From contig CACCWT010000002.1 in NCBI GenBank assembly GCA_902549785.1, forward strand, positions 3,803 to 67,802: a DNA stretch of 64,000 nt, written 5' to 3'. Positions 1-64,000 of this stretch are shown piece by piece (the first letter of the stretch is position 1; the number at the start of each line of letters is the position of its first letter). The notes under the pieces were generated by a model, which saw nothing but the letters and a program-made list of their open reading frames with translations, was not told the origin of the DNA and did no database searches. A program made the position numbers and the translations under genes. Source of the DNA: an uncultured Pelagibacteraceae bacterium (GTDB taxonomy: Bacteria; Pseudomonadota; Alphaproteobacteria; Pelagibacterales; Pelagibacteraceae).

Positions 1-104
1 ACAAAAACTTATTAAGGTATTTAACTGTAAAAGTAAAAAAATTCGATCTTGATACTAACTACTTCAAAAAAAATGAAGAAAATGAAAACTTACAAAAGAA
101 TTAG
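1..104 (+). CDS. rpsF: 30S ribosomal protein S6, C-terminal end (partial)
   Basis: The first complete codon is at base 3 and the frame stays open to a TAG at 102-104, giving 33 residues that begin [11 protein letters not shown] and end in a charged, Asn/Glu-rich tail. LRYLTVKV fits the last beta-strand of bS6, and the position directly before S18 and L9 matches the conserved rpsF-rpsR-rplI order. The N-terminal part lies before the window. S6 binds the central domain of 16S rRNA together with S18. The identification leans on gene order as much as on this short sequence. Confidence 0.8.
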
Positions 105-109
105 GAGTA

Positions 110-376
110 ATGAAGAAAAACAATAAAAAAAAAGGTAAACAAAGTAACTTTGCCAAGCTTAGTATTTTTCAAAACCAAAAATACAAATTTAAAAAAAAAT
201 GTCCACTCTCAGGCAAAGGTGCTCCAATTGTAGATTATAAAAATATAAAATTATTAAAAAGATATATATCTGAGAATGGAAAAATTTTACCTTCCAGAAT
301 AACTTCTGTTAGTCAAAAAAAACAAAGAGAACTATCTTTATCTATTAAAAGAGCAAGAAATTTAGCGCTACTTTAA
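110..376 (+). CDS. rpsR: 30S ribosomal protein S18
   Basis: An 88-residue basic protein of normal length for bS18. The family core is clear: CPLSGKG and [19 protein letters not shown] in the middle, PSRIT shortly after, and a basic C-terminus containing [10 protein letters not shown]18 forms a heterodimer with S6 on the small-subunit platform. The start is an ATG preceded by GGAG (104-107) that overlaps the rpsF stop, so translation is probably coupled. rplI starts one base after its stop. Confidence 0.97.
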
Positions 377-377
377 A

Positions 378-836
378 ATGAAAGTTATATTACTTGAAAA
401 TGTTAGAAAAATTGGATCAATTGGTGAAATAATTGATGTAAAGAGAGGATTTGCAAGAAATTTCCTTATAGCAAATAAAAAAGCTTTATTTGCTTCAAAA
501 GATAATATTAAAGAAGTTGAGAAAATTAAACAAGATTTAAATAAGAAAGATAATGACAAAAAAAAAGAAGCTAAATTAATTCATGAAAAAATTAAAAATA
601 AAGAGTATGAAATTAAAAAATTAAGCACTGAAAATAATGAATTATATGGCTCTGTTAAACCAACAGAAATTTCAAAAGTTCTAGAGGAGGTTGATCAAGT
701 AAAAATTAATCCATCATTAATACAACCCTCAAAAGAGATCAAATCTATTGGGAGTTTTGAAGTTCAAATAAACCTTCACCCAGAAGTACAAACACAAATA
801 GTAGTCAACACAATAGCTCAAGAAGACACAAAATAA
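378..836 (+). CDS. rplI: 50S ribosomal protein L9
   Basis: A 152-residue protein of usual bL9 length. Residues 1-45 carry the signature N-terminal RNA-binding domain (MKVILLENVRKIGSIGEIIDVK, then GFARNFLIA). A long Lys/Glu-rich connecting helix spans about 45-85, and a C-terminal domain has LYGSVKPTEI and an ending typical for L9. It binds 23S rRNA domain V near the L1 stalk. It lies one base after rpsR and 67 bases before dnaB, a common bacterial order, so the three ribosomal genes are probably co-transcribed. Confidence 0.97.
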   Translation: MKVILLENVRKIGSIGEIIDVKRGFARNFLIANKKALFASKDNIKEVEKIKQDLNKKDNDKKKEAKLIHEKIKNKEYEIKKLSTENNELYGSVKPTEISKVLEEVDQVKINPSLIQPSKEIKSIGSFEVQINLHPEVQTQIVVNTIAQEDTK

Positions 837-845
837 TTATACACA
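837..845 (+). promoter_or_regulatory. single DnaA-box-like 9-mer upstream of dnaB
   Basis: TTATACACA directly follows the rplI stop codon and matches the DnaA-box consensus TTATNCACA exactly. It is the most GC-containing part of the short rplI-dnaB gap. One 9-mer of this degeneracy is expected several times by chance in 64 kb of this composition, so a function (DnaA control of dnaB) is only a possibility. No box cluster or AT-rich unwinding element suggesting an origin is seen. Confidence 0.25.
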
Positions 846-903
846 GCTATCCCCAGTAAAAATAATAATTTGTTTTTTAAAATTTTTTCTGTAGATTTCT
901 TTT

Positions 904-2319
904 GTGTCTCAACCTCTTAATTTAGTAAAAAATAAATTAGTAGAACTTCCAAACAATATTGAAGCAGAACAGTCAGTAATTGGCTCAATTTTACTTTCTA
1001 ATGAAATATTTGATGAGATTAATATTTTAATTTCTAGCAAAAATTTTTACGATCCAATGCATCAAAAGATTTATAGTGCGATAGAAAGTCTAATATATAA
1101 AGGACTATTAGCCAATCCAATTACATTAAAAAATTACTTTGAGAATGAAAAGGATGAAATCGATATTCCTCAATATTTGGTTAAAATAACAAAATTTTCT
1201 GCTTCCTCTAGACAAAGTATTGAATATTCAAAACTCATTTATGATCTTTATGTAAAAAGGGAATTAATTAAAATTTCAGATAATATAATTGATACTGCAA
1301 AACTTAATGATCTCAATAATGATGGACAACAAATTATTGAAAAATTTGAAAAATCTTTATTTGATTTAGCTGAAAAAGGATCCTTTAATTCTTCAATTGT
1401 AAAATTTGATGAAGCAATGAGACAAACTATAGAGATGGCATCTAATGCCTATAAAAATGAGGAAGGTATTGTGGGCGTGCCGTCAGGTCTTAAAGATCTG
1501 GATGATAGATTAGGTGGTATGCATAAATCAGATTTGATCATTATTGCAGGACGCCCCTCTATGGGAAAAACAGCTTTGGCTACAAACATTGCATTTCATG
1601 CTGCAAAAAATATTCAAGAAAAAGGAGAAAAAACTTGTATAGCCTTTTTTTCGTTAGAAATGTCATCAGAACAATTGTCAACAAGAATACTTGCTGAACA
1701 ATCTAGAATTAAATCTAACGATATTAGACGTGGAAAAATTTCAGAAGAACAATTTGATAAATTTATAGAAACTTCAAAAAATATTGCTGAACTACCTTTA
1801 TACATTGATGAAACTCCAGCTATATCAATAGCTGCTCTTAGTAATAGAGCTAGAAGAATTAAAAGAATTCATGGGTTAGAAATGATTGTAATCGACTATA
1901 TTCAGTTAATGAGAGGAACAAATTTTAAAGATGGAAGAGTTCAGGAAATTTCAGAAATAACCCAAGGTTTAAAAGCTCTTGCGAAAGAATTAGCAGTTCC
2001 TGTGCTTGCGCTTTCTCAATTATCTCGAGCAGTTGAACAAAGAGATGATAAAAAACCTTTACTTTCAGATCTAAGAGAATCCGGTTCGATAGAGCAAGAT
2101 GCTGATGTTGTAATGTTTGTTTTTAGAGAATCATATTATTTAAAAAATAAAGAGCCAAGACCTGCTACTGTTGAACACGCTGAATGGCAGGCAAAAATGA
2201 ATGAAATTTCTCATTTAGCGGAACTACTCATACTAAAACAAAGACATGGCCCAACAGGTACTATAATGCTTGAATTTGAGGAAATGTTTACAAAATTTAA
2301 AGATATTCAAAATAATTAA
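904..2319 (+). CDS. dnaB: Replicative DNA helicase DnaB
   Basis: A 471-residue protein of normal DnaB length. Residues about 15-115 form the N-terminal domain (LPNNIEAEQSVIGSIL). The RecA-like motor follows from about 195: GVPSGLKDLDDRLGG, Walker A GRPSMGKTA, FFSLEMSSEQL, Walker B IVIDYIQLM, and the LSQLSRAVEQR and DLRESGSIEQDADVV motifs. It is the hexameric helicase that unwinds the replication fork. The start is a GTG at 904, chosen because the protein then begins just before the conserved LPxNIEAEQ segment. No strong Shine-Dalgarno sequence is visible. Confidence 0.97.
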   Translation: MSQPLNLVKNKLVELPNNIEAEQSVIGSILLSNEIFDEINILISSKNFYDPMHQKIYSAIESLIYKGLLANPITLKNYFENEKDEIDIPQYLVKITKFSASSRQSIEYSKLIYDLYVKRELIKISDNIIDTAKLNDLNNDGQQIIEKFEKSLFDLAEKGSFNSSIVKFDEAMRQTIEMASNAYKNEEGIVGVPSGLKDLDDRLGGMHKSDLIIIAGRPSMGKTALATNIAFHAAKNIQEKGEKTCIAFFSLEMSSEQLSTRILAEQSRIKSNDIRRGKISEEQFDKFIETSKNIAELPLYIDETPAISIAALSNRARRIKRIHGLEMIVIDYIQLMRGTNFKDGRVQEISEITQGLKALAKELAVPVLALSQLSRAVEQRDDKKPLLSDLRESGSIEQDADVVMFVFRESYYLKNKEPRPATVEHAEWQAKMNEISHLAELLILKQRHGPTGTIMLEFEEMFTKFKDIQNN

Positions 2320-2344
2320 TATAAATTATAAAAGCTAATATCAA

Positions 2345-4717
2345 ATGTTAGCTAATTTTTACGAAAAAAATATTATAGAAAAACCTAAGCTAGTTTTTTC
2401 GATCTTGGTGTTAATATTAATTACCTCTTTTTACTTTTCTAAAGATTTTCGCTTAGATGCAAGTTCAGAGACTTTGTTACTAGAAAACGATCCTGATCTA
2501 AAATATCTTAATGAAATAAATGAGAGATATGGTGGTAAGGAATTTCTGGTACTGACCTACTCCCCAGATAGTAAAATGAATTCGCAGAACTCAATTAGAA
2601 ATCTTTCTGAATTAAAAAAAGATTTAAAATCATTAAAATGGGTTCATAATGTTGTTACACTTTTAGACATTCCCTTGTTAGAAGCAACAGATGATAGTTT
2701 AATTGAACGTATTCAAAATTTTAAAACGTTAACAAGTAAGAATATAAATAAAGACCGTGGATTTAATGAAATCTTAAACAGTCCAGTATTTAGAAACTTT
2801 GTGATCAGTGAAGACGGAAAAACAAGTGGTATCATTGTGTATATAAAACCAAATAAAGCAGAAAAAGAGATAAAGACTGATAAAGAATTAGAGAATTATA
2901 AAGATAAAATTAAAAAAGAGCGACATCAAAATATTTTAGAAATTAGAGAAGTCATAAAAAATCATAACCAAAATACACAGATTTATCTCGGAGGTATTCC
3001 AATGATAGCAGATGACATGATGACATTTATTAAAAATGACATTGTTACATTTGGAATTGGGGTATTAATTTTTATAATCTTAACACTTTGGTATGTATTC
3101 AGAAATATAATTTGGATAATAATTCCGATCAGTAGCTGTTTCTTTTCAGTTGTATTTATGACAGGTTTTCTGGGTTTGGTTGGGTGGAAAGTTACAGTAA
3201 TTTCATCAAATTTTATCGCGTTAATGTTAATTCTTACAATGGCAATGAATATTCACATGAGTACTAGATTTTTGCAATTGAATAAGCAGTTTCCAGAAAA
3301 GAAAAAAATTGAAATTTTAATTTTGACAACAAGAAAAATGATTTGGCCAATATTTTATACTGTCTTAACAACGATATGTGCTTTTATGTCATTAGTTTTT
3401 AGTGACATAAAACCAATTATAGATTTTGGATGGATGATGACTTTTGGACTAATAACCTCGCTAACAATTACATTCACACTTCTTCCTACATTATTAAGTT
3501 TTGTTCAAAACTCAAATGTTCGATTAACTGAGGAAAAGGACTCAAAAATAACAAGATATCTAGGAGTATTGTCAATTAAAAATAAAAACTACATATTTGG
3601 TTTAACTGGGATTATTATATTTTTGAGCATATTTGGTATCGCAAAATTAGAAGTTGAAAATAGTTTCATCAATTACTTTGATAAAAATACTGAGATTTAT
3701 AAAGGCATGAAGTTAATAGATGAAAAGCTGGGTGGAACAACTCCCTTGGAGGTAATTTTAAAATTTCCAAAAGATGAAGATGAAGAAACTGATAGTGAGA
3801 ATGATTGGGGCGATGAGGATGAAAATGACAATAAATATTGGTTTACAAAAGATAAAATTAATAAAATAACTCGAGTTCACAATTATTTAGATAATATTGA
3901 TGCTGTAGGTAAAGTTTTATCCTTTTCATCAATAATTGAAGTTGCAACAAAATTAAATAATAATAAACCACTTGGAACTTTAGAAATGGGAGTTTTATAT
4001 ACTAAAATTCCTGATAATATTAAAAAAGAAATAGTAGACCCATATATATCTATAAAAAATTCTGAAGCTCGAATAAGTTTAAGAATAAAAGACTCTTTAG
4101 ATGGATTGAGAAGAAATGATCTTATTAATCAAATTAATTTTGATTTAGAAAATAAATTAAATATCAGTAAAGATGAATTTAAACTTGGAGGTGTGCTTAT
4201 ATTGTTCAATAATTTACTTCAAAGTTTATTTAAATCCCAAATCTTAACTCTTGGATTTGTGATGGTTGGAATATTTGTTATGTTTTTAATTCTTTTTAGA
4301 AATATTAAAATTTCACTAATTGGTGTAATACCTAATTTTATTGCGGCCTTTTTTATTCTGGGAATAATTGGTTTAGCCGGCATCCCTTTGGATATGATGA
4401 CAATTACAATTGCTGCTATCACGATTGGTATTGCTGTAGATAATAGCATTCATTATATTTATAGATTTAGGGAAGAACTTACTAAAATAAAAGATTACAA
4501 TAAAACACTTAAATATTGTCATTCGACAGTAGGAGTTGCTATACTAAATACATCTATTACAATTGTATTTGGGTTTTCTATTTTGGTTTTATCTAATTTT
4601 ATACCAACTATTTATTTTGGTGTCTTCACTGGGTTAGCAATGCTATTGGCTATGATATCAGTTTTAACATTATTGCCATCTTTACTTTTAATGCTCAAAC
4701 CTTTTAAGATTAAATAA
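2345..4717 (+). CDS. RND/MMPL-superfamily exporter
   Basis: A 790-residue inner-membrane protein with the duplicated RND layout. There is one N-terminal membrane segment, a large periplasmic loop (about 40-230), a block of five hydrophobic segments (about 235-385), then the same pattern again, with the second block from about 630 to the end. The second block contains IGIAVDNSIHYIYRFREE, the motif of Patched/MMPL-type transporters. It lacks the RND multidrug-pump length (about 1,000 residues) and resembles HpnN-like or predicted lipid exporters; the substrate is unknown. An acidic, low-complexity stretch (about residues 475-497, mostly Asp/Glu) interrupts the second periplasmic loop. Confidence 0.8.
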   Translation: MLANFYEKNIIEKPKLVFSILVLILITSFYFSKDFRLDASSETLLLENDPDLKYLNEINERYGGKEFLVLTYSPDSKMNSQNSIRNLSELKKDLKSLKWVHNVVTLLDIPLLEATDDSLIERIQNFKTLTSKNINKDRGFNEILNSPVFRNFVISEDGKTSGIIVYIKPNKAEKEIKTDKELENYKDKIKKERHQNILEIREVIKNHNQNTQIYLGGIPMIADDMMTFIKNDIVTFGIGVLIFIILTLWYVFRNIIWIIIPISSCFFSVVFMTGFLGLVGWKVTVISSNFIALMLILTMAMNIHMSTRFLQLNKQFPEKKKIEILILTTRKMIWPIFYTVLTTICAFMSLVFSDIKPIIDFGWMMTFGLITSLTITFTLLPTLLSFVQNSNVRLTEEKDSKITRYLGVLSIKNKNYIFGLTGIIIFLSIFGIAKLEVENSFINYFDKNTEIYKGMKLIDEKLGGTTPLEVILKFPKDEDEETDSENDWGDEDENDNKYWFTKDKINKITRVHNYLDNIDAVGKVLSFSSIIEVATKLNNNKPLGTLEMGVLYTKIPDNIKKEIVDPYISIKNSEARISLRIKDSLDGLRRNDLINQINFDLENKLNISKDEFKLGGVLILFNNLLQSLFKSQILTLGFVMVGIFVMFLILFRNIKISLIGVIPNFIAAFFILGIIGLAGIPLDMMTITIAAITIGIAVDNSIHYIYRFREELTKIKDYNKTLKYCHSTVGVAILNTSITIVFGFSILVLSNFIPTIYFGVFTGLAMLLAMISVLTLLPSLLLMLKPFKIK

Positions 4718-4720
4718 TTA

Positions 4721-5263
4721 ATGGAAGTTGTAAAAGATTTTTTTACTGAACTTTATACCTTTGATATTGTTTATTTAGTTTTCACAGCACTATCCTTGAT
4801 GACATGTACAAAAAAAGGTTTTTTATTGAGCATTTTGTCAGCCTCTAAATGGCTTTTAGCATATGTTGTTACTCTATTTCTATTTCCAAAAGTAAAGCCA
4901 TATTTTGAGGATATAATTGATAGTGAATACGTCCTTGATATTGCAGTTGGTATAGGATTATTCATAATAATTATATTTTTAATTTTATTAATAAATAAAG
5001 GAATTAATAGAGCAGTCACCTACTCTGGATTAGGAAATCTAGATAGAATCTTTGGTTTCTTTTTTGGATTTATCAGGGCTTACGTTATAGTTGTATGTAT
5101 TTATACAACTATAAATATCATCTATAACCATAAAAAATGGCCAATTAATTTAGATGATGCTTTTACATATGCATGGGTTGAAAAAGGCAGTAACTATCTT
5201 ATAAAAGAATTTCCTGAAAAAAAAGAATATGAAGAAACTAAAGAAAAAGTTCAAGATATATGA
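4721..5263 (+). CDS. cvpA: CvpA family membrane protein
   Basis: A 180-residue protein with four hydrophobic segments (roughly 15-30, 37-55, 70-92 and 110-130) and the CvpA-typical stretch GLGNLDRIFGFFFGFIRAYVIV, with its Arg-rich, Gly-rich loop. CvpA proteins were named for colicin V production in Escherichia coli and usually sit beside purF, as here. Its 3' end overlaps purF by 35 bases in another frame. The biochemical role is not settled; the assignment rests on family pattern plus neighbour. Confidence 0.85.
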   Translation: MEVVKDFFTELYTFDIVYLVFTALSLMTCTKKGFLLSILSASKWLLAYVVTLFLFPKVKPYFEDIIDSEYVLDIAVGIGLFIIIIFLILLINKGINRAVTYSGLGNLDRIFGFFFGFIRAYVIVVCIYTTINIIYNHKKWPINLDDAFTYAWVEKGSNYLIKEFPEKKEYEETKEKVQDI

Positions 5264-6698
5264 TCCTAAAATTAAGGAAGAGTGTGCGGTTTTTGGAATA
5301 AGTAATTCTGCTGATGCTTCTACCCTTGCAGCTTTAGGCCTGCATGCCCTTCAACATAGAGGGCAAGAAGGCTGTGGTATTGTTTCATACGATGGAGAAA
5401 AATATCATTCAGAAAAAAGATTTGGGTTAGTTGGTGATAACTTTAACGATGAAAAAGTTTTAAAAAAACTTCCAGGAAAATACGCAATTGGACATAATCG
5501 CTACTCAACAACAGGTGGAACTGCTTTAAGGAATGTGCAGCCTTTTTTTGCTGATACAAATGCAGGTGGTATTGGTGTTGCACATAATGGTAATCTTACA
5601 AATGCTATAACTTTAAGGAATAAATTAGTTCAGGATGGTGCTATATTTTATACAACATCTGATACTGAGACCATTGTTCAATTAATTGCTAAATCAAAAA
5701 GAGTAAAAACTATAGATAAAATCATTGATGCTATATTTCAAATTCAAGGTGGTTATGCACTTGTAATGATGACACAAAATACTCTAATAGGTGTAAGAGA
5801 TCCCTACGGAATTAGACCGTTAGTAATTGGTAAATTGAAAAACTCATATGTATTTGCCTCTGAAACATGTGCGTTTGATATTATTGGAGCAAAATTTGTA
5901 AGAGAAGTTGAAAATGGAGAAATTGTTTATATTGAAAATGATGAATTAAAAAGTATTAAACCATTTCCACCAAGAAAGATCAGGCCTTGCGTATTTGAAT
6001 ATATTTATTTCTCTAGGCCAGATAGTATTTTAAACGGCAAAACTGCGTATGAATATAGAAAAAGCTTTGGCTTACAGTTAGCGAAAGAGGATAAAATAGA
6101 AGCAGATCTAGTTGTGCCAGTTCCAGACTCAGGTAACGCAGCTGCATTAGGATATGCTGAAGAAAAAAGTCTCAAATTTGATTTAGGTTTAATTAGAAAC
6201 CATTATGTTGGAAGGACTTTTATTGAACCATCTCAACAAATTAGAAGTTTAGGAGTTAAGTTAAAATTAAATCCAAATATTTCTGTGATTAAAGATAAAA
6301 GAATAATTCTAGTTGATGACTCACTTGTTAGAGGTACCACATCGTCAAAAATAGTAAAAATGTTATATGACTCTGGAGCAAAAGAAGTTCACGTGAGAAT
6401 AGCAAGCCCAGAAATAAAATTTCCTGATTTTTATGGTGTTGATACACCAACTAAAAAAGAACTTTTGGCTGCAAACAAATCAACAGCAGAAATTTGTGAA
6501 TTTATAAAAGCAAAGTCACTAAAATTCCTAAGTTTGAATGGTTTATATTTAGGAATGGGATTTGAGAAAAGAAATGAAAATTATCCACAATTAACAGATC
6601 ATCACTTTACTGGGGAATACCCTGTAAAAATAATTGATGAACTAGGTGAAGATAAAGTAACCCAACTTTCCTTATTAAGCACGGCATCAAATAATTAA
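5229..6698 (+). CDS. purF: Amidophosphoribosyltransferase (PRPP amidotransferase)
   Basis: A 489-residue cytosolic enzyme for the first committed step of purine synthesis (PRPP + glutamine to phosphoribosylamine). An 18-residue propeptide precedes the catalytic Cys19 (EECAVFGI), as in Bacillus-type PurF. The Ntn-glutaminase domain shows HRGQEGCG, GHNRYST and SDTE. The phosphoribosyltransferase domain has VVPVPDSG and the PRPP loop ILVDDSLVRGTT. The CxxC near the C-terminus that holds the 4Fe-4S cluster in Bacillus and animal enzymes is replaced by a TDHH sequence before FTGEYP, so a cluster is unlikely (inference from remembered family motifs). The start overlaps cvpA by 35 bases with no clear ribosome site. 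Confidence 0.97.
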   Translation: MKKLKKKFKIYDPKIKEECAVFGISNSADASTLAALGLHALQHRGQEGCGIVSYDGEKYHSEKRFGLVGDNFNDEKVLKKLPGKYAIGHNRYSTTGGTALRNVQPFFADTNAGGIGVAHNGNLTNAITLRNKLVQDGAIFYTTSDTETIVQLIAKSKRVKTIDKIIDAIFQIQGGYALVMMTQNTLIGVRDPYGIRPLVIGKLKNSYVFASETCAFDIIGAKFVREVENGEIVYIENDELKSIKPFPPRKIRPCVFEYIYFSRPDSILNGKTAYEYRKSFGLQLAKEDKIEADLVVPVPDSGNAAALGYAEEKSLKFDLGLIRNHYVGRTFIEPSQQIRSLGVKLKLNPNISVIKDKRIILVDDSLVRGTTSSKIVKMLYDSGAKEVHVRIASPEIKFPDFYGVDTPTKKELLAANKSTAEICEFIKAKSLKFLSLNGLYLGMGFEKRNENYPQLTDHHFTGEYPVKIIDELGEDKVTQLSLLSTASNN

Positions 6699-6699
6699 T

Positions 6700-7257
6700 A
6701 TGAAAAAAGTAAGTTTTACAGAAATGAAGAACGGTACTAAAGATGACTATCAACTTTTGGAAAAATTAGAGAGCCAATATGAAAGAAAAACTGCAGATAG
6801 AATTTTAGATTATTTAGCTTCACAAACTTCAACACTTGAAGGGTATCAGATCACAAGATTAGAACACTCATTACAAGCTGCAACAAGAGCTTATAAAAAC
6901 GGAGAAAATGAGGAAATGGTTGTAGCAACATTGTTACATGATCTTGGAGATGAGTTAGCTCCAATGAATCATTCTCAGTACGCAGCATCAGTAATTAGAC
7001 CTTACGTTTCAGAAAAAACTTACTGGATTATTTTACACCATGGTCTATTTCAAACTTACTATTCTGCAGAGCACTTAGGTGGGGATAAGAATGCAAGAGA
7101 AAAATATAAGAATGCAGAACATTATCAAGCAACAATAGATTTTTGTGAAAAATATGATCAAGCTTCTTTTGATCCAAATTATAAATCGATGACTTTAAAA
7201 GAATTTGAGCCAATGGTTAGGAATATTTTTTCTAGAAAACCTTACTACCATCACTAA
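6700..7257 (+). CDS. HD-domain protein of the PhnZ/TmpB-like oxygenase or phosphohydrolase type
   Basis: A 185-residue protein with a compact HD fold: [13 protein letters not shown] (first His near 62), the central HD pair in [12 protein letters not shown] (near 88), HHG (near 119) and a late Asp in [10 protein letters not shown]. This size and the RLEHSLQAA helix resemble the diiron HD oxygenases PhnZ and TmpB (phosphonate cleavage) and myo-inositol oxygenase relatives. From memory the Glu of the PhnZ YxxE substrate motif is not at its position here, so a phosphonate substrate cannot be claimed. It starts two bases after purF and is probably in that operon. Confidence 0.6.
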
Positions 7258-7258
7258 A

Positions 7259-9199
7259 TTGTCTAATATTTTAAAAAACGAAAAAAGTCCGTATCTTCAA
7301 CAACATAAAGATAATCCTGTCGATTGGTTTCCTTGGAATAAAAAAACTTTAGATAAAGCAAAGAAGGAAAAAAAACCTATATTTTTAAGTGTCGGTTATG
7401 CAAGCTGTCACTGGTGTCATGTTATGGCTCATGAGAGTTTCGAAAATGAAGAAACTGCGAAACTAATGAATGAAAAGTTTATAAATATTAAAGTTGATAG
7501 AGAGGAAAGACCAGACTTAGATTATGTCTTTCAAAAAAGCTTATCAATACTAACTGGAGCTCAAGGTGGATGGCCATTATCAATGTTTTTAGACGAAAAT
7601 GGTGTGCCTTTTACTGGTGGCACTTACTTTCCACCAAAGGAAATTCAAGGAAGACCTGACTTTAAAAAAGTCTTAAATAACGTTCATATCGTGTACAATG
7701 AAAACAGAGAGAAAATTCTAGCTCAAGCACCACAAGTTAAAGAAATATTCTCAAAAATTAATCAGAGATCTGCAGTTTTAAATCAACCTTTGGAGCCATT
7801 TGTTGAGAAAATTATTAATTATTTAGATGAAAATAACGGAAGTTTTAAAGGAGCTCCAAAGTTCCCCCAATTTTATTTATTTGATGCAATGTTTTACTTT
7901 TATTTAAAAACTAAAAATAAAAATTATTTTAAACCCGTTGAAGTTTTACTAAATAATCTTTGTTCGAAAGGTATTTATGATCAACTTGAAGGAGGAATTT
8001 CAAGATATGCTGTTGATGAAAAATGGATAATTCCTCACTTTGAAAAAATGCTTTATGATAATATCCAATTTATTGATCTCTTGACTAAATTTTATCAAAA
8101 TACAAAAAATGATTATTTTAAAAATAAACTTTTACAAACAATTCAATATTTTAATAATGAATTTAAAAACAAAGAAGAATTATATGGTTCCGCATATGAC
8201 GCTGATAGCGAAGGTGTTGAAGGAAAATATTATGTTTGGTCATATACAGAATTAAAAAATATTTTAAAAGATGATATTAAATTTTTAGAAAATAATTATG
8301 AAATTTCCCAAAGTGGTAATTTTGAAGGAAATAATATCATGGTAGAAAAAAATTTAATACTTGATGGAGACAAAAATACCCTAGATCAGATAAAAAATAA
8401 ATTACTTAATATTAGAAGAAAAAGAATAAAACCATTTTTTGATGATAAATCTCAAACTGATTTAAATGCATATATGCTCCAAGTTCTTCTCAAAACTTCA
8501 GTAAATTTAGACGATGAAGATTTAAAAAGTAACACGATAGAAACAATTGAAATATTAAATAATAAATTGCATCAAAAAATTATTCATTGTTATGAAAATA
8601 AAGAAATAGAAACTTTTCTTGAGGACTACGTATATTATGCATTACTCATGATAACGCTATATGAAGTTAATGCTGACAAAAAAGCTTTAGAAAAATCAAT
8701 AAAAATAATGAATGATACTTGGGAATTATTCTTTAATAAAGAAACGAAGCTGTTCCAGAAAAATATTATTAAAGATAATGATTTGTTTGCAAGTCCACTA
8801 GACTTGAATGATAGCAATATACCAAATGGTAATAGTGTTTATCTACTAATTTCAAATAAATTATATTCAATTACAAATGATAAAATATGGTCTGAAAGAA
8901 ATGAGGTTCTTAAAAAATCATTTCATCAAGTTTTAAACTCTTATTATTCACAAATGTTTAGCTTTATTAAAACTCTAGATATTTGCGATAATAGTTTATC
9001 ATTCACATTCAGTGGAACATCTCAGTCTATTAGGGAAATGCAGGTTTATTTACAAAAAGAATATCTTGGAGTTGCTACATTTGTTTATCAATTAAATAAT
9101 GATCCAAAACCTAGTGTTATAATATGTAAAAACAAAACTTGTTCCAATAAATTAACTAATATAAACGAAGCTGTTGAATATCTAAGTAAGAGTGATTAA
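7259..9199 (+). CDS. YyaL/SPATA20-type thioredoxin-domain protein (DUF255)
   Basis: A 646-residue protein with an N-terminal thioredoxin-like domain carrying [18 protein letters not shown] (a CxxC-like pair). An alpha/alpha-barrel of N-acylglucosamine-2-epimerase type follows from about 180, with [34 protein letters not shown] and [11 protein letters not shown](V)EGKYYVW. The family is widespread but its activity is unproven. The frame is open upstream to another TTG at 7205, but [23 protein letters not shown] is where family members begin. I therefore take the TTG at 7259, one base after the stop of the HD gene. Confidence 0.85.
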
Positions 9200-9208
9200 A
9201 TAATTAAT

Positions 9209-10498
9209 ATGAATAAAGATGATATAATAGATCATTTTAAATCGGGAATTAAGGAAACTATAAATTCCAAAATAGGTGTTGAGCACGAAAAATTCCTTTT
9301 CTATAAGAAGAATAATAAAAGAATTAATTATTCTACAATTAAAGATATTTTCAAAATTTTATATGAATTTGGTTGGAAACCATCCTATGAAGGTGAGAAT
9401 GTTATAGCGTTAAATAAAGATAATAAGAGTATAACTTTAGAACCAGGTAATCAAATTGAGCTTGCAGGTGCTCAATTAAATAATATTCATGAAGTTTGCT
9501 CTGAAGCTAATAATTATTTGTTTGAACTTAAACAAGTTGTTGAAAAATTAGATTTAAAAATAGTAAGTGCTGGATTTGATCCAATATCTAAATTGTCTGA
9601 AATTCCGAACAATCCAAAAAAAAGATATGAAGTAATGACAAAGGATATGCCTAAAGGCGGACCTCTGAGTTTAGATATGATGTATAGAACATCTGGGACA
9701 CAGCTAAATCTAGACTACACGTCTGAGAATGATTTTATAAAAAAGTTTAAATTAGCAAATAGTTTAGTTCCGTTAAGTATCGCGCTTTTTGCAAACTCAT
9801 CAATAGTTGAGAAAAAAGATAGTAAATACTTATCATACCGATCAAAAGTATGGCAAGAAACATCAAGGGGTGGCCTTCCAGAAATTTTTTTAGAAAATGT
9901 TGATTTTGAAAAATATGCTGATTTTGTAATGGATTATCCAATACTGTTTTTAAAAAAAGATGATAAATATTTATCTGGTAAAAATTATAAATTTTCTGAT
10001 TATATGAATGGTAATATTCAAGAAATTAATAAATCTTTACCAAGTATTGACGATCTTGGATTGCATCTAAGTACTATATTTACAGAGAATAGATTAAAAC
10101 AATATATCGAATTAAGATCTATGGATACTTGTGGTTGGGACTGTATCTGTGCTGGCCCTGCTTTTTTTACTGGTCTTTTATACGGTAATTTAGACGAAGC
10201 ATTAGAATTCATTTCAAAATGGGAAAAGAAAGATTTATTGAATGCGTATAAAGATGCGCCTATGAAAGGACTTGATACAAATTTAATGGGTAAAGATATG
10301 ATTTATTGGATCTCTAACTTGTTAAAAATTGCTCAAAAAGGCTTAGAAAAGAGAGATTTTATTGGAAAAAGCGGTACAAACGAAACTAAATACTTGGAAC
10401 ATCTAAATAAGATTATCAATAATAAAGAAACAGTGGCCAGTCATGTTATAAATAAATTCTCTAAATTTCAAAATTTAGAAGATTTATATGACAAATAA
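9209..10498 (+). CDS. gshA: Glutamate-cysteine ligase (plant/alphaproteobacterial type, GCS2)
   Basis: A 429-residue cytosolic enzyme joining glutamate and cysteine with ATP, the first step of glutathione synthesis. The class is shown by IGVEHEKFLF, ITLEPGNQIELAGA, MYRTSGTQLNLDYTSE, the SRGGLPEIF segment and YIELRSMDTCG. These are hallmarks of the plant and alphaproteobacterial form rather than the E. coli type. It is followed by gshB with an 11-base overlap, so both glutathione genes are transcribed together. No regulatory site is visible in the 9-base gap upstream. Confidence 0.92.
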   Translation: MNKDDIIDHFKSGIKETINSKIGVEHEKFLFYKKNNKRINYSTIKDIFKILYEFGWKPSYEGENVIALNKDNKSITLEPGNQIELAGAQLNNIHEVCSEANNYLFELKQVVEKLDLKIVSAGFDPISKLSEIPNNPKKRYEVMTKDMPKGGPLSLDMMYRTSGTQLNLDYTSENDFIKKFKLANSLVPLSIALFANSSIVEKKDSKYLSYRSKVWQETSRGGLPEIFLENVDFEKYADFVMDYPILFLKKDDKYLSGKNYKFSDYMNGNIQEINKSLPSIDDLGLHLSTIFTENRLKQYIELRSMDTCGWDCICAGPAFFTGLLYGNLDEALEFISKWEKKDLLNAYKDAPMKGLDTNLMGKDMIYWISNLLKIAQKGLEKRDFIGKSGTNETKYLEHLNKIINNKETVASHVINKFSKFQNLEDLYDK

Positions 10499-11414
10499 AA
10501 TAATAGGCATACAAGGCGATAAATTAGATAAAATTAATATATCTTCTGATACATCAATATTTTTAGCTCATGAAGCTCAGAAACTAGGATATAAAATATT
10601 TTATTATACCCCTTCAAACTTATCCATCATCAAAAATAAAACATATGCAAATGGAGTATTTTTAAAATTAAATTATGAAAGAAAAAAATTTTATAAAATT
10701 TATAAAAAACAAAAAATTGACGTTGAAAATCTTAAATTTATTTTAATTAGGCAGGATCCTCCGTTTAATTCAGAATATTTAATTACTACTCTCATTTTAG
10801 ATGATTTAAAAAAAACAAGAGTAATAAATAACCCAGTGGCCATTAGAAATGTATCTGAAAAATTATATTCGAAAAAATTCATAAAATATATGCCAGACAC
10901 AATATTTTCAAATAATATTGAAGAAGTTAAGAAGTTTTATAATCAAAATAAAAGTATAATTATGAAACCTATTAACGGATACGGAGGTAATCAAATTCAT
11001 CTTATTAAAAATAAGTTTAACAAAAAACTTATTACAAATTTTTTAAATAAAAATGGCCATTCAATGTTTCAAAAATTTTTAAAAAATATTTCTAGAGGAG
11101 ATAAAAGAGTTTTTATTATTAATGGTAAAGTATGTGGTGCAATTTCACGAGTTCCCAAGAAAGGTTCATTTTTAAGTAATATGAGCAAAGGCGCTGTACC
11201 GAAACTTACTAGCCTTACCAAAAAAGAAATTAGGATTTCAAAAATTATTGGTAAAAGATTAAAGAAAGATAATATTTATTTTGCTGGGATAGACTTTATA
11301 GATCAACATTTAAATGGAGATATAAATGTAACCTCTCCTACTGGATTAAAAACATACTACGACCTATCTAAAATAAATCTTGCTAAGACATTTTGGAAAG
11401 GTTTAAAAGCTTGA
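10488..11414 (+). CDS. gshB: Glutathione synthetase
   Basis: A 308-residue ATP-grasp ligase adding glycine to gamma-glutamylcysteine. Visible family features are IRQDPPFN (near residue 89), NNPVAIRNVSEKLYSKKF, the ATP-binding IIMKPINGYGGNQI (near 157), KRVFIINGKVCGAISRVPKKGSF and the late NVTSPTGL loop. The length is near the usual 310-320. It overlaps gshA by 11 bases and the DMT gene by 4. Because SAR11 cells generally depend on external glycine or its precursors, this gene ties glutathione supply to the glycine-related operon at 17.6-20.7 kb (inference). Confidence 0.93.
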   Translation: MTNKIIGIQGDKLDKINISSDTSIFLAHEAQKLGYKIFYYTPSNLSIIKNKTYANGVFLKLNYERKKFYKIYKKQKIDVENLKFILIRQDPPFNSEYLITTLILDDLKKTRVINNPVAIRNVSEKLYSKKFIKYMPDTIFSNNIEEVKKFYNQNKSIIMKPINGYGGNQIHLIKNKFNKKLITNFLNKNGHSMFQKFLKNISRGDKRVFIINGKVCGAISRVPKKGSFLSNMSKGAVPKLTSLTKKEIRISKIIGKRLKKDNIYFAGIDFIDQHLNGDINVTSPTGLKTYYDLSKINLAKTFWKGLKA

Positions 11415-12286
11415 ATAAATTATCTGATCAAAAAAAAGGATCATTGCTAGCTTTCGTTGCTGTAATGTTCATAACACCTGACTCACTTTTAATTAGACTT
11501 TCTAATATCGAAACTTGGGGAATGCTTTTTTATAGAGGTATAATCCCTTTTTTTATAGTTTTTATTGGATTGTTATTATTTTATAGAAAAAATTTCATAA
11601 AAGCATTTTTCAAAGTTGGCACTGTTGGTATATTTTATGCTATCAGCTTTTCAATATGTAATATTACTTTCATAATATCTATTCAAAATACTAATGTAGC
11701 TAATACCTTGATCATGATTGCATTAGCACCAATGCTATCTGCAATTTTAGGTGCTATTTTTCTAAAAGAGATACCTGGTAAGGGAACTTGGATAGCTATT
11801 TTTATTACATTTTTTGCTGTTTTGTTCATATTCTATGACTCCATTAAAATAGGAAATCTCTTTGGAAATATTATGGGATTTGTTACCGCTGCAGGGTTAG
11901 CAGTCAACGCTGTATTGATAAGATATGCTAAAGACAGAGATCTTTTGCCATCTGCTGTCATGGGAAAATTAGGAGTTGCAGTTTTTGCCTTCTTTTTTGT
12001 AGAAAACTTCAATTTAGTCGGATCTGATCAGATTTATATACCTTTGATGTGCATAGTTTGTGTAGCTCTTCCATTTGTTTTAGTAACAATTGCACCTAGG
12101 TTTATTCCAGCTGAGGAAGTGAATTTGTTTTTCTTGCTTGAAACCATAATTGGACCAATTTGGGTTTGGTTGGTTATTAAAGAGCAACCAACTTTAGAGA
12201 CCATTATTGGGGGAATTATAATTATAACAACTATAGGCATCCACTCATTTTTAAAATTAAGAGAACCTCAAAAAATTATTAATTAA
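11411..12286 (+). CDS. DMT superfamily permease (EamA domains)
   Basis: A 291-residue integral membrane protein with about ten hydrophobic segments and two EamA repeats. Typical features are WGMLFYRG in the first helix pair, NVANTLIMIALAPMLSAILGAIFLKEIPG, and ETIIGPIWVWLVIKEQP in the second repeat. The substrate cannot be read from sequence; family members carry amino acids and other small metabolites. The TTG at 11411 overlaps the gshB stop (TTGA) and has AAGG about ten bases upstream. An in-frame TTG at 11393 is possible but lies deeper in gshB. Co-transcription with gshAB suggests a thiol, amino acid or dipeptide substrate (inference). Confidence 0.85.
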   Translation: MNKLSDQKKGSLLAFVAVMFITPDSLLIRLSNIETWGMLFYRGIIPFFIVFIGLLLFYRKNFIKAFFKVGTVGIFYAISFSICNITFIISIQNTNVANTLIMIALAPMLSAILGAIFLKEIPGKGTWIAIFITFFAVLFIFYDSIKIGNLFGNIMGFVTAAGLAVNAVLIRYAKDRDLLPSAVMGKLGVAVFAFFFVENFNLVGSDQIYIPLMCIVCVALPFVLVTIAPRFIPAEEVNLFFLLETIIGPIWVWLVIKEQPTLETIIGGIIIITTIGIHSFLKLREPQKIIN

Positions 12287-12327
12287 TTTCTTGATTTAAT
12301 ATTAATTCATCCATAGATAGCGAAATT

Positions 12328-13650
12328 ATGGAGAAGATATTAAAAAACTCATGGGCCCTTTTTACTGGAATGGGACTAATTATGTTAGCTCACGGTTTCC
12401 AAGTATCCTTGCTAGGAGTAAGAGCCGTACATGAGAGTTTTAGTATAACAGCTACAGGGTTTATGTTAACGGGGTATTTTGTTGGGTACTTTATCGGTGC
12501 ACGATCAGTACCTATCCTTGTTTCAAGGGTAGGACACATAAGGGTGTTTGCAGCTTTTGCCTCAATTGCATCAATAGTCGTATTAGTTCACTCAATTGTA
12601 ATAAATCCTTTTACTTGGTTTGTGCTTAGAGTTTTTTCAGGATTTTCTATGGTTTGTCTTTATACCATTGCAGAAAGTTGGTTAAACGATAGGGCAAGTA
12701 ATAAAAATAGAGGAAGTGTTTTATCAATTTATATGATTGTACTCTTTAGTTCTATGGCAATAGGAATGTTTTTTTTAAATTTTAGTAGACCTGAAAACTT
12801 TCAACCTTTTATCTTAGTTTCATTATTTATGTCTTTATCACTTGTTCCAATTCTACTTACAAAAAAGAAAGCTCCAAAATTTAAAAAAATTATTGGAATG
12901 AAAATTAAAGAACTTTATGAAGCCTCCCCGTTTGGTATGGTAAGTGCTGTTTTGTGTGGTGTTTGTCATTCTGCAATGTTTGCATTAATTGCCGTGTATG
13001 CTGCGGCAATGAATTTTAGCATATTTGAAATATCTTTTGTAACTTTTCTAGTTGCAATTTCTGGTGCTATCTCACAATGGCCAATTGGAAAACTATCTGA
13101 TATTTATGACAGAAGGACAGTAACTGTTTATTCGACGTTTGCTGCAGCTTTTTTTGCGCTATGTGCAATTTTTTCTGTAGGTACAATGCATTTGCCCGAT
13201 GGATTAGCAAGTTCAAAGTTTTGGTTTTATGTGTTTACAGGTTTATATGCATTTTTTAGTCTTCCAATGTTCGCATTAATATTTGCGCATACAAATGATT
13301 TTGTAGCTAAAGAAAAGTTTGTTTCTGCAGGTGCAGGTTTACAATTTGCTTTTGGTATGGGAGCTATGAGTGGTCCATTTTTGTGCTCTTTGTTTATGGA
13401 TTTTGTTGGCGAAAATGGCTATTTTATTTTTTTGATCATATTTCATATTTTGATAGGTATGTACGGTGTATATAGAATGAGGGTAAGAGAAGTTATTGAA
13501 AACCCTGAGTCTCAGTTTACACCTTTGCCAACAACAATTACGCCAATCGGTTTAGAATTAAATCCAGCGGCTGAACCTATTGAAGAACCATCAAAATCAG
13601 ACTCAAATAATGTAAATGGGACTAAGGAAGTCACAAATACTTTAGGGTAA
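12328..13650 (+). CDS. MFS transporter
   Basis: A 440-residue protein with about twelve hydrophobic segments and features of YcaD/YfkF-like major facilitators. GYFVGYFIGARSVPILVSRVGHIRVFAAFA carries the loop 2-3 motif, YTIAESWLNDRASNKNRGSVLSIYM follows, and GPIGKLSD-like QWPIGKLSDIYDRR marks the second half. The final 50 residues are hydrophilic, rich in Pro, Glu and Asn, and probably cytoplasmic. The substrate is unknown. It stands 41 bases after the previous gene and faces the convergent dehydrogenase 31 bases downstream. Confidence 0.85.
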   Translation: MEKILKNSWALFTGMGLIMLAHGFQVSLLGVRAVHESFSITATGFMLTGYFVGYFIGARSVPILVSRVGHIRVFAAFASIASIVVLVHSIVINPFTWFVLRVFSGFSMVCLYTIAESWLNDRASNKNRGSVLSIYMIVLFSSMAIGMFFLNFSRPENFQPFILVSLFMSLSLVPILLTKKKAPKFKKIIGMKIKELYEASPFGMVSAVLCGVCHSAMFALIAVYAAAMNFSIFEISFVTFLVAISGAISQWPIGKLSDIYDRRTVTVYSTFAAAFFALCAIFSVGTMHLPDGLASSKFWFYVFTGLYAFFSLPMFALIFAHTNDFVAKEKFVSAGAGLQFAFGMGAMSGPFLCSLFMDFVGENGYFIFLIIFHILIGMYGVYRMRVREVIENPESQFTPLPTTITPIGLELNPAAEPIEEPSKSDSNNVNGTKEVTNTLG

Positions 13651-13681
13651 TTCTTAATAAAATTAATAATTAACAAAACAA

Positions 13682-14707
13682 TTAATATCCTAGATCAGGG
13701 TCCACTTGATTAGATAGTTCTTTTTTATCAATAAATAGTTTTAAATTATCAAAAAACTTTTCTAAAACCATTTCTATATATTTTCCTTTACTATCTGACG
13801 ATATGTGAGGTGTAATTACCAAATTTGGAGTATCCCAGAATTTAGAATTTCTATTTAAAGGCTCTTCTGAAAAAACATCTAAAATTGCTCCAGAAATTTC
13901 ATTTTTTTTTAATTTTTTTTGTAGATGCTCATAATCCATTACAGATTGACGACCTATATTAACAATTCCACAGAAAGGTTTTAAAACATCTAATCTTTTT
14001 TTATTAATTAAATCTTTTGTTTCATTTGTTTCAGGAACAGCTAAATAGAGAAAATCGGCTTTAGGTAAAACTTCATCAATTTTATCAAAAGTTATGACCT
14101 TTGAACATCCTTCAACTTTTCTACCTCTTCTATTTATACCAATTACATTCGCACCTAAAGAACTGATATGTTTAATCATTGACCCTCCTAATGATCCAGT
14201 GCCTACAGCCACAACTGTTTTATTCTCAATTGGATTGCTTAAAAGAGTTATAAACTCCTTGTTTTTTTGATTAGTAATTATTTTTGTCATATGATTTTGA
14301 AGCATCAAAATACTCATTAAACCAAACTCTCCTGCTTTTTTTGCGTGTATCCCACTACTATTTGTTATGACTAAATCTTTTTTAATCCAATTAAATGGGT
14401 AAAGATGATTAACTCCTGCTGAAACAATGTGAATCCATTTTAAATTTGGTGCAATTTTACTTAAATCTTTTGTTGGAAAGTTCCATGCAAGTAAAATATC
14501 TGCATTTTTCATCGAAGAAATCCAATTGTCATCATCCCAATCAACCAAATATGAGATTTTATTCTTTATCTCAGGATATTTATTAAGCTTGCTCTCAAAC
14601 AAATCTTTTGGAACACTACTATTTTTTTCACCTTCTAAATCACAAGGCAAAGAACCTTTTTTCCAGTGATTATTTCTTATATGAATTTTAATTTTTCCTT
14701 TGAGCAT
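13682..14707 (-). CDS. D-2-hydroxyacid dehydrogenase family protein
   Basis: A 341-residue NAD(P)-binding oxidoreductase. The substrate-domain pattern NLKWIHIVSAGVNHL is near residue 84. The Rossmann loop VAVGTGSLGGSMIKHI is near 165, followed by GINRRGR, whose arginines favour NADP(H). The catalytic region has LVITPHISSDSKGKY, where the His follows the conserved Pro. It belongs to the GhrA-like/phosphoglycerate-dehydrogenase superfamily, but the substrate (glyoxylate, hydroxypyruvate or another 2-ketoacid) is not decided by what is visible. It is a single gene, divergent from yajQ with 97 bases between them. Confidence 0.85.
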   Translation of the reverse strand: MLKGKIKIHIRNNHWKKGSLPCDLEGEKNSSVPKDLFESKLNKYPEIKNKISYLVDWDDDNWISSMKNADILLAWNFPTKDLSKIAPNLKWIHIVSAGVNHLYPFNWIKKDLVITNSSGIHAKKAGEFGLMSILMLQNHMTKIITNQKNKEFITLLSNPIENKTVVAVGTGSLGGSMIKHISSLGANVIGINRRGRKVEGCSKVITFDKIDEVLPKADFLYLAVPETNETKDLINKKRLDVLKPFCGIVNIGRQSVMDYEHLQKKLKKNEISGAILDVFSEEPLNRNSKFWDTPNLVITPHISSDSKGKYIEMVLEKFFDNLKLFIDKKELSNQVDPDLGY

Positions 14708-14804
14708 TTAAAATTAAAATATACCAAAACTTTAAAAATTATAACAATGATTAAAGAAGGTTGTTCTCATAAAAAAATGTAATATTGTATAGAATATTTA
14801 AATT

Positions 14805-15290
14805 ATGCCTTCGTTTGATGTAATAAGTAAAATTAATTATCAAGAATTTGACAATGCTCTTGCAAATTGTTTAAGAGAAATTGCGAACCGATATGATTTT
14901 AAGGGACTTAATATTTCAATTGAAAGAAAAGATAAAATAATAACTACAATAGCGCCAGATGAATTAAAATTAAAACAAGTAAATGAATTGTTACAAGTTC
15001 ATCTTGTAAGAAGAAAAGTAGATCCAAGGGTAATAATCGTTAAAAATTCAGAAGGTGCAGCCGGCGGCACCATTAGACAAGTCAGTGAATTAGCAGAGGG
15101 AATTAGTCAAGAAAATGCTAAGAAGATTATTGCTGATGTAAAAAAACTAAAACTAAAAATCCAAATTAAAATTCAAGGAGAAGAATTAAGAGCACAAGGA
15201 AAAAAAAGAGATGACCTTCAAGAAGCAATATCTGCTATACAAGGTATTGATATAGGACTTCCAATTGAATTTATAAACTTTAGAGATTAA
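14805..15290 (+). CDS. yajQ: YajQ family nucleotide-binding protein (DUF520)
   Basis: A 161-residue cytosolic protein matching YajQ over its full length: MPSFDVISKINYQEFDNAL, EIANRYDFKG, the central RQVSELAEGISQENAKKI and the C-terminal KRDDLQEAISAIQ, ending in NFRD. Two ferredoxin-like domains bind nucleotides, and some homologues bind cyclic di-GMP and affect transcription. No diguanylate cyclase is visible in the window. It is followed by a 40-residue membrane protein gene after six bases. Confidence 0.95.
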   Translation: MPSFDVISKINYQEFDNALANCLREIANRYDFKGLNISIERKDKIITTIAPDELKLKQVNELLQVHLVRRKVDPRVIIVKNSEGAAGGTIRQVSELAEGISQENAKKIIADVKKLKLKIQIKIQGEELRAQGKKRDDLQEAISAIQGIDIGLPIEFINFRD

Positions 15291-15296
15291 TTAAAT

Positions 15297-15419
15297 ATGA
15301 CTGAAATCATTTTAGGTATATTCGTTATTATTGTCGTAAGTTTTTATTTATTTAGACCTACTTCAAAACAAGAAGAGAAAGATTTGAAATCTAAAAATAA
15401 TTGGCGTGGTGGATTTTAA
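15297..15419 (+). CDS. Small single-pass membrane protein (40 aa), unknown function
   Basis: An ATG six bases after yajQ opens a 40-residue frame ending in TAA. Residues 3-19 are strongly hydrophobic (ILGIFVIIVV core). The rest is charged (KQEEKDLKSKN) and ends in WRGGF, so it looks like a single-pass membrane peptide with a cytoplasmic tail. Position and reading frame suggest co-expression with yajQ. I do not recognise the family. A second tiny frame (26 residues from 15422 to a TAA at 15502) follows but has no convincing start and is not called. Confidence 0.5.
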   Translation: MTEIILGIFVIIVVSFYLFRPTSKQEEKDLKSKNNWRGGF

Positions 15420-15533
15420 AGGTTAAACTAAAACCAGAACTAGAACACGGTGAGATAAATTTGTTGAAAAATTTTATCGATTGGAAATTTGTTGAGCCTT
15501 AATTAGCTTAATTAATTAAAGAAAGGGAAAACT

Positions 15534-15791
15534 ATGAACTTTGTTGGAACAACAACATATCAAGGAACTAAAAAAGATGCAGATGAATTATACAGTATAT
15601 TTAAAGATGATCTTGCAAAATGCACGTCATCATTTGAATGGGCACACATTCGTGAAGGTAAAGTGATTTTTATTGCAAATGTCACTGATGAAGAAAAATT
15701 TTATGCCTTATTTGAAGATCAAAGATCTAAAGACTGGAACGCAAAGTTTAATGCTAAAGATGAAGCTTGGAAACTTGAGAAAATAATGTAA
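15534..15791 (+). CDS. Conserved-looking small soluble protein (85 aa), unknown function
   Basis: An 85-residue protein preceded by a good ribosome-binding site (AAAGGG, 15522-15527) and an ATG. It has no hydrophobic segment. Residues about 44-60 read VIFIANVTDEEKFYALF and the end is Lys/Trp-rich (SKDWNAKFNAKDEAWKLEKIM), so the order of strands and helices would fit a small alpha/beta (ferredoxin-like) fold, which is a guess. I do not recognise it. It is flanked by short intergenic segments and is probably transcribed alone. Confidence 0.6.
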   Translation: MNFVGTTTYQGTKKDADELYSIFKDDLAKCTSSFEWAHIREGKVIFIANVTDEEKFYALFEDQRSKDWNAKFNAKDEAWKLEKIM

Positions 15792-15807
15792 CTAGTTCCC
15801 AAACTAG
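15792..15807 (+). terminator. weak hairpin after the 85-aa gene
   Basis: CTAGTT-CCCA-AACTAG forms a perfect six-pair stem with a four-base loop. It begins right at the end of the 85-aa gene, and ACCTTTTG follows. The stem has only two G-C pairs and the T-run is interrupted, so it is a marginal intrinsic terminator at best. Confidence 0.3.
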
Positions 15808-15878
15808 ACCTTTTGAGATAAATTTAATAGCCATTTTTAAAGTAATTAGACTCATGGTTCAGGATTTGGTAATCTTGG

Positions 15879-16046
15879 ATGATGGATCAACTAATACCTG
15901 TAGTGTACATGATAGGAGTTCTATTGTTGGTTCTACCTGCTTTTTTACAATCTAATTCTAAATTAAAGCAATTGTTAACTAATTTTACTATTTGGATTAT
16001 CATAGTGCTTATAATTTTAACTTTTATTTATTTATTTAAGGATTAA
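15879..16046 (+). CDS. Small two-helix membrane protein (55 aa), unknown function
   Basis: A frame of 55 codons starts at tandem ATG codons (15879 or 15882) and ends in a TAA whose last base is the first base of the next start codon (TAATG). Two hydrophobic segments are visible: residues about 6-22 (LIPVVYMIGVLLLVLPAFL) and 37-52 (FTIWIIIVLIILTFIY), joined by a short polar hinge. The stop-start overlap argues that it is real and translationally coupled to the lyase-like gene. The family is not recognised. Confidence 0.6.
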   Translation: MMDQLIPVVYMIGVLLLVLPAFLQSNSKLKQLLTNFTIWIIIVLIILTFIYLFKD

Positions 16047-17290
16047 TGAAAAAACTTTTAGGGATAGTGGTTCTGGTTTTGTTGTGGAGCGGGAGTGCTT
16101 TTTCCAAAACGATAAATAGTTATGAAGATCTAGACTTAACTTCTAAACCTAAAAAGGTTTTATCAAAAAGCAAAACAAAAGCTTTATGGAATGCTTTCAG
16201 CAAAGCAAAAGAGTGTTTTGAACACCCAACTTATGGCGAAGGTTTTGGATATAAATTAACTAAACAAAAAGAAGATTATTTCATTAAAAAAGAATGGATT
16301 ACTCCCTTTTATAAACTGTCTGATGAAGACAAACATAAGATAAGTTTAAGTAGAGCACCAAAACCACTTGAGAAAATAAAATTAGATGAAAGTTACGGTG
16401 AAGAATTAGAAGAAGCTAATTTTGCAATAAATTATTTTCAAGAGGCAGCATATGTAGGAAGAGCTAGCAATAATGAAGAAAATATCAATAAAATTAAAGC
16501 GGTATTATTAGATTGGGCTCAAAAAGATGCTTTAAGAAAAGGTATCAATGTTTCTTGGGGTAAAAAACCTGTGGATTGGCAAATGATGGTACTAATAAAT
16601 TCAATCTTAACAACTACAGCTGTTATCGCTGACAAGTTAGATGCAGAGGAAAGAAAAATTTTAGGACCTTGGTTAAATAATTTAGTAAAAAAAGTTGCTA
16701 AAAGTAGATGGAAGGATAGGCAAGATAATAAAGCTTATCTAACTTCTTATATTACAATGATTTGGGGATTAATGATCAATGATTTGAAAGCTGTCCAGCA
16801 TTCAATTGATGTGGTTAAGCTTGCCATTAATGATATGAGACCAGACGGTAGTTTTCCTATTGATACTCAAAGAAGTGGTATGGGATTAAAATATAATGCT
16901 GATAGTTATGGATATCTATTAATGATGGCATCTCTTTTAAAGGATACTACAGAACAAGATTTATTTAAATATAATGTAGATGATCGAAGTCTACATAACG
17001 GGGCAGATTTTGTAATCAAAGGTATAATGGATCCCTCTAAAACAAATCAAATCTATGCAATCTCGTGTCCAGGTGGGGGTGATCGATGGGGATCAATTGA
17101 AAAACCTTCAAAAAGTTTTATAAAATCTTCAACTTATTTGATGGTGTATGTAAGTAAATTTCCAGATTATAAAAATTCAGATGTAGTTTTAAAAAAATAT
17201 AACGATACCTATAATAATAAATATTTACCAAAAATTAAATCTGAGCCTTCTAGAGTTTTCACATTGCACCCAATGTTAATTACAAAATAA
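16046..17290 (+). CDS. Secreted alginate-lyase-like protein (alpha/alpha toroid)
   Basis: A 414-residue protein with a clear signal peptide (MKKLLGIVVLVLLWSGSAFS, cleavage near residue 20). The body is helical. It contains a DNKAYLTSYITMIWGLMINDL segment near 232, then NDMRPDGSFPIDTQRSGMGLKYNADSYGYLLMMA near 270-305, which follows the NNH...DGS-P...R-L-YH pattern of alginate lyase (PL5/PL17-related) domains. The usual Tyr-His catalytic pair of that motif reads KYN here, so activity is uncertain. It would act in the periplasm or outside the cell. A second lyase-like gene occurs at 61986-63119. Confidence 0.65.
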   Translation: MKKLLGIVVLVLLWSGSAFSKTINSYEDLDLTSKPKKVLSKSKTKALWNAFSKAKECFEHPTYGEGFGYKLTKQKEDYFIKKEWITPFYKLSDEDKHKISLSRAPKPLEKIKLDESYGEELEEANFAINYFQEAAYVGRASNNEENINKIKAVLLDWAQKDALRKGINVSWGKKPVDWQMMVLINSILTTTAVIADKLDAEERKILGPWLNNLVKKVAKSRWKDRQDNKAYLTSYITMIWGLMINDLKAVQHSIDVVKLAINDMRPDGSFPIDTQRSGMGLKYNADSYGYLLMMASLLKDTTEQDLFKYNVDDRSLHNGADFVIKGIMDPSKTNQIYAISCPGGGDRWGSIEKPSKSFIKSSTYLMVYVSKFPDYKNSDVVLKKYNDTYNNKYLPKIKSEPSRVFTLHPMLITK

Positions 17291-17323
17291 AATGAAAAAA
17301 CTTTTAAGGATCATAATTCAGTG

Positions 17324-17362
17324 TTATAGGATTTTATAGGATAACTCGATAATAACTCGATA
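17324..17362. repeat. adjacent 10-bp and 11-bp short tandem repeats
   Basis: TTATAGGAT occurs at 17324-17332 and 17334-17342 (period 10). It runs directly into two perfect tandem copies of ATAACTCGATA at 17341-17351 and 17352-17362. The repeats fill the gap between the lyase-like gene and the 75-aa gene. Periods of one helical turn could be protein sites on one face of DNA, or simply replication slippage. Confidence 0.6.
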
Positions 17363-17392
17363 ATGAAGAGATAAAACAAGGATTGAAGTAGT

Positions 17393-17620
17393 TTGAACAA
17401 AGAAAACGCAAGTAAACTGTGGAAAATTATTCAGGAAGCTGGTGATTATTTACAAGGACAACTTCCAGATCATCCTAATCATCCTAAAGGCAGAAATCCT
17501 TATGCACATGTCGCAATTTGCGTAAAGAGTAAATTTAATGCAAGTTATAAAGATATTGAGGATGAAAAATTTGATGAAATAGTAAATTATATAAATTTCC
17601 TTAAAGAAAATCCTAGCTAA
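17393..17620 (+). CDS. Small soluble protein (75 aa), unknown function
   Basis: A 75-residue protein read from a TTG codon with AAGGA ten bases upstream; no ATG is available in frame. The sequence has a His/Pro-rich middle (LPDHPNHPKGRNPYAHVAICVKSK), where four histidines could bind a metal, and an acidic-basic C-terminal helix. No signal peptide or membrane segment is present. I do not recognise the family. It converges with the threonine aldolase gene, leaving one base between the two. Confidence 0.55.
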   Translation: MNKENASKLWKIIQEAGDYLQGQLPDHPNHPKGRNPYAHVAICVKSKFNASYKDIEDEKFDEIVNYINFLKENPS

Positions 17621-17621
17621 A

Positions 17622-18668
17622 TTAAGATTTAATTATATTTAAAAATGATTCTACATCCTCTGGACGAGTATTCCAGGCAGCAACTAATCTAACGGCTTTA
17701 TCTTCCCACTCATCATCGTTAATTTTGTAACCATGCGAATTAAATTGATCAATTATATTTTTTGGTATTTTGACAAAAACTTCATTTGCATCTGTTGGGT
17801 AAGCTAATTCAATATTTTTGTGCTTCAGCAAACCTTGGCTTAATTTTTTCCCCATAGCATTTGCATGCTTTGCATTTTTTAACCATACCTCATTTGAGAT
17901 ATAAGCATCTAATTGTGCTGATACAAAACGCATCTTTGAGAGTAAATGACCTGCTCTTTTCATTAAAAAAGCTAAATTTCCAACTAACTCTGGTTTAAAA
18001 AAGATAATGGCTTCTGCTGCTAGGCATCCATTTTTAGTTGCTCCAAATGACAGTACATCAATTCCAGACTTCCATGTCATTTCTGCTGGAGTACAGTTTA
18101 ATGAAACTAATGCATTTGCAAATCTTGCACCATCCATATGAATATTTAGATCATGTTTATGAGTAATCTCTGATATTTTTTTTATTTCATCTAAATTGTA
18201 AGCAACACCTGTTTCACATAATTGGGTAATACTTACTGATGAGGGTTGAGTATGATGTACCACACCTTTTCCAGAGATGTTTCTATCTAGTTCTTCTGCT
18301 ATTATTTTTCCATTATTACCCTCCAGATTAACTAACTTTGCACCTCCAGTATAAAATTCGGGAGCTCCACATTCATCAACATTTATATGGGAAAGTCTAT
18401 GGCAATAAATATTTCCAAAAGAAGGAGTCATAGTTGATAAAGCTAAAGCATTAGCTGCTGTTCCTGATGCTGTTGGAAATACTATAACCTCTTTTTCAAA
18501 TATTTCTGAAAATTTGTTTTGCAAGTTTTTCGACAGCTCATCATTACCATATGGAGTTTTGTCATCCTCATTAGCTTTAAGAAGTGCATTTAAGACTTCT
18601 GGACATGCACCTGTAACGTTATCTGAAGCAAATTTTACTCTTTCTCTTTTTGTTTTTATCTGATTCAC
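17622..18668 (-). CDS. ltaE: L-threonine aldolase family (PLP-dependent)
   Basis: A 348-residue fold-type I PLP enzyme expected to cleave threonine to glycine and acetaldehyde. The sequence shows FASDNVTGACPEVL near residue 13, YGNDELSKNLQ near 40, PTASGTAANALAL near 65, HMDGARFANAL near 177 and the PLP lysine K212 in SFGATKNG. The start is GTG, two bases after the amidinotransferase stop, so it is third in a tight three-gene operon. In a SAR11-like cell that needs glycine or its precursors, threonine cleavage would be a direct glycine source (inference). Stereospecificity cannot be read. Confidence 0.9.
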   Translation of the reverse strand: MNQIKTKRERVKFASDNVTGACPEVLNALLKANEDDKTPYGNDELSKNLQNKFSEIFEKEVIVFPTASGTAANALALSTMTPSFGNIYCHRLSHINVDECGAPEFYTGGAKLVNLEGNNGKIIAEELDRNISGKGVVHHTQPSSVSITQLCETGVAYNLDEIKKISEITHKHDLNIHMDGARFANALVSLNCTPAEMTWKSGIDVLSFGATKNGCLAAEAIIFFKPELVGNLAFLMKRAGHLLSKMRFVSAQLDAYISNEVWLKNAKHANAMGKKLSQGLLKHKNIELAYPTDANEVFVKIPKNIIDQFNSHGYKINDDEWEDKAVRLVAAWNTRPEDVESFLNIIKS

Positions 18669-18670
18669 AA

Positions 18671-19786
18671 TTATTGCTTTGGAAAATAATCTTTTAATTC
18701 ACCTTCTCTATAAACATCTGCTGTACAACAATGTAATCCACCTCCAAATGCATAAGCGTCTCTAAGCTCAACAGGAACAACCTCCATGCCTAATTTATCT
18801 AGTTGTTCTGCTTGGTATACTTCACTTTTTTCTACACATACAGTTTTAGGATCTAAAACTAAAACATTCATTGATAGCCATGTTGAAGAGTAACATAGAG
18901 GTGGGGGTTCGTTGTGTGCAGGTTGAGCACTATCAATAATTTCCCATCCGTTATTTTCAAACAATTTTCTTTGCTCTTTAGGAAGCCTTCTTTGAGGATT
19001 GTTAATTATTAATCCCTCCTTGATAGGTGTAAAAGTTGCATCTATATGAATTGGATAAGGATCACCTGGAAAATTAACAGCATGAACCCTGTGATCTTTA
19101 TAATGTCTTTTTAACCAATCAATTCCTTTTAAATTTGTTGTAAAACCATGTTGTACTACTAAATCTTTACCAAATCTTAGAACGTCAGCAGCATCAAATA
19201 ATGGCTCCTCTTCAGTGGTTACAAAATATTTATTTTCTGTCCATTCCAGTCTTTTTTGAATTCCTATTTTATCTGATAAGTAATCTTCTCTGTAATCCTC
19301 ATCTGTTAATCTAGGTTTAGGAGCAGATTCATGTCTCATATTTGGATCTAAATTATAATATTGCTTTAAAAGTGGTCGGTAACATAGATATTCAAACCAT
19401 CGGCAACGATAACTCATGGTAGCCTCTAAAATTTCATTACCAACAGTTAGCAAAACATCTCTTGGGGGCATACATCCAAACATTGTTTCTGCTTCCCAAT
19501 CTGGTGTTGATGTTTTTTGATTGAAATCAATTGGGTCTGGTCTATCAACTTTAATTCCTCTTTTTCTTAAAATATCTGAGAAATCATCTAAAAGTTGATT
19601 TGCTTTATCTACGGTATCTTTTGTTCGTGGTCCAAATTGACCTCTCATATCGCTATCTTCAGGAACCTTTGCGTCTAATGCTGGCTCAGGAGCTGGAATG
19701 CACGTACCATCTGCTTTTCCTACTATAACATGTTTCAATGGATCCCACTCATTCCAACTATTAACAATTATTTTTTCATCACTCAT
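18671..19786 (-). CDS. Glycine amidinotransferase-like (arginine:glycine amidinotransferase)
   Basis: A 371-residue enzyme of the amidinotransferase/guanidino-modifying superfamily. The catalytic set of human AGAT is present: DAAD at 198-201, His247 in PIHIDATF, and Cys353 in GGGLHCCTADV. Other matches are WNEWDPLKHVIVG at the start and FGCMPPRDVLL near 103. AGAT makes guanidinoacetate and ornithine from arginine and glycine, and the reaction is reversible. It starts one base after the stop of the DMT transporter and precedes threonine aldolase. A different guanidino acceptor (as in StrB-type enzymes) remains possible. Confidence 0.88.
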   Translation of the reverse strand: MSDEKIIVNSWNEWDPLKHVIVGKADGTCIPAPEPALDAKVPEDSDMRGQFGPRTKDTVDKANQLLDDFSDILRKRGIKVDRPDPIDFNQKTSTPDWEAETMFGCMPPRDVLLTVGNEILEATMSYRCRWFEYLCYRPLLKQYYNLDPNMRHESAPKPRLTDEDYREDYLSDKIGIQKRLEWTENKYFVTTEEEPLFDAADVLRFGKDLVVQHGFTTNLKGIDWLKRHYKDHRVHAVNFPGDPYPIHIDATFTPIKEGLIINNPQRRLPKEQRKLFENNGWEIIDSAQPAHNEPPPLCYSSTWLSMNVLVLDPKTVCVEKSEVYQAEQLDKLGMEVVPVELRDAYAFGGGLHCCTADVYREGELKDYFPKQ

Positions 19787-19787
19787 A

Positions 19788-20693
19788 CTAATTTAAACCT
19801 ATAAATCTTCTATTTGATTGCATTATTAAACTATAATAGAAAATTGACATAAAAATAAAAAACCCACCAATTATAGTATTTGTTGATGGTACTTCATTAA
19901 TTCCAAGCCATGGCAACCATACCCAAAAAATACCACCTATGACCTCAGTTAAAGACAGTAAAGTTAGATCTGCAGCAGGAATGTTTTTAGATCCAATTGA
20001 ATATAAGATCAAACCCAAGCAAACTAGAGTTCCATGAGTTGCAAATAAAGCTTCATTTTTACCAGTAGATAAAAAGCTAGCGCCATTACTCATAAGCATC
20101 ACTGCAGAAAACAAAAAACAAAATAATCCAGCCAATGCAACAGTGGTAAATTTTGGTGTTTCTTTTCTCCATCTAAGTGAAACTGAAAAAATTGAGAAAC
20201 CCAGTGCAGAGGTAAGTCCAAATACAAGTCCAAGCAAAGTATTTTGTTCTGAATTATCAAAAGCCATTATACATATACCAGCTGCAGCTACTATTATTGC
20301 AACCCACACTGTTAAAGAGATTTTTTCTTTTAGGAATAAAAAACCTAACAAAGCAGTTATAAATGGCATAGCAGCAAGACAAAGCAATGTTATAGCTGCA
20401 GTAGTATTAGTTATAGACCATATGAATGTAATCATTGCAGTTCCTAAGCCAATTCCTCCTACAACGCCAGATATACCTACCTTGAAATAGTTTTTGTAAA
20501 AGTCTTTTCCCTCCTCAAGAAATAAATACATATTTAGTAAAAGAAAAATAACTAACCCTCTAGTAAATAAATATTGCCATGGAACTGTCTCCGGCTGATC
20601 GATGTGTCTTACAACATAAGGGCCAAATGACCAAAAAACTCCAGCTATTAGGACAATTGGAATGGCTACTTTTGGATTTTTTAAATCAAGCAT
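19788..20693 (-). CDS. DMT superfamily permease (EamA domains)
   Basis: A 301-residue membrane protein with about ten hydrophobic segments and two EamA repeats. FWSFGPYVVRHID is near the start, TNTTAAITLLCLAAMPFITALLGFLFLKEKIS lies in repeat 1, and LTEVIGGIFWVWLPWLGINEVPS in repeat 2. It is the first gene of the operon that continues with glycine amidinotransferase and threonine aldolase, with one base between genes. A substrate in that pathway (glycine, threonine, arginine, guanidinoacetate or creatine) is a reasonable inference but is not shown by sequence. Confidence 0.85.
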   Translation of the reverse strand: MLDLKNPKVAIPIVLIAGVFWSFGPYVVRHIDQPETVPWQYLFTRGLVIFLLLNMYLFLEEGKDFYKNYFKVGISGVVGGIGLGTAMITFIWSITNTTAAITLLCLAAMPFITALLGFLFLKEKISLTVWVAIIVAAAGICIMAFDNSEQNTLLGLVFGLTSALGFSIFSVSLRWRKETPKFTTVALAGLFCFLFSAVMLMSNGASFLSTGKNEALFATHGTLVCLGLILYSIGSKNIPAADLTLLSLTEVIGGIFWVWLPWLGINEVPSTNTIIGGFFIFMSIFYYSLIMQSNRRFIGLN

Positions 20694-20770
20694 GTGCTAT
20701 TTTTTTATTTAAGAAGTAAGAAAATATAAATATAAATTTATATAATAACAATCAAATAAAATTTAGATTA

Positions 20771-21166
20771 ATGGATATTAATATTTTAAAATTAGCTTCA
20801 GATACCAAAAATAACAAATATATTGGAAACTGTACTCATTCAACAAAGTTCAAAAGTAAGATTTGTGGAGACGAGATTGAAATTTTTTTAATTATAAAAG
20901 ATAATATGATTAAAGATTTTACCTATCAATCTCAATCTTGTATATATTGCAATGCATCAGCTAATATAGCTTCAAAAAATTTTAAAAGAAAAAGTAAAAG
21001 CAAAATTAAAAATTTTTTAAAATTATTAGAACAGTTTAATGATAAAGAAAACATTTTATTTCCTAATGAATGGAAAGATTTTAAAAAAATTTTTAATAAA
21101 AAAAATTTTGCTAGGAAAGATTGTATAACATTGCCAATTGAAGCTTTAAAAAAAATAATTGAATAA
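20771..21166 (+). CDS. NifU/IscU-SufU-like iron-sulfur scaffold protein
   Basis: A 131-residue protein of the U-type scaffold family. Candidate cluster ligands are C32 in KICGDEIEI (with the adjacent Asp34), C57 in SQSCIYCNASA and C118 near the C-terminus in RKDCITLP, matching the three-cysteine pattern of IscU/SufU. A fourth cysteine, C60, forms a CxxC with C57. The protein is basic and somewhat divergent, so it may be a specialised rather than a general scaffold. No isc or suf genes are near. It is followed directly by the HPP gene (TAA then ATG). Confidence 0.75.
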   Translation: MDINILKLASDTKNNKYIGNCTHSTKFKSKICGDEIEIFLIIKDNMIKDFTYQSQSCIYCNASANIASKNFKRKSKSKIKNFLKLLEQFNDKENILFPNEWKDFKKIFNKKNFARKDCITLPIEALKKIIE

Positions 21167-21628
21167 ATGACAAAAGATAAAATTTATAAGTCACTTTTAG
21201 CAGCTTTATTTTCTACAATAACAATTGGTATTTTAACATTATTAACCTATAAGACCAATTTTGGTCTTTTTTTAATTGCTTCATTTGGATCTTCAATGGT
21301 TCTTTTGTACGGCTATCCTGAAAGTCCTTTTGCTAAACCAAAAAATATATTATTTGGTCACTTGGTAACTTCAGCAATTGGAATTTTATTTTATAATTAC
21401 ATTCCCTTACCTATTTATATCTTAATACCTTTAGCTGTAGGTTTTGGAGTTGGGTTAATGATATTTTTAGATGTAACTCATCCACCTGCAGGTGGAAACC
21501 CCATTATAGTCATATTAGGGTCAGTATCGTTTGAATATCTTTTGTCACCAATATTAACTGGATGTCTGATAATAATAGTATTTGGAATTCTTCTAAATAA
21601 ATTTGTTGCTCAAAAGAAATATCCTTAA
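21167..21628 (+). CDS. HPP family membrane protein
   Basis: A 153-residue protein with four to five hydrophobic segments and the family signature THPPAGGNP at about residues 108-116. Earlier matches are ASFGSSMVLLYGYPESPFAKPKN near 38-60. HPP proteins are four-helix membrane proteins; a plastid member transports nitrite, but the bacterial role is not established. It starts immediately after the scaffold gene with no gap. It is not followed closely by fdh, which has its own leader. Confidence 0.85.
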   Translation: MTKDKIYKSLLAALFSTITIGILTLLTYKTNFGLFLIASFGSSMVLLYGYPESPFAKPKNILFGHLVTSAIGILFYNYIPLPIYILIPLAVGFGVGLMIFLDVTHPPAGGNPIIVILGSVSFEYLLSPILTGCLIIIVFGILLNKFVAQKKYP

Positions 21629-21642
21629 CATTTACTATTCAT

Positions 21643-21670
21643 TTGATTGATGTTCCAATTGTGCTAGACT
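21643..21670 (+). promoter_or_regulatory. candidate sigma70-type promoter of fdh
   Basis: TTGATT (21643-21648), 16 bases, then TAGACT (21665-21670), each matching four of six consensus positions, about 55 bases before the fdh start. A strong Shine-Dalgarno sequence, AGGAG (21716-21720), lies five bases before the ATG. In such AT-rich DNA promoter-like matches are common, so this is tentative. Confidence 0.3.
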
Positions 21671-21725
21671 TGGTTTAGAAAATATCTATAGAGAGAGATT
21701 TTAAACTTAAATATTAGGAGATAAA

Positions 21726-22925
21726 ATGAAAGTACTTTGTGTGTTATATGATGATCCTAAAGGTGGTATGCCTAAGTCTTATGCCTTATCAGATCTTCCA
21801 AAACTAGAAAAATACCCTGATGGAATGACTTTGCCAAGTCCAAAAGGTAGAGATTTTACACCAGGAGAATTGCTAGGCTGTGTATCTGGAGAATTAGGAT
21901 TAAGAAAATTTTTGGAAAGTAATGGCCATGAACTAATTGTAACTAATAGTAAAGATGGAGAAGGATGTGAGGCTGATAAACATATTGTAGATGCGGATAT
22001 AGTAATCTCACAACCATTCTTTCCTTATTATTTAACTAAAGAGAGAATTGCAAAAGCAAAAAATTTAAAAATGGCAGTCACTGCAGGAATTGGGTCAGAC
22101 CACGTAGATCTACAAGCAGCAATGGATAATAAAATTGATGTTGTAGAGGTCACATTCTGTAACTCAAGATCAGTTGCTGAACATATTGTAATGATGATTG
22201 TATCTTTGGTAAGAGATTACCATAATCAACATAGAATAGTTAATGAAGGCGGTTGGAACATTGCAGATGCTGTGCAAAGATCCTATGACGTTGAGGGAAT
22301 GCATATTGGAACTGTTGCAGCTGGAAGAATTGGACTAGATGCTTTAAGAAAAATGAAACCTTTCGATGTTCATCTTCATTACTTTGATAGACATAGATTA
22401 CCTGAATCAGTAGAAAAAGAATTAAATTTAACTTTTCATGAAACAGTAGAGTCAATGGTTAAAGTTTGTGATGTGGTAACTATAAACTGTCCACTACACC
22501 CTGAAACAGAAAATTTATTTGATGATGCAATGATTAGCAAAATGAAAAAAGGTGCATACATTGTAAATACTGCTAGAGGTAAAATTTGTAACAGAGACGC
22601 AATTGCTAAAGCGTTAAAAAGTGGTCAATTAAGTGGATACGCTGGTGATGTATGGTTTCCACAACCAGCACCAAATGATCATGTTTGGAGAACAATGCCA
22701 AATCATGGAATGACGCCTCATACTTCTGGAACTTCTCTTTCAGCGCAAGCTAGATATGCTGATGGTGTTAGAGAGATTTTGGAATGTTTCTTTGAAGGTC
22801 GTGAAATACGTAACCAATACCTAATTGTTAAGGATGGACAATTAGCAGGTATGGGTGCACATTCTTACAGTAAAGGAAGCGCCACTGGCGGTTCTGAAGA
22901 AGCGGCAAAATATCAAAAAAAATAG
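21726..22925 (+). CDS. fdh: NAD-dependent formate dehydrogenase
   Basis: A 399-residue metal-free formate dehydrogenase of the D-2-hydroxyacid dehydrogenase superfamily. It oxidises formate to CO2 with NAD+. Residues at the same numbers as the known catalytic residues of Pseudomonas sp. 101 FDH are present: N146, D221 (in YFDRHRLP, giving NAD preference), R284, D308 and H332. The nucleotide loop is GTVAAGRIG near 195. The length is the same as that enzyme, so no truncation is suspected. It is preceded by AGGAG and its own leader, and followed by msrA across an unusual hairpin. It would supply NADH from C1 oxidation. Confidence 0.96.
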   Translation: MKVLCVLYDDPKGGMPKSYALSDLPKLEKYPDGMTLPSPKGRDFTPGELLGCVSGELGLRKFLESNGHELIVTNSKDGEGCEADKHIVDADIVISQPFFPYYLTKERIAKAKNLKMAVTAGIGSDHVDLQAAMDNKIDVVEVTFCNSRSVAEHIVMMIVSLVRDYHNQHRIVNEGGWNIADAVQRSYDVEGMHIGTVAAGRIGLDALRKMKPFDVHLHYFDRHRLPESVEKELNLTFHETVESMVKVCDVVTINCPLHPETENLFDDAMISKMKKGAYIVNTARGKICNRDAIAKALKSGQLSGYAGDVWFPQPAPNDHVWRTMPNHGMTPHTSGTSLSAQARYADGVREILECFFEGREIRNQYLIVKDGQLAGMGAHSYSKGSATGGSEEAAKYQKK

Positions 22926-22944
22926 AGTTTTAAATACAAATCAT

Positions 22945-22982
22945 TAAAGGTAAGCTATGAATTTACCAGATAGCTACCTTTA
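22945..22982 (+). promoter_or_regulatory. strong hairpin abutting the msrA start codon
   Basis: TAAAGGTAAGCTAT (22945-22958) pairs with ATAGCTACCTTTA (22970-22982) over 13 pairs with one bulged A and an 11-base loop. The 3' arm ends on the base before the msrA ATG. The 5' arm holds an AAAGG ribosome-site-like element. It may act as a weak fdh terminator, or fold over the msrA start. The short CTTTA tail argues against an efficient terminator. Confidence 0.6.
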
Positions 22983-22983
22983 A
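22957..22983 (+). CDS. possible 8-codon leader ORF upstream of msrA
   Basis: ATG at 22957 opens MNLPDSYL and stops at TAA 22981-22983, whose last base is the A of the msrA ATG (TAATG). AAAGG (22946-22950) sits six bases before this ATG, while msrA itself has no ribosome site of its own. This fits termination-reinitiation coupling. Eight codons can arise by chance, so translation is unproven. Confidence 0.35.
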   Translation: MNLPDSYL

Positions 22984-23561
22984 TGAAAAAATTATTATCA
23001 ATTATTTTCTTATTACTTTCTTCAACGAGCTTTGCAAATTCACCAAATTTTGAAAGAGCTTATTTTGCTGGTGGGTGCTTTTGGTGCATGGAGGAGTCAT
23101 TTGAAAATATTCTTGGTGTTTCAAAAGTTATTTCTGGGTACTCAGGTGGCACTACAGAAAATCCAACTTACAAAGAGGTCACATATGGAAATACAGGTCA
23201 TTTTGAAGTTATTGAAGTGATATATGTTCCAGAAGTAGTCAGCTATGAAAAACTTTTAGAAGAATTCTGGGTAAATATCGATCCATTTGATGCTGCAGGA
23301 CAGTTTTGTGACAAAGGATATAGTTATAGATCAGTTGCATTTTATCAAAATGAGAAACAAAAAGATTTAATAGAAAATAGTATTAAGGAAATAGAACAAA
23401 AATTTAAAAAAAAAGTCGTAACCTACGTTAGAGAATTTGAAAAATTTTACAAGGCAGAAGCTTTCCATCAAGATTATTACCAAATAAATTTTGTAAATTA
23501 TTTAAGATATAAAAAGGCTTGTAGGCGTGAGGCAACATTAAATAATATTTGGGGGTCTTAA
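22983..23561 (+). CDS. msrA: Peptide methionine sulfoxide reductase A, exported
   Basis: A 192-residue enzyme reducing the S-epimer of methionine sulfoxide. A signal peptide (residues 1-18, ending SFA) precedes the catalytic motif GGCFWC with the nucleophile Cys32. Further family features are GYSGG near 55, PTYKEVTYGNTGHFEVIEV and FYKAEAFHQDYY near 155, and later CRR, which can supply a resolving Cys. Export suggests a periplasmic protein-repair role. Its start overlaps a candidate leader ORF and hairpin. The next oxidoreductase gene begins one base after its stop. Confidence 0.93.
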   Translation: MKKLLSIIFLLLSSTSFANSPNFERAYFAGGCFWCMEESFENILGVSKVISGYSGGTTENPTYKEVTYGNTGHFEVIEVIYVPEVVSYEKLLEEFWVNIDPFDAAGQFCDKGYSYRSVAFYQNEKQKDLIENSIKEIEQKFKKKVVTYVREFEKFYKAEAFHQDYYQINFVNYLRYKKACRREATLNNIWGS

Positions 23562-23562
23562 A

Positions 23563-24570
23563 GTGACTATAATCAGCAAATATGTAGCTTTAAAAAATTA
23601 TATTCCAACTGGGTTACCAAAAGAAACTGATTTTGAGATAAAATCAAAAGAAATATCAATTAATAAGGAAAAAAATATATTAGTCTCAAATTCATGGATA
23701 TCAGTTGATCCGTATATGAGAGCAAGAATGACCGAAAGAAAAAATTATAAACCGCCATTTAAAATTGGTGAGGAAATGGAAGGATATGCAATTGGCAAAG
23801 TAGAGATTTCAAATGATAAAAGTTTTAATGTTGGAGATTTAGTATTTAGCAGCCAGGGTATGAGAGACAATTTTGTTTGCAATGCTGATAAACTAAAAAA
23901 GCTTAAAGCTATTGACATGCCAATTCAATCCTATTTAGGTCCTCTTGGTATGACAGGACATACTGCATACATCGGACTATTAAAACATGGAGAATTAAAA
24001 GCTGGGCAGACAGTTTTAGTATCTTCAGCTGGAGGGAGTGTTGGTTCGACAGTTTGTCAAATTGCGAAAAATCTTGGTTGTAAAGTTATTGCAAGTACAG
24101 GTTCTGATGAAAAAGTTGATTGGTTAAAAAATGAATTAAAAGTTGATTATGCTTTCAATTATAAAAAGGTAGAAAATCTTGTGTTACATTTTAAAGAAGT
24201 TTGTCCTGATGGATTTGATCTTTATTTTGATAATGTTGGAGGTGATTTTTTGGAATCCGCAATTTTCCAAATGAAAAATTTTGGTCGTATAGTTGTTTGT
24301 GGAAGAATTTCTCAGATGAATGTAACAACACCAGGATCTGGAATAAAAAATATGGCACATGTGCTTGTTAAAAGACTTACCATTAAAGGATTTTTAATAT
24401 TTGATCATGAAAATGAAAGAGAGCCATTTGAAACTGATATGTTGAAATGGTTATCTAAAGGTGAAATAAAATTTAAAGAAACTATTTATACAGGAATTGA
24501 GAGTGCCCCAAAATCATTTATAGATTTATTAAAGGGAAAAAATACTGGTAAAATGCTTGTCAAAATTTAA
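23563..24570 (+). CDS. NADP-dependent MDR oxidoreductase (CurA/leukotriene B4 dehydrogenase type)
   Basis: A 335-residue medium-chain dehydrogenase/reductase without the structural zinc lobe. It shows SWISVDPYMRARM near residue 45, GPLGMTGHTAYIGLL near 125, the nucleotide loop VLVSSAGGSVGSTVCQIAKNLG near 148, and FDLYFDNVGGDFLE near 218. This pattern is that of enone/alkenal reductases such as CurA. It would reduce activated double bonds with NADPH. The start is a GTG one base after msrA, so co-translation with msrA and a shared detoxification theme are likely. Confidence 0.88.
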   Translation: MTIISKYVALKNYIPTGLPKETDFEIKSKEISINKEKNILVSNSWISVDPYMRARMTERKNYKPPFKIGEEMEGYAIGKVEISNDKSFNVGDLVFSSQGMRDNFVCNADKLKKLKAIDMPIQSYLGPLGMTGHTAYIGLLKHGELKAGQTVLVSSAGGSVGSTVCQIAKNLGCKVIASTGSDEKVDWLKNELKVDYAFNYKKVENLVLHFKEVCPDGFDLYFDNVGGDFLESAIFQMKNFGRIVVCGRISQMNVTTPGSGIKNMAHVLVKRLTIKGFLIFDHENEREPFETDMLKWLSKGEIKFKETIYTGIESAPKSFIDLLKGKNTGKMLVKI

Positions 24571-24602
24571 TTAAAAAATTTATGACAATATAAATCCTTT
24601 AA

Positions 24603-25451
24603 ATGATAAAAACCTTTCCTTTGCTATTTATACTATTGTGGTCATCTGCATTCATATCAGGTGACATTATAGTTCAGAACGCATCTCCATTTGCAGCACT
24701 TGCTTTTAGATTTGGCATTGTAACTATAGGGTTTTTTTTATTTGCACTATTTAAAAAAGAAATAATTTTTACAAAAATAAGATATGTCCTAGAAAGTATT
24801 ACTACAGGTGTATTGTTTCATGGATTATATCTTGGTGGTTGTTGGTACGCCTTTCATGTAGGAGTTCCTGCAAGTGTTGTAGCATTAATTGTTACTCTTC
24901 AACCGATATTAACTAATTTATTATCAGGACCAATCTATAAAGAGGTAATAGGATGGAGGCAGTGGGTTGGTATTGCGTTTGGTTTTGTAGGCTCTTTGCT
25001 AGTACTTGGAGTAGATTTTGGAGAAGAGTTTCCTAAAGATGGATTAGTAACTTGTTTTATTGCCCTTGCTGCAATCACTACAGGAACCTTGTGGCAAAAA
25101 AAACTAAGTGGTAATGTCCCATTATCAGTTAATAATGGATTTCAAGCTTTTGGGGGCTGTTCTTTTAATTTAATTTTAATATCAATATTTGAAACTCCTT
25201 ATATAAATTTTACAACAGGATTTTTATTAGGGATGACACATCAGATTATTCTAGTGTCGTTTGGAGCCTTTACAATTTTAATGTTTTTAATAAAAGCAGG
25301 TTCGGTAAGTAAAACTTCAACATTATTTTTTCTTGTCCCACCTACAACAGCTGTGATGGCCTATTTATTTTTAGGAGAAAAATTATCTAATATTGATATA
25401 GCAGGATTTATACTTGCAACAATTGGCGTTTATATTGCAACTAGAAAGTAA
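24603..25451 (+). CDS. DMT superfamily permease (EamA domains)
   Basis: A 282-residue membrane protein with about ten hydrophobic segments. It begins FPLLFILLWSSAFISG, typical of EamA proteins of the YdcZ/RhaT type, continues with NASPFAALAFRFG, GVPASVVALIVTLQPILTNLLSG, and ends with LVPPTTAVMAYLFLGEKLS. The substrate is unknown. It is 32 bases after the oxidoreductase and is followed without a gap by a 59-residue membrane protein. It is one of four DMT permeases in the window. Confidence 0.85.
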   Translation: MIKTFPLLFILLWSSAFISGDIIVQNASPFAALAFRFGIVTIGFFLFALFKKEIIFTKIRYVLESITTGVLFHGLYLGGCWYAFHVGVPASVVALIVTLQPILTNLLSGPIYKEVIGWRQWVGIAFGFVGSLLVLGVDFGEEFPKDGLVTCFIALAAITTGTLWQKKLSGNVPLSVNNGFQAFGGCSFNLILISIFETPYINFTTGFLLGMTHQIILVSFGAFTILMFLIKAGSVSKTSTLFFLVPPTTAVMAYLFLGEKLSNIDIAGFILATIGVYIATRK

Positions 25452-25631
25452 GTGAAAATTTTAAATTTTATAAAAAAATTTTATCGACCTTTTGTGTTAA
25501 CTTATCTTTTTTTTTCAATTGGGATAAGTTTTTATCCATCTTTTGAATTTTACTCGTTTAAAGGACAATTATTGATTTTAGCTGTATCTATATTTAACGG
25601 AATACTAGGAGTTTATATTAAAAAATTATAA
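25452..25631 (+). CDS. Small two-helix membrane protein (59 aa), unknown function
   Basis: A GTG directly after the stop of the DMT permease (TAAGTG) opens a 59-residue frame ending in TAA. A basic N-terminus (KILNFIKKFYRP) precedes one hydrophobic segment at about 14-28, and a second lies at about 39-55 (LLILAVSIFNGILGVYI). Its end overlaps the converging FAD oxidoreductase gene by six bases. Position suggests a small partner of the permease (inference). No family is recognised. Confidence 0.5.
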   Translation: MKILNFIKKFYRPFVLTYLFFSIGISFYPSFEFYSFKGQLLILAVSIFNGILGVYIKKL

Positions 25632-26729
25632 AACGTAAGGTTCCGGTCTAGCATTACTTTTTAAAACTCTTTCTACATCAAAAACACTTATATCTATTGA
25701 TTGGTAGCTACCTGTTGTGATCAATTCAGTCAGAGCCCTTCCAATACCTGGTGCCTGCATTAAACCTCTTCCAGTGAAACCAGAGGCTAAATAAACATTG
25801 TCATATTTTGGATGTTTGCCTACAACTGCGTTGTTATCAAGTTTATTACAATCATAAAATCCTGCCCAACCACCGGTTAATTTTAGTTCTTCAAAGGCTG
25901 GAACTCTTTTTGCCAGAGCAGGCCAAACTAATTCTTCAAAATCATTCCATGCTGGTTCTAAATCTTTCGCATCAAATACAGATATAGGTGAACCTGCTAA
26001 GAACTCTTTACCCTCTGGTCTCCAATATACACCTGTTGTTAAATCTCCAGTTAGTGGCATATCAGGAAAATGTTTTGGACATTTAACTCGAAATACAGTG
26101 TGCTTTTGTGGTTCAACTGGAATATCTGATAACAATTCTTTAGTCCAACATCCTGCTGCTGAAATGATAGTTTTTGCATTTATCTCAGACAAATTTTTAA
26201 CCTCACCTTTAAGAAACTCTGCGCCTAACTCAATTGCTTTACTTTTTAAAGCACTATGAAACATAAAAGGATCAATCCAACCTTCACTTTTATTATCAGT
26301 ATATGTAGCTGTTTCTATACCTTCGTTATTTATATATGGAAAAATTTTATTTAATTCTGAACCTTTAATATTTTTTGTACCAGCATCGCATTCTCTATGA
26401 TTTTCCAAAGCTTTATATTGTTCCTCTGCATGTTCTGGTCCAAACATTAAAAGGTATCCATTAGGAACCATGCTTGCCGTTGGGTTTGGATTTTTTTTTG
26501 TTTTTAACAATTCTGGTATTTTAAAAATGAATTCTCTAGCAAACTTACCTAAAAGTATATTTTCTTTTTGAAAAAATTGTCTTCTAAATCCACCTAAAGA
26601 CAAAGGAAATGAGGCAGTCTTATATGTAGGGTCTCTCTCAATTACCTTAACTTTTCTACCTTCCATTGATAAAAAGTATGCAGTAGCAGCGCCTATTATA
26701 CCTCCACCAACTATGACGACATCATCCAT
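25626..26729 (-). CDS. FAD-dependent oxidoreductase (DAO family)
   Basis: A 367-residue flavoenzyme of the D-amino-acid oxidase/sarcosine dehydrogenase family. The FAD dinucleotide motif VVIVGGGIIGAATAYFLS opens the protein. SLGGFRRQF follows near 44, SEGWIDPFMF near 147, SAAGCWTKEL near 190 and the C-terminal GFTGRGLMQAPGIGRALTELI. It oxidises a secondary or tertiary amine or an amino acid; the exact substrate is not decidable, and FOXRED1-like proteins look similar. It is the last gene of a minus-strand trio with a PQQ sugar dehydrogenase and an SDR. Confidence 0.85.
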   Translation of the reverse strand: MDDVVIVGGGIIGAATAYFLSMEGRKVKVIERDPTYKTASFPLSLGGFRRQFFQKENILLGKFAREFIFKIPELLKTKKNPNPTASMVPNGYLLMFGPEHAEEQYKALENHRECDAGTKNIKGSELNKIFPYINNEGIETATYTDNKSEGWIDPFMFHSALKSKAIELGAEFLKGEVKNLSEINAKTIISAAGCWTKELLSDIPVEPQKHTVFRVKCPKHFPDMPLTGDLTTGVYWRPEGKEFLAGSPISVFDAKDLEPAWNDFEELVWPALAKRVPAFEELKLTGGWAGFYDCNKLDNNAVVGKHPKYDNVYLASGFTGRGLMQAPGIGRALTELITTGSYQSIDISVFDVERVLKSNARPEPYVL

Positions 26730-26744
26730 AAATTTTAATATATA

Positions 26745-27809
26745 CTATTTTCTTTGCATTAACCATAAAGCATCTTGAGATAAAAAATAAATTTTTCCGT
26801 TAGAGGGATGTACTTGAATGTCTCTAATTCTTCCAATTTTATTTTTAAAAATAACCTCTTCTTTTACATTTGATAAGTCTTCAAATATCAGTTTTCTTAA
26901 GGATTTATCTTTTAAAGAAGTGATTAAAGCATGACTATTCCACTCATTAAACTCGTCACCTTTATAAATAGTTATTGCGCTAGTTGCTATTGAGGGTACC
27001 CAATATTGAATAGCTTTTGTAAATCCAGGTTTCCATTTTGGGCCAATTGGAATTCCAGAATAATTGGTTCCTCCCCATCCTAAAATTTTCCATCCATAAT
27101 TTTCACCTTTTTTAACTTCTCCGAACCAATCTCCACCTTTTGCCCCATGATTACTCATGTAAACTTTTCCATCAAATTCAGAAAGTGCCATCCCTTGAGG
27201 ATTCCTAATTCCAATTTGATAAATCTCTGGCAACCAATCTACCATACCCTCAAACTTTGGATTATCTTTTGGTATACTTCCATCTAAATGAATTCTTATA
27301 ATACTACCTGGATGCTTTGAGGCGTCTTGTGCAATCATACCTTGTCCTCTCTCACCCGCAGAAGCAAATATAAAATTATCTTTGATAACTAATCTTGATC
27401 CAAAATGATAACCAGAGTCTATTGGGGGATTTGCTTGAAAAATATTTTTAAAGTTTAATTGTTTCCTATTAAATTCTGCTTTTGCAATAGAAGTGCTAGT
27501 TTTATATCCACCTCTATCTTCAGTATATGAAATCCAAATATTATTGTCTTTATGAATAATATCTAATAAGCCTCCTTGACCATGGACAACAAAGTTAAGT
27601 TGATGACTAATTTCTTGAACTTCTCTAGATAAAATATTTACAATTTTTATTTTGCCGCTTTTTTCTGTAATTATTATTTCATTACTATTAATAAAAGAGG
27701 ATCCCCAAGGTGAATCTAGGTTAACTAATTTTTCTAATTTAAAGTTTTGTGAATACGATTTTGAGGCAAATACGAAAAAAAGAATTAAAACGTATATTAT
27801 TTTTTTCAC
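26745..27809 (-). CDS. PQQ-dependent aldose sugar dehydrogenase, exported
   Basis: A 354-residue beta-propeller of the soluble glucose/aldose dehydrogenase (YliI-like) family. Visible matches are VVHGQGGLLDI, GYHFGSRLVI, SIIRIHLDGSIPKDNP, YQIGIRNPQGMAL, NYGWKILGWG and a late IRDIQVHPSNGKIYFL. The frame is open to 27845, but the GTG at 27809, one base after the upstream SDR stop, gives a proper signal peptide (VKKIIYVLILFFVFASKSYSQ), so that start is used. It would oxidise sugars in the periplasm. No PQQ synthesis genes are in the window. Confidence 0.85.
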   Translation of the reverse strand: MKKIIYVLILFFVFASKSYSQNFKLEKLVNLDSPWGSSFINSNEIIITEKSGKIKIVNILSREVQEISHQLNFVVHGQGGLLDIIHKDNNIWISYTEDRGGYKTSTSIAKAEFNRKQLNFKNIFQANPPIDSGYHFGSRLVIKDNFIFASAGERGQGMIAQDASKHPGSIIRIHLDGSIPKDNPKFEGMVDWLPEIYQIGIRNPQGMALSEFDGKVYMSNHGAKGGDWFGEVKKGENYGWKILGWGGTNYSGIPIGPKWKPGFTKAIQYWVPSIATSAITIYKGDEFNEWNSHALITSLKDKSLRKLIFEDLSNVKEEVIFKNKIGRIRDIQVHPSNGKIYFLSQDALWLMQRK

Positions 27810-27810
27810 T

Positions 27811-28521
27811 TTATGAAAGTTTTGATCTTCCACCATCAACTGCAATTATTTGACCCGTTACCCAGGAACTTTCCTCGGTAAGTAAAAATTTTGCCAAAGC
27901 TGCTCCATCTTTACCCTCACCTAGTCTTTTAAGTGGGTGGGCTTTAGCTATTCCTTGAGCAATTGCTGTATTTTTTAACATTGGTTGAGCTATCTTAGAA
28001 TTAGTTAAACTTAGAGCAACACTATTAACTCTTATGTTTGGAGCAAATTCAGCTGCTAATGATACAGTTAGTCCCTCAATAGCCGCTTTGGTTGATGCTA
28101 TTATTGAATGATTTGTAAAACCTCTTTGAGCTGCAACTGTTGAAAATAAAACAATTGAACCATTATTTTGTTTTAGGTTATCTTGATATCCTTTGATTAA
28201 GTCTACCGCAGAATAAAAATTAAGTTTCATACATTTATTGAAATCATTCTCAGTTGCCATCTTTAAAGGCTTCAAATCTATAGACCCAACACAATATGCT
28301 ACACCTTTGATTTCTGATATGTCTGATTTAATTGTATCCACGAACCCCTCGTGTAATACATCTGCCACAGTATAAGAAGAGTTCAATTTCTCAGCTAAAT
28401 TTTTAAGTTGACTTTCATCTCTTCCAACTAAATGAATTTCTTTACCAGAAGAATACATTTGCTCTGCTAAATTGGATCCGATAGAACCTGTCGCACCGAC
28501 AATTAGATATTTTTCTGACAT
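27811..28521 (-). CDS. Short-chain dehydrogenase/reductase (SDR)
   Basis: A 236-residue classical SDR. The cofactor loop VGATGSIGSNLAEQM is at the start, VGRDE ends the second strand, the catalytic Ser is in VLFSTVAAQRGF, and the lysine helix reads IIASTKAAIEGLT, where the usual Tyr of YxxxK is replaced by Ile (I-A-S-T-K). The end SSWVTGQIIAVDGG is standard. Loss of the catalytic Tyr makes normal dehydrogenase chemistry doubtful. Its ATG lies only ten bases from the divergent photolyase ATG. Confidence 0.82.
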   Translation of the reverse strand: MSEKYLIVGATGSIGSNLAEQMYSSGKEIHLVGRDESQLKNLAEKLNSSYTVADVLHEGFVDTIKSDISEIKGVAYCVGSIDLKPLKMATENDFNKCMKLNFYSAVDLIKGYQDNLKQNNGSIVLFSTVAAQRGFTNHSIIASTKAAIEGLTVSLAAEFAPNIRVNSVALSLTNSKIAQPMLKNTAIAQGIAKAHPLKRLGEGKDGAALAKFLLTEESSWVTGQIIAVDGGRSKLS

Positions 28522-28531
28522 ATAATAATTA

Positions 28532-30028
28532 ATGAAATTATTTTTTATACTTGGAAATCAGTTATTTCCATTAAAAAACCTCGACCGCTTCAAAAAAGAC
28601 CACCTATTTTTTATGTCAGAAGACTACCAATTATGTACATATGAAAGACATCATAAATTAAAAATTCTACTATTTTTATCTTCAATGAGATCTTATGCGG
28701 ATAAATTGAAGGAAAATAAATTTAAGCTTAATTACTCAAAAATTGATTCTACTGATTTTAAAAAGGACTATACGAAGAAATTAGAAAAATTGTTAAAGAT
28801 GAATAAGATAAAAGAAGTAACTAGTTTTGAAATAGAGGATAAATTTTTTGAAACAAAAATAAATAATTTTTTAAAAAAACAAAATATTCAGTGGAATATA
28901 ATTCGATCGCCAATGTTTTTAGATAGTCGTGAAGATTTTAAAAAATATTTATCAAAAACAAAAAAACCCTTTATGGCAAAGTTTTATAAAGAAAAGCGAG
29001 AGAGATTAAACATTTTGTTAAACAAAGATGGTACACCAGAGGGAGGAAAATGGAGTTTTGATGAGGATAATAGAAAAAAACTGCCAAAAAATATCTTAAT
29101 ACCAAAATTTCCAGAAATTAAAGAAACTAAACATACAAAAAGTTTAAAACCAATTATTGAAAAATTATTTAGTAAACATCCAGGTGATACCAAAAAATTT
29201 TGGTTTGCAACTGAATATAAAGATATTTCAAAATTATTAGATTTTTTTATTAAAGATAAGTTAAACCTATTTGGTGATTACGAAGATGCTGTTGATCAAA
29301 AAAATAATATTTTATTTCACAGTGCTCTTAGTCCGTATTTAAATCTAGGTTTAATAACGCCAGACATTATCATTCAAAAAATAATGACTTATCACCATAG
29401 TAAGAGTGTCAGACTAAATTCTTTAGAAGGTTATATAAGACAAATAATTGGTTGGAGAGAGTTTATGAGAGGAATATATCAAAATTATAGTAAAGAAATG
29501 GAAAGTGGAAATTTCTTTAAACATAATAGAAAAATGAAAGATACATTCTATGATGGCAGCACTGGTTTGGATCCTTTAGATCATGCAATTAAAAATGCTA
29601 GCAAATTTGGTTGGTCGCACCACATCGAAAGATTAATGATATTGTCAAATATTATGAATTTATGCGAAGTTGAACCAAAATCAGTTTATAAATGGTTCAT
29701 GGAAATGTTTGTGGACTCATCTGATTGGGTTATGGTTCCAAATGTTTATGGAATGGGTTTGTTTAGTGATGGTGGAATTTTCGCAACTAAGCCTTATATC
29801 TGTGGATCAAGTTATTTTATGAAAATGATGGATTTTAAAAGGGGCAACTGGTGTAATGTTATGGATGGTCTTTATTGGCGTTTCATAGATAGAAATAGAA
29901 AATTTTTTTTGAAAAATCCAAGGTTGTCTATGATGGTAAGAATTTTTGATAAAATGAAAGAAAATAGAAAAAAATTAATATTATCAGAAGCAAACAAATT
30001 CATTAAAGATAATACTTATGGGAGTTAA
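28532..30028 (+). CDS. Cryptochrome/photolyase-related protein (PhrB-like)
   Basis: A 498-residue flavoprotein related to the bacterial (6-4) photolyases. The N-terminal antenna-domain start is FFILGNQLFPL, then MSEDYQLCTYERHHKLKI. The FAD domain shows LSPYLNLGLITP, YIRQIIGWREFMRG, GWSHHIERLMILSNI and VPNVYGMGLFSDGGIFATKPY. Iron-sulfur members carry four cysteines including a CxxC. Here the C-terminal third has Cys378, Cys424 and Cys441 with no CxxC, and the cluster region before LYWRF is shortened, so the cluster may be absent. It leads an operon with DCC and DUF2256 genes. Confidence 0.88.
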   Translation: MKLFFILGNQLFPLKNLDRFKKDHLFFMSEDYQLCTYERHHKLKILLFLSSMRSYADKLKENKFKLNYSKIDSTDFKKDYTKKLEKLLKMNKIKEVTSFEIEDKFFETKINNFLKKQNIQWNIIRSPMFLDSREDFKKYLSKTKKPFMAKFYKEKRERLNILLNKDGTPEGGKWSFDEDNRKKLPKNILIPKFPEIKETKHTKSLKPIIEKLFSKHPGDTKKFWFATEYKDISKLLDFFIKDKLNLFGDYEDAVDQKNNILFHSALSPYLNLGLITPDIIIQKIMTYHHSKSVRLNSLEGYIRQIIGWREFMRGIYQNYSKEMESGNFFKHNRKMKDTFYDGSTGLDPLDHAIKNASKFGWSHHIERLMILSNIMNLCEVEPKSVYKWFMEMFVDSSDWVMVPNVYGMGLFSDGGIFATKPYICGSSYFMKMMDFKRGNWCNVMDGLYWRFIDRNRKFFLKNPRLSMMVRIFDKMKENRKKLILSEANKFIKDNTYGS

Positions 30029-30389
30029 AGTTTATTTTAACGATTCTTGCAATATTTGTAGAATGGAAATAAATCATTATAAAAAAATTGCAAATAGTGA
30101 TTTGGAGTGGATAGATATTACAAATAATGATGAGGCTATAAAAATAACATCTAAGTCGCAAAAAGAGTTGCTCAGAAGGTTGCATGTAATAAATGATGGT
30201 GAAGTTATTGGAGGTGCTAAAGCATTTATTATAATTTGGTCAAAAATACCAAAATATAAAATCCTATCTAAAATTTTTTCAATAAAACCCTTATTTATTA
30301 TTTTTCATTATATATATGAAATTGCTGCATTTTTCTTATTTTTAAAAAACAGAAAACAATTAAATGAAAAAACAAAACCTACCAACTAA
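30018..30389 (+). CDS. DCC family thiol-disulfide protein (DUF393)
   Basis: A 123-residue protein opening with [21 protein letters not shown], the DxxCxxC motif of the DCC family at residues about 8-14. The second family block [18 protein letters not shown] is near 68, and a hydrophobic C-terminal segment follows ([17 protein letters not shown]). These are thioredoxin-like proteins of unproven function. It overlaps the photolyase gene by 11 bases and DUF2256 by 26. DCC and DUF2256 genes beside photolyase genes suggest a shared light or oxidative-stress role. Confidence 0.85.
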
Positions 30390-30492
30390 GGTATGCAAAG
30401 TTTGTAACAAGCCTTTTTCTTGGAGAAAAAAATGGAAACTTAATTGGGAAAAAGTTAAGTATTGCTCTAAGAGATGCGCCTCTAGTAATTAA
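30364..30492 (+). CDS. DUF2256 small zinc-ribbon-like protein (42 aa)
   Basis: A 42-residue basic protein that matches the DUF2256 pattern throughout: [20 protein letters not shown], then [16 protein letters not shown]. Two CxxC-like pairs (C11/C14 and C34/C38) should bind one metal ion. The ATG at 30364 lies inside the end of the DCC gene. DUF2256 proteins are often encoded next to cryptochrome/photolyase genes, as here. The function is unknown. Confidence 0.9.
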
Positions 30493-30786
30493 TTATTGTG
30501 TATTGCTTTTTCTAGGATCTTTAAGTGATTTTAAAATTTTTGATAGCCCCGTAATTTTTAAACTATAATAAATCACATAAATTAAAGTTAGTCCTAAAGC
30601 CATGGTAGATAGAAACACAAAGATGGCTGTCAAAATTTTTTCTTGGAACCAGTTCTCTACTCCAGAGTTAGAATAATAAAGAATATTCCAAAACGCGACG
30701 AAAATTAACTCATATATGATTATAATTTTGAACATATGGTTGATATAGTTCTCAATATAATTAATACTATTCAATTCTTGTCGCAT
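30493..30786 (-). CDS. Two-helix membrane protein (97 aa), unknown function
   Basis: A 97-residue protein with hydrophobic segments at about 19-37 (IIIIYELIFVAFWNILYY) and 51-76 (ILTAIFVFLSTMALGLTLIYVIYY), and a basic C-terminal tail. There is no signal peptide cleavage site and no recognised motif. It lies in opposite orientation between DUF2256, which ends on the neighbouring base, and the SDR gene 37 bases away. It could be a shadow of nothing else on the other strand, so it is probably a real accessory gene of the locus. Confidence 0.5.
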   Translation of the reverse strand: MRQELNSINYIENYINHMFKIIIIYELIFVAFWNILYYSNSGVENWFQEKILTAIFVFLSTMALGLTLIYVIYYSLKITGLSKILKSLKDPRKSNTQ

Positions 30787-30823
30787 GTCGATAAAAATTT
30801 ATGAGATAAAACAAAGAAAATAG

Positions 30824-31579
30824 ATGAAAAAAGTAATTTGGATAACTGGCGGTAGCAGTGGAATAGGAAAAGCAGTTGCATTAAAGTTTGCAAATAAAGG
30901 ATGGCAGGTAATTATATCATCAAGACGTGAGGAAGTCTTAAAAGATATTTCAGATAAAAATGAAAATATTGATTATTTGAAATTAGATATTGTTGATTAT
31001 GAAGCATGTCATTCAGTTTTTAAAACTATTGTTGAGAAATACAACAAGGTTGATATTTGTTTTTTTTCTACTGCAATTTATGAGCCTGAAAAAGAGAAGG
31101 ATTTTGATCTTCAGAATATAATTGATGTTACAAATGTGAATTATATTGGAACCATAAACTGTATTAAAGCTGTTGAAAAATATTACAAAGAAAAAAGGCA
31201 AGGAGTTATATCTATTGTATCTTCTACTGCAGGATACAGAGGATTGCCAAATTCAACTGCCTATGGGCCTGCAAAAGCAGCTCTTATTAATTTAGCAGAA
31301 AGTTTATATCTTGATTTTCAAAGATATGATGTTCGCGTATGTCTAGTCAGCCCTGGATTTATCAAAACAAGACTTACGGATAAAAACACATTTAAAATGC
31401 CATTTTTAAAAACCACACAATATGCGGCTGAACAAATTTATGATGGTTTAATAAATAAAAATTCATTTGAAATAGCTTTTCCTAGAAGTTTATTTTTAAT
31501 ATTAAAATTTTTTAAGATTTTGCCAAATGGGATCTACTTATATTTGATAAGAAAAATGACGAAGCTTCAAAAAAAATAA
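30824..31579 (+). CDS. Short-chain dehydrogenase/reductase (SDR)
   Basis: A 251-residue classical SDR with all standard parts: ITGGSSGIGKAVALKFA at the start, SSRREE after the second strand, the catalytic Ser in VSSTAGYRGLP, the YxxxK pair in AYGPAKAALINLAE near 147-151, and VSPGFIKT. A basic hydrophobic C-terminus (LFLILKFFKILPNGIYLYLIRKM) suggests membrane association. SDRs of this type accompany the cfa-DUF1365-flavin oxidase genes in related bacteria, so a lipid substrate is plausible (inference). Confidence 0.88.
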   Translation: MKKVIWITGGSSGIGKAVALKFANKGWQVIISSRREEVLKDISDKNENIDYLKLDIVDYEACHSVFKTIVEKYNKVDICFFSTAIYEPEKEKDFDLQNIIDVTNVNYIGTINCIKAVEKYYKEKRQGVISIVSSTAGYRGLPNSTAYGPAKAALINLAESLYLDFQRYDVRVCLVSPGFIKTRLTDKNTFKMPFLKTTQYAAEQIYDGLINKNSFEIAFPRSLFLILKFFKILPNGIYLYLIRKMTKLQKK

Positions 31580-31581
31580 AT

Positions 31582-32118
31582 TTAATCTTTTACAAACATC
31601 ACAGTTAATTCTGCAACTTTAATACCAAACTTTGTCATTTTTGCTCTATTAATTGCTACTCTTTCATCTTGCATAAAGATCCAATCATCAAAAGTTATTT
31701 TCATTTCTCTTCCTTTTACAGGAACTAACAGTACATATTCAAACTTAAATGCAGGACCATAAGAAAAACCTTTTGCAGTTCCAACTACATCTCCAGCAGT
31801 GCCTTCATAGTTATGTTCATCAATTTTATTGATTGTCCATTGCCTATTTTGAATTTCTCCATCGTTCCAAACAAATTTTTCGTCAAGTATTAATTGTTTT
31901 CCATCCCACTTTCCATTCAAATCTGCAGAAAACTGTCGAGTAACTTTACCTGACCTATTTTGTAAAATACCCCATGCTTTTACATTTCCAGATAAATATT
32001 CTTCAATTATCAGTCTTGGTTTTTGGTTTTTAAAATCTTCTGGTTTCATACCTTGATTAGATGAACAGTTTGTAATCAATACTGAGATTATTATCAATAA
32101 AAAATATTTTAATTTCAT
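31582..32118 (-). CDS. DUF3833 family lipoprotein
   Basis: A 178-residue protein. The frame extends to 32139, but the ATG at 32118 gives a clean lipoprotein signal (MKLKYFLLIIISVLITNCSS) with the lipidated Cys in ITNC, and it starts four bases after the cfa stop. The mature part has EEYLSGNVKAWGILQNRSGKVTRQF, typical of DUF3833, and the late YVLLVPVKGREMKITFDDWIF. The family almost always sits with cfa and DUF1365 genes. It probably faces the periplasm; the function is unknown, with a beta-barrel lipid-binding role often suspected. Confidence 0.85.
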   Translation of the reverse strand: MKLKYFLLIIISVLITNCSSNQGMKPEDFKNQKPRLIIEEYLSGNVKAWGILQNRSGKVTRQFSADLNGKWDGKQLILDEKFVWNDGEIQNRQWTINKIDEHNYEGTAGDVVGTAKGFSYGPAFKFEYVLLVPVKGREMKITFDDWIFMQDERVAINRAKMTKFGIKVAELTVMFVKD

Positions 32119-32122
32119 AAAG

Positions 32123-33295
32123 TTACTTTTGAAGAGCAAATTGTATTAAATCGATATTTTTGGATTTAAATCCAGCCTCGCAATAAGACAAGTAAAAGTT
32201 CCACATTCTTTTGAAAGTGTTATCAAAACCTTGGGATGAAATTTGATCCCACTTGTTGAAAAATTCATCTCTCCAAATTCTCAGGGTATTTGAGTAATGT
32301 TCTCCGTAAGAATTACATTTCTCAAATTTAAGTCCTGATTTATTTGATAAAGAAACTAACTCATTTTTGCTTGGCAAAAAACCACCAGGAAAAATATATT
32401 TTTGGATGAAATCAGTCTTATTTTTATACCTTTCGTAAATGCTATCATCAATAGTGATTGCTTGTATGGCAGCTGTTCCACCATCTACTAGATTATGCTT
32501 TATTGTATTAAAATAATTTTTTAAATAGTTATGACCGACAGCCTCGATCATTTCTATTGATGCAATTGAATTATATTTATTTTTAATATCTCTAAAGTCT
32601 AACATTTGTATGTTTATCTTCTCATTTAAACCAACTTTATGAATTCTTTCCTTGGAAAATTCATATTGTTTTTTAGAAATAGTAATACAATCTAATTTTA
32701 CATCATAATTTTTTCCAATGTATTCCGCAAAGCCTCCCCAACCACATCCTATCTCTAGCATTTTGTCACCAGGCTTAGGCTTTACTAAATTTGAAAGTTT
32801 CTTATATTTGTTGATTTGTGCTTTTTCTAAGTCATTTCCTTCTTCAAAGATTGCACTCGAATATGTTAATGTTTTATCAAGCCATAAGGAGAAGAACTCA
32901 TTTCCTAAATCGTAATGTTTTCTTATATTTTCTTTACTTCTAGATTTATTATTTTTAATAAAAAAATTTTTGATTTTGTTAAATATTGCAATATCAAAGG
33001 ATCCAGAAAATTTATGTATTATTTTTATATTTTTGGCAGCTAATTCTATTAAGTTGGTTAAATTTTTTGTTTCAAAACTGTTATCCATATACGCTTCTGC
33101 TAAACCGATGCTACCATTTTTGATTATTTTTAGAGTAATTCCTGGTTTATTGATTTTTAAATGAGCATGTAATCTTTCATTACTATTTCCAAAATTATAT
33201 TCTTTTCCATCATGATTGATTATCTTTAACGAACCATGTTTTATATATTTGAGTGAGCTAAAAACAATCTTGTCTGACAATTTATTCAAATTCAT
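32123..33295 (-). CDS. cfa: Cyclopropane-fatty-acyl-phospholipid synthase family methyltransferase
   Basis: A 390-residue SAM-dependent lipid methyltransferase. The N-terminal domain ends near 115, and the catalytic domain has NIRKHYDLGNEFFSLWLDKTLTYSSAIFE near 122, the SAM loop MLEIGCGWGGFAEYI near 174, ISKKQYEFSKERI, SIEMIEAVGHNYL near 243 and YIFPGGFLPS near 292. It methylates unsaturated acyl chains in membrane phospholipids. In this gene neighbourhood the product may be a methylated or furan-type chain rather than a plain cyclopropane (inference). It overlaps the DUF1365 gene by 14 bases. Confidence 0.92.
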   Translation of the reverse strand: MNLNKLSDKIVFSSLKYIKHGSLKIINHDGKEYNFGNSNERLHAHLKINKPGITLKIIKNGSIGLAEAYMDNSFETKNLTNLIELAAKNIKIIHKFSGSFDIAIFNKIKNFFIKNNKSRSKENIRKHYDLGNEFFSLWLDKTLTYSSAIFEEGNDLEKAQINKYKKLSNLVKPKPGDKMLEIGCGWGGFAEYIGKNYDVKLDCITISKKQYEFSKERIHKVGLNEKINIQMLDFRDIKNKYNSIASIEMIEAVGHNYLKNYFNTIKHNLVDGGTAAIQAITIDDSIYERYKNKTDFIQKYIFPGGFLPSKNELVSLSNKSGLKFEKCNSYGEHYSNTLRIWRDEFFNKWDQISSQGFDNTFKRMWNFYLSYCEAGFKSKNIDLIQFALQK

Positions 33296-34058
33296 TTATT
33301 TCTTTTGAAATATTATTTTTAATTCTTAACTTTTTCTTTATAAACTTTATTCCTTTTAACCATAATTTAAATGCTTCATAATGGATTGCGACAATAACTT
33401 TAAATGTCATTAATGGGTGAAAAATATAAGAAAAGAACAAATTTTTATTACTTAAATCTTTTGCAATACCGTCTTGTGATGCAAATAATAATTTTCCCTC
33501 TTTATCAGATTGGTCTATTATAACTGATATTTTATCAGAAGGTTTGTTTACTCTAAATTTATAAATACACTCCATTTCTATAAAAGGCGATACATGAAAT
33601 TTTTTTGTACAACTATTTTTTATAGTCTCTGTATCATGAGTTTTAAAAATATAAGTATGCTGTTCACCAAAAGTATTTTTAACTTCATAGAAAATTGAAA
33701 TTATTTTGTTATCTTTATTATATATAAAAAAAACACTTAAAGGATTAAATACATACCCAAAAATTCTTGGATAACACAATATTTTAACTTTTACTTCTGT
33801 TTCATCAATGCCAATATTTTTTAAATTATGTTTAACCCAATTTTTTAAAGATGTTCCATCTCGATTACCGTGATCTTTGTCAAAAAAACTTATAATATTA
33901 AATTTATTATAAGAAAATATAGTAATATTCTTATTTATTTCCTCTAAATCATCAAGGTCAATCAACAATGAAAAAACACTATATTTAAAATAGTGATTTT
34001 TAGGTTTAAATCTTCTATGAATTACTTTCCCAGTATAAATTTTTGAGTTTTTAAACAT
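33282..34058 (-). CDS. DUF1365 family protein
   Basis: A 258-residue protein matching DUF1365: KIYTGKVIHRRFKPKNHYFKYSVFSLLIDLDD at the N-terminus, DHGNRDGTSLKNWVK near 86, CYPRIFGYVFNPLSVFFIYN near 117 and EVKNTFGEQHTYIF near 143, with KKFHVSPFIEMECIYKFRV after it. The family is found next to the flavin oxidase and cfa genes in many proteobacteria and is implicated in fatty acid modification. Its catalytic role is not known. It overlaps its neighbours by 8 and 14 bases. Confidence 0.9.
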   Translation of the reverse strand: MFKNSKIYTGKVIHRRFKPKNHYFKYSVFSLLIDLDDLEEINKNITIFSYNKFNIISFFDKDHGNRDGTSLKNWVKHNLKNIGIDETEVKVKILCYPRIFGYVFNPLSVFFIYNKDNKIISIFYEVKNTFGEQHTYIFKTHDTETIKNSCTKKFHVSPFIEMECIYKFRVNKPSDKISVIIDQSDKEGKLLFASQDGIAKDLSNKNLFFSYIFHPLMTFKVIVAIHYEAFKLWLKGIKFIKKKLRIKNNISKEINEFE

Positions 34059-35289
34059 TAATATAATTCATCATATCTAATGATGATTTTATACCATCTT
34101 CATGAAAACCATAACCAAAATAACTTCCACAAAATAAAATATTATTTTTATTTTGAATTAAATGTAGATCCTTTTGACTATTAATTGCTTTTTGATCAAA
34201 ATAAGGATGTGTAAATTGTACCCTTCTAATTATTTTTTCTTCAGGTATTTTCAAATAAGGATTCAATGTTAAAAATATATTTTTAGAAATATTCAGATTC
34301 TGCAATAAATTTAACCAATAAGTAATGGAATTTTGCTCGCTGTTTTCAGCCTTTATTGATGAATTCCAAGAACACCAAGCTTTATTATTTTTTGGCATGT
34401 AATTAATATCTTCATGAATAACCGCCTCATTTGTTTTATATTTAAAATTACTCAAAATCTTTTTTTCATTTTCATCTGGAGCTTCAATCATTGAAAGAGC
34501 TTGATCAGCATGTGTAGCTAGTACAACTTTGTCATAAGTAAAATACTCATTTTTATCACCATAATAAACCTGGACTCCAGATTGAATTCTTTTAATTTTA
34601 TTTATGTTATAATTTTTATAGTATTCGCCACTTATATTGCTCAGTATTTTATCTACATATGTTCTGCTTCTGTTTGAAACTGTAAACCATTGAGGTCTAT
34701 TTTTTAATTTAAAAAGACCATGATTTTGGAAAAATTTTAAAAAAAAACTTAAAGGCATTTGCTTTGCTTCATAAGGAGGCATTGACCATATTGCTGAAAC
34801 CATTGGAATAATATGAAATTTTATGAAATAGTCTGAAACATTTAATTTTTCTAAATATTTTCCTAAAGTAATATTCTCGGTAATTAAATTTTTGTTTTCA
34901 CTCTTTTTGTAAAAATCAATTATTGTAAAAAACATTTTTAAAAATTTTATATTTAATAGATTTAATTTATTGCTAAAAATTCCTGATATTCCTTTTCCAC
35001 AATATTCAATTTCTGAGTCTCTAACAGAAACTGAAAATGACATATTACTTTTTTCTATAGCTATGTTATTTTCTTCAAAAAAATTTATTAAATTTGGATA
35101 TGTTTTTTTATTGAATACAATGAAGCCTATATCTACAGGTATTATATTATCTTGAATTTTGATATCTATTGTATGGGAATGTCCACCAAAGTGATCTTCT
35201 TTTTCAAAAAGATCAACTTTATGATTTTTCGAAAGATAATATGCTGCACTTAGACCTGAAATACCAGACCCTATAATTGCTAATTTCAT
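34051..35289 (-). CDS. FAD-dependent amine-oxidase-like flavoprotein (cfa-associated)
   Basis: A 412-residue flavoprotein with the FAD loop IIGSGISGLSAAYYLS at the start and LFEKEDHFGGHSHTI after it. Further matches are VDIGFIVFNKKTYPNL near 55, VVLATHADQALSMI near 256, and the end ILFCGSYFGYGFHEDGIKSSLDM, which holds the C-terminal FAD contact. The family is annotated as NAD/FAD-binding or amine-oxidase-like and is coupled to DUF1365 and cfa. In Rhodobacter a neighbouring flavoprotein acts as an acyl-chain desaturase in furan fatty acid synthesis (recalled, not verified). Confidence 0.88.
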   Translation of the reverse strand: MKLAIIGSGISGLSAAYYLSKNHKVDLFEKEDHFGGHSHTIDIKIQDNIIPVDIGFIVFNKKTYPNLINFFEENNIAIEKSNMSFSVSVRDSEIEYCGKGISGIFSNKLNLLNIKFLKMFFTIIDFYKKSENKNLITENITLGKYLEKLNVSDYFIKFHIIPMVSAIWSMPPYEAKQMPLSFFLKFFQNHGLFKLKNRPQWFTVSNRSRTYVDKILSNISGEYYKNYNINKIKRIQSGVQVYYGDKNEYFTYDKVVLATHADQALSMIEAPDENEKKILSNFKYKTNEAVIHEDINYMPKNNKAWCSWNSSIKAENSEQNSITYWLNLLQNLNISKNIFLTLNPYLKIPEEKIIRRVQFTHPYFDQKAINSQKDLHLIQNKNNILFCGSYFGYGFHEDGIKSSLDMMNYINV

Positions 35290-36167
35290 TATTGAGGATT
35301 ATATTTATTTTCACCTTTAAATGATGAGACAAATTGTAGAAAAACTGCAAATATTATTATCCCGCCACCAATTAATACGTGAAATGATGGATTTTCATTT
35401 ACAAAAAGCCATGCCCACATAGGACCTAAAATTGCCTCTGTTAGCATAATTATACCAACCATTGCAGATAATGTTTTTTTAGCTCCAATTGTTATAAATA
35501 TAAAACCAAGCCCTATTTGAAATGTACCTGATAAAAATGCTAAAAATATATCGTACATAGATACAGAAATTTTAGTTGACGCTAAGAAACCAATAATCAT
35601 AGCAACTATACCTGCTACTAGTTGAAGAGGTACCATATCCACAGTCGGATACTTTCTTACAATTAAAATTAAAATTGCAAATGTAATAGGCATTACAAAA
35701 GCAACAATGTTTCCTGACATTTGACCACTTGAAAGGGTATTTCCAAGCATAAGTATTAAACCTGATATTGCTAAAATAATTGACGCTAGTGTAATTTTTG
35801 AAATTTTCTCTTTTAAAAAAAAATAACCAAAAATTGCTAAAAAAATTGTCTGCGTCTGGATAATAAAATTAGTATTGGCAACTGTAGTATTATACATGGC
35901 AAAAACATAACTACTAAAACCAATACCAAGAATAATACCTCCAATTAATCCTGGAATTCCTGATAAATAAATTTTGCTAAATACATTCTTTTTATAATTA
36001 AAAAATAAAAATATAGTTACAGTTATTATAAAAAAAACTTGTCTCCAGAATAGTATTTGCCATAAAGTTGATCCTTCAAACGATTTTACAATTAAACCTC
36101 CAAAACTAAGACAAAATGCTCCAAGAAAAATTAATAATGGTCCTGGTAATTTTGAAATTAAATTCAT
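35289..36167 (-). CDS. DMT superfamily permease (EamA domains)
   Basis: A 292-residue membrane protein with about ten hydrophobic segments: FLGAFCLSFGGLIVKSFE, LWQILFWRQVFFI, NTTVANTNFIIQTQTIFLAIFGYFFLKEKIS in repeat 1, and MLTEAILGPMWAWLFVNENPS in repeat 2. It overlaps pxpC by four bases (ATGA) and shares one base with the flavoprotein gene. It thus joins the oxoprolinase genes to the lipid-modification genes in one transcript. The substrate is unknown; 5-oxoproline or a related acid is one idea. Confidence 0.85.
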   Translation of the reverse strand: MNLISKLPGPLLIFLGAFCLSFGGLIVKSFEGSTLWQILFWRQVFFIITVTIFLFFNYKKNVFSKIYLSGIPGLIGGIILGIGFSSYVFAMYNTTVANTNFIIQTQTIFLAIFGYFFLKEKISKITLASIILAISGLILMLGNTLSSGQMSGNIVAFVMPITFAILILIVRKYPTVDMVPLQLVAGIVAMIIGFLASTKISVSMYDIFLAFLSGTFQIGLGFIFITIGAKKTLSAMVGIIMLTEAILGPMWAWLFVNENPSFHVLIGGGIIIFAVFLQFVSSFKGENKYNPQ

Positions 36168-37111
36168 TTAATTTTAGATATTAAATTTCGGGTTTCCATT
36201 TCATAAAGTTTGTAAATAGTTTCAGCGTCTTTTAAATTGATTTCTTTAAATTTTATTTTACTTCCGGGTGGTATTTGGACTAGCTTATCGTAATCAGCAC
36301 TTATAACAACTCCAATTTTAGGATAACCACCAATAGTTCCATGATCCGAAAGCATAACAATTGGGTCACCATCAGCTGTTATTTGAATCGTTCCTTTAAC
36401 TAATCCCTCAGATTTGATGTTTGTATATTTTATGTTTTCAATTTTTGGACCGTCTAATCTAATTCCCATTCTATCAGTCAATTTTGTTATTCTAAATTTT
36501 TCTTTAAAAAATAATTCTTTTGCGGTTTCGGAAAAATAATCAAAGTGTGGTCCTTTTATTACTCTAATATTTTCAATTTTTGAAACTATGTAATCTAATT
36601 TATTCGAAGAATATTTTTTTGTAATATTTTCTATTTTAATTATTTGATTTTTTTGTAATATTTTCCCATTGTTAGCACCAATTTCTGCTTTTGTATTTAC
36701 TGAGCAACTATCAAGATAAAAATCTATTTTAAATGATGCATTTATAGATAAATAACCATAAACAGATCTATTAGTGGATATAAGATCTAAACAATCATTA
36801 TTTTCTAAAACAAGATTTTGATAACAAACTCCTTCTTCTATTTTATTTTTTCTTAATATTTGAAAGTTTACATCACCAGTGACATTAATATAAACTTTAT
36901 CACCTTTGTATCTCAATTTTGGCCCTTGTAGTGCAAATTCTATAACAGGACTATTTTTTTTATTATTTGAAATAGCGTTAGCTATAACAAAATTTCTATT
37001 ATCCATCGCACCACTAAAAGGTATTCCTATATGATAGAAATTTTTTCTACCATTATCTTGGAAAGTTGAATTTATGCCAGGTCTCAAAACCTCAAAATAA
37101 TTTTCAGTCAT
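36164..37111 (-). CDS. pxpC: 5-oxoprolinase subunit PxpC (biotin-dependent carboxyltransferase-like)
   Basis: A 315-residue protein of the KipA/allophanate hydrolase subunit 2 type. Matches are EVLRPGINSTFQDNGRKNFYHIGIPFSGAMDNRNF at the start (cut here into its known blocks: TFQDNGR and GIPFSGAMD), IRVIKGPHFDYFS near 190, and IQITADGDPIVMLSDHGTIGGYPKIGVVI near 255-285. With PxpA and PxpB it hydrolyses 5-oxoproline to glutamate using ATP. The frame is open to 37162; I use the ATG at 37111, which overlaps pxpB by 8 bases and has GAGAAAA upstream. Confidence 0.9.
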   Translation of the reverse strand: MTENYFEVLRPGINSTFQDNGRKNFYHIGIPFSGAMDNRNFVIANAISNNKKNSPVIEFALQGPKLRYKGDKVYINVTGDVNFQILRKNKIEEGVCYQNLVLENNDCLDLISTNRSVYGYLSINASFKIDFYLDSCSVNTKAEIGANNGKILQKNQIIKIENITKKYSSNKLDYIVSKIENIRVIKGPHFDYFSETAKELFFKEKFRITKLTDRMGIRLDGPKIENIKYTNIKSEGLVKGTIQITADGDPIVMLSDHGTIGGYPKIGVVISADYDKLVQIPPGSKIKFKEINLKDAETIYKLYEMETRNLISKIK

Positions 37112-37778
37112 ATTTTTTCTCGAATTCTGATTTTGATATTTGAAAAAATGATATCGTATCACCTGGATTAATTAAGTTTGGTGAAGTGTTATTTTTATTG
37201 TCGAATATATCTAAAGGGGTTTTTCCAATTATGTTCCATCCACCAGGACTTTCAAATGTATAAATATTACAAAATTGTTCTGTTAATCCTATAGAGTTTT
37301 TTGGTACTTTAACCCTTGGAGTGTCTAGACGTCTAGCATGTAATGAACCATCCAAATCTCCCAAAAATGGCATACCAGCAATAAATCCTGTCATATAACA
37401 ATAATATTTTTTAGAAAAAAATTTTTTATAAATTTCCTCTTTGTCAAGATTTAACAATTTTTCTAATCTTTTTATATCAAGAGCAAAATTGTTGTCACAG
37501 CAGACAGGTATATTAATGAGATTACCTACATTCACTATTTCATTTTTGAAATTTAATTGTTCAACTTCTGTTTTAATTTTATCAAAGCTAGTAATGCTTA
37601 GGTCAAAACTAATTATCAATTTATTATAACTTGGTGTAATATTTGTAATACCAGGAATATTGCTTTTCTTTATATTTTTAAAAAATTGAATTACATTTAA
37701 ATTTATTTCCCTGTTTACATCATTTCCAAAGTCACAGTATAAAGCTGCGTCACCAAGATTTGATATATTTTTTATCAT
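37104..37778 (-). CDS. pxpB: 5-oxoprolinase subunit PxpB (KipI family)
   Basis: A 224-residue protein of the KipI/allophanate hydrolase subunit 1 family. It opens with ISNLGDAALYCDFG, continues with NITPSYNKLIISFD near 43, IPVCCDNNFALDI near 92, YYCYMTGFIAGMPFLGDLD near 127 and PRVKVPKNSIGLTEQFCNIYTFESPGGWNIIGKTPL near 155-190. It is the first gene of a long overlapping minus-strand chain that reaches 31582. Its start codon is only 27 bases from that of the divergent pxpA. Confidence 0.9.
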   Translation of the reverse strand: MIKNISNLGDAALYCDFGNDVNREINLNVIQFFKNIKKSNIPGITNITPSYNKLIISFDLSITSFDKIKTEVEQLNFKNEIVNVGNLINIPVCCDNNFALDIKRLEKLLNLDKEEIYKKFFSKKYYCYMTGFIAGMPFLGDLDGSLHARRLDTPRVKVPKNSIGLTEQFCNIYTFESPGGWNIIGKTPLDIFDNKNNTSPNLINPGDTISFFQISKSEFEKKYD

Positions 37779-37805
37779 GCCATGTTATACTTTAAGCCAT
37801 TAATT

Positions 37806-38579
37806 ATGGAAATTAATTTAAATTGCGATTTAGGTGAAAAATCAAAGCATCATTCAAATGAAAATGATCCTGAGTTACTAAAAATTGTAAATTCTGCTAA
37901 TGTGGCATGCGGATATCATGCAGGTGATGAGCAGACAATGCAAGAAGTAGTAAAAATTTCTAAAGAAAATAATGTTAGCATTGGAGCCCACCCATCATTT
38001 AATGATCCTGGAAATTTTGGACGTAAAAGAATGAACCTTTCGGCTAGCGAAATAAATAAACTAATTATTGATCAATATGAGATATTACAAAATATAGCTA
38101 GTCTACAAGGAGAAAAGGTTTCACATATTAAACCGCATGGTGCGTTGAATAATATGGCATGTGAGGACTTAGATCTAGCAACAACTTTAGCTAAATCAAT
38201 ATACCAAATTGATAAAGATATCATTTATTTAGTACCTACTGGTTCTAAAATGGAAATAGCAGCAAAAAAACTTAATATGAAAATTGCCTGTGAAATATTT
38301 GCCGACAGAAATTATGAAGATGATGGAACGCTAGTTTCTAGAACAAAAGACCATGCTTTAATAACAGATCCCACTCAAGCTAAAAATCATGTATTGAATA
38401 TGGTTAAAAACCAAACCCTTAATTGTCACAGTGGTAAACAAATACCTTGTGAAATTGACTCTGTCTGCATACATGGTGATAATATAAGCTCATTGGAAAC
38501 TGCAATGTTTGTAAAACAAAATTTATTAGAAAATAATTTAAATTTAAAACCTCTAAATAAAATGAGTAAATTTCTATGA
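37806..38579 (+). CDS. pxpA: 5-oxoprolinase subunit PxpA (LamB/YcsF family)
   Basis: A 257-residue protein with the full LamB/YcsF pattern: MEINLNCDLGE at the start, NSANVACGYHAGDEQTM near 32, VSIGAHPSFNDPGNFGR near 57, HIKPHGALNNMA near 106, EIFADRNYEDDGTLVSR near 165 and VCIHGDN near 220. It forms the ATP-dependent 5-oxoprolinase with PxpB and PxpC. An in-frame ATG at 37782 would add eight residues unlike the family, so 37806 is preferred. It overlaps the next gene by four bases (ATGA). Confidence 0.92.
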   Translation: MEINLNCDLGEKSKHHSNENDPELLKIVNSANVACGYHAGDEQTMQEVVKISKENNVSIGAHPSFNDPGNFGRKRMNLSASEINKLIIDQYEILQNIASLQGEKVSHIKPHGALNNMACEDLDLATTLAKSIYQIDKDIIYLVPTGSKMEIAAKKLNMKIACEIFADRNYEDDGTLVSRTKDHALITDPTQAKNHVLNMVKNQTLNCHSGKQIPCEIDSVCIHGDNISSLETAMFVKQNLLENNLNLKPLNKMSKFL

Positions 38580-39061
38580 AGATTTTAAAAATATATTTAA
38601 CCTTATTTTTACTTTTAACTTTTTCTGCTCAATCTTTTGCGGCTGGAACAAGTTCATCAGATAAAAAACCAAGTTATAAAAATGCAGTAAAATTGATTGA
38701 GGCTGCAAAAAAATATGAGTCGAAAGATAAAAAGGATAAAGCTTTAAAAAGATACAAAAAAGCCCAAAAGATTTTATTGGAATTAGATAAAAAAAAACCA
38801 TTACAGGCTGACACTTTGAATTATTTAGGTTTTACAACTAGAAAACTTGGAGATTTTGAAGCTGGAGAGAAATATTACTTACTAGGTTTACAAGTTGAAC
38901 CAAATCATGTTGGAATAAATGAATACTTAGGTGAATTATATGTCGTTACAAATAGAATAGATTTGGCAAAAGAAAGACTAGAAGTTTTAAAAAGTTGTAA
39001 TTGCGAAGAGTATCAGGAATTAAAAGAAATTATAGACGGATCAAAAAAATCAAAATATTAG
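38576..39061 (+). CDS. Exported TPR-repeat protein
   Basis: A 161-residue protein with a signal peptide (residues 1-22, ending SFA|AG). Two to three tetratricopeptide repeats follow: AKKYESKDKKDKALKRYKKAQKILL near 39, TLNYLGFTTRKLGDFEAGEKYYLLGLQVEP near 76-106, and HVGINEYLGELYVVTNRIDLAKERLEVL near 108-136. CNC at about 141-143 adds two cysteines. It would act as a periplasmic protein-binding scaffold. It overlaps pxpA by four bases, but a functional link is not evident. Confidence 0.8.
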   Translation: MKILKIYLTLFLLLTFSAQSFAAGTSSSDKKPSYKNAVKLIEAAKKYESKDKKDKALKRYKKAQKILLELDKKKPLQADTLNYLGFTTRKLGDFEAGEKYYLLGLQVEPNHVGINEYLGELYVVTNRIDLAKERLEVLKSCNCEEYQELKEIIDGSKKSKY

Positions 39062-40368
39062 TTTATATTTTGAATCATTTGCTCAGGCATCCATAAGGCT
39101 ATTTGAGGAAACAAAACAATTAAGATTACCGCAAATATCATCAACAAGAATAACGGAAATGCACTTTTGGCGATGTAGCCCATATCTTTGTTAGCCATAC
39201 CTTGCAAAACAAATAAATTAAAACCAACTGGAGGGGTAATTTGAGCCATTTCAACAACTATAACTAAAAATATACCAAACCAAATCATATCAAAACCAGC
39301 CTGCCTAATCATAGGTTCGATAATAGCCATTGTAAGTACAACTGCTGATATTCCATCAAGAAACATTCCTAAAATTATATAAAAAATCATTAATACGAAA
39401 ATTAAAACATATGGTGATAATTCCATATTTTGTATCCAAATTGCTAGATTTCTAGGAAGGCCAGTAAATCCCATAGCGAGTGATAAAAATGTTGCTCCAG
39501 CTAGTATGAATGCAATCATGCACGAGGTTTTTGTTGCACCAAGTAAAGATTCTTTAAAAGTTTTTAAGTTTAAACTTTTTTGAAAATAAGAAAGTATTAA
39601 AGCTCCCACAACACCCAGAGATGCTGCTTCAGTTGCTGTTGCAATTCCAGTATAAATAGAGCCAATTACACCAAGGATTAATAAAATCACAGGTATTAAC
39701 TGTTTTGATTTACTTAATTTATTTAAAAATGAGTAATTTTCTTCAGTTAACGGCATTTTATTTTTATTTAACAAAGACCAAATGATTACATAGCCCATAA
39801 AAATCAGAGCAATCATTATTCCAGGAATTATTCCAGCTATAAATAGTTTAGCAATTGACTCTTGAACAGTTACTCCATAAATAATTAGAATAATTGAAGG
39901 GGGGATTAGTAATCCTAAAGTTCCAGAGCCCGCAAGACTTCCAAGTAAAATTTTTTCGGGATATTTTCTTTTTCTTAACTCTGGAATTGACATTTTTCCA
40001 ACTGTAGCGACTGTTGCAGCTGAGGATCCAGATATAGCTGCAAACAATGCACATCCGACAACATTGACATGTATTAATCCTCCAGGAAGTTTCTGTAACC
40101 AAGGAGCCAGTCCCTCAAATAAATTTTCAGATAATTTAGTCCTAAATAAAATTTCTCCCATCCATACAAAAAGAGGCAAAGCAGTCAGAGTCCATGATGA
40201 TGATGCACCCCAAATTGTTGTGGCCATCGCATCTCCAACTGGTCGAGAAGTAAATAAAATCATTCCAATAGAAGAAACACCAATCATGCTTACTGCTACC
40301 CATATTCCAGAGCTTAAAAAAAGTAGTAAAACTGTAATAAAAAAAATAGCTAATAAAATTTCAATCAT
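39058..40368 (-). CDS. dctM: TRAP transporter large permease subunit
   Basis: A 436-residue integral membrane protein with about twelve hydrophobic segments, of normal DctM length. Typical blocks are WTLTALPLFVWMGEILFRT near 57, GCALFAAISGSSAATVATVGKMSIPEL near 106, LAGSGTLGLLIPPSIILIIYGV near 144 and the late MAQITPPVGFNLFVLQGMA near 390. It forms the sodium-driven membrane unit with DctQ and takes substrate from the DctP-type binding protein encoded upstream. It overlaps dctQ by 8 bases. Confidence 0.95.
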   Translation of the reverse strand: MIEILLAIFFITVLLLFLSSGIWVAVSMIGVSSIGMILFTSRPVGDAMATTIWGASSSWTLTALPLFVWMGEILFRTKLSENLFEGLAPWLQKLPGGLIHVNVVGCALFAAISGSSAATVATVGKMSIPELRKRKYPEKILLGSLAGSGTLGLLIPPSIILIIYGVTVQESIAKLFIAGIIPGIMIALIFMGYVIIWSLLNKNKMPLTEENYSFLNKLSKSKQLIPVILLILGVIGSIYTGIATATEAASLGVVGALILSYFQKSLNLKTFKESLLGATKTSCMIAFILAGATFLSLAMGFTGLPRNLAIWIQNMELSPYVLIFVLMIFYIILGMFLDGISAVVLTMAIIEPMIRQAGFDMIWFGIFLVIVVEMAQITPPVGFNLFVLQGMANKDMGYIAKSAFPLFLLMIFAVILIVLFPQIALWMPEQMIQNIN

Positions 40369-40846
40369 TATTATTAATTTTTAAGATTAATAGATGAAAG
40401 GCACATATAAAAAAAAGTGTTGCTCCAATAGCAACGCTACATTGAGGTATCCATATTAAAATTTCATCAGCACCTTCACTTCTTTCCTCAAACTCGTATG
40501 AGATTTTTAACATTTTGATAAAATAATATGACATATAACCCGCAAATATTGTTGTGACGATTAAGCTCCAAACTTCTAAAAATTTTTTTTTAAAACCTGT
40601 AGACTTTTCTAAGAATAATGTGATTCTTATATGACCTCCATTTACGAATGTATATGAAAGAGCAAAAAAAGATGAGGCAGCCATACAATACCCTGAGTAT
40701 TCAGCTAACCCCCTTATGTAAAAACCGAAAATTCTAGATGCAATTCCGGTTAATATAAAAACTGCAATAAGAATTAAAAAAACTGCAGCTATATATCCTG
40801 AATAATTATAAATACTATTTAATGATTTATTTAATTTCTGTAACAT
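40361..40846 (-). CDS. dctQ: TRAP transporter small permease subunit
   Basis: A 161-residue membrane protein with four hydrophobic segments and DctQ-family features: YSGYIAAVFLILIAVFILTGIASRIF near 17-41, EYSGYCMAASSFFALSYTFVNGGHIRITLF near 49-78 and a final pair near 95-150. Its ATG directly follows the T-run of a perfect intrinsic terminator (CCTTTTTTATG on the coding strand), so it has no Shine-Dalgarno sequence. Expression must come from readthrough of that terminator or an internal promoter. Confidence 0.9.
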   Translation of the reverse strand: MLQKLNKSLNSIYNYSGYIAAVFLILIAVFILTGIASRIFGFYIRGLAEYSGYCMAASSFFALSYTFVNGGHIRITLFLEKSTGFKKKFLEVWSLIVTTIFAGYMSYYFIKMLKISYEFEERSEGADEILIWIPQCSVAIGATLFFICAFHLLILKINNND

Positions 40847-40878
40847 AAAAAAGGCTGTTTTTTTAAACAGCCTTTTTT
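40847..40878 (-). terminator. intrinsic terminator between dctP and dctQ
   Basis: A perfect 14-pair stem, AAAAAAGGCTGTTT with AAACAGCCTTTTTT, closes a four-base loop. On the minus strand it follows dctP by 12 bases and its T-run touches the dctQ start codon. It should stop most transcripts after the binding-protein gene, giving more DctP than permease. It is nearly symmetrical, so it could work in both directions, but only dctP transcription reaches it. Confidence 0.9.
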
Positions 40879-40890
40879 ATTATATTTTTT

Positions 40891-41862
40891 TTATTTGTAT
40901 GCGGCAAGTACACTAGCACCTGTTTTGCCAGCTTTTTTCTTCCATTCTTTTGCCATTTTTTTTCCAACTTTTTGGAAATGTTTTTCTAAATCAGCATTTA
41001 CTTTGCCAACTACCATTCCTGCAGCAGCTAGAGCTTTTTTATCTTCTATATTTCCAACTCTAGAAAGCATCCAACCTTTTTCTTCTGCAGCAGCAGCTTC
41101 TCTTTTAATTAGCATTTGAGTATCAGCATCTAGTTTATTCCAAGATCCTCTATGTGCAACAACCATATTTTTTGGGAACCAAGCGGCGATATCATAGAAA
41201 TATTTAACACCGTTCTCCCATATTTTGCTATTTTTACCAGTTGTTGGCGATGTAATCATACTTTCAACTGCTCCAGTTGAAAATGCTTGACTGATTTCAG
41301 CCGCTTCAATTTTAGTTGGAGCCATACCTGTAAGCTCTGCAATTCTAATTGTTGCAGAATTATAAGCTCTAAATTTTAAACCTTCTAGATCTGAAACGCT
41401 ATTGATTTCATTTTTGCTATATAGTCCTTGTGCAGGCCATGGCACAGCATATAAAAATACTAATCCTTTTTGGTTTAAACTTTCAATGATTGCTGGCTTT
41501 GAAGCTTGATAAAGTTTCATAGCATCGTCATATGAAGTTGCTAAAAAAGGTTGTGAGTCAATTTCAAGAATAGGGTCAACTTTTCCTAATGCTGACATAA
41601 ATCTTTCGCCCATCTGTGCTTGACCAGTTCTTACCGCTCTAAAGATTTCTCCACCTTTAAATAATGATCCCCCAGGATGTGTAACTATTGTAAGTTTTCC
41701 TCCACTTTTCTCTGAAACATTTTTAGCAAATTCTGCTGCATTTGCTGAGTGAAAGTTGCTCGCACCATAAGCTAAAGCCATATCCCACTTTTCAGAAGCA
41801 TTTACATTTGCTATTAACAAAACAGAAAATAAAATAGAAAACAAAGTTTTTAAAATTTTCAT
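40891..41862 (-). CDS. dctP: TRAP transporter substrate-binding protein (DctP family)
   Basis: A 323-residue periplasmic binding protein. The signal peptide covers residues 1-22 (ending NVNA). Family features are the start of the mature part KWDMALAYGASNFHSANAAEFAKNV, HPGGSLFKGGEIFRAVRTGQAQMG near 63, and LEGLKFRAYNS near 140, where the Arg is the usual anchor for the substrate carboxylate. This suggests an organic acid substrate. Its ribosome site AAGGAGG is the strongest in this part of the window, and an inverted repeat lies 22-42 bases before the start. Confidence 0.93.
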   Translation of the reverse strand: MKILKTLFSILFSVLLIANVNASEKWDMALAYGASNFHSANAAEFAKNVSEKSGGKLTIVTHPGGSLFKGGEIFRAVRTGQAQMGERFMSALGKVDPILEIDSQPFLATSYDDAMKLYQASKPAIIESLNQKGLVFLYAVPWPAQGLYSKNEINSVSDLEGLKFRAYNSATIRIAELTGMAPTKIEAAEISQAFSTGAVESMITSPTTGKNSKIWENGVKYFYDIAAWFPKNMVVAHRGSWNKLDADTQMLIKREAAAAEEKGWMLSRVGNIEDKKALAAAGMVVGKVNADLEKHFQKVGKKMAKEWKKKAGKTGASVLAAYK

Positions 41863-41884
41863 TAATCCTCCTTAATTTTTAAAA

Positions 41885-41904
41885 AATACATCTCATTATG
41901 TATT
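41885..41904 (-). promoter_or_regulatory. inverted repeat upstream of dctP
   Basis: AATACAT-N6-ATGTATT, a perfect 7-bp inverted repeat with a six-base gap, lies 22-42 bases before the dctP start. The size and spacing would suit a dimeric regulator of GntR or similar type, or a small hairpin in the 5' leader. No regulator gene is adjacent. The A/T-rich arms lower its significance. Confidence 0.45.
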
Positions 41905-41939
41905 ATTTATTAAATCAATAAAAATTTTCCCATGTTTTA

Positions 41940-41967
41940 TTGAAAAATTTGAAATTGTTACTATTAT
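41940..41967 (+). promoter_or_regulatory. candidate sigma70-type promoter of the terC-family gene
   Basis: TTGAAA (41940-41945), a 16-base spacer and TATTAT (41962-41967) match five of six consensus bases each. The predicted start of transcription, near 41974, is only a few bases before the TTG start codon at 41977. If both are right, the mRNA is leaderless or nearly so. Confidence 0.4.
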
Positions 41968-41976
41968 ATTGTTATC

Positions 41977-42591
41977 TTGATTGAAGAAGCCATTATTTTA
42001 CTGCAAATTATCTTTATAGATATTATATTGGCAGCTGATAACGCCATAATAATTGGTCTAATTGCGGCTAATTTTGTCCCAAAGAATAGAAAAAAAATCA
42101 TATTTTGGGGAGTGGTCGGAGCTTTAATTTTTAAAGTTTTATTCGCAGTATTTGCGACCTATTTATTCAAATTTTACTTCATAAAAATTCTTGGAGGTTT
42201 GCTTCTAATTTGGATAGTAAATGATCTTAGAAAAGATCTTTTACAAGCTCAGAGACAAATTAAATCACCGACAAAAAAATCCTTAGAACCTTCATTTGCA
42301 AAGGGTATGTATAAAGTGCTTTTCGCAGATATAACAATTAGTTTTGATAATGTTATAGGTGTTGTTGGTGCTTCTAAGGGTAATTTTGGGTTTATGATTT
42401 TTGGTTTAATTTTATCTGTAGTCCTCACAGGTGCTATGGCCACTTATTTAGCAAATTATATTCAGAAACATTTATGGGTCGTCTATATTGGAATAGCAGT
42501 TATTCTTATACTTGCAATACAGCTTATTATTGGTGGACTTGTTGACTTAGAAATTCTAAAAATTAATGAGGAATTTAAAAAGTATTTTTAG
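41977..42591 (+). CDS. TerC family integral membrane protein
   Basis: A 204-residue protein with six to seven hydrophobic segments and the two family motifs with conserved Asp-Asn: DIILAADNAIIIGLIA near residue 15 and FADITISFDNVIGVVGAS near 116. FWGVVGALIFKVLFA and GGLLLIWIVNDLRKDL lie between. The middle loop (about 88-105) is basic and cytoplasmic. TerC/Alx/YjbE-like proteins are linked to manganese or other metal-ion homeostasis. The start is TTG with no ribosome site; family members begin at this point, so it is kept. It converges with panB with a four-base overlap. Confidence 0.88.
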   Translation: MIEEAIILLQIIFIDIILAADNAIIIGLIAANFVPKNRKKIIFWGVVGALIFKVLFAVFATYLFKFYFIKILGGLLLIWIVNDLRKDLLQAQRQIKSPTKKSLEPSFAKGMYKVLFADITISFDNVIGVVGASKGNFGFMIFGLILSVVLTGAMATYLANYIQKHLWVVYIGIAVILILAIQLIIGGLVDLEILKINEEFKKYF

Positions 42592-43367
42592 TAAGAATGC
42601 TTTAATGATGGATATGAACCTCTTTTCACATCTGACCCAAATTTTTTAACTGCATTTCTAATATTACTTTTAAAATTAGCATATTTCTTAACGAATTTTA
42701 TTTTACTATTAGTCAAACCTAATAAATCGTCTAAAACCAAAATCTGACCATCACAAAACTTTGATGATCCAATTCCTATTGTTGGAATTCCAATTGATTC
42801 AGTTATTTTTTTGGAAAGTTTTTTCTCAATACATTCTAGCACAATAGCAAAAACACCTGCTTCTTCTAAGATTTTTGAATCTTTTAATAAATTTTTTTTT
42901 TCTTTTTCAGTCTTACCTTTATATCTAAATCTACCTCTTTGAGATTGTGGAGTTATACCTATGTGACCCATTACTGGGATTTTATTATTTACTAAATGTT
43001 TAATTATATCTTTGATCTTACTACCTCCCTCTAATTTGATACCATCACATTTTGTTTCTTTAATTATTTTTTTACAATTTTTTAGCGCCTGCAATTTATT
43101 TTTATAAGTATTAAATGGCATATCTACAATCATTAAACTTTTTTTTACTCCTTTTCTTACACTTTTAGAATGTTCAATCATCATAGATAGATTTACTTTT
43201 CTTGTTGTATCAAAATTATATAAAACAGAACCCAAGGAGTCTCCAACAAGTACAAGGTCTGTGTATTTATCAACTTCTTCAGCAATATTTTTTGAGTAGG
43301 CTGTTAAGCAGACTATTTTTGACTTATTTTTTTTTTTTAATATAAGCCTACTTATTTTCGAAGGCAT
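42588..43367 (-). CDS. panB: 3-methyl-2-oxobutanoate hydroxymethyltransferase
   Basis: A 259-residue enzyme of the pantothenate pathway, transferring a hydroxymethyl group from 5,10-methylene-tetrahydrofolate to ketoisovalerate. The family blocks are LTAYSKNIAEEVDKYTDLVLVGDSLGSVLYN near 21-51, VDMPFNTY near 81, IKLEGGSKI near 110, MGHIGITPQSQ near 133, VLECIEKKLSKKIT near 176 and IGIGSSKFCDGQILVLDDLLG near 197. No panC is visible nearby. It follows gloA by nine bases and is last in the minus-strand run. Confidence 0.94.
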   Translation of the reverse strand: MPSKISRLILKKKNKSKIVCLTAYSKNIAEEVDKYTDLVLVGDSLGSVLYNFDTTRKVNLSMMIEHSKSVRKGVKKSLMIVDMPFNTYKNKLQALKNCKKIIKETKCDGIKLEGGSKIKDIIKHLVNNKIPVMGHIGITPQSQRGRFRYKGKTEKEKKNLLKDSKILEEAGVFAIVLECIEKKLSKKITESIGIPTIGIGSSKFCDGQILVLDDLLGLTNSKIKFVKKYANFKSNIRNAVKKFGSDVKRGSYPSLKHSY

Positions 43368-43376
43368 AAATATTTA

Positions 43377-43796
43377 TTACCAAGTGCCCGTATTTTCCAT
43401 AGATTTCCATGGCTCTATTGGTTCCAAGTAGCCATCTTGAAGTATTTCAACAGAAATTTTATCTGGAGATCTGACAAATGCCATATGGCCATCTCTTGGT
43501 GGTCTGTTAATTGTATAACCCATGTCTCTTAATCTTTGACAAGTTTCATATATATTTTCAACTCTGTACGCCAAATGTCCAAAGTTTCTTGAACCATCAC
43601 CCAAACTATCTCCATCCCAATTGTATGTTAATTCTATTTCAGCTTTCTCATCATCTGGAGCAGCAAGAAATACCAAAGTATACCTGCCCTTTTCGCTGTC
43701 TTTTCTTCTTGTTTCTTTAAGACCTAACCCTTCACAGAAAAATCTTAAAGACTCGTCTATGTTTGAGACTCTAATCATTGTGTGTAAATATTTCAT
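43377..43796 (-). CDS. gloA: Lactoylglutathione lyase (glyoxalase I)
   Basis: A 139-residue metalloenzyme converting the methylglyoxal-glutathione hemithioacetal to lactoylglutathione. The four metal ligands of the E. coli type are in place: H5 (YLHTMIRV), E55 (IELTYNW), H74 (FGHLAYRV) and E117 (VEILQ). The C-terminus is a little longer than usual. It depends on glutathione, made by gshAB at 9.2-11.4 kb. It lies 22 bases after guaA and nine bases before panB. Confidence 0.93.
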   Translation of the reverse strand: MKYLHTMIRVSNIDESLRFFCEGLGLKETRRKDSEKGRYTLVFLAAPDDEKAEIELTYNWDGDSLGDGSRNFGHLAYRVENIYETCQRLRDMGYTINRPPRDGHMAFVRSPDKISVEILQDGYLEPIEPWKSMENTGTW

Positions 43797-43818
43797 ATAG
43801 ATTACTTATATAGTCTTA

Positions 43819-45381
43819 TTATTCCAATTCAATAGTACTCGGTGGTTTTGAAGTAATATCATAAACTACTCTATTAATACCTCTTATATTATTTACAATT
43901 TGATTAGATACTGTTTGCATAAAAGATTTATTAAATTGAAAGAAATCAGCTGTCATTCCATCTTCTGATGTAATTGCCCTTAAAAGACAAAGAAACTCAT
44001 AAGTTCTATTATCTCCCATTACACCAACTGTTTTTACAGGAAGTAATGCAGCATAAGCCTGCCAAATCTTGTTATATAGGTTATTTTCTTTTAAAGAATT
44101 GATAAAATAATTATCAGCCTCTTTTAAAATGTTTATTTTTTCTTTAGTAATTATACCAGGCATTCTTATTGCAAGACCTGGTCCTGGAAATGGATGTCTA
44201 GAAATTATTTCATTACTCAATCCTAGTTCTGATCCTAACTTTCTAACCTCATCTTTAAAAAGGTATTTTAGTGGTTCTACTAATTTAAGTTTCATTTTTT
44301 TTGGTAAACCACCTACATTATGATGTGATTTAATTTTTGAAGTTTGACTTCCAGTCACAGATTTACTTTCAATTAAATCGGGATACAAAGTTCCTTGAGC
44401 TAAAAATTTTACATTTTTAATTTTATTTGCATATTTTTCAAATATTTTGATAAAAAGATTTCCTATTATTTTTCTTTTTTTTTCTGGATCAGATATATTT
44501 TTTAATTTTGATAAAAATAAATTTTCAGCATTCACATAAATTAGATTAATTTTAAATTTCTTTTTGAATGTATTTACAACTTGCTTTTCTTCATCTTTTC
44601 TAAGTAGACCAGTATTTACAAAAATGCATGTTAATTTTTTTCCTATTGCATTTGATAATAATTTAGCGACTACACTACTATCTACACCACCAGATAAAGC
44701 ACAAATAACCTTAGAATTTCCTACACTATTTCTTACTTCATTTATTAACTTTGTTTTCTGATCTTTTGGTGACCAATTTTTATTTAATTTACAAATAGAA
44801 AATAAAAAATTTTTTAGTATTAATTTTCCTTTAATTGTATGACTTACCTCTGGGTGAAATTGAATGCCAAACATTTTTTTTTCTATATTTTCAATTATGC
44901 ACATCTTAGAATTGTTACTTTGTGCAATTATTTTGAAGTTTTTTGGTAATTTTGTTACTTGATCAGCATGACTCATCCAAACATTATTTTTTCCTTTAGA
45001 AAAAAAATTTTTTGTTAACTTACTTTTTTTAATTTCTTTTACCTCTGCTAGTCCAAATTCTCTATATTTTGAATTTCTTACACTTCCACCCATTGTTTTT
45101 GAAATTATTTGATGTCCAAAACAAATACCTAGTACAGGAATCCCTAATTTAAGAAGTTTACTATTAAACTTTACTTTTTTGCTTTCATAGACATTCAATG
45201 GGCCGCCAGATAATACAATACCTTTGATATTTTTTTCAAAATTTTGGAACTTTTCTATTTTTTTGTGACTTATAATTTCACAATAAACTCCCAGTTCCCT
45301 TATTTTTCTTGCGATTAATTGTGTAAATTGAGAACCAAAGTCTACAATAAGTATCTTATTGAGAGTGTCCTCAAGACGCAT
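43819..45381 (-). CDS. guaA: GMP synthase (glutamine-hydrolysing)
   Basis: A 520-residue enzyme of normal length that converts XMP to GMP. The glutaminase domain (about 1-195) has [20 protein letters not shown], the nucleophile Cys in GICFGHQI and the His-Glu pair in [10 protein letters not shown]. The synthetase domain has the PP-loop [14 protein letters not shown] near 224 and the dimerisation domain has [20 protein letters not shown] and the C-terminal KPPSTIELE. It overlaps the small TPR gene by 11 bases, in the guaB-TPR-guaA order. Confidence 0.97.
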
Positions 45382-45799
45382 CTTTTATCTCAAAATCCTT
45401 TAATCGACTTTCTATTGAAGCAATTTTTTCACACATATCTACACAAATTTTCTTAAAATCTTCACTTAATTCATCTGCTTTTGAAAAGTTTGATCTTTCT
45501 AACTCCATATCAATTAAAAGGTACATTGCTTCTTCGTTCTTAGGATCTAAAAGTAAAGTAGTTCTTATATTTTTTTCTTCTTGTCTTTTATCATCTTCAA
45601 TTTTAAAAATTTTAGCTAAATAGAGATAAGATTCCGAGTCTTTTGGGTTGTAAACAATATTTCTATGGAATAAAAATTTTGAGTCTTCATATTTTTTCTT
45701 ATCAAACAAGTCTTTTGCTTGATTAAAAAAATTATTTTCATTTGCTTTAGCTAAAATACTAAATAAAAAAAATATAAATATTAAAATTAGGTGTTTCAT
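45371..45799 (-). CDS. Exported TPR-like protein between guaB and guaA
   Basis: A 142-residue protein with a signal peptide ([19 protein letters not shown], cleavage near residue 19). Then come two to three TPR-like helical repeats: [29 protein letters not shown] near 24-52 and [32 protein letters not shown] near 56-87, followed by a similar third unit. Two Cys lie at CVDMC near 118-122. It is a periplasmic protein of unknown role. Its place between two purine genes is probably only operon packing, since it is exported. Confidence 0.75.
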
Positions 45800-45801
45800 A
45801 A

Positions 45802-46866
45802 TTATTTTTTTATTACATCTATATTATGTACCATACTTTCATAAAAACCTGCTTTAGTAATTTTTACGAACTGTGGTTTTTTTCTTAAATCGATCACTTT
45901 CCTAGCTCCCATATAGCCCATGGAAGATTTCAAGCCTCCAACTAAGTTATAGATTATTTTATCAACGTTACCCTTATATTTAATATATCCCTCTACTCCT
46001 TCTGGTACATATTTTGATGTATCCTTTTGTTTTGATTGAAAATATCTATCTGCTGATCCTTTATTCATTGCACCTATGGATCCCATACCCCTAAAATATT
46101 TATATAATTTGCCGTTTTTTTTTATTTTTTTTCCAGGTGCTTCGTCAGTTCCTGCGAACAATGAACCTATCATAACTGCATCTGCACCAGCGGCTAACGC
46201 TTTTGCAATATCACCAGAAAATTTAATACCTCCATCAGCAATTAATCTTGTTTTACTTTTTCCAATGCCCTTTTTAACATTTAATATCGCACTTAATTGT
46301 GGGACTCCAATTCCTGCTACAAGTCTTGTTGTGCAAATAGATCCTGGGCCAATCCCAACTTTTATAATATCTACACCTAATCCAACTAAAAACCTTGCAC
46401 CTTCCTCTGTAGCTATATTTCCAGCACAAATTGCTGTTTTTTTTGGACGTAATTTTTTGATCTTTTTTATTGTATCTCCAACTTTTTTGGTATGACCATG
46501 TGCAGTATCTATAACTATTATATCAAGATTCTCTTTCAATATTTTTTCAGCTCTTTTTAATTCTTTTTCACTTGCTCCAACTGCTGCGCCTACGAGTTTA
46601 TTTTTTGATTTTACTTTTCTAATTTCTTTGATTTGTTCCTCAATATTTAAATTTCTATGAATTATTCCTAATCCTCCAGCTTTTGCCATTGCAATACTCA
46701 TCGATGACTCTGTGACAGTGTCCATTGCAGAGGATAAAAGCGGTATTTCTATCTTTAGTTGATCTGTCAAATTGACTGAAGTGTTTACTTCACTGGGCAG
46801 AATTTCTGAATAATTTGGAGTTAAAGTAACATCATCAAATGTTAAAGCTTCTTTAATAGTATCCAT
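45802..46866 (-). CDS. guaB: IMP dehydrogenase lacking the CBS (Bateman) module
   Basis: A 354-residue cytosolic enzyme oxidising IMP to XMP. The catalytic barrel is complete: ALTFDDVTLTPNYSEILP at the start, PLLSSAMDTVTESSMSIAMAKAGGLGIIHRN near 42-72, the catalytic loop GIGPGSICTTR with Cys178, IADGGIKFSGDIAKALAAGADAVMIGSL near 215-242, and the flap YFRGMGSIGAMNKGS near 263. The usual roughly 120-residue CBS pair is missing: EIRKVK (81-86) runs straight to LVGAAVG (91-97). The protein therefore has no place for CBS-linked purine-nucleotide control. Confidence 0.95.
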   Translation of the reverse strand: MDTIKEALTFDDVTLTPNYSEILPSEVNTSVNLTDQLKIEIPLLSSAMDTVTESSMSIAMAKAGGLGIIHRNLNIEEQIKEIRKVKSKNKLVGAAVGASEKELKRAEKILKENLDIIVIDTAHGHTKKVGDTIKKIKKLRPKKTAICAGNIATEEGARFLVGLGVDIIKVGIGPGSICTTRLVAGIGVPQLSAILNVKKGIGKSKTRLIADGGIKFSGDIAKALAAGADAVMIGSLFAGTDEAPGKKIKKNGKLYKYFRGMGSIGAMNKGSADRYFQSKQKDTSKYVPEGVEGYIKYKGNVDKIIYNLVGGLKSSMGYMGARKVIDLRKKPQFVKITKAGFYESMVHNIDVIKK

Positions 46867-46905
46867 GTCCTTATATAAATGATTCTTAAAAAAATAAAAG
46901 AGTAA

Positions 46906-47517
46906 CTATCTTAAATTTCTACAAATTATAAAATTTTCCTTAGAATCTTTCCTGCTTGAAGGTGGCTTAAAAATATCAACATCTTTGAATGATTTTTTGC
47001 CTAATGCGACAATCTCGTTAAAAGATGATCCCATAAAAAGTTTTGAAATAAAACTTCCTTTTTTATTTAAAAGTTCAATCGCAAAATTCATTGCTTCAAT
47101 ACATAATTCACCTGTGACTAGTGAGTCTACACTTTTATTACCTGTAGTATTAACAGCCATATCAGACATAATCAGATCTACTTTCTTACCAAAATAATTC
47201 TGAATATTTTTTTTATGATGCTCTTCAGTGAAATCTCCTTTTATATGCACTAAATTCCTGATTGGCTCAATATCTTTCAGATCAATAGAAATTATTTTAG
47301 AATTATTAAAATTTCTTGATATATACTGAGACCAACTACCTGGGGCTGCACCAAGATCTACAACTAAAATATTATTTTTGATTATTTTAAATTTATCGTT
47401 TATTTCTTGTAATTTATATATAGCTCTAGACCTGTAACCCTCTAATTTTGATTTCTTTACGTAAATATCTCTTTTTTGCTTAATGATCCAATTCTTTGAA
47501 AATTTATTCTTTTTCAA
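46906..47517 (-). CDS. rlmE: 23S rRNA 2'-O-ribose methyltransferase RlmE (FtsJ)
   Basis: A 203-residue SAM-dependent enzyme expected to methylate U2552 of 23S rRNA (E. coli numbering). It shows KLEGYRSRAIYKLQEINDKFKI near 24, the SAM motif VVDLGAAPGSWSQYI near 53, DLKDIEPI near 80, DLIMSDMAVNTTG near 114, and the C-terminal PPSSRKDSKENFIICRN. The K-D-K-E catalytic set of the RrmJ family seems present (K in the N-terminal RAIYKL, D in MSDMA, K in SKLF and E in KENF). Its gene abuts the glycosyltransferase. Confidence 0.92.
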   Translation of the reverse strand: MKKNKFSKNWIIKQKRDIYVKKSKLEGYRSRAIYKLQEINDKFKIIKNNILVVDLGAAPGSWSQYISRNFNNSKIISIDLKDIEPIRNLVHIKGDFTEEHHKKNIQNYFGKKVDLIMSDMAVNTTGNKSVDSLVTGELCIEAMNFAIELLNKKGSFISKLFMGSSFNEIVALGKKSFKDVDIFKPPSSRKDSKENFIICRNLR

Positions 47518-48417
47518 CTAATTCTCAAATCTTAAAGATTTTTCAATTATATCTCCATCCAATGTTTTAATTTTGGATATATAATTTTTATTATTTCTTA
47601 TATTATCATTATTTTTTCCTGCTAAGTGAATAATTCCTATTTCATGGTTTGGTAAATAAGGCTCAACAAAAGTATTTTGTTTTTTGTCAAATTTAATAGC
47701 CTCAATAAGAGTCCAATTACAATAAGCTGGTAAAATTTCTACATCTAATTTATCAGAATATATTGTTATATTCATTGCTATTTGTTCTGAACCCCAAATT
47801 TTTCCTGAGGATAAAGCTTTTTTTAAATTTTTCTGCCATACTTCCCAATGAGGAGCATTTTCTTCTAAGCAAAATAATCCAATATTTAAATGGGGTTTAA
47901 GTGCAACTTCTCTTGAAATTTTTTCTGAAAAACCAGATGATTTAGCGTGTTTGTAATTTTGTGATTTTATTTTTGCAAAACCTCCCCATACCCAATCTGC
48001 TCTTAAAACTCTTCCGTAAGATCTATCTGCTGATGTTGCTATAGCTAATTTTTTATTCTCACAGCCCTTAAAGTAAAGATCGATTGCATACCAAGAGTTT
48101 ACCCATGCATCTGCATCTATCCATAAATATTTTTTATATCCTGGAAAATAATTTGGTAAGAATGCTCTTGATACCTGACTCTTCAACCACTCTCTTCCTT
48201 TTACCTTAAAATTAGGAACTTTTATATCCCACTCAGCCTTCTTGATTTGAAATACTTTTTTTTCTAATATTTTAATTTGCTCCTCAGTTAATCCTGCATC
48301 CATAACGCAAATATCAACTGTTTTACTTTGTTCAAATCTATTAATTGAGTCTATTAATTCATTAAGAAGATTGAAGTAATTTGAATCTGCTAGTGAGATT
48401 ATTGTATTTTCCCGCAT
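47518..48417 (-). CDS. Glycosyltransferase-like protein (GT-A fold, GT8-like)
   Basis: A 299-residue protein with GT-A features: IISLADSNYFNLLNELIDSINRF at the start, SRAFLPNYFPGYKKYLWIDADAWV near 84-107 with a DADAW metal-binding DxD, LNIGLFCLEENAPHWEVW near 176 and GSEQIAMNITIY near 206. The late GIIHLAGK provides the usual C-terminal His. The pattern resembles family 8 nucleotide-sugar transferases without close assignment. It lies between phospholipid and rRNA-modification genes; donor and acceptor are unknown. Confidence 0.7.
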   Translation of the reverse strand: MRENTIISLADSNYFNLLNELIDSINRFEQSKTVDICVMDAGLTEEQIKILEKKVFQIKKAEWDIKVPNFKVKGREWLKSQVSRAFLPNYFPGYKKYLWIDADAWVNSWYAIDLYFKGCENKKLAIATSADRSYGRVLRADWVWGGFAKIKSQNYKHAKSSGFSEKISREVALKPHLNIGLFCLEENAPHWEVWQKNLKKALSSGKIWGSEQIAMNITIYSDKLDVEILPAYCNWTLIEAIKFDKKQNTFVEPYLPNHEIGIIHLAGKNNDNIRNNKNYISKIKTLDGDIIEKSLRFEN

Positions 48418-49215
48418 TTATAACACATCTTCATGATGATCAGTGTCATCTCTGATGGCTTTCTCATTTTTTTTAATCATAAGATAATGCATTGAACTTA
48501 TTGGCACCATTATCAAATAAATTAAACCTGAAATAACAATGGCATTAAAAGTATAAACAAGAATTAAGCCAAAATATAAAATTATTCCAAATAACAAAAA
48601 TATTGATGTACTTCTTGGCACCACAATCTTTTTAAAAGAATAAGTTGGTATTTTGCTTATTAATAATATTGAAACAATAATAAACAGAATTGGCACAATA
48701 ATTTGATAATTTAAGTTTAAAAACTGAAAATCACTAATACTTAATATTAGTGGCATTAAAACTAGAACTCCTCCTGCAGGAGATGGTATACCTTCAAAAA
48801 AATTATCTTTCCAAGAACTCTCCTCATTTGATGAAACATTAAATCTAGCAAGTCTAAGTGCTACGCAAACAACATAAATTAATGAAATTAACCAACCTAA
48901 TCTTCCAGTTTCAGACAAAGCCCAAAAATACATAATAAAAGCTGGGGCAACACCAAAACTTATAACATCGGTAAGCGAATCTAATTCCTTACCAACTTTA
49001 GAAGTTCCTTTAATCAATCTTGCAATTCTACCATCTAATCCATCAATGATCGCAGCTACTATAACTGCTATTATAGATAATTCAAATTTTCCATCAAATG
49101 CAAACTTAATTGAAGTCAATCCAATAGATACTCCAACAAGTGTTAAAATATTTGGCAAGATAACTCTTGTTTTTTTATTTGAAACTAATTTAATATTTTT
49201 ATTTTGTTGCTCCAT
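48418..49215 (-). CDS. pssA: Phosphatidylserine synthase (CDP-alcohol phosphatidyltransferase)
   Basis: A 265-residue membrane enzyme with about eight hydrophobic segments. The CDP-alcohol motif is AAIIDGLDGRIARLIKGTSKVGKELDSLTDVISFG at about 54-88, holding the DG..AR..G...D...D pattern; PNILTLVG precedes it. It condenses CDP-diacylglycerol and serine and works with Psd just upstream. A TTG at 49233 lies within psd, but the ATG at 49215, four bases after the psd stop, is the more natural start. Confidence 0.92.
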   Translation of the reverse strand: MEQQNKNIKLVSNKKTRVILPNILTLVGVSIGLTSIKFAFDGKFELSIIAVIVAAIIDGLDGRIARLIKGTSKVGKELDSLTDVISFGVAPAFIMYFWALSETGRLGWLISLIYVVCVALRLARFNVSSNEESSWKDNFFEGIPSPAGGVLVLMPLILSISDFQFLNLNYQIIVPILFIIVSILLISKIPTYSFKKIVVPRSTSIFLLFGIILYFGLILVYTFNAIVISGLIYLIMVPISSMHYLMIKKNEKAIRDDTDHHEDVL

Positions 49216-49219
49216 TAAA

Positions 49220-49864
49220 CTATTTTTTTGCAATTAAAGTTTCACCTGCTAAAGTTTTTTGATCAACTTTTACCAATGGAGTATAGTTTTCAAAGTATAT
49301 ATCTGCTCTACTTCCAAATCTGATCATACCTATTCTTGAGCCTTGTTCTACAAGTTCATCTTTTGAAACTTCTGTCACAATCCTTCTTGCGACAAGTCCA
49401 GCTATTTGTACAACAATAATATCTTCTCCATCAGAGTTTTTAATTTTATAATAATTTCTCTCATTATCTTCACTTGCTTTATCTAACGATGCATTGAAAA
49501 ATTTTCCAGGTTTATAAAGTATTTCTGATATTGCTCCTGAGCAGGGTGATCTATTTACATGACAGTCAAACACATCCATGAAAATGCTTATTTTTTTCAT
49601 TTTTTTATTTTCTAAACCAAGTTCTTTTGGACCAGTTGTATCCATTACTTGTAGCACAACTCCATCCGCGGGACTTGTGAGATAATTATCATCACCTATG
49701 GAAACTCTTTCAGGGTCTCTAAAAAAATAATAACACCAAATAGTTAATACCAGCCCGATAAAACCAAGAAATCCATTTATGAAATAGAAAATTATAGTTG
49801 CGATTACAAAAATAATGACGAATTTGTATCCTTCATTGTGTATTTTTGGAAATATTTTACTCAT
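49220..49864 (-). CDS. psd: Phosphatidylserine decarboxylase proenzyme
   Basis: A 214-residue enzyme of the short (non-E. coli, archaeal-type) class that makes phosphatidylethanolamine. Two membrane segments near 15-45 are followed by YYFFRDPERVS, LTSPADGVVLQV near 60, IFMDVFDCHVNRSP near 92 and the self-cleavage region GMIRFGSRADIYF near 177, where the Ser in FGS becomes the pyruvoyl group. An AGGA sits six bases before the ATG. pssA follows directly, giving a two-step pathway from CDP-diacylglycerol. Confidence 0.93.
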   Translation of the reverse strand: MSKIFPKIHNEGYKFVIIFVIATIIFYFINGFLGFIGLVLTIWCYYFFRDPERVSIGDDNYLTSPADGVVLQVMDTTGPKELGLENKKMKKISIFMDVFDCHVNRSPCSGAISEILYKPGKFFNASLDKASEDNERNYYKIKNSDGEDIIVVQIAGLVARRIVTEVSKDELVEQGSRIGMIRFGSRADIYFENYTPLVKVDQKTLAGETLIAKK

Positions 49865-49877
49865 GACAATCCTATAA

Positions 49878-49905
49878 TTGATAATTTTGGATTAATATGT
49901 ATACA
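49878..49905 (+). promoter_or_regulatory. candidate sigma70-type promoter of icd
   Basis: TTGATA (49878-49883), 16 bases, then TATACA (49900-49905), in the gap between the divergent psd and icd genes and about 38 bases before icd. It matches five and four of the six consensus positions. The icd start lacks a strong ribosome site. The assignment is tentative because similar matches are common in such AT-rich DNA. Confidence 0.35.
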
Positions 49906-49942
49906 AAAAGAATAAATTCAACTATTAAGATATATCGAAAAG

Positions 49943-51157
49943 ATGAGTAAAATTAAGGTAAAAAACCCCATTGTGGAGCTTGATGGTGACGAAATGACCA
50001 GAGTTATATGGAACTTCATTAAAAACAAACTCGTTCTAACTTATTTAGATCTTAAAATTGAGTACTACGATTTGGGAATGGAAAGTAGAGATAAAACTGA
50101 AGACAGAATCACAATAGAATGTGCTAATGCAATTAAAAAGAATGGAGTCGGTATTAAATGTGCAACGATCACACCCGACGAAGCAAGAGTAAGGGAATTC
50201 AATCTCAAAAAAATGTGGAGATCTCCAAATGGTACAATAAGAAATATTATTGGAGGAACTGTTTTTAGAGAACCAATAATTTGTAAAAATATTCCAAAAC
50301 TTGTACCCTCATGGACAGACCCATTAATTATAGGTAGACACGCATTTGGTGACCAATATAGAGCAACTGATTTTACGGTACCTGGTAAAGGTAAATTAGA
50401 AATTAAATGGACAGCTGAGGATGGATCTGATGAGAGAAAATACGAAGTCTTTAACTTTCCAGGTCCAGGGATTGCATTATCAATGTATAATTTGGATAAA
50501 TCAATAGAAGACTTTGCAAGATCTTGCTTTAATTATGGATTAATTAAAAAATGGCCAGTTTATCTTTCTACTAAAAATACTATTTTAAAAAGATATGATG
50601 GAAGATTCAAAGATATTTTTCAAGAAGTTTTTGAAAAAGAATTTAAAAACAAATTTGATCAAAGTAAGATTACTTATGAACATAGATTAATTGACGACAT
50701 GGTAGCATGTGCCATGAAATGGCATGGTAAATATATTTGGGCATGCAAAAATTATGATGGAGATGTGCAATCAGATACAGTTGCTCAAGGATATGGATCT
50801 TTAGGTTTAATGACAAGTGTATTGCTTGCTCCAGATGGCAAAACAATGGAAGCTGAGGCTGCACATGGGACAGTAACAAGACACTTTAGAATGCATCAAC
50901 AAGGTAAAGAAACCTCAACAAATCCTATTGCATCTATTTTTGCATGGACAAGAGGTTTGGCTCATAGAGGAAAATTAGATGGAAATGAGGAATTAATAAA
51001 GTTTGCAGAAACACTAGAAAAAGTATGTGTTGATTGTGTTGAAGAGGGCTCAATGACTAAGGACTTAGCTATTTTAATTGGACCTTCAACAAAGTATTTA
51101 ACAACTAATCAATTTTTAGATACTTTAGATGGTAAGTTAAGACAAAAACTAAATTAA
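49943..51157 (+). CDS. icd: Isocitrate dehydrogenase, NADP-dependent (eukaryote-like type)
   Basis: A 404-residue TCA-cycle enzyme oxidising isocitrate to 2-oxoglutarate. It has the layout of the homodimeric eukaryotic/alphaproteobacterial class: [17 protein letters not shown] near 10, [37 protein letters not shown] near 74-110, [14 protein letters not shown] near 246, [23 protein letters not shown] near 271 and [13 protein letters not shown] near 305, the last part typical of NADP contact. It converges with alaS, overlapping by nine bases. Confidence 0.95.
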
Positions 51158-53812
51158 AGTCTTAATTTTTTCAAAAGCCTCATCAATTTTATCTTTAAAT
51201 TGGCCACCTGCTTGTGCAAAATCTTTTCTACCACCACCACCTTTACCACCAATAATTTCAGATCCTGTTTTAGCAAATGTGACTGCATCATACTTATCAG
51301 TAAGCTTATCAGTTATCCCAACTGCAAGACCTACTTTGTCTTCTAAACTAGCAAAAACTATAACAATTCCTGTTTTAAGATCTTTTTTTCCAGCATCAAC
51401 CAATTTTCTTAGCTCTTTGGGTGGAAGATCATCAACTTTTTGAAATCTTATGCTTATATTATTAATTTTAATATCTTGAATTATATTTTTTGAATTATTT
51501 TCTAAAATTGAACTAAATTTTAATTGCTCTAGTTGTTTTGATAATTCTTTAATTAAAATCTTATTTTCTTCATTTTCTATATTTGGTTTGCCGCCTAATT
51601 TAATTATCTGTTTTGATAAGTCATTAATCATTTCTTCATCTTTTTGTGCTGATAAGTCAGATAATTTTTCTTTATTTTGTAAGAAACTATTTAATTGATT
51701 TTCTCTGAGTGCTTCTACTCTTCTCACACCTGCTGCAATTGATGATTGACTAATAATTTTGAATTTTCCAATGTCACCAGTGTTTCTTACATGCGTACCT
51801 CCACATAATTCAGTGGAAAAATACCTTTCTTTCTCTTCTCCCATAGATAATACTCTAACCTCTTCTCCATATTTTTCTCCAAATAGTGCCAGGGCTCCAT
51901 TACTTACTGCTTCTTTAGGAGTCATAATCCTTGTTTTAACTTCTGATTTTTTTTGTACCATCGAATTTACGTGATTTTCTATTTTTTCTATTTCCTGGTC
52001 TGAGATTGGTTTCATGTGGCTAAAATCAAATCTTAATCTATCTGGCGCTACTAATGATCCTTTTTGTGTAACATGAGTGCCTAATACTCTTCTTAACGAC
52101 TCATGCAAAAGGTGTGTTGCAGAGTGATAAGCTCTTATATTATTACGTCTATCAATATCAATTTTCATCTCAACATTGTCTTTGATTTTTATACTTCCTG
52201 ATTTAACTTTGCCGTAATGTACAAATAAATCACCTAATTTTTTTTGGACATCTGTTATCTCGAGCTTAAAGTTTCCAGATATTATTTCACCAGTATCTCC
52301 TACCTGTCCCCCAGACTCTCCATAAAAAGGAGTTTGGTTTAAAATAATCATACCCTCATCATTTTCACTTAGTTCATTAACCTCTTTGTTATCTTTTAAT
52401 AATGATAGAATAATGCCTTCTGCTTGGTCAGTTTCATAACCTAAGAATTCTGTAGGACCTAATCGATCTTTTATGGAAAACCAAATATCATCTACTGCGC
52501 TATCACCAGAGCCTTTCCAATTTTTCTTTGCAAGCTCTTTACTTTCTTTCATTAAACTTTGAAATTTATCATTATCAATTGTTAAAGACTTATTTTTTAA
52601 AATATCTTGTGTGAGATCTAATGGAAAACCGTACGTATCATAGAGTTTAAAGGCTACTTCTCCAGGTAGTATCTTGTCTATTTTAGTTATTTCTTCATTT
52701 AATATTTTAATACCTCTATCTAAAAGAATTAAAAATTTTTCTTCTTCCATTCTTAATGTTTCTTTTATTAATGACTCAGCTCTCTCTATTTCTGAATAAT
52801 TACCTTTCATCTCGTCTTTTAAAGTTTTAAAAATATTATAAAAAATTGGTTCTTTAGAACCAAGCAGATGGGAATGCCTCATTCCTCTTCTCATAATTCT
52901 TCTTAGGACATAACCTCTTCCTTCATTTGATGGCAAAACTCCCTCGGCAATTAAAAATGAACTTGCGCGTAAGTGATCAGCTATTACTCTAAAACTTGCC
53001 AAATTGTCGTTATTAGGCGCAACTTTTAAAATTTCTGCAGTAGAGTTTATTATTTTTTTAAAATGATCGGTTTCATAGTTGTCGTGAGTTCCTTGAAGTA
53101 ATGCAGCAATTCTCTCTAAACCCATTCCAGTATCAACTGATGGTTTTGGTAGATTAATTCTCTTATCTTTTGAAATTTGCTCAAACTGCATGAAGACTAA
53201 ATTCCAAATTTCAATAAATCTGTCCCCATCTTCATTTTTTGTTCCTGGTAACCCTCCTTCTAAGTGGTCTCCATGATCATAAAATATTTCTGAACAAGGA
53301 CCACAAGGCCCAGTTTCACCCATAGACCAAAAATTATCAGATGTTGCTATCCTTATGATTTTATCTTCACTTAACCCAGCAATCTTTTTCCAGTAATTAA
53401 AGGCTTCGTCATCGTCATGGTATACAGTTACATAAAGCCTGTTCTTATCTAAACCAAATTCTTTTGTTATTAAATTCCACGCAAGTTCAATAGCTCTTTC
53501 TTTAAAATAATCGCCAAAAGAAAAGTTTCCCAGCATTTCAAAAAAAGTATGATGTCTTGGGGTGTAACCTACATTTTCAAGATCATTATGCTTTCCACCT
53601 GCTCTCACACATTTTTGTGAAGTTGTAGCTCTTAGATAATCTCTCTTTTCTAACCCAGTAAAAACATTTTTAAATTGAACCATCCCCGAATTCGCAAACA
53701 TCAATGTTGGATCGTTATTTGGAACCAGATTACTAGACTCAACTACTTTATGATCGTTTTTCTCAAAGTAACCTAAGAATGCTGATCTAATTTCATTTAG
53801 TGTTTTAGCCAT
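51149..53812 (-). CDS. alaS: Alanyl-tRNA synthetase
   Basis: An 887-residue class II synthetase of full length. The catalytic domain has [58 protein letters not shown] near 40-85 and GPCGPCSEI near 158. The tRNA-recognition region is followed by the editing domain with [13 protein letters not shown] (HxxxH zinc site) near 560 and [16 protein letters not shown] near 665, the Cys and His of which complete the site. The DHHA1-like C-terminus ends in the Gly-rich [16 protein letters not shown]. It is read away from recA with its promoter in the 99-base gap. Confidence 0.97.
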
Positions 53813-53863
53813 ATACTGCCAAAATACAGCATTTTTATATGATGTCTACACTTCTGAAGGGAA

Positions 53864-53889
53864 AAAAGGCGCCCAATTGAGCGCCTTTT
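53864..53889 (-). terminator. intrinsic terminator of recA
   Basis: AAAAGGCGC (53864-53872) pairs with GCGCCTTTT (53881-53889) across an eight-base loop, giving nine pairs with five G-C. On the minus strand it follows recA by 22 bases and continues into a run of six T. It separates recA from alaS, which is transcribed in the same direction further on. Confidence 0.85.
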
Positions 53890-53911
53890 CTTAATAACTA
53901 AAAGTTATCTG

Positions 53912-55036
53912 CTAATTTTTTTTAGTTGGAACTTCTTCCTCTTTTTTCTGAGCCTCAACCTTCTCTTCGCTTAAAGGGTTTCCCTCTATCTTTTTTGAAA
54001 TGACGCCTGCTTTTTCTCTAATAGCCATTTCAATCTCAGCTGCAGCTTTTGGGTTTTGCTCAAGGTAAAGTTTAGCGTTCTCTCTACCTTGACCAATTTT
54101 TTCTCCTTTATAAGCGTACCAAGCTCCTGATTTTTCTACAATCTCAGCTTTAGCACCAAGGTCGATTAGTTCCCCTACTTTACTAATTCCTTTTCCATAC
54201 ATTAAATCGAATTCAACTACTTTAAATGGTGGAGCAACTTTATTTTTAACAACTTTAACTCTTGTTGTATTTCCAATTATTTGTTCTTTATCTTTAATCG
54301 CGCCAATTCTTCTAATATCCATTCTGACTGAAGAATAGAATTTCAAAGAATTACCACCAGATGTTGTTTCTGGGCTTCCAAACATAACACCAATTTTCAT
54401 TCTAATTTGGTTAATGAAAATAACCATTGTGTTAGTTCTTGATATTGATCCTGTTAATTTTCTAAGAGCTTGTGACATTAGTCTTGCTTGAAGACCAACA
54501 TGATGATCTCCCATGTCTCCTTCAATTTCAGCTCTTGGGGTTAATGCAGCAACTGAGTCAACAACAAGTACTGACATTGAGCCAGACTTAATTAAAGTAT
54601 CCGTAATTTCTAAAGCTTGTTCACCTGTATCTGGTTGTGAAATAAGCAGTTCTTCAGTATTAACACCCAATTTTTTTGCATAAACTGGATCTAATGCATG
54701 TTCTGCATCAACAAATCCACAAATTCCACCAGCTTTTTGTGCTTCAGCAACTACTTGTAATGCTAATGTAGTTTTTCCAGACGACTCTGGTCCATAAATT
54801 TCAATAATTCTTCCTTTTGGTAGTCCTCCTATACCAAGTGCTAGATCAAGACTTAAAGATCCAGTAGAAACAGACTCAACATCCATAGCCTTTTGTTCTC
54901 CAAGTTTCATTACAGAGCCTTTTCCAAAGCTATCTGTAATTTGGCTAATTGCTGCGTCTAATGCTTTATTTTTTTCCTTATTTTCCAATTCTTTATCTTT
55001 AGCGGTTTTAACCACTTTTAAGTTATTTTTAGTCAT
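53912..55036 (-). CDS. recA: Recombinase A
   Basis: A 374-residue recombinase of usual length. The core has [13 protein letters not shown] near 36, the Walker A loop [14 protein letters not shown] near 84, [10 protein letters not shown] near 110, [23 protein letters not shown] (Walker B) near 154, [47 protein letters not shown] near 192-238 and an acidic-basic C-terminal tail rich in Glu and Lys. It catalyses strand exchange and LexA/UmuD self-cleavage. A LexA-box-like sequence lies 50-65 bases upstream, and umuDC is 3 kb away. Confidence 0.98.
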
Positions 55037-55086
55037 TTTTTGCCTCTTTTTTTACGTTTTTTAACAATCGAATCATGAAGATAAAT

Positions 55087-55101
55087 GTACACATTTTGTT
55101 C
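55087..55101 (-). promoter_or_regulatory. LexA-box-like site upstream of recA
   Basis: On the coding strand the sequence is GAACAAAATGTGTAC: GAAC, seven bases, GTAC. This is one mismatch from the alphaproteobacterial LexA box GAAC-N7-GAAC (GTTC-N7-GTTC on the other strand). Its first nine bases are identical to the umuD box at 58397. A weak promoter (TTGCTA, 16 bases, TACATT) brackets it, which is where a repressor would act. Confidence 0.6.
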
Positions 55102-55107
55102 TCATTA

Positions 55108-55128
55108 GCAATATTTTTTTAATATTGC
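55108..55128. repeat. perfect inverted repeat in the tolC-recA gap
   Basis: GCAATATT-TTTTT-AATATTGC is an eight-pair hairpin with a five-base loop, 16 bases past the tolC stop on the minus strand. There is no T-run after it in that direction, so it would be a poor terminator. It overlaps the upstream part of the recA promoter region and could be a weak tolC terminator or an operator. Confidence 0.5.
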
Positions 55129-55144
55129 GTTTAAAAGTGTTTAT

Positions 55145-56443
55145 TTATCTAAGTTTTAAGTAGTCACTATTTAATAAGCCTGCTGACTTTAACAATCTGT
55201 ATTGGGCTAATAAGTAATTTCTTTCAGCCTCTGCAAGATTTATTTTAGCATTTATCAAATTTGATCTCGATTGAAGTACATCAAATGTTGATCTGTTCAA
55301 ACCGCTCTCATATTCAAAACTAATTCCCTCATTTGCTATTTCAGCAGCCTTAACTTGGGATTGAACAGCTCTTAAAAGGCTTTTAGATGACTCTAAAGTT
55401 GACCATGCAGCAGTAACACCTTGGGTGTTATTTCTAAAAGCGTTTTCAAGAAGTAATTTTTTCATCCCTTTAACTTGAAGATTTTTATTTACATTAGACT
55501 TATTCTTACCCCCAAATTGAAAAGGCCAGCTCACTGTTGCTTGCAAAATATCTTTTTCTCTTTCATCATATGTTGCACTCAGATCATCTGTATACGATCT
55601 CTCGAGCGAAAGTTTAGCCGTTGGTGATAAATCTGATCTTGCTATTTTTACATCTAATTCAGACTGTCCATATTCTATTTCAGCAATTATAAGATCAGGA
55701 CTTTTTTGTTCAGATATTTTTTTTGCTTCAACTAAACTTGATGGTATTGAAACTTCTGAATTATATATTTTTTTTAGTTTTTCATCAGTATTGATAGGTC
55801 CTATTATATTTTCATACGCTAACTTGCTAGTAATAATATTATTTTGAGCTCCTATATAACCTGCTTGAGCTCCTGACAAAGAAGATTGGGATTGTGCTAA
55901 GTCTGTAGCAGTAATTTGAGCTCTAGATAATCGCGCATTGTCTATTTCAAATTGTCTTTGAAGTAAATTTACATTTTCTTGATTAATACTTAATTTTTCA
56001 TAAGCAAGTATTAAACCGGTATATGCTTCAATTGCTTTCATAAAAACATCTTGTTCTTTTTTGATTAGTTTTGCTTCAGAAAGGTTTAGTCCTAATTTAC
56101 TTTTTTCATACTTGGTACTTCTCGCACTACCATCAATCAAAGTTTGTTCTAATTTTACCGATGTAGTCATCGTATCTGTATCAGTGATCGAAGCATCAGC
56201 ACCACTTTGATTTGTAAGTTTGTTGGTATTTTCGAAATTTTTTGTACCAGACAATGTTAAAGTTGGAAAAAAATCACTTTTCGAAATATTTAATACTTCT
56301 CTTTGAACTTCTAAATTTTTTCGTTCAGCTTTTAGTTCTAAATTATTTTGAAAAGTAATTTTTAATGCATCGGTTAAAGTTGCAGCGCTTGCTGCAAATG
56401 TAAAAGCTAATAGAAAGATTATTGTTAGTGATATTTTTTTCAT
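55145..56443 (-). CDS. tolC: TolC family outer-membrane channel protein
   Basis: A 432-residue protein with a signal peptide (residues 1-20, ending ASAA) and the duplicated helical-hairpin pattern of outer-membrane efflux proteins. LTDALKITFQNNLELKAERKNLEVQREVLNISKSDFFPTL is near 23-62, SVKLEQTLIDGSARSTKYEKSK near 94, and the second half repeats it with SDLSPTAKLSLERSYTDD near 273 and EYESGLNRSTFDVLQSRSNLINAKINLAEAERNYL near 376-410. It forms trimeric tunnels for type I secretion or RND efflux. No partner pump is adjacent. It overlaps the glycerate kinase gene by four bases. Confidence 0.9.
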   Translation of the reverse strand: MKKISLTIIFLLAFTFAASAATLTDALKITFQNNLELKAERKNLEVQREVLNISKSDFFPTLTLSGTKNFENTNKLTNQSGADASITDTDTMTTSVKLEQTLIDGSARSTKYEKSKLGLNLSEAKLIKKEQDVFMKAIEAYTGLILAYEKLSINQENVNLLQRQFEIDNARLSRAQITATDLAQSQSSLSGAQAGYIGAQNNIITSKLAYENIIGPINTDEKLKKIYNSEVSIPSSLVEAKKISEQKSPDLIIAEIEYGQSELDVKIARSDLSPTAKLSLERSYTDDLSATYDEREKDILQATVSWPFQFGGKNKSNVNKNLQVKGMKKLLLENAFRNNTQGVTAAWSTLESSKSLLRAVQSQVKAAEIANEGISFEYESGLNRSTFDVLQSRSNLINAKINLAEAERNYLLAQYRLLKSAGLLNSDYLKLR

Positions 56444-57366
56444 TTATTATATTTTATTGATTTAATTTGATGATTTCTATTTAAATTTAGCACGATTGAA
56501 GAATATTTTGGAGCAAATTTAAACATATTTTGGGTAATCCTCTGATATGTCTGCATAAATGTTAATACTTCATTTTTGCTCATTACTTTATCATTTGCTT
56601 TATTTTTTGAGTTTAATTTTAACAAGGACTCTTGTTTAAGCCGCCAACTCTGTAATAATTTAAAACTACCAGCTTTTAAGAATAACATGCAGTCTAATTT
56701 TGAAAACAATTTTTTGTATTTAGTCTGTAATTGTCGATTTACAAATTTTCTCCATTTTAAATTTTTATCTTCTTTTTTCTCTAGAGGGTTAATAGATTTT
56801 TTTAAAGTAATTTTTTTTTCAGCTCTAGCTCCTACACACCAACCCTCAAAGATTATAACATCTGGCACTCTTTTGACTAAATACCAAGACTTTCTTTTAA
56901 GTCTATCATCTATAGCTTTATTAAATTTAGGAATTCTATACTGACTAAATTTTTTTTTATTTATTTTTTTTAAAAGATCAAACATAAAATTTACATCGTG
57001 AGTTCCTGGAACACCCCTAGTTTTTAATAAGGGATGGATTTTTTTAGACAACTTTATTCTATCTTTTCTAGTTTTGTACAAATCATCAATTGAGATTTTA
57101 AAAACGCTAAGCTTAAAATATTTTGTCAGAATAATTTTTAAAATAGAACTAATTGTTGTTTTGCCAGTTCCTTGGCCTCCTGCTAAGCCAATTAAATAAG
57201 GTTTTGATTTTTTTGCTTTATTTGAAATCCAGAAACTAATTGGAATTAAAAATGATTTAATCATCTTTTCTTTATTTTTAAATTTTTCTTTAGAAGTTTC
57301 TTGAGATTTAATAAATTTAAAACATTCTTTGCTAACTTTTTTATAACAATCTGCAACTGGTTGCAT
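56440..57366 (-). CDS. D-glycerate 3-kinase (GLYK-like P-loop kinase)
   Basis: A 308-residue P-loop kinase. The Walker A loop is LIGLAGGQGTGKTTISSIL near residue 58. The family blocks SIDDLYKTRKDR near 91, HPLLKTRGVPGTHDVNF near 110, IPKFNKAIDDRLKR near 142 and VIIFEGWCVGARA near 170 are those of plant-type glycerate kinase and YggC-like enzymes. The late MQTYQRITQNMF is also typical. It would make 3-phosphoglycerate from glycerate, feeding photorespiration-like C2 carbon into central metabolism. Confidence 0.88.
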   Translation of the reverse strand: MQPVADCYKKVSKECFKFIKSQETSKEKFKNKEKMIKSFLIPISFWISNKAKKSKPYLIGLAGGQGTGKTTISSILKIILTKYFKLSVFKISIDDLYKTRKDRIKLSKKIHPLLKTRGVPGTHDVNFMFDLLKKINKKKFSQYRIPKFNKAIDDRLKRKSWYLVKRVPDVIIFEGWCVGARAEKKITLKKSINPLEKKEDKNLKWRKFVNRQLQTKYKKLFSKLDCMLFLKAGSFKLLQSWRLKQESLLKLNSKNKANDKVMSKNEVLTFMQTYQRITQNMFKFAPKYSSIVLNLNRNHQIKSIKYNK

Positions 57367-57374
57367 AAAAAAAT

Positions 57375-57743
57375 TTATTGTTTTTGATCAAGAGGATGAT
57401 TCTTTCCATCATTAACAGGGACATCCTCGATTTCGAACGGTTCTACGCCTTCTATGCAAGCAATATTCACACCATATATTTTTGGATTACTTCTAGGTCT
57501 GTTATGAGTATGAATTCCACAGATAGAACAAAAGTAATGTTTGGCAGTATTAGTATAAAACTGATAAAGCGTTAACTTGTCCTCTCCTTTTGTAAGTTTA
57601 AAATCATCAGGACCAAGCACTCCTATAATGTAACCTTTTTTTTTGCAGATTGAACAATTGCAACGCATGATCTTTTCAACACCGCCTATAGGAATTTTTA
57701 CTTCGGCTTCAATTGCCCCACAGTGACAAGTTAATTTTTTCAT
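57375..57743 (-). CDS. GFA (CENP-V/GFA domain) family protein, copy 1
   Basis: A 122-residue zinc protein of the glutathione-dependent formaldehyde-activating family. The zinc-binding cysteines are C5 and C7 in LTCHCGAIEAEV, the CNCSICKKKGY cluster near 28-33, and CSICGIHTHNRPR near 71. Most family members are not proven to act on formaldehyde; they probably bind thiol adducts. It follows the second family member by 20 bases, with only modest identity between the two (different lengths and loops), so they are old paralogues. Confidence 0.88.
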   Translation of the reverse strand: MKKLTCHCGAIEAEVKIPIGGVEKIMRCNCSICKKKGYIIGVLGPDDFKLTKGEDKLTLYQFYTNTAKHYFCSICGIHTHNRPRSNPKIYGVNIACIEGVEPFEIEDVPVNDGKNHPLDQKQ

Positions 57744-57763
57744 ATTTTAATCTCCTAACAAAA

Positions 57764-58249
57764 CTATTTATTAATATTTTTTTTTAAATATTCTCCGTAT
57801 CTTTTTAAACTTTCCTCTGGCCATGTTTTCTTTGGATCATACATCTTTTCAAAACAAATTACATCATCTGTAAGTTTTAGCCATGGATCTTTATCTTTTG
57901 TAAAAATATGCACTTGTGGTGGAAAACTTTTTGAATTATCTAAAGTTTTAGTTCTAACTGTTAATCTACCAACAGCTGAGGCATAATCAGTATAAATATA
58001 AGTTCCACATTTGGTACAAAAATATGCATTGGAAGTGGCGCCGCTTCCTGCTTTAAGTTCTGTTGATGCAACTTCTCCTTCTATAATTAAAGTGTTATCT
58101 AAGACGCTTGTATTAATAACGTATGAAGACCCAGTTATAATTTTACAATCTTTACAATGACAAGCTTGGGTGAATAGAGGCTTTTCTGTAATTCTATATT
58201 TAATCTGACCACAAATACATCCTCCAGTTAAGCTTTCGTTTTTTTCCAT
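57764..58249 (-). CDS. GFA (CENP-V/GFA domain) family protein, copy 2
   Basis: A 161-residue member of the same family as its neighbour. Zinc ligands are in TGGCICGQIKYRI near 9-14, QACHCKDCKIITGSSYV near 28-33 and NAYFCTKCGTYIYTDYA near 76-80; the C-terminal extension (IYDPKKTWPEESLKRYGEYL type) is common in the family. It is the first gene of the two-gene unit and is divergent from umuDC, with 166 bases between the two starts. A palindrome and a direct repeat lie in that gap. Confidence 0.88.
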   Translation of the reverse strand: MEKNESLTGGCICGQIKYRITEKPLFTQACHCKDCKIITGSSYVINTSVLDNTLIIEGEVASTELKAGSGATSNAYFCTKCGTYIYTDYASAVGRLTVRTKTLDNSKSFPPQVHIFTKDKDPWLKLTDDVICFEKMYDPKKTWPEESLKRYGEYLKKNINK

Positions 58250-58283
58250 TTATTATCTTCAAACTATTTATGGTTAAAATTAT

Positions 58284-58304
58284 CCACATGTATACAATAT
58301 GTGG
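58284..58304. promoter_or_regulatory. palindrome upstream of the GFA genes
   Basis: CCACAT-N9-ATGTGG is a perfect six-base inverted repeat with its centre about 45 bases before the GFA start codon. Its left arm overlaps TTATCCACA (58280-58288), a perfect DnaA-box 9-mer, which may be accidental. The GC content of the arms is unusual for a gap in this genome, so it is a fair candidate operator. Confidence 0.4.
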
Positions 58305-58318
58305 TTTCGATGTTCACG

Positions 58319-58339
58319 TTTTGATTCACTTTTGATTCA
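58319..58339. repeat. 10-bp direct repeat, period 11
   Basis: TTTTGATTCA occurs at 58319-58328 and again at 58330-58339, one helical turn apart. It lies midway between the divergent GFA and umuD starts and about 26 bases before the umuD -35 element. It may be a binding site for a regulator or chance duplication. Confidence 0.45.
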
Positions 58340-58364
58340 GTTACAGACTCAAAATACAACCTGA

Positions 58365-58393
58365 TTGACACTATTGAATAACTTAGATATTAA
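58365..58393 (+). promoter_or_regulatory. sigma70-type promoter of umuDC
   Basis: TTGACA (58365-58370), a perfect -35 hexamer, is followed by 17 bases and TATTAA (58388-58393) as -10. Transcription should start near 58400. The LexA box at 58397-58411 overlaps that start, and the umuD ATG is at 58416, so the leader is only about 16 bases. Confidence 0.75.
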
Positions 58394-58396
58394 TTA

Positions 58397-58411
58397 GAAC
58401 AAAATAAGAAC
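58397..58411 (+). promoter_or_regulatory. LexA box (SOS operator) of umuDC
   Basis: GAACAAAATAAGAAC is an exact GAAC-N7-GAAC, equal to the alphaproteobacterial LexA box GTTC-N7-GTTC read on the other strand. It lies directly over the predicted transcription start and four bases before the umuD start codon. LexA bound here would block transcription until DNA damage triggers its RecA-dependent cleavage. A near copy lies before recA at 55087. Confidence 0.85.
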
Positions 58412-58415
58412 ATTT

Positions 58416-58811
58416 ATGAAGCTAACTATACCTTACTATTTACATAAAGCTGGCGCGGGTTTTCCGTCCCCAGCTACTGACTATATTGAGGAAGACATAG
58501 ATTTAAATGTTCACTTAATCAAAAATGTTCCAGCAACCTTCATCATAAGAGTTCAAGGAAAATCAATGGTGGATGTGGGAATTAATGATGGCGATCTATT
58601 AGTTGTTGATAAGAGTTTAACACCAAAAAATTTCTCAACAGTTATTGCAAATGTTCATGATGAACTAGTTGTTAAAAGTTTAGTTCAAGAAAGGGATAAA
58701 AAATTTTTAACATCAGGTTCTAAAGAATTTACAGATCGAATTTTAATTAATGAAGATGAGGATATATTTATTTGGGGAGTTGTAACTTATGTCATCCATT
58801 CAGTATACTAA
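58416..58811 (+). CDS. umuD: UmuD-type S24 peptidase (translesion polymerase subunit)
   Basis: A 131-residue protein without a helix-turn-helix domain, so UmuD rather than LexA. The self-cleavage site is in [10 protein letters not shown], between A14 and G15, matching the E. coli CGFPSPA site. The catalytic Ser50 is in VQGKSMVD and Lys87 in ELVVKSLV, both at the expected spacing. Cleavage yields UmuD', which with UmuC forms DNA polymerase V. It overlaps umuC by 23 bases. Confidence 0.93.
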
Positions 58812-60066
58812 AAAAATAGCACTTATTGATTGTAACTCTTTTTACGTTTCTTGTGAAAGATTATTCAATCCTAAAATAAGAAAAAAACCTGTTGTAGTTT
58901 TATCTAATAATGATGGTTGTATAATTTCAAGATCAACTGAAGCAAAAGCTTTAGGTATTAAAATGGGAGAGCCTTACTTTAAAGCAAAAGATATTATTAT
59001 TAAAAATAAAGTTGAAGTTTTTTCATCCAATTATTCTTTGTACGGAGATTTATCTAGAAGAGTAATGAGAACATTGAAAAGATTTAACTCTGCTATTGAA
59101 GTTTATTCTATCGATGAAGCATTTCTAGATTTGTCAAATTTTTCAGATGATGAAGTTGAAAAGGTCGGAAGAGAAATCAGAGAGACAGTTTTAAAGTGGA
59201 CAGGTATTCCAACTAGTATTGGTATTGCTAAGACAAAAACTTTAAGCAAAGTTGCAAATCATATTGCAAAGAAAAAAAAATCAGGTGTAACAAGTTTGAT
59301 AGGAATTGAAAATATTGATCCAATATTAGAAAAAGTTGAAATTAACGATGTATGGGGTGTGGGAAGACAGTTAACAAAATTTTACCATAAAAACGGAATT
59401 TATAATGCAAAACAACTAAAAAACAAATCAAATACCTGGATAAAGAAAAACTCTAATGTTTTGGGTTCAAGAACTGCAATGGAACTAAGAGGAGTTCCTT
59501 GTATTGATTTAGAGACAACACAAACAAAAAGAAAAAGCTGTGTTGTATCTCGTTCTTTTGGCCAAAGAATTGAAAAATATCAAGAATTAAAAGAAGCAGT
59601 TGCAAATTATTGTTTGAATGCGTCTGAAAAAATCAGATCTGAGTCTTTAATTGCAAAGTCAATTACAGTTTTTGTTAGAACAAGTCCTTTTCAAAGTAGA
59701 TTTGGATATTATTCAAACTCAAAAACCATAGATTTTGCGATTTCAACGAATAATAGTATTGAAATAGTTAAAACTGCTTTGGTTGCTTTAGACTCTATCT
59801 TTAAAAACGGTTATCGTTATCAAAAAGCAGGTGTAATGCTTACTGGTTTATCCAATGAAAATCGTAGTAAGAACCTATTTTATTCTGAAAAAGATGAGAA
59901 AATAAAGGGTTTAATGAAGTCTATTGATAACACTAACTACCGGTATGGAAGATCTACGTTAAGTCTTGCTAGCGCTGGTGTCCAAAAAAGATGGAATATG
60001 AGAAGAGAGCATTCTTCTAAAATAGATACAGCTGATTTTTACTTACTCCCAACGATTAGAGCCTAA
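58789..60066 (+). CDS. umuC: UmuC, Y-family translesion DNA polymerase
   Basis: A 425-residue polymerase of UmuC length. Its palm has [21 protein letters not shown] near 8 (first metal Asp) and [16 protein letters not shown] near 99 with the catalytic Asp-Glu. [17 protein letters not shown] near 35 and [19 protein letters not shown] near 141 are family blocks. The thumb region has [12 protein letters not shown], and the C-terminus carries the UmuC-specific tail. It copies past damaged bases, at the price of mutation. It is SOS-controlled with umuD and ends one base before the convergent lyase-like gene. Confidence 0.95.
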
Positions 60067-61074
60067 TTAAAAAGGTCTAGGATTATTTGGATAGCCAAGA
60101 TTTTCACAAGTACCATCGTTATCTGCATCAGCTGGTTTGCAAAGTACAACTGCTGAAGCACCATGTACTTGGGATTGATTTTTAAGCTGGCCTGTTATTT
60201 CATCACATCCACTCCATAGTTCATCACAGGAATTTGCTTTACCCACATTAGAATAACGAATAATTGCGTCTTTTATTGTTAAACCTGCATCAGTAGCATA
60301 TGTCATATAATTTCTATAAGGTCCAAATTTAAATCTCACACTAGTAGCACCACCTAAAACATCTCCGAAGTAACTAGATCTGAGCTTACCATCTATCCAA
60401 AAATGTAAAAATCCATCTTTAGACCATTTAGCATTAATCAAAATATTTACCCATTTACCTTTCAACGGAGAAAATTTTTGATCCAAATTAACTACATAAT
60501 GATCAAAGAAAAATTGTTCATCAACTTCATTTTTTGAAACTCTATAATTTGGCCCATTGAACAACCAAGCAAAACTATTGTTATTTAAGTTATACGAAGG
60601 GCCAACTGTTTTTTCACCTTTTCCATAAAGCATTTTAAAATCAAATAATGAGATATTATGTTTCTCGGTATCTACTTCATTTGGAATAAAATAACCAACT
60701 CTATACCACTTTGTTTTTCCTTTTTTTGTAGTTTGCTTATATGGCTCCATAATTTGAAATCTCTGAGCAAAACCTGGACTTCCCCACCTACTCCAGTCCA
60801 TTTCATCCCCTACATCTGAATAACTTAAATTAAATTCAATTCCTTTTTCCGCAACACCCATTCTATCTTCTAATTTATCAAAAAATTTTATTAGACCTGG
60901 ACGATTTGGAACATTTCTAAGATTAAAAACCATTTTATTTTTAGATTGATTTCTAAGAACATAATTTGCAAAATCTTTCCTCTCTTGCTTTTTCATATTT
61001 GTATGCCATTTACCAGCGTACGAATATGATGGAATTAACAAGAGAGATAGAAGAATGATTAAAATTTTTTTCAT
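60067..61074 (-). CDS. Secreted polysaccharide-lyase-fold protein (heparin lyase I-like), copy 1
   Basis: A 335-residue protein with a signal peptide (residues 1-20, ending YSYA). The body fits the heparin-lyase-I-like polysaccharide lyase domain (a beta-jelly roll): RNVPNRPGLIKFFDKLEDR near 55, EFNLSYSDVGDEMDWSRWGSPGFAQRF near 80-106, WYRVGYFIPNE near 123, KWVNILINAKWSKDGFLHFWIDGKL near 207-231 and VRFKFGPYRN near 247. The tail beyond 275 has four to five cysteines and a DADNDG calcium-type loop. It is last in a four-gene operon, and umuC ends at the next base. Confidence 0.72.
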   Translation of the reverse strand: MKKILIILLSLLLIPSYSYAGKWHTNMKKQERKDFANYVLRNQSKNKMVFNLRNVPNRPGLIKFFDKLEDRMGVAEKGIEFNLSYSDVGDEMDWSRWGSPGFAQRFQIMEPYKQTTKKGKTKWYRVGYFIPNEVDTEKHNISLFDFKMLYGKGEKTVGPSYNLNNNSFAWLFNGPNYRVSKNEVDEQFFFDHYVVNLDQKFSPLKGKWVNILINAKWSKDGFLHFWIDGKLRSSYFGDVLGGATSVRFKFGPYRNYMTYATDAGLTIKDAIIRYSNVGKANSCDELWSGCDEITGQLKNQSQVHGASAVVLCKPADADNDGTCENLGYPNNPRPF

Positions 61075-61077
61075 AAA

Positions 61078-61989
61078 TTATTTTGGTAAATTATTACAAT
61101 CATGAAATAAGGCTGTTTTCTTACATTTTTTTCCACTTCTAAAAGAATCATAATAAGCAACTTGTGTTTTTACAGGAATTTTTCTTTTTCCATTGTAAAT
61201 TCCAAAACGAAAACTAGGTCCCATTTTTTTTCCATCTTTTTTTCTTTTGAGCAACTTACCAAATGTTTTGCCTTTTGATTGATAAACTAATTTATCATTA
61301 ATCCATAAATCAATGAAACCATCCTCTTTATCAGTCCAATTTACGTTCATTAAAAAATCATGCCATTTGTTGTGCAAAGCCTTTGTAGGTATAATTAATT
61401 CTCTTCCATACCCTTCGCATTGGAGCACTCCATCTTTTTCAATTGTAACTCCTTCTCTTTCTAATTTGAACACTATTGGTATTTCAGGACAATCTTCATC
61501 AAAACCAGAAGAATTAACTCTATTCAATTGCTTAGTATAGTCACTTGGCATTTTAAATTGTCCTAAGATTGTATAGGCAGGTCTAATATGATTTGTACCT
61601 TCGGGGATATACATAGACCATGCATACCAAACATTTCCTATATGCCCTTTTGCACTAGATGGATAATTTCCTTCAAAAATAACTTCACTCCGTCCAGCTT
61701 TATTAGATCTATCACAATCTCGTCGATGGCAATCACCATCTCTCATTTCAAAACGTAATGAATATTTTCCATCTCTAACAATTTTTGTCTCATATCTTAA
61801 ATTCCAAGGATTTGGCGCGATACGTCCATGTGTTTCAATTTTACCCCATGATCCTGTTTTCTCTGGCCATTTTATAAATTTCGAGTGTTTAAAAACATAA
61901 TTTTCATCTAAATATTTTTTAGGCGGATCTTTTGCTTGAGCAAAAGATGATAAAATTAAAATAAAAAAGATAATTAAAAGTTTTTTCAT
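61078..61989 (-). CDS. Secreted polysaccharide-lyase-fold protein (heparin lyase I-like), copy 2
   Basis: A 303-residue protein with a signal peptide (residues 1-19, ending AQA). Features of the heparin-lyase-I-like domain: GKYSLRFEMRDGDCHRRDCDRSNKAGRSEVIFEG near 73-106, with an Arg/His/Cys-rich loop, WYAWSMYIPEG near 120, LGQFKM near 140, NKWHDFLMNVNWTDKEDGFIDLWINDKLVYQSKGK near 211-245 and SFRFGIYNGK near 265. The frame opens at a TTG at 61998, but the ATG at 61989, which overlaps the previous stop (ATGA), gives the better signal peptide. It is related to the next gene at low identity. Confidence 0.75.
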   Translation of the reverse strand: MKKLLIIFFILILSSFAQAKDPPKKYLDENYVFKHSKFIKWPEKTGSWGKIETHGRIAPNPWNLRYETKIVRDGKYSLRFEMRDGDCHRRDCDRSNKAGRSEVIFEGNYPSSAKGHIGNVWYAWSMYIPEGTNHIRPAYTILGQFKMPSDYTKQLNRVNSSGFDEDCPEIPIVFKLEREGVTIEKDGVLQCEGYGRELIIPTKALHNKWHDFLMNVNWTDKEDGFIDLWINDKLVYQSKGKTFGKLLKRKKDGKKMGPSFRFGIYNGKRKIPVKTQVAYYDSFRSGKKCKKTALFHDCNNLPK

Positions 61990-63119
61990 TTTATACAATT
62001 AGCATTAAATCCAATTAGATTGTCTATGCCATACTTTGATCTTTTGGCTAAATAAGTAATATCTTTTTCATGTTTTATTCCAGTTACCATTTCCATTAAG
62101 GTATCAATAGCTATAGCCTCTTGATGTGTGTGCTTTCTAGCATTATGTTTTTTATATTGATTATTTTTTTGCTTACCATCGTATTTTCTTGAGGAGAAAC
62201 TTTCATAATCAGTGATCCCTAAATTTAATACTTCTGCTGCTTTAGTAATTCTATTCATAACTGAGTCTGGAACTTTAGCCCCCCAATTTTTAGCTAAATA
62301 GATGTAACCTAAAGCTGAATTTAAACCATAAGAGTGATACCATAAGGCTCGAAACCCTCTAAAAGAATTATTATTGATATAGCCATCATCATAAAACACT
62401 TCCTCTATATTTTTAAATCTAAAATTGAATTCTTTTGCTGCTAGTTTTTTATTGTTTGTCCAATGAGCATAAGCTAAGTTTGGAATTCCTCCGTTTCCCA
62501 TTGCATAAAATCCTTTTTCTTTCTCTAAAAATTCTTCAGGCTTAATAAATTTTTTATGCATTTTTTTAATATACTTGTTAACAATTTTAATTTCTTTATC
62601 ACTTAAGTAATCTTTAAGATAAATTGCTATCAGCAAATAATTTGTAAAAGCATCCCTTGCAAATTCATATGCATGATACCAGCAAGGTGCCTCGGGATTT
62701 CCATCTTTCCAACATTTTGGTTTCTTTTTTAACTCTTCTTTACCGATTGTATCTAGTAAAACATTTGCTTTAGCTATTTTAATCAATATTCCTTTAGCGG
62801 CATCAATGTCAGTTTTATCATTATTACCAATTGCATTATGGGTAGCAACAGCATATGAGCTCATTGGACCAGTTAGATTTAGGTGATTCACACTTCTAGA
62901 ATTACCCAGCGCCCATTCACTCATCCAATCTAAACGTATTAAGCTTTCAATTCTAGCTTTTTTATATTTAGATTTAAAAGTCTCACCACCCACATATGAG
63001 CATGATTTAATCTTATCTATATAAAAATGTTTAGGAAAAGATATATCTTTAGATTTAACTTTTGCTTCAGCAGATAAACATAAAAATATACTAAATAAAA
63101 TTAAGAAAATTTTTTTCAT
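61986..63119 (-). CDS. Secreted alginate-lyase-like protein (alpha/alpha toroid)
   Basis: A 377-residue protein with a signal peptide (residues 1-19, ending AEA). The helical body has NHLNLTGPMSSYAVATHNAIGNN near 78, CWYHAYEFARDAFTNYLLIAIYLKDYLSD near 145-173, GNGGIPNLAYAHWTNNK near 208 and DDGYINNNSFRGFRALWYHSYGLNSALGYIYLAKNWG near 246-282, where R-A-L-W-Y-H matches the catalytic YH pattern of the alginate lyase domain. So this copy keeps the Tyr-His that the protein at 16046 seems to lack. It overlaps both neighbours by a few bases. Confidence 0.7.
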   Translation of the reverse strand: MKKIFLILFSIFLCLSAEAKVKSKDISFPKHFYIDKIKSCSYVGGETFKSKYKKARIESLIRLDWMSEWALGNSRSVNHLNLTGPMSSYAVATHNAIGNNDKTDIDAAKGILIKIAKANVLLDTIGKEELKKKPKCWKDGNPEAPCWYHAYEFARDAFTNYLLIAIYLKDYLSDKEIKIVNKYIKKMHKKFIKPEEFLEKEKGFYAMGNGGIPNLAYAHWTNNKKLAAKEFNFRFKNIEEVFYDDGYINNNSFRGFRALWYHSYGLNSALGYIYLAKNWGAKVPDSVMNRITKAAEVLNLGITDYESFSSRKYDGKQKNNQYKKHNARKHTHQEAIAIDTLMEMVTGIKHEKDITYLAKRSKYGIDNLIGFNANCIK

Positions 63120-64000
63120 TAAATTTTAAATAATTTGTCAGATAAATCTTGAAGTTTATCTCCCCAGAAAACTTCTTTTTGGATTCTTTTAAAATCTATA
63201 TCAAAAAACGGTAGACATAGCTGATGCATAGACAGATCTAGCATCAATTGTGGAATTTAAATCTCTTCCTTCAAATAATTCCTTTCGTTTAAGTCCTGGC
63301 CAGTCTGTATAAACTTGAGATTTTTTTAAAAGACCACCTGCCATAAAAATTGCAGATCCATAACCATGCTCTGTACCTCGTCCACCATTTTGCTCAATAG
63401 TTCTGCCAAATTCTGTTAGAGTTAAAACTAAAGTATTTTCAATTTCATTTCCAAGACCCTTCTCTAAACTTTTAAAAATTGAGTCCATTTCAATTAAACT
63501 GTCTGAATGAGAACCGTTTATTCCACCCTGAGCAGCATGAGTATCAAAACCATCAACTTCAAAAACAGCAACTCTTGGACCATTTATTTTTTTTAATTCT
63601 AAACCTGCTTTATAAGCTAAAGACGAATTTTTACGGGACATCGAAGTACCACCACTACTCATCATAGATCTATTAGCAATTATTTCCATCATATTAGCTA
63701 AATCATGTTCAGATTTATCTGCATAAACAGATTTTAAAAGTTGCAAAAGTTCTGTTCTTGGAAGTCTTTTTTTTGAAGGATAAAAATTATCATTACTTGG
63801 AATACCTCTTAATAGTAAAGGCATTGGCAAAGATAACGCAAGACCATCACCTTTCAATTCTCCTAATTTCATTCCTCTTCCTAACCAACCAGTTTTTATT
63901 GCATAAGGTATGTGACCTCCTGTTTCCATTAAATTTTGACCATCAAAATGTGATCTTTTTGTATATGGAATATTAGTTGCATGAACTATTGCTCCAAGAT
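63119..64000 (-). CDS. DUF1501 family protein, N-terminus outside the window, frameshifted near C-terminus
   Basis: The coding strand is open from the window edge (LGAIVHATNIPYTKRSHFDGQNLMETGG; SHFDGQ is typical of DUF1501) through GPRVAVFEVDGFDTHAAQGG, TLTEFGRTIEQNGGRGTEHGYGSAIFMAGG and STIDARSVYASAMSTVF, all DUF1501 hallmarks. The frame then meets a TGA at 63201-63203 that overlaps a run of six A (63203-63208). Removing one base restores 27 more residues (DIDFKRIQKEVFWGDKLQDL, then SDKLFKI) ending in a TAA that overlaps the next ATG (TAATG). DUF1501 proteins are related to the sulfatase/phosphatase superfamily; their function is unproven. Confidence 0.8.

What the first reader, a model, noticed from the sequence alone, without database searches (positions are those of the whole stretch)
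60067..64000. Operon of DUF1501, alginate-lyase-like and two heparin-lyase-fold exported proteins in a streamlined genome
Four minus-strand genes overlap or are three bases apart (TAATG, ATGA and a short gap). The last three carry signal peptides and resemble polysaccharide lyases. DUF1501 is related to sulfatase/alkaline phosphatase folds. SAR11-like cells are not known for using extracellular polysaccharides. Together they could be a secreted system that desulfates and cleaves an acidic or sulfated glycan, either as food or to remodel the cell's own surface. The function is inference from fold only, and the catalytic residues of the two jelly-roll proteins were not confirmed.
Basis: partly seen in the sequence, partly recalled or inferred. 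Interest (0 to 1): 0.75.

Follow-up and report, generated by a model that had tools for sequence, protein, structure and literature searches.

The report
Swappable secreted sugar-cutting enzymes in SAR11
A tiny ocean bacterium of the SAR11 group carries, at one fixed spot in its genome, an interchangeable set of exported proteins shaped like enzymes that cut acidic polysaccharides, which is unexpected in so streamlined a cell; whether they trim surface sugars or gather food is still open.

Summary
The set fills a replaceable slot of Pelagibacteraceae genomes between a GT39-GT2 pair and umuC/umuD: in the 60 of 80 P1 loci showing both flanks, P1 lies there, alone (16) or with other exported lyase- and hydrolase-like genes. 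Other relatives have other cargo or nothing.
Canonical uronate use looks absent (KDPG aldolase 0 of 101 genus genomes, GH88 1 of 62), but one P1-free slot pairs a PL5-like gene with transporters. P3 relatives with apparent signal peptides occur in 8 viral contigs (6 distinct). I lean towards editing of an acidic surface glycan (0.38) over foraging (0.33). Substrate unknown.

The parts
60067..61074 (-). P1: exported beta-jelly-roll protein, PF14099 Polysacc_lyase, nearest fold PL20 glucuronan lyase
61078..61998 (-). P2: exported PF14099 polysaccharide-lyase-like protein, nearest heparin lyase I (PL13) and glucuronan lyase (PL20); likely start ATG 61989
   Evidence: PF14099 106.9 bits; profile to 3imn E 5.3e-8 and 2zzj 3.5e-7; not modelled
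61986..63119 (-). P3: exported (alpha/alpha)-toroid lyase-like protein, PL5-type fold
63201..64000 (-). DUF1501 protein (3' part; frame ends early in this window; N-terminus beyond the window)
   Evidence: PF07394 78.5 bits; relatives carry a twin-arginine signal (59 of 65) and overlap DUF1800 by 4 bases in 48 of 49
58789..60066 (+). UmuC-like gene (label recalled), right flank of the slot, convergent with P1
   Evidence: borders the slot in the 60 P1 loci where both flanks are in view
58416..58811 (+). UmuD/LexA-like gene (label recalled), overlapping UmuC

Best explanation
The four genes are one allele of an exchangeable cassette of exported glycan-cleaving proteins in Pelagibacteraceae (SAR11). 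It sits in a replaceable slot between a GT39-GT2 sugar-transfer pair and umuC/umuD. P3, P2 and P1 are exported lyases, or close relatives of lyases, that would cut uronate-containing polysaccharide by beta-elimination with a conserved Tyr/Arg pair. DUF1501 carries a Tat signal; DUF1800, which has none of its own but is translationally coupled to it, may travel with it (inferred). The most likely target is an acidic glycan of the cell's own surface or periplasm (remodelling, clearance or masking) rather than bulk food; the set of lyases changes by gene replacement. Shown: anatomy, folds, slot, swapping. Inferred: catalysis, target, co-export.
For: Folds and most catalytic residues. In the 60 P1 loci with both flanks in view P1 lies between GT2 and umuC. 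Clean swap: G001's locus is 97% identical from the umuC side through P2 and 94% at the DUF1501 end, but has a different exported enzyme in place of P3; P3 is 97.4% identical to G045's although flanking blocks are 86.5-88.6%. Labelled lyase- and hydrolase-type slot genes have export-type N-termini in 131 of 133 (P1 58/60, P3 17/17, P2 13/13, others 43/43). PF01081 (KDPG aldolase) in 0 of 101 genus genomes (control 8 of 14); GH88 in 1 of 62 relatives, 38 of them of the genus (control 3 of 14). A strong UDP-sugar dehydrogenase match (best E below 1e-30) in 86 of 101 genus genomes, so uronate precursors can be made (my count). P3 relatives with apparent signal peptides (by sequence look) in 8 viral contigs, 6 distinct, one about 2 kb from a glucosaminidase that also looks exported: a phage gains from cutting its host's envelope, not from digesting food (inference). 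AlgL, a PL5 enzyme, clears its own cell's periplasmic polymer (PMC8829089, title, abstract start and passages seen).
Against: No substrate, no assay. The slot also carries unrelated cargo (PEP carboxylase, urease, ammonium transporter), so adjacency to GT39-GT2 need not mean shared function. In G020 (L061) the slot has a PL5-like gene next to an MFS transporter and an ABC transporter with solute-binding protein, which looks catabolic. In the 7 of 80 P1 loci with a sulfatase (no export-type N-terminus) the slot is not closed by umuC in view, and a ROK-type kinase (recalled) follows in some. UDP-sugar dehydrogenase does not track with the cassette: G001 and G014, which have P1, show only weak matches, though genomes are incomplete. 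The host of the viral contigs is unknown; the two genes tested are nearest to jumbo phages of other bacteria, and none of 50,697 named phage records matched P1, P2 or P3.
Confidence: 0.38

Rival explanations
1. Foraging: the cell secretes lyases to cut environmental acidic or sulfated glycans from algae or cyanobacteria and takes up the oligosaccharides; cassette swapping tracks the available glycans.
For: Some cassettes are large and varied, up to eight exported lyase- or hydrolase-type genes in L123/L033 (same contig), with PF14099 and PL5-like proteins, an enzyme with NEP and W[LIV]TE motifs (30 of 30) and a CxPSR sulfatase. In G020 (L061, no P1) a PL5-like gene sits beside MFS and ABC transporters and an alcohol dehydrogenase. 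PF14099 in 44 of 101 genus genomes.
Against: PF01081 in 0 of 101, GH88 in 1 of 62; no carbohydrate transporter identified within 60 P1 slots, though many genes were assigned by size or look; 16 of 60 slots hold P1 alone. A non-canonical route was not excluded.
Confidence: 0.33
2. Phage-related conflict: the lyases alter the surface glycan used by phages as receptor, and phages carry the same enzyme type to open or strip the envelope; rapid swapping reflects this arms race.
For: P3 relatives in viral contigs; gene-by-gene swapping; five of six viral rows lie in one loosely supported clade with a SAR11 sequence (G334; SH-aLRT 85, drawn open).
Against: Host of these phages unknown; no match to PADLOC defence models for six proteins; P1 and P2 have no relative in the viral collection.
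Confidence: 0.15
3. Non-catalytic or repurposed folds: P1 at least has lost lyase chemistry and binds or hydrolyses glycan instead.
For: P1 has Asp145 where PL13/PL20 enzymes have Gln, and Lys147 where heparin lyase I has His151, in 22 of 22. Cip1, a fungal protein with the fold of PL20 glucuronan lyase, showed no convincing lyase activity (PMC3764139, abstract start and passages seen).
Against: The lyase Tyr and Arg are invariant in P1 (22 of 22).
Confidence: 0.1

Closest known systems
PL5 alginate lyases (A1-III; Pseudomonas AlgL)
   Same: P3: fold over about 300 aligned residues, catalytic Tyr (Y261) and Arg (R254), the Asn (N209), export-type N-terminus
   Different: 10-13% identity; the His of the NH motif is Gly210; below the Pfam cut-off
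PL20 glucuronan lyase (2zzj) and PL13 heparin lyase I
   Same: PF14099 family; P1 modelled as beta-jelly roll; C-terminal F(R/K)FG(I/P)Y strand with the lyase Tyr in both; P2 keeps Gln144
   Different: heparin lyase I His151 is Lys in P2 (20 of 27, His in 7) and in P1 (22 of 22); the Gln is Asp in P1
DUF1800-DUF1501 pairs beside bacterial chitin synthase genes (PMC5122149, passages seen)
   Same: adjacent pair, Tat signal on DUF1501, transferable gene set linked to polysaccharide
   Different: no chitin synthase was seen among the genes profiled here (not searched for); the pair sits with exported lyases
SAR11 flexible genomic islands (phosphate/phosphonate island, HVR2; PMC7318151, passages seen)
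   Same: conserved flanks, replaceable cargo
   Different: different cargo; the words polysaccharide, lyase and urease do not occur in that main text

Membership tests
PL5 (P3) | (alpha/alpha) toroid fold | tested here: met
PL5 (P3) | catalytic Tyr and carboxylate-neutralising Arg (AlgL Y256, R249) | tested here: met
   Y261 and R254, 24 of 24 (AlgL numbering by my count from the alignment); roles from PMC8829089
PL5 (P3) | Asn-His pair (AlgL N201, H202) | tested here: not met
   N209 kept 23 of 24, Gly210 at the His 23 of 24, by profile alignment to SAR11 PL5-like proteins (hhalign 75.7%); H202A AlgL had no activity in vitro but no growth defect in vivo
Pfam Alginate_lyase PF05426 (P3) | score over the curated cut-off | tested here: not met
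   18.4 against 22.2 bits; of three viral relatives scanned one is over it, 31.9 bits
Pfam Polysacc_lyase PF14099 (P1, P2) | score over the curated cut-off | tested here: met
   34.8 and 106.9 against 29.9 bits
PL13/PL20 (P2) | Arg, Gln, His, Tyr active-site set | tested here: not met
   Arg 26/27, Gln 27/27, Tyr 27/27; His151 position is Lys in 20, His in 7; residue roles recalled
PL20 (P1) | beta-jelly-roll fold | tested here: met
PL20 (P1) | conserved Gln and Tyr of the active site | tested here: not met
   Tyr253 22/22 but Asp145 at the Gln position 22/22; roles recalled
Polysaccharide utilisation locus | co-located glycan transporter or uptake genes | tested here: inconclusive
   none identified in 60 P1 slots, but of 138 unlabelled genes 105 were taken as urease by length, 10 of the other 33 were profiled and one in L097 looks like a DMT-type permease (recalled); a P1-free slot (L061) does have transporters beside a PL5-like gene
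Polysaccharide utilisation locus | canonical pathway for unsaturated uronate products | tested here: not met
   PF01081 0 of 101, PF07470 1 of 62; other routes not tested
DUF1501 as sulfatase | profile relation to sulfatases | tested here: inconclusive
   hhalign probability 0.1 with shallow alignments
any of the above | lyase activity on a defined substrate | not testable with these tools
   needs purified protein

The most novel reading that the evidence does not exclude
SAR11 cells wear an uronate-rich surface polymer that they edit with a rapidly exchanged kit of exported lyases, and large marine phages carry one of the same lyase families, with its export signal, to breach or strip that polymer: a shared, swapping set of glycan cutters on both sides of one of the ocean's most frequent host-virus encounters.
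Probability: 0.2. Interest if true: 0.85.

Novelty: new variant of a known kind. Interest (0 to 1): 0.58.

Why it matters
SAR11 is usually described as living on small molecules (recalled), yet 44 of 101 genus genomes carry a PF14099 polysaccharide-lyase-family protein, some in a slot that is rewritten gene by gene. If active, these enzymes mean either a hidden route from polysaccharide to a dominant heterotroph of the surface ocean, or an acidic surface polymer that SAR11 itself maintains and that phages may attack. Both are testable with a few purified proteins. P3 would also be a PL5-like lyase lacking the usual His.

Tried and rejected
Foldseek against PDB and the viral library was not accepted, so structure comparison rests on VIA-align alone. 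PDB sequence search with single P1 and P2 found nothing and P3 only weak AlgL hits (E 0.18-0.21); profiles were needed. PHROGs gave no family for P1, P2, P3 or three viral relatives of P3. The G001 enzyme that replaces P3 has no Pfam family and only a weak xylanase hit (E 0.5); its clan GH-A reading rests on recalled motifs. T4 Gp23 was not found in the 8 viral records, but nothing rang in the controls, so this says nothing. PHROG hits to neighbouring genes (DNA polymerase 589 bits in L196, ATPase 334 bits in L193) show that those two contigs are phage-like; the other contigs were not profiled this way except two genes of L200 (weak hits). I first took a TRAP transporter beside some cassettes for sugar uptake; its neighbours look like an aromatic-catabolism set (sequence look only, recalled), so I do not count it. 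GT39-GT2 as functional partners was downgraded when the same slot was found to hold PEP carboxylase, urease and others. A phage origin of the abundant metagenome group within P0042-P0120 (54-57% identical to P3) is unproven: no genome of 349 has P0066 above 65%, and viral contigs reach 63-65%. Papers: searches (listings only, capped rows) showed no title on SAR11 lyase cassettes among the rows listed; this is not proof of absence, as subscription journals and preprints are not held. PMC7542561 was searched for five terms without a hit.
Full report
What is there. The minus strand from 64000 to 60067 carries DUF1501 (partial), P3, P2 and P1, tightly packed. The window's own assembly is not held; the nearest held genome shares 58% of sampled words. 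In the named genome collection 105 loci encode a P1 relative, and all 80 that were kept are titled Pelagibacteraceae; the closest are 99-100% identical.

Active sites. In AlgL, Y256 is the proposed acid/base, R249 neutralises the carboxylate and H202 stabilises the intermediate (PMC8829089, passages). P3 has Y261 and R254 (24 of 24) and N209 (23 of 24), but Gly210 at the His. H202A AlgL was inactive in vitro yet caused no growth defect in vivo, so the loss is not fatal to the reading. P2 keeps Arg100, Gln144 and Tyr265, with Lys146 at heparin lyase I His151 (20 Lys, 7 His of 27). P1 keeps Arg105 and Tyr253 but has Asp145 at the Gln and Lys147 (22 of 22). The residue roles for PL13 and PL20 are recalled. 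All three are lyase-like without meeting the strict motif of their nearest family.

The slot. Of 80 P1 loci, 60 show both GT2 and umuC, and in those P1 lies between them; 16 hold P1 alone and 35 hold one or two DUF1800-DUF1501 pairs (37 pairs). The other 20 lack one or both flanks in view; in 7 of them a sulfatase gene is present and umuC is not seen. All 49 DUF1800 genes are followed by DUF1501, 48 with a 4-base overlap. A twin-arginine signal is seen in 59 of 65 DUF1501 sequences; of the six misses, four are cut at a contig or window end and two are one locus seen twice with a late ORF start. DUF1800 has no hydrophobic N-terminus in 61 of 61. pool two sets of loci in which some contigs occur twice. 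Other slot genes are more PF14099 proteins, PL5-like proteins over the Pfam cut-off, an exported enzyme with clan GH-A motifs (recalled), FG-GAP proteins and, in the 7 loci, a CxPSR sulfatase without export-type N-terminus. In 38 further regions fetched at GT2 or DUF1501 hits the slot is empty in 12 and elsewhere holds PEP carboxylase, urease, an ammonium transporter fusion, or, in G020, a PL5-like gene with MFS and ABC transporters. GT2 has strong matches (E 1e-49 or better) in 44 of 61 same-genus genomes (my count). So it is a general replacement site, and GT39-GT2 may or may not be partners.

Swapping. Against G001's locus (L004, L090) the stretch from the umuC side through P2 is about 97% identical and the DUF1501 end 94%, but P3 is replaced by another exported enzyme between them; against G045, P3 is 97.4% identical while the flanking blocks are 88.6% and 86.5%. 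P3 relatives occur in 7 of 101 relatives, 5 at 65% identity or more; P1 relatives in 14 of 101, 8 at 64% or more; DUF1501 in 12 of 101; P0066-type proteins in 25 of 349 genus genomes, three of them only weak partial matches; PF14099 in 44 of 101 genus genomes but in 1 of 24 relatives outside the genus. Genomes are incomplete, so these are lower bounds. Single lyase genes also sit inside housekeeping operons, notably between what look like hisH and hisA (labels recalled), where four genomes have inserts of three types (P3, PLc, PLd).

Food or self. A usual fate of lyase products needs KDPG aldolase: PF01081 in 0 of 101 genus genomes (control 8 of 14). GH88 is in 1 of 62 relatives (control 3 of 14). 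No carbohydrate transporter was identified inside the 60 P1 slots; of 138 unlabelled genes there, 105 were taken as urease by length and 10 of the remaining 33 were profiled. This speaks against a canonical utilisation locus, while the sulfatase in some loci and the G020 slot speak for degradation. A strong UDP-sugar dehydrogenase match is in 86 of 101 genomes, but does not follow the cassette.

Viruses. P3 relatives (33-54% identical to P3) are in 8 viral contigs of 16-138 kb, two pairs of which carry the same or nearly the same lyase, so 6 distinct. Their N-termini look like signal peptides, in L199/L200 of lipoprotein type below the Pfam cut-off. Neighbours in the contigs profiled include a phage DNA polymerase and an ATPase/metallopeptidase pair, nearest in sequence (47-49%) to jumbo phages. 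The Tyr and Arg are kept (alignment A5: R255 and Y262 invariant in 12 rows, six of them viral). One contig has an exported-looking glucosaminidase about 2 kb away. GC of the fetched stretches, 33-36% (window 29.5%), does not settle the host. P1 and P2 have no relative in the viral collection, and no named phage record matched any of the three. In the tree, five of six viral rows fall in a group with metagenome proteins and one SAR11 sequence, SH-aLRT 85, drawn open; long branches make this loose.

Verdict.

Noticed in passing
L036 8644-9786; L177 6631-7470; L180 7885-8721; L192 2274-3158: A second exchange site: lyase-fold genes of three types (P3, PLc, PLd) inserted between genes that look like hisH and hisA in four SAR11 genomes.
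   Followed up: partly
L193-L200: PL5-like lyase genes with apparent export signals in viral contigs, two of them shown to be phage-like and near jumbo phages.
   Followed up: partly
most of proteins P0042-P0120: An abundant metagenomic group 54-57% identical to P3, on contigs up to 110 kb; its member P0066 was not found above 65% in 349 genus genomes nor above 63% in the viral collection.
   Followed up: partly
window 63201: Frame break in a T-run near the 3' end of DUF1501; intact copies exist in relatives.
   Followed up: partly
L004 11533-12546 and relatives (30 sequences in all): Exported enzyme with NEP and W[LIV]TE motifs (clan GH-A-like, recalled) but no Pfam family in the one scanned; it replaces P3 in G001.
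   Followed up: partly
L057, L058, L061, L062, L063: The GT2-umuC slot also carries PEP carboxylase, urease, an ammonium transporter-SpoIIE fusion, TauD and, in L061, ABC and MFS transporters: a general cargo site of SAR11.
   Followed up: partly
L143 15347-16906; L155 8479-9996; L099 8159-10000: Exported FG-GAP repeat proteins in the same cassettes, possible glycan-binding or surface partners.
   Followed up: no
window 57375-58249: Two adjacent small cysteine-rich proteins that look like GFA-type enzymes (recalled) near the slot; one is missing in several relatives.
   Followed up: no
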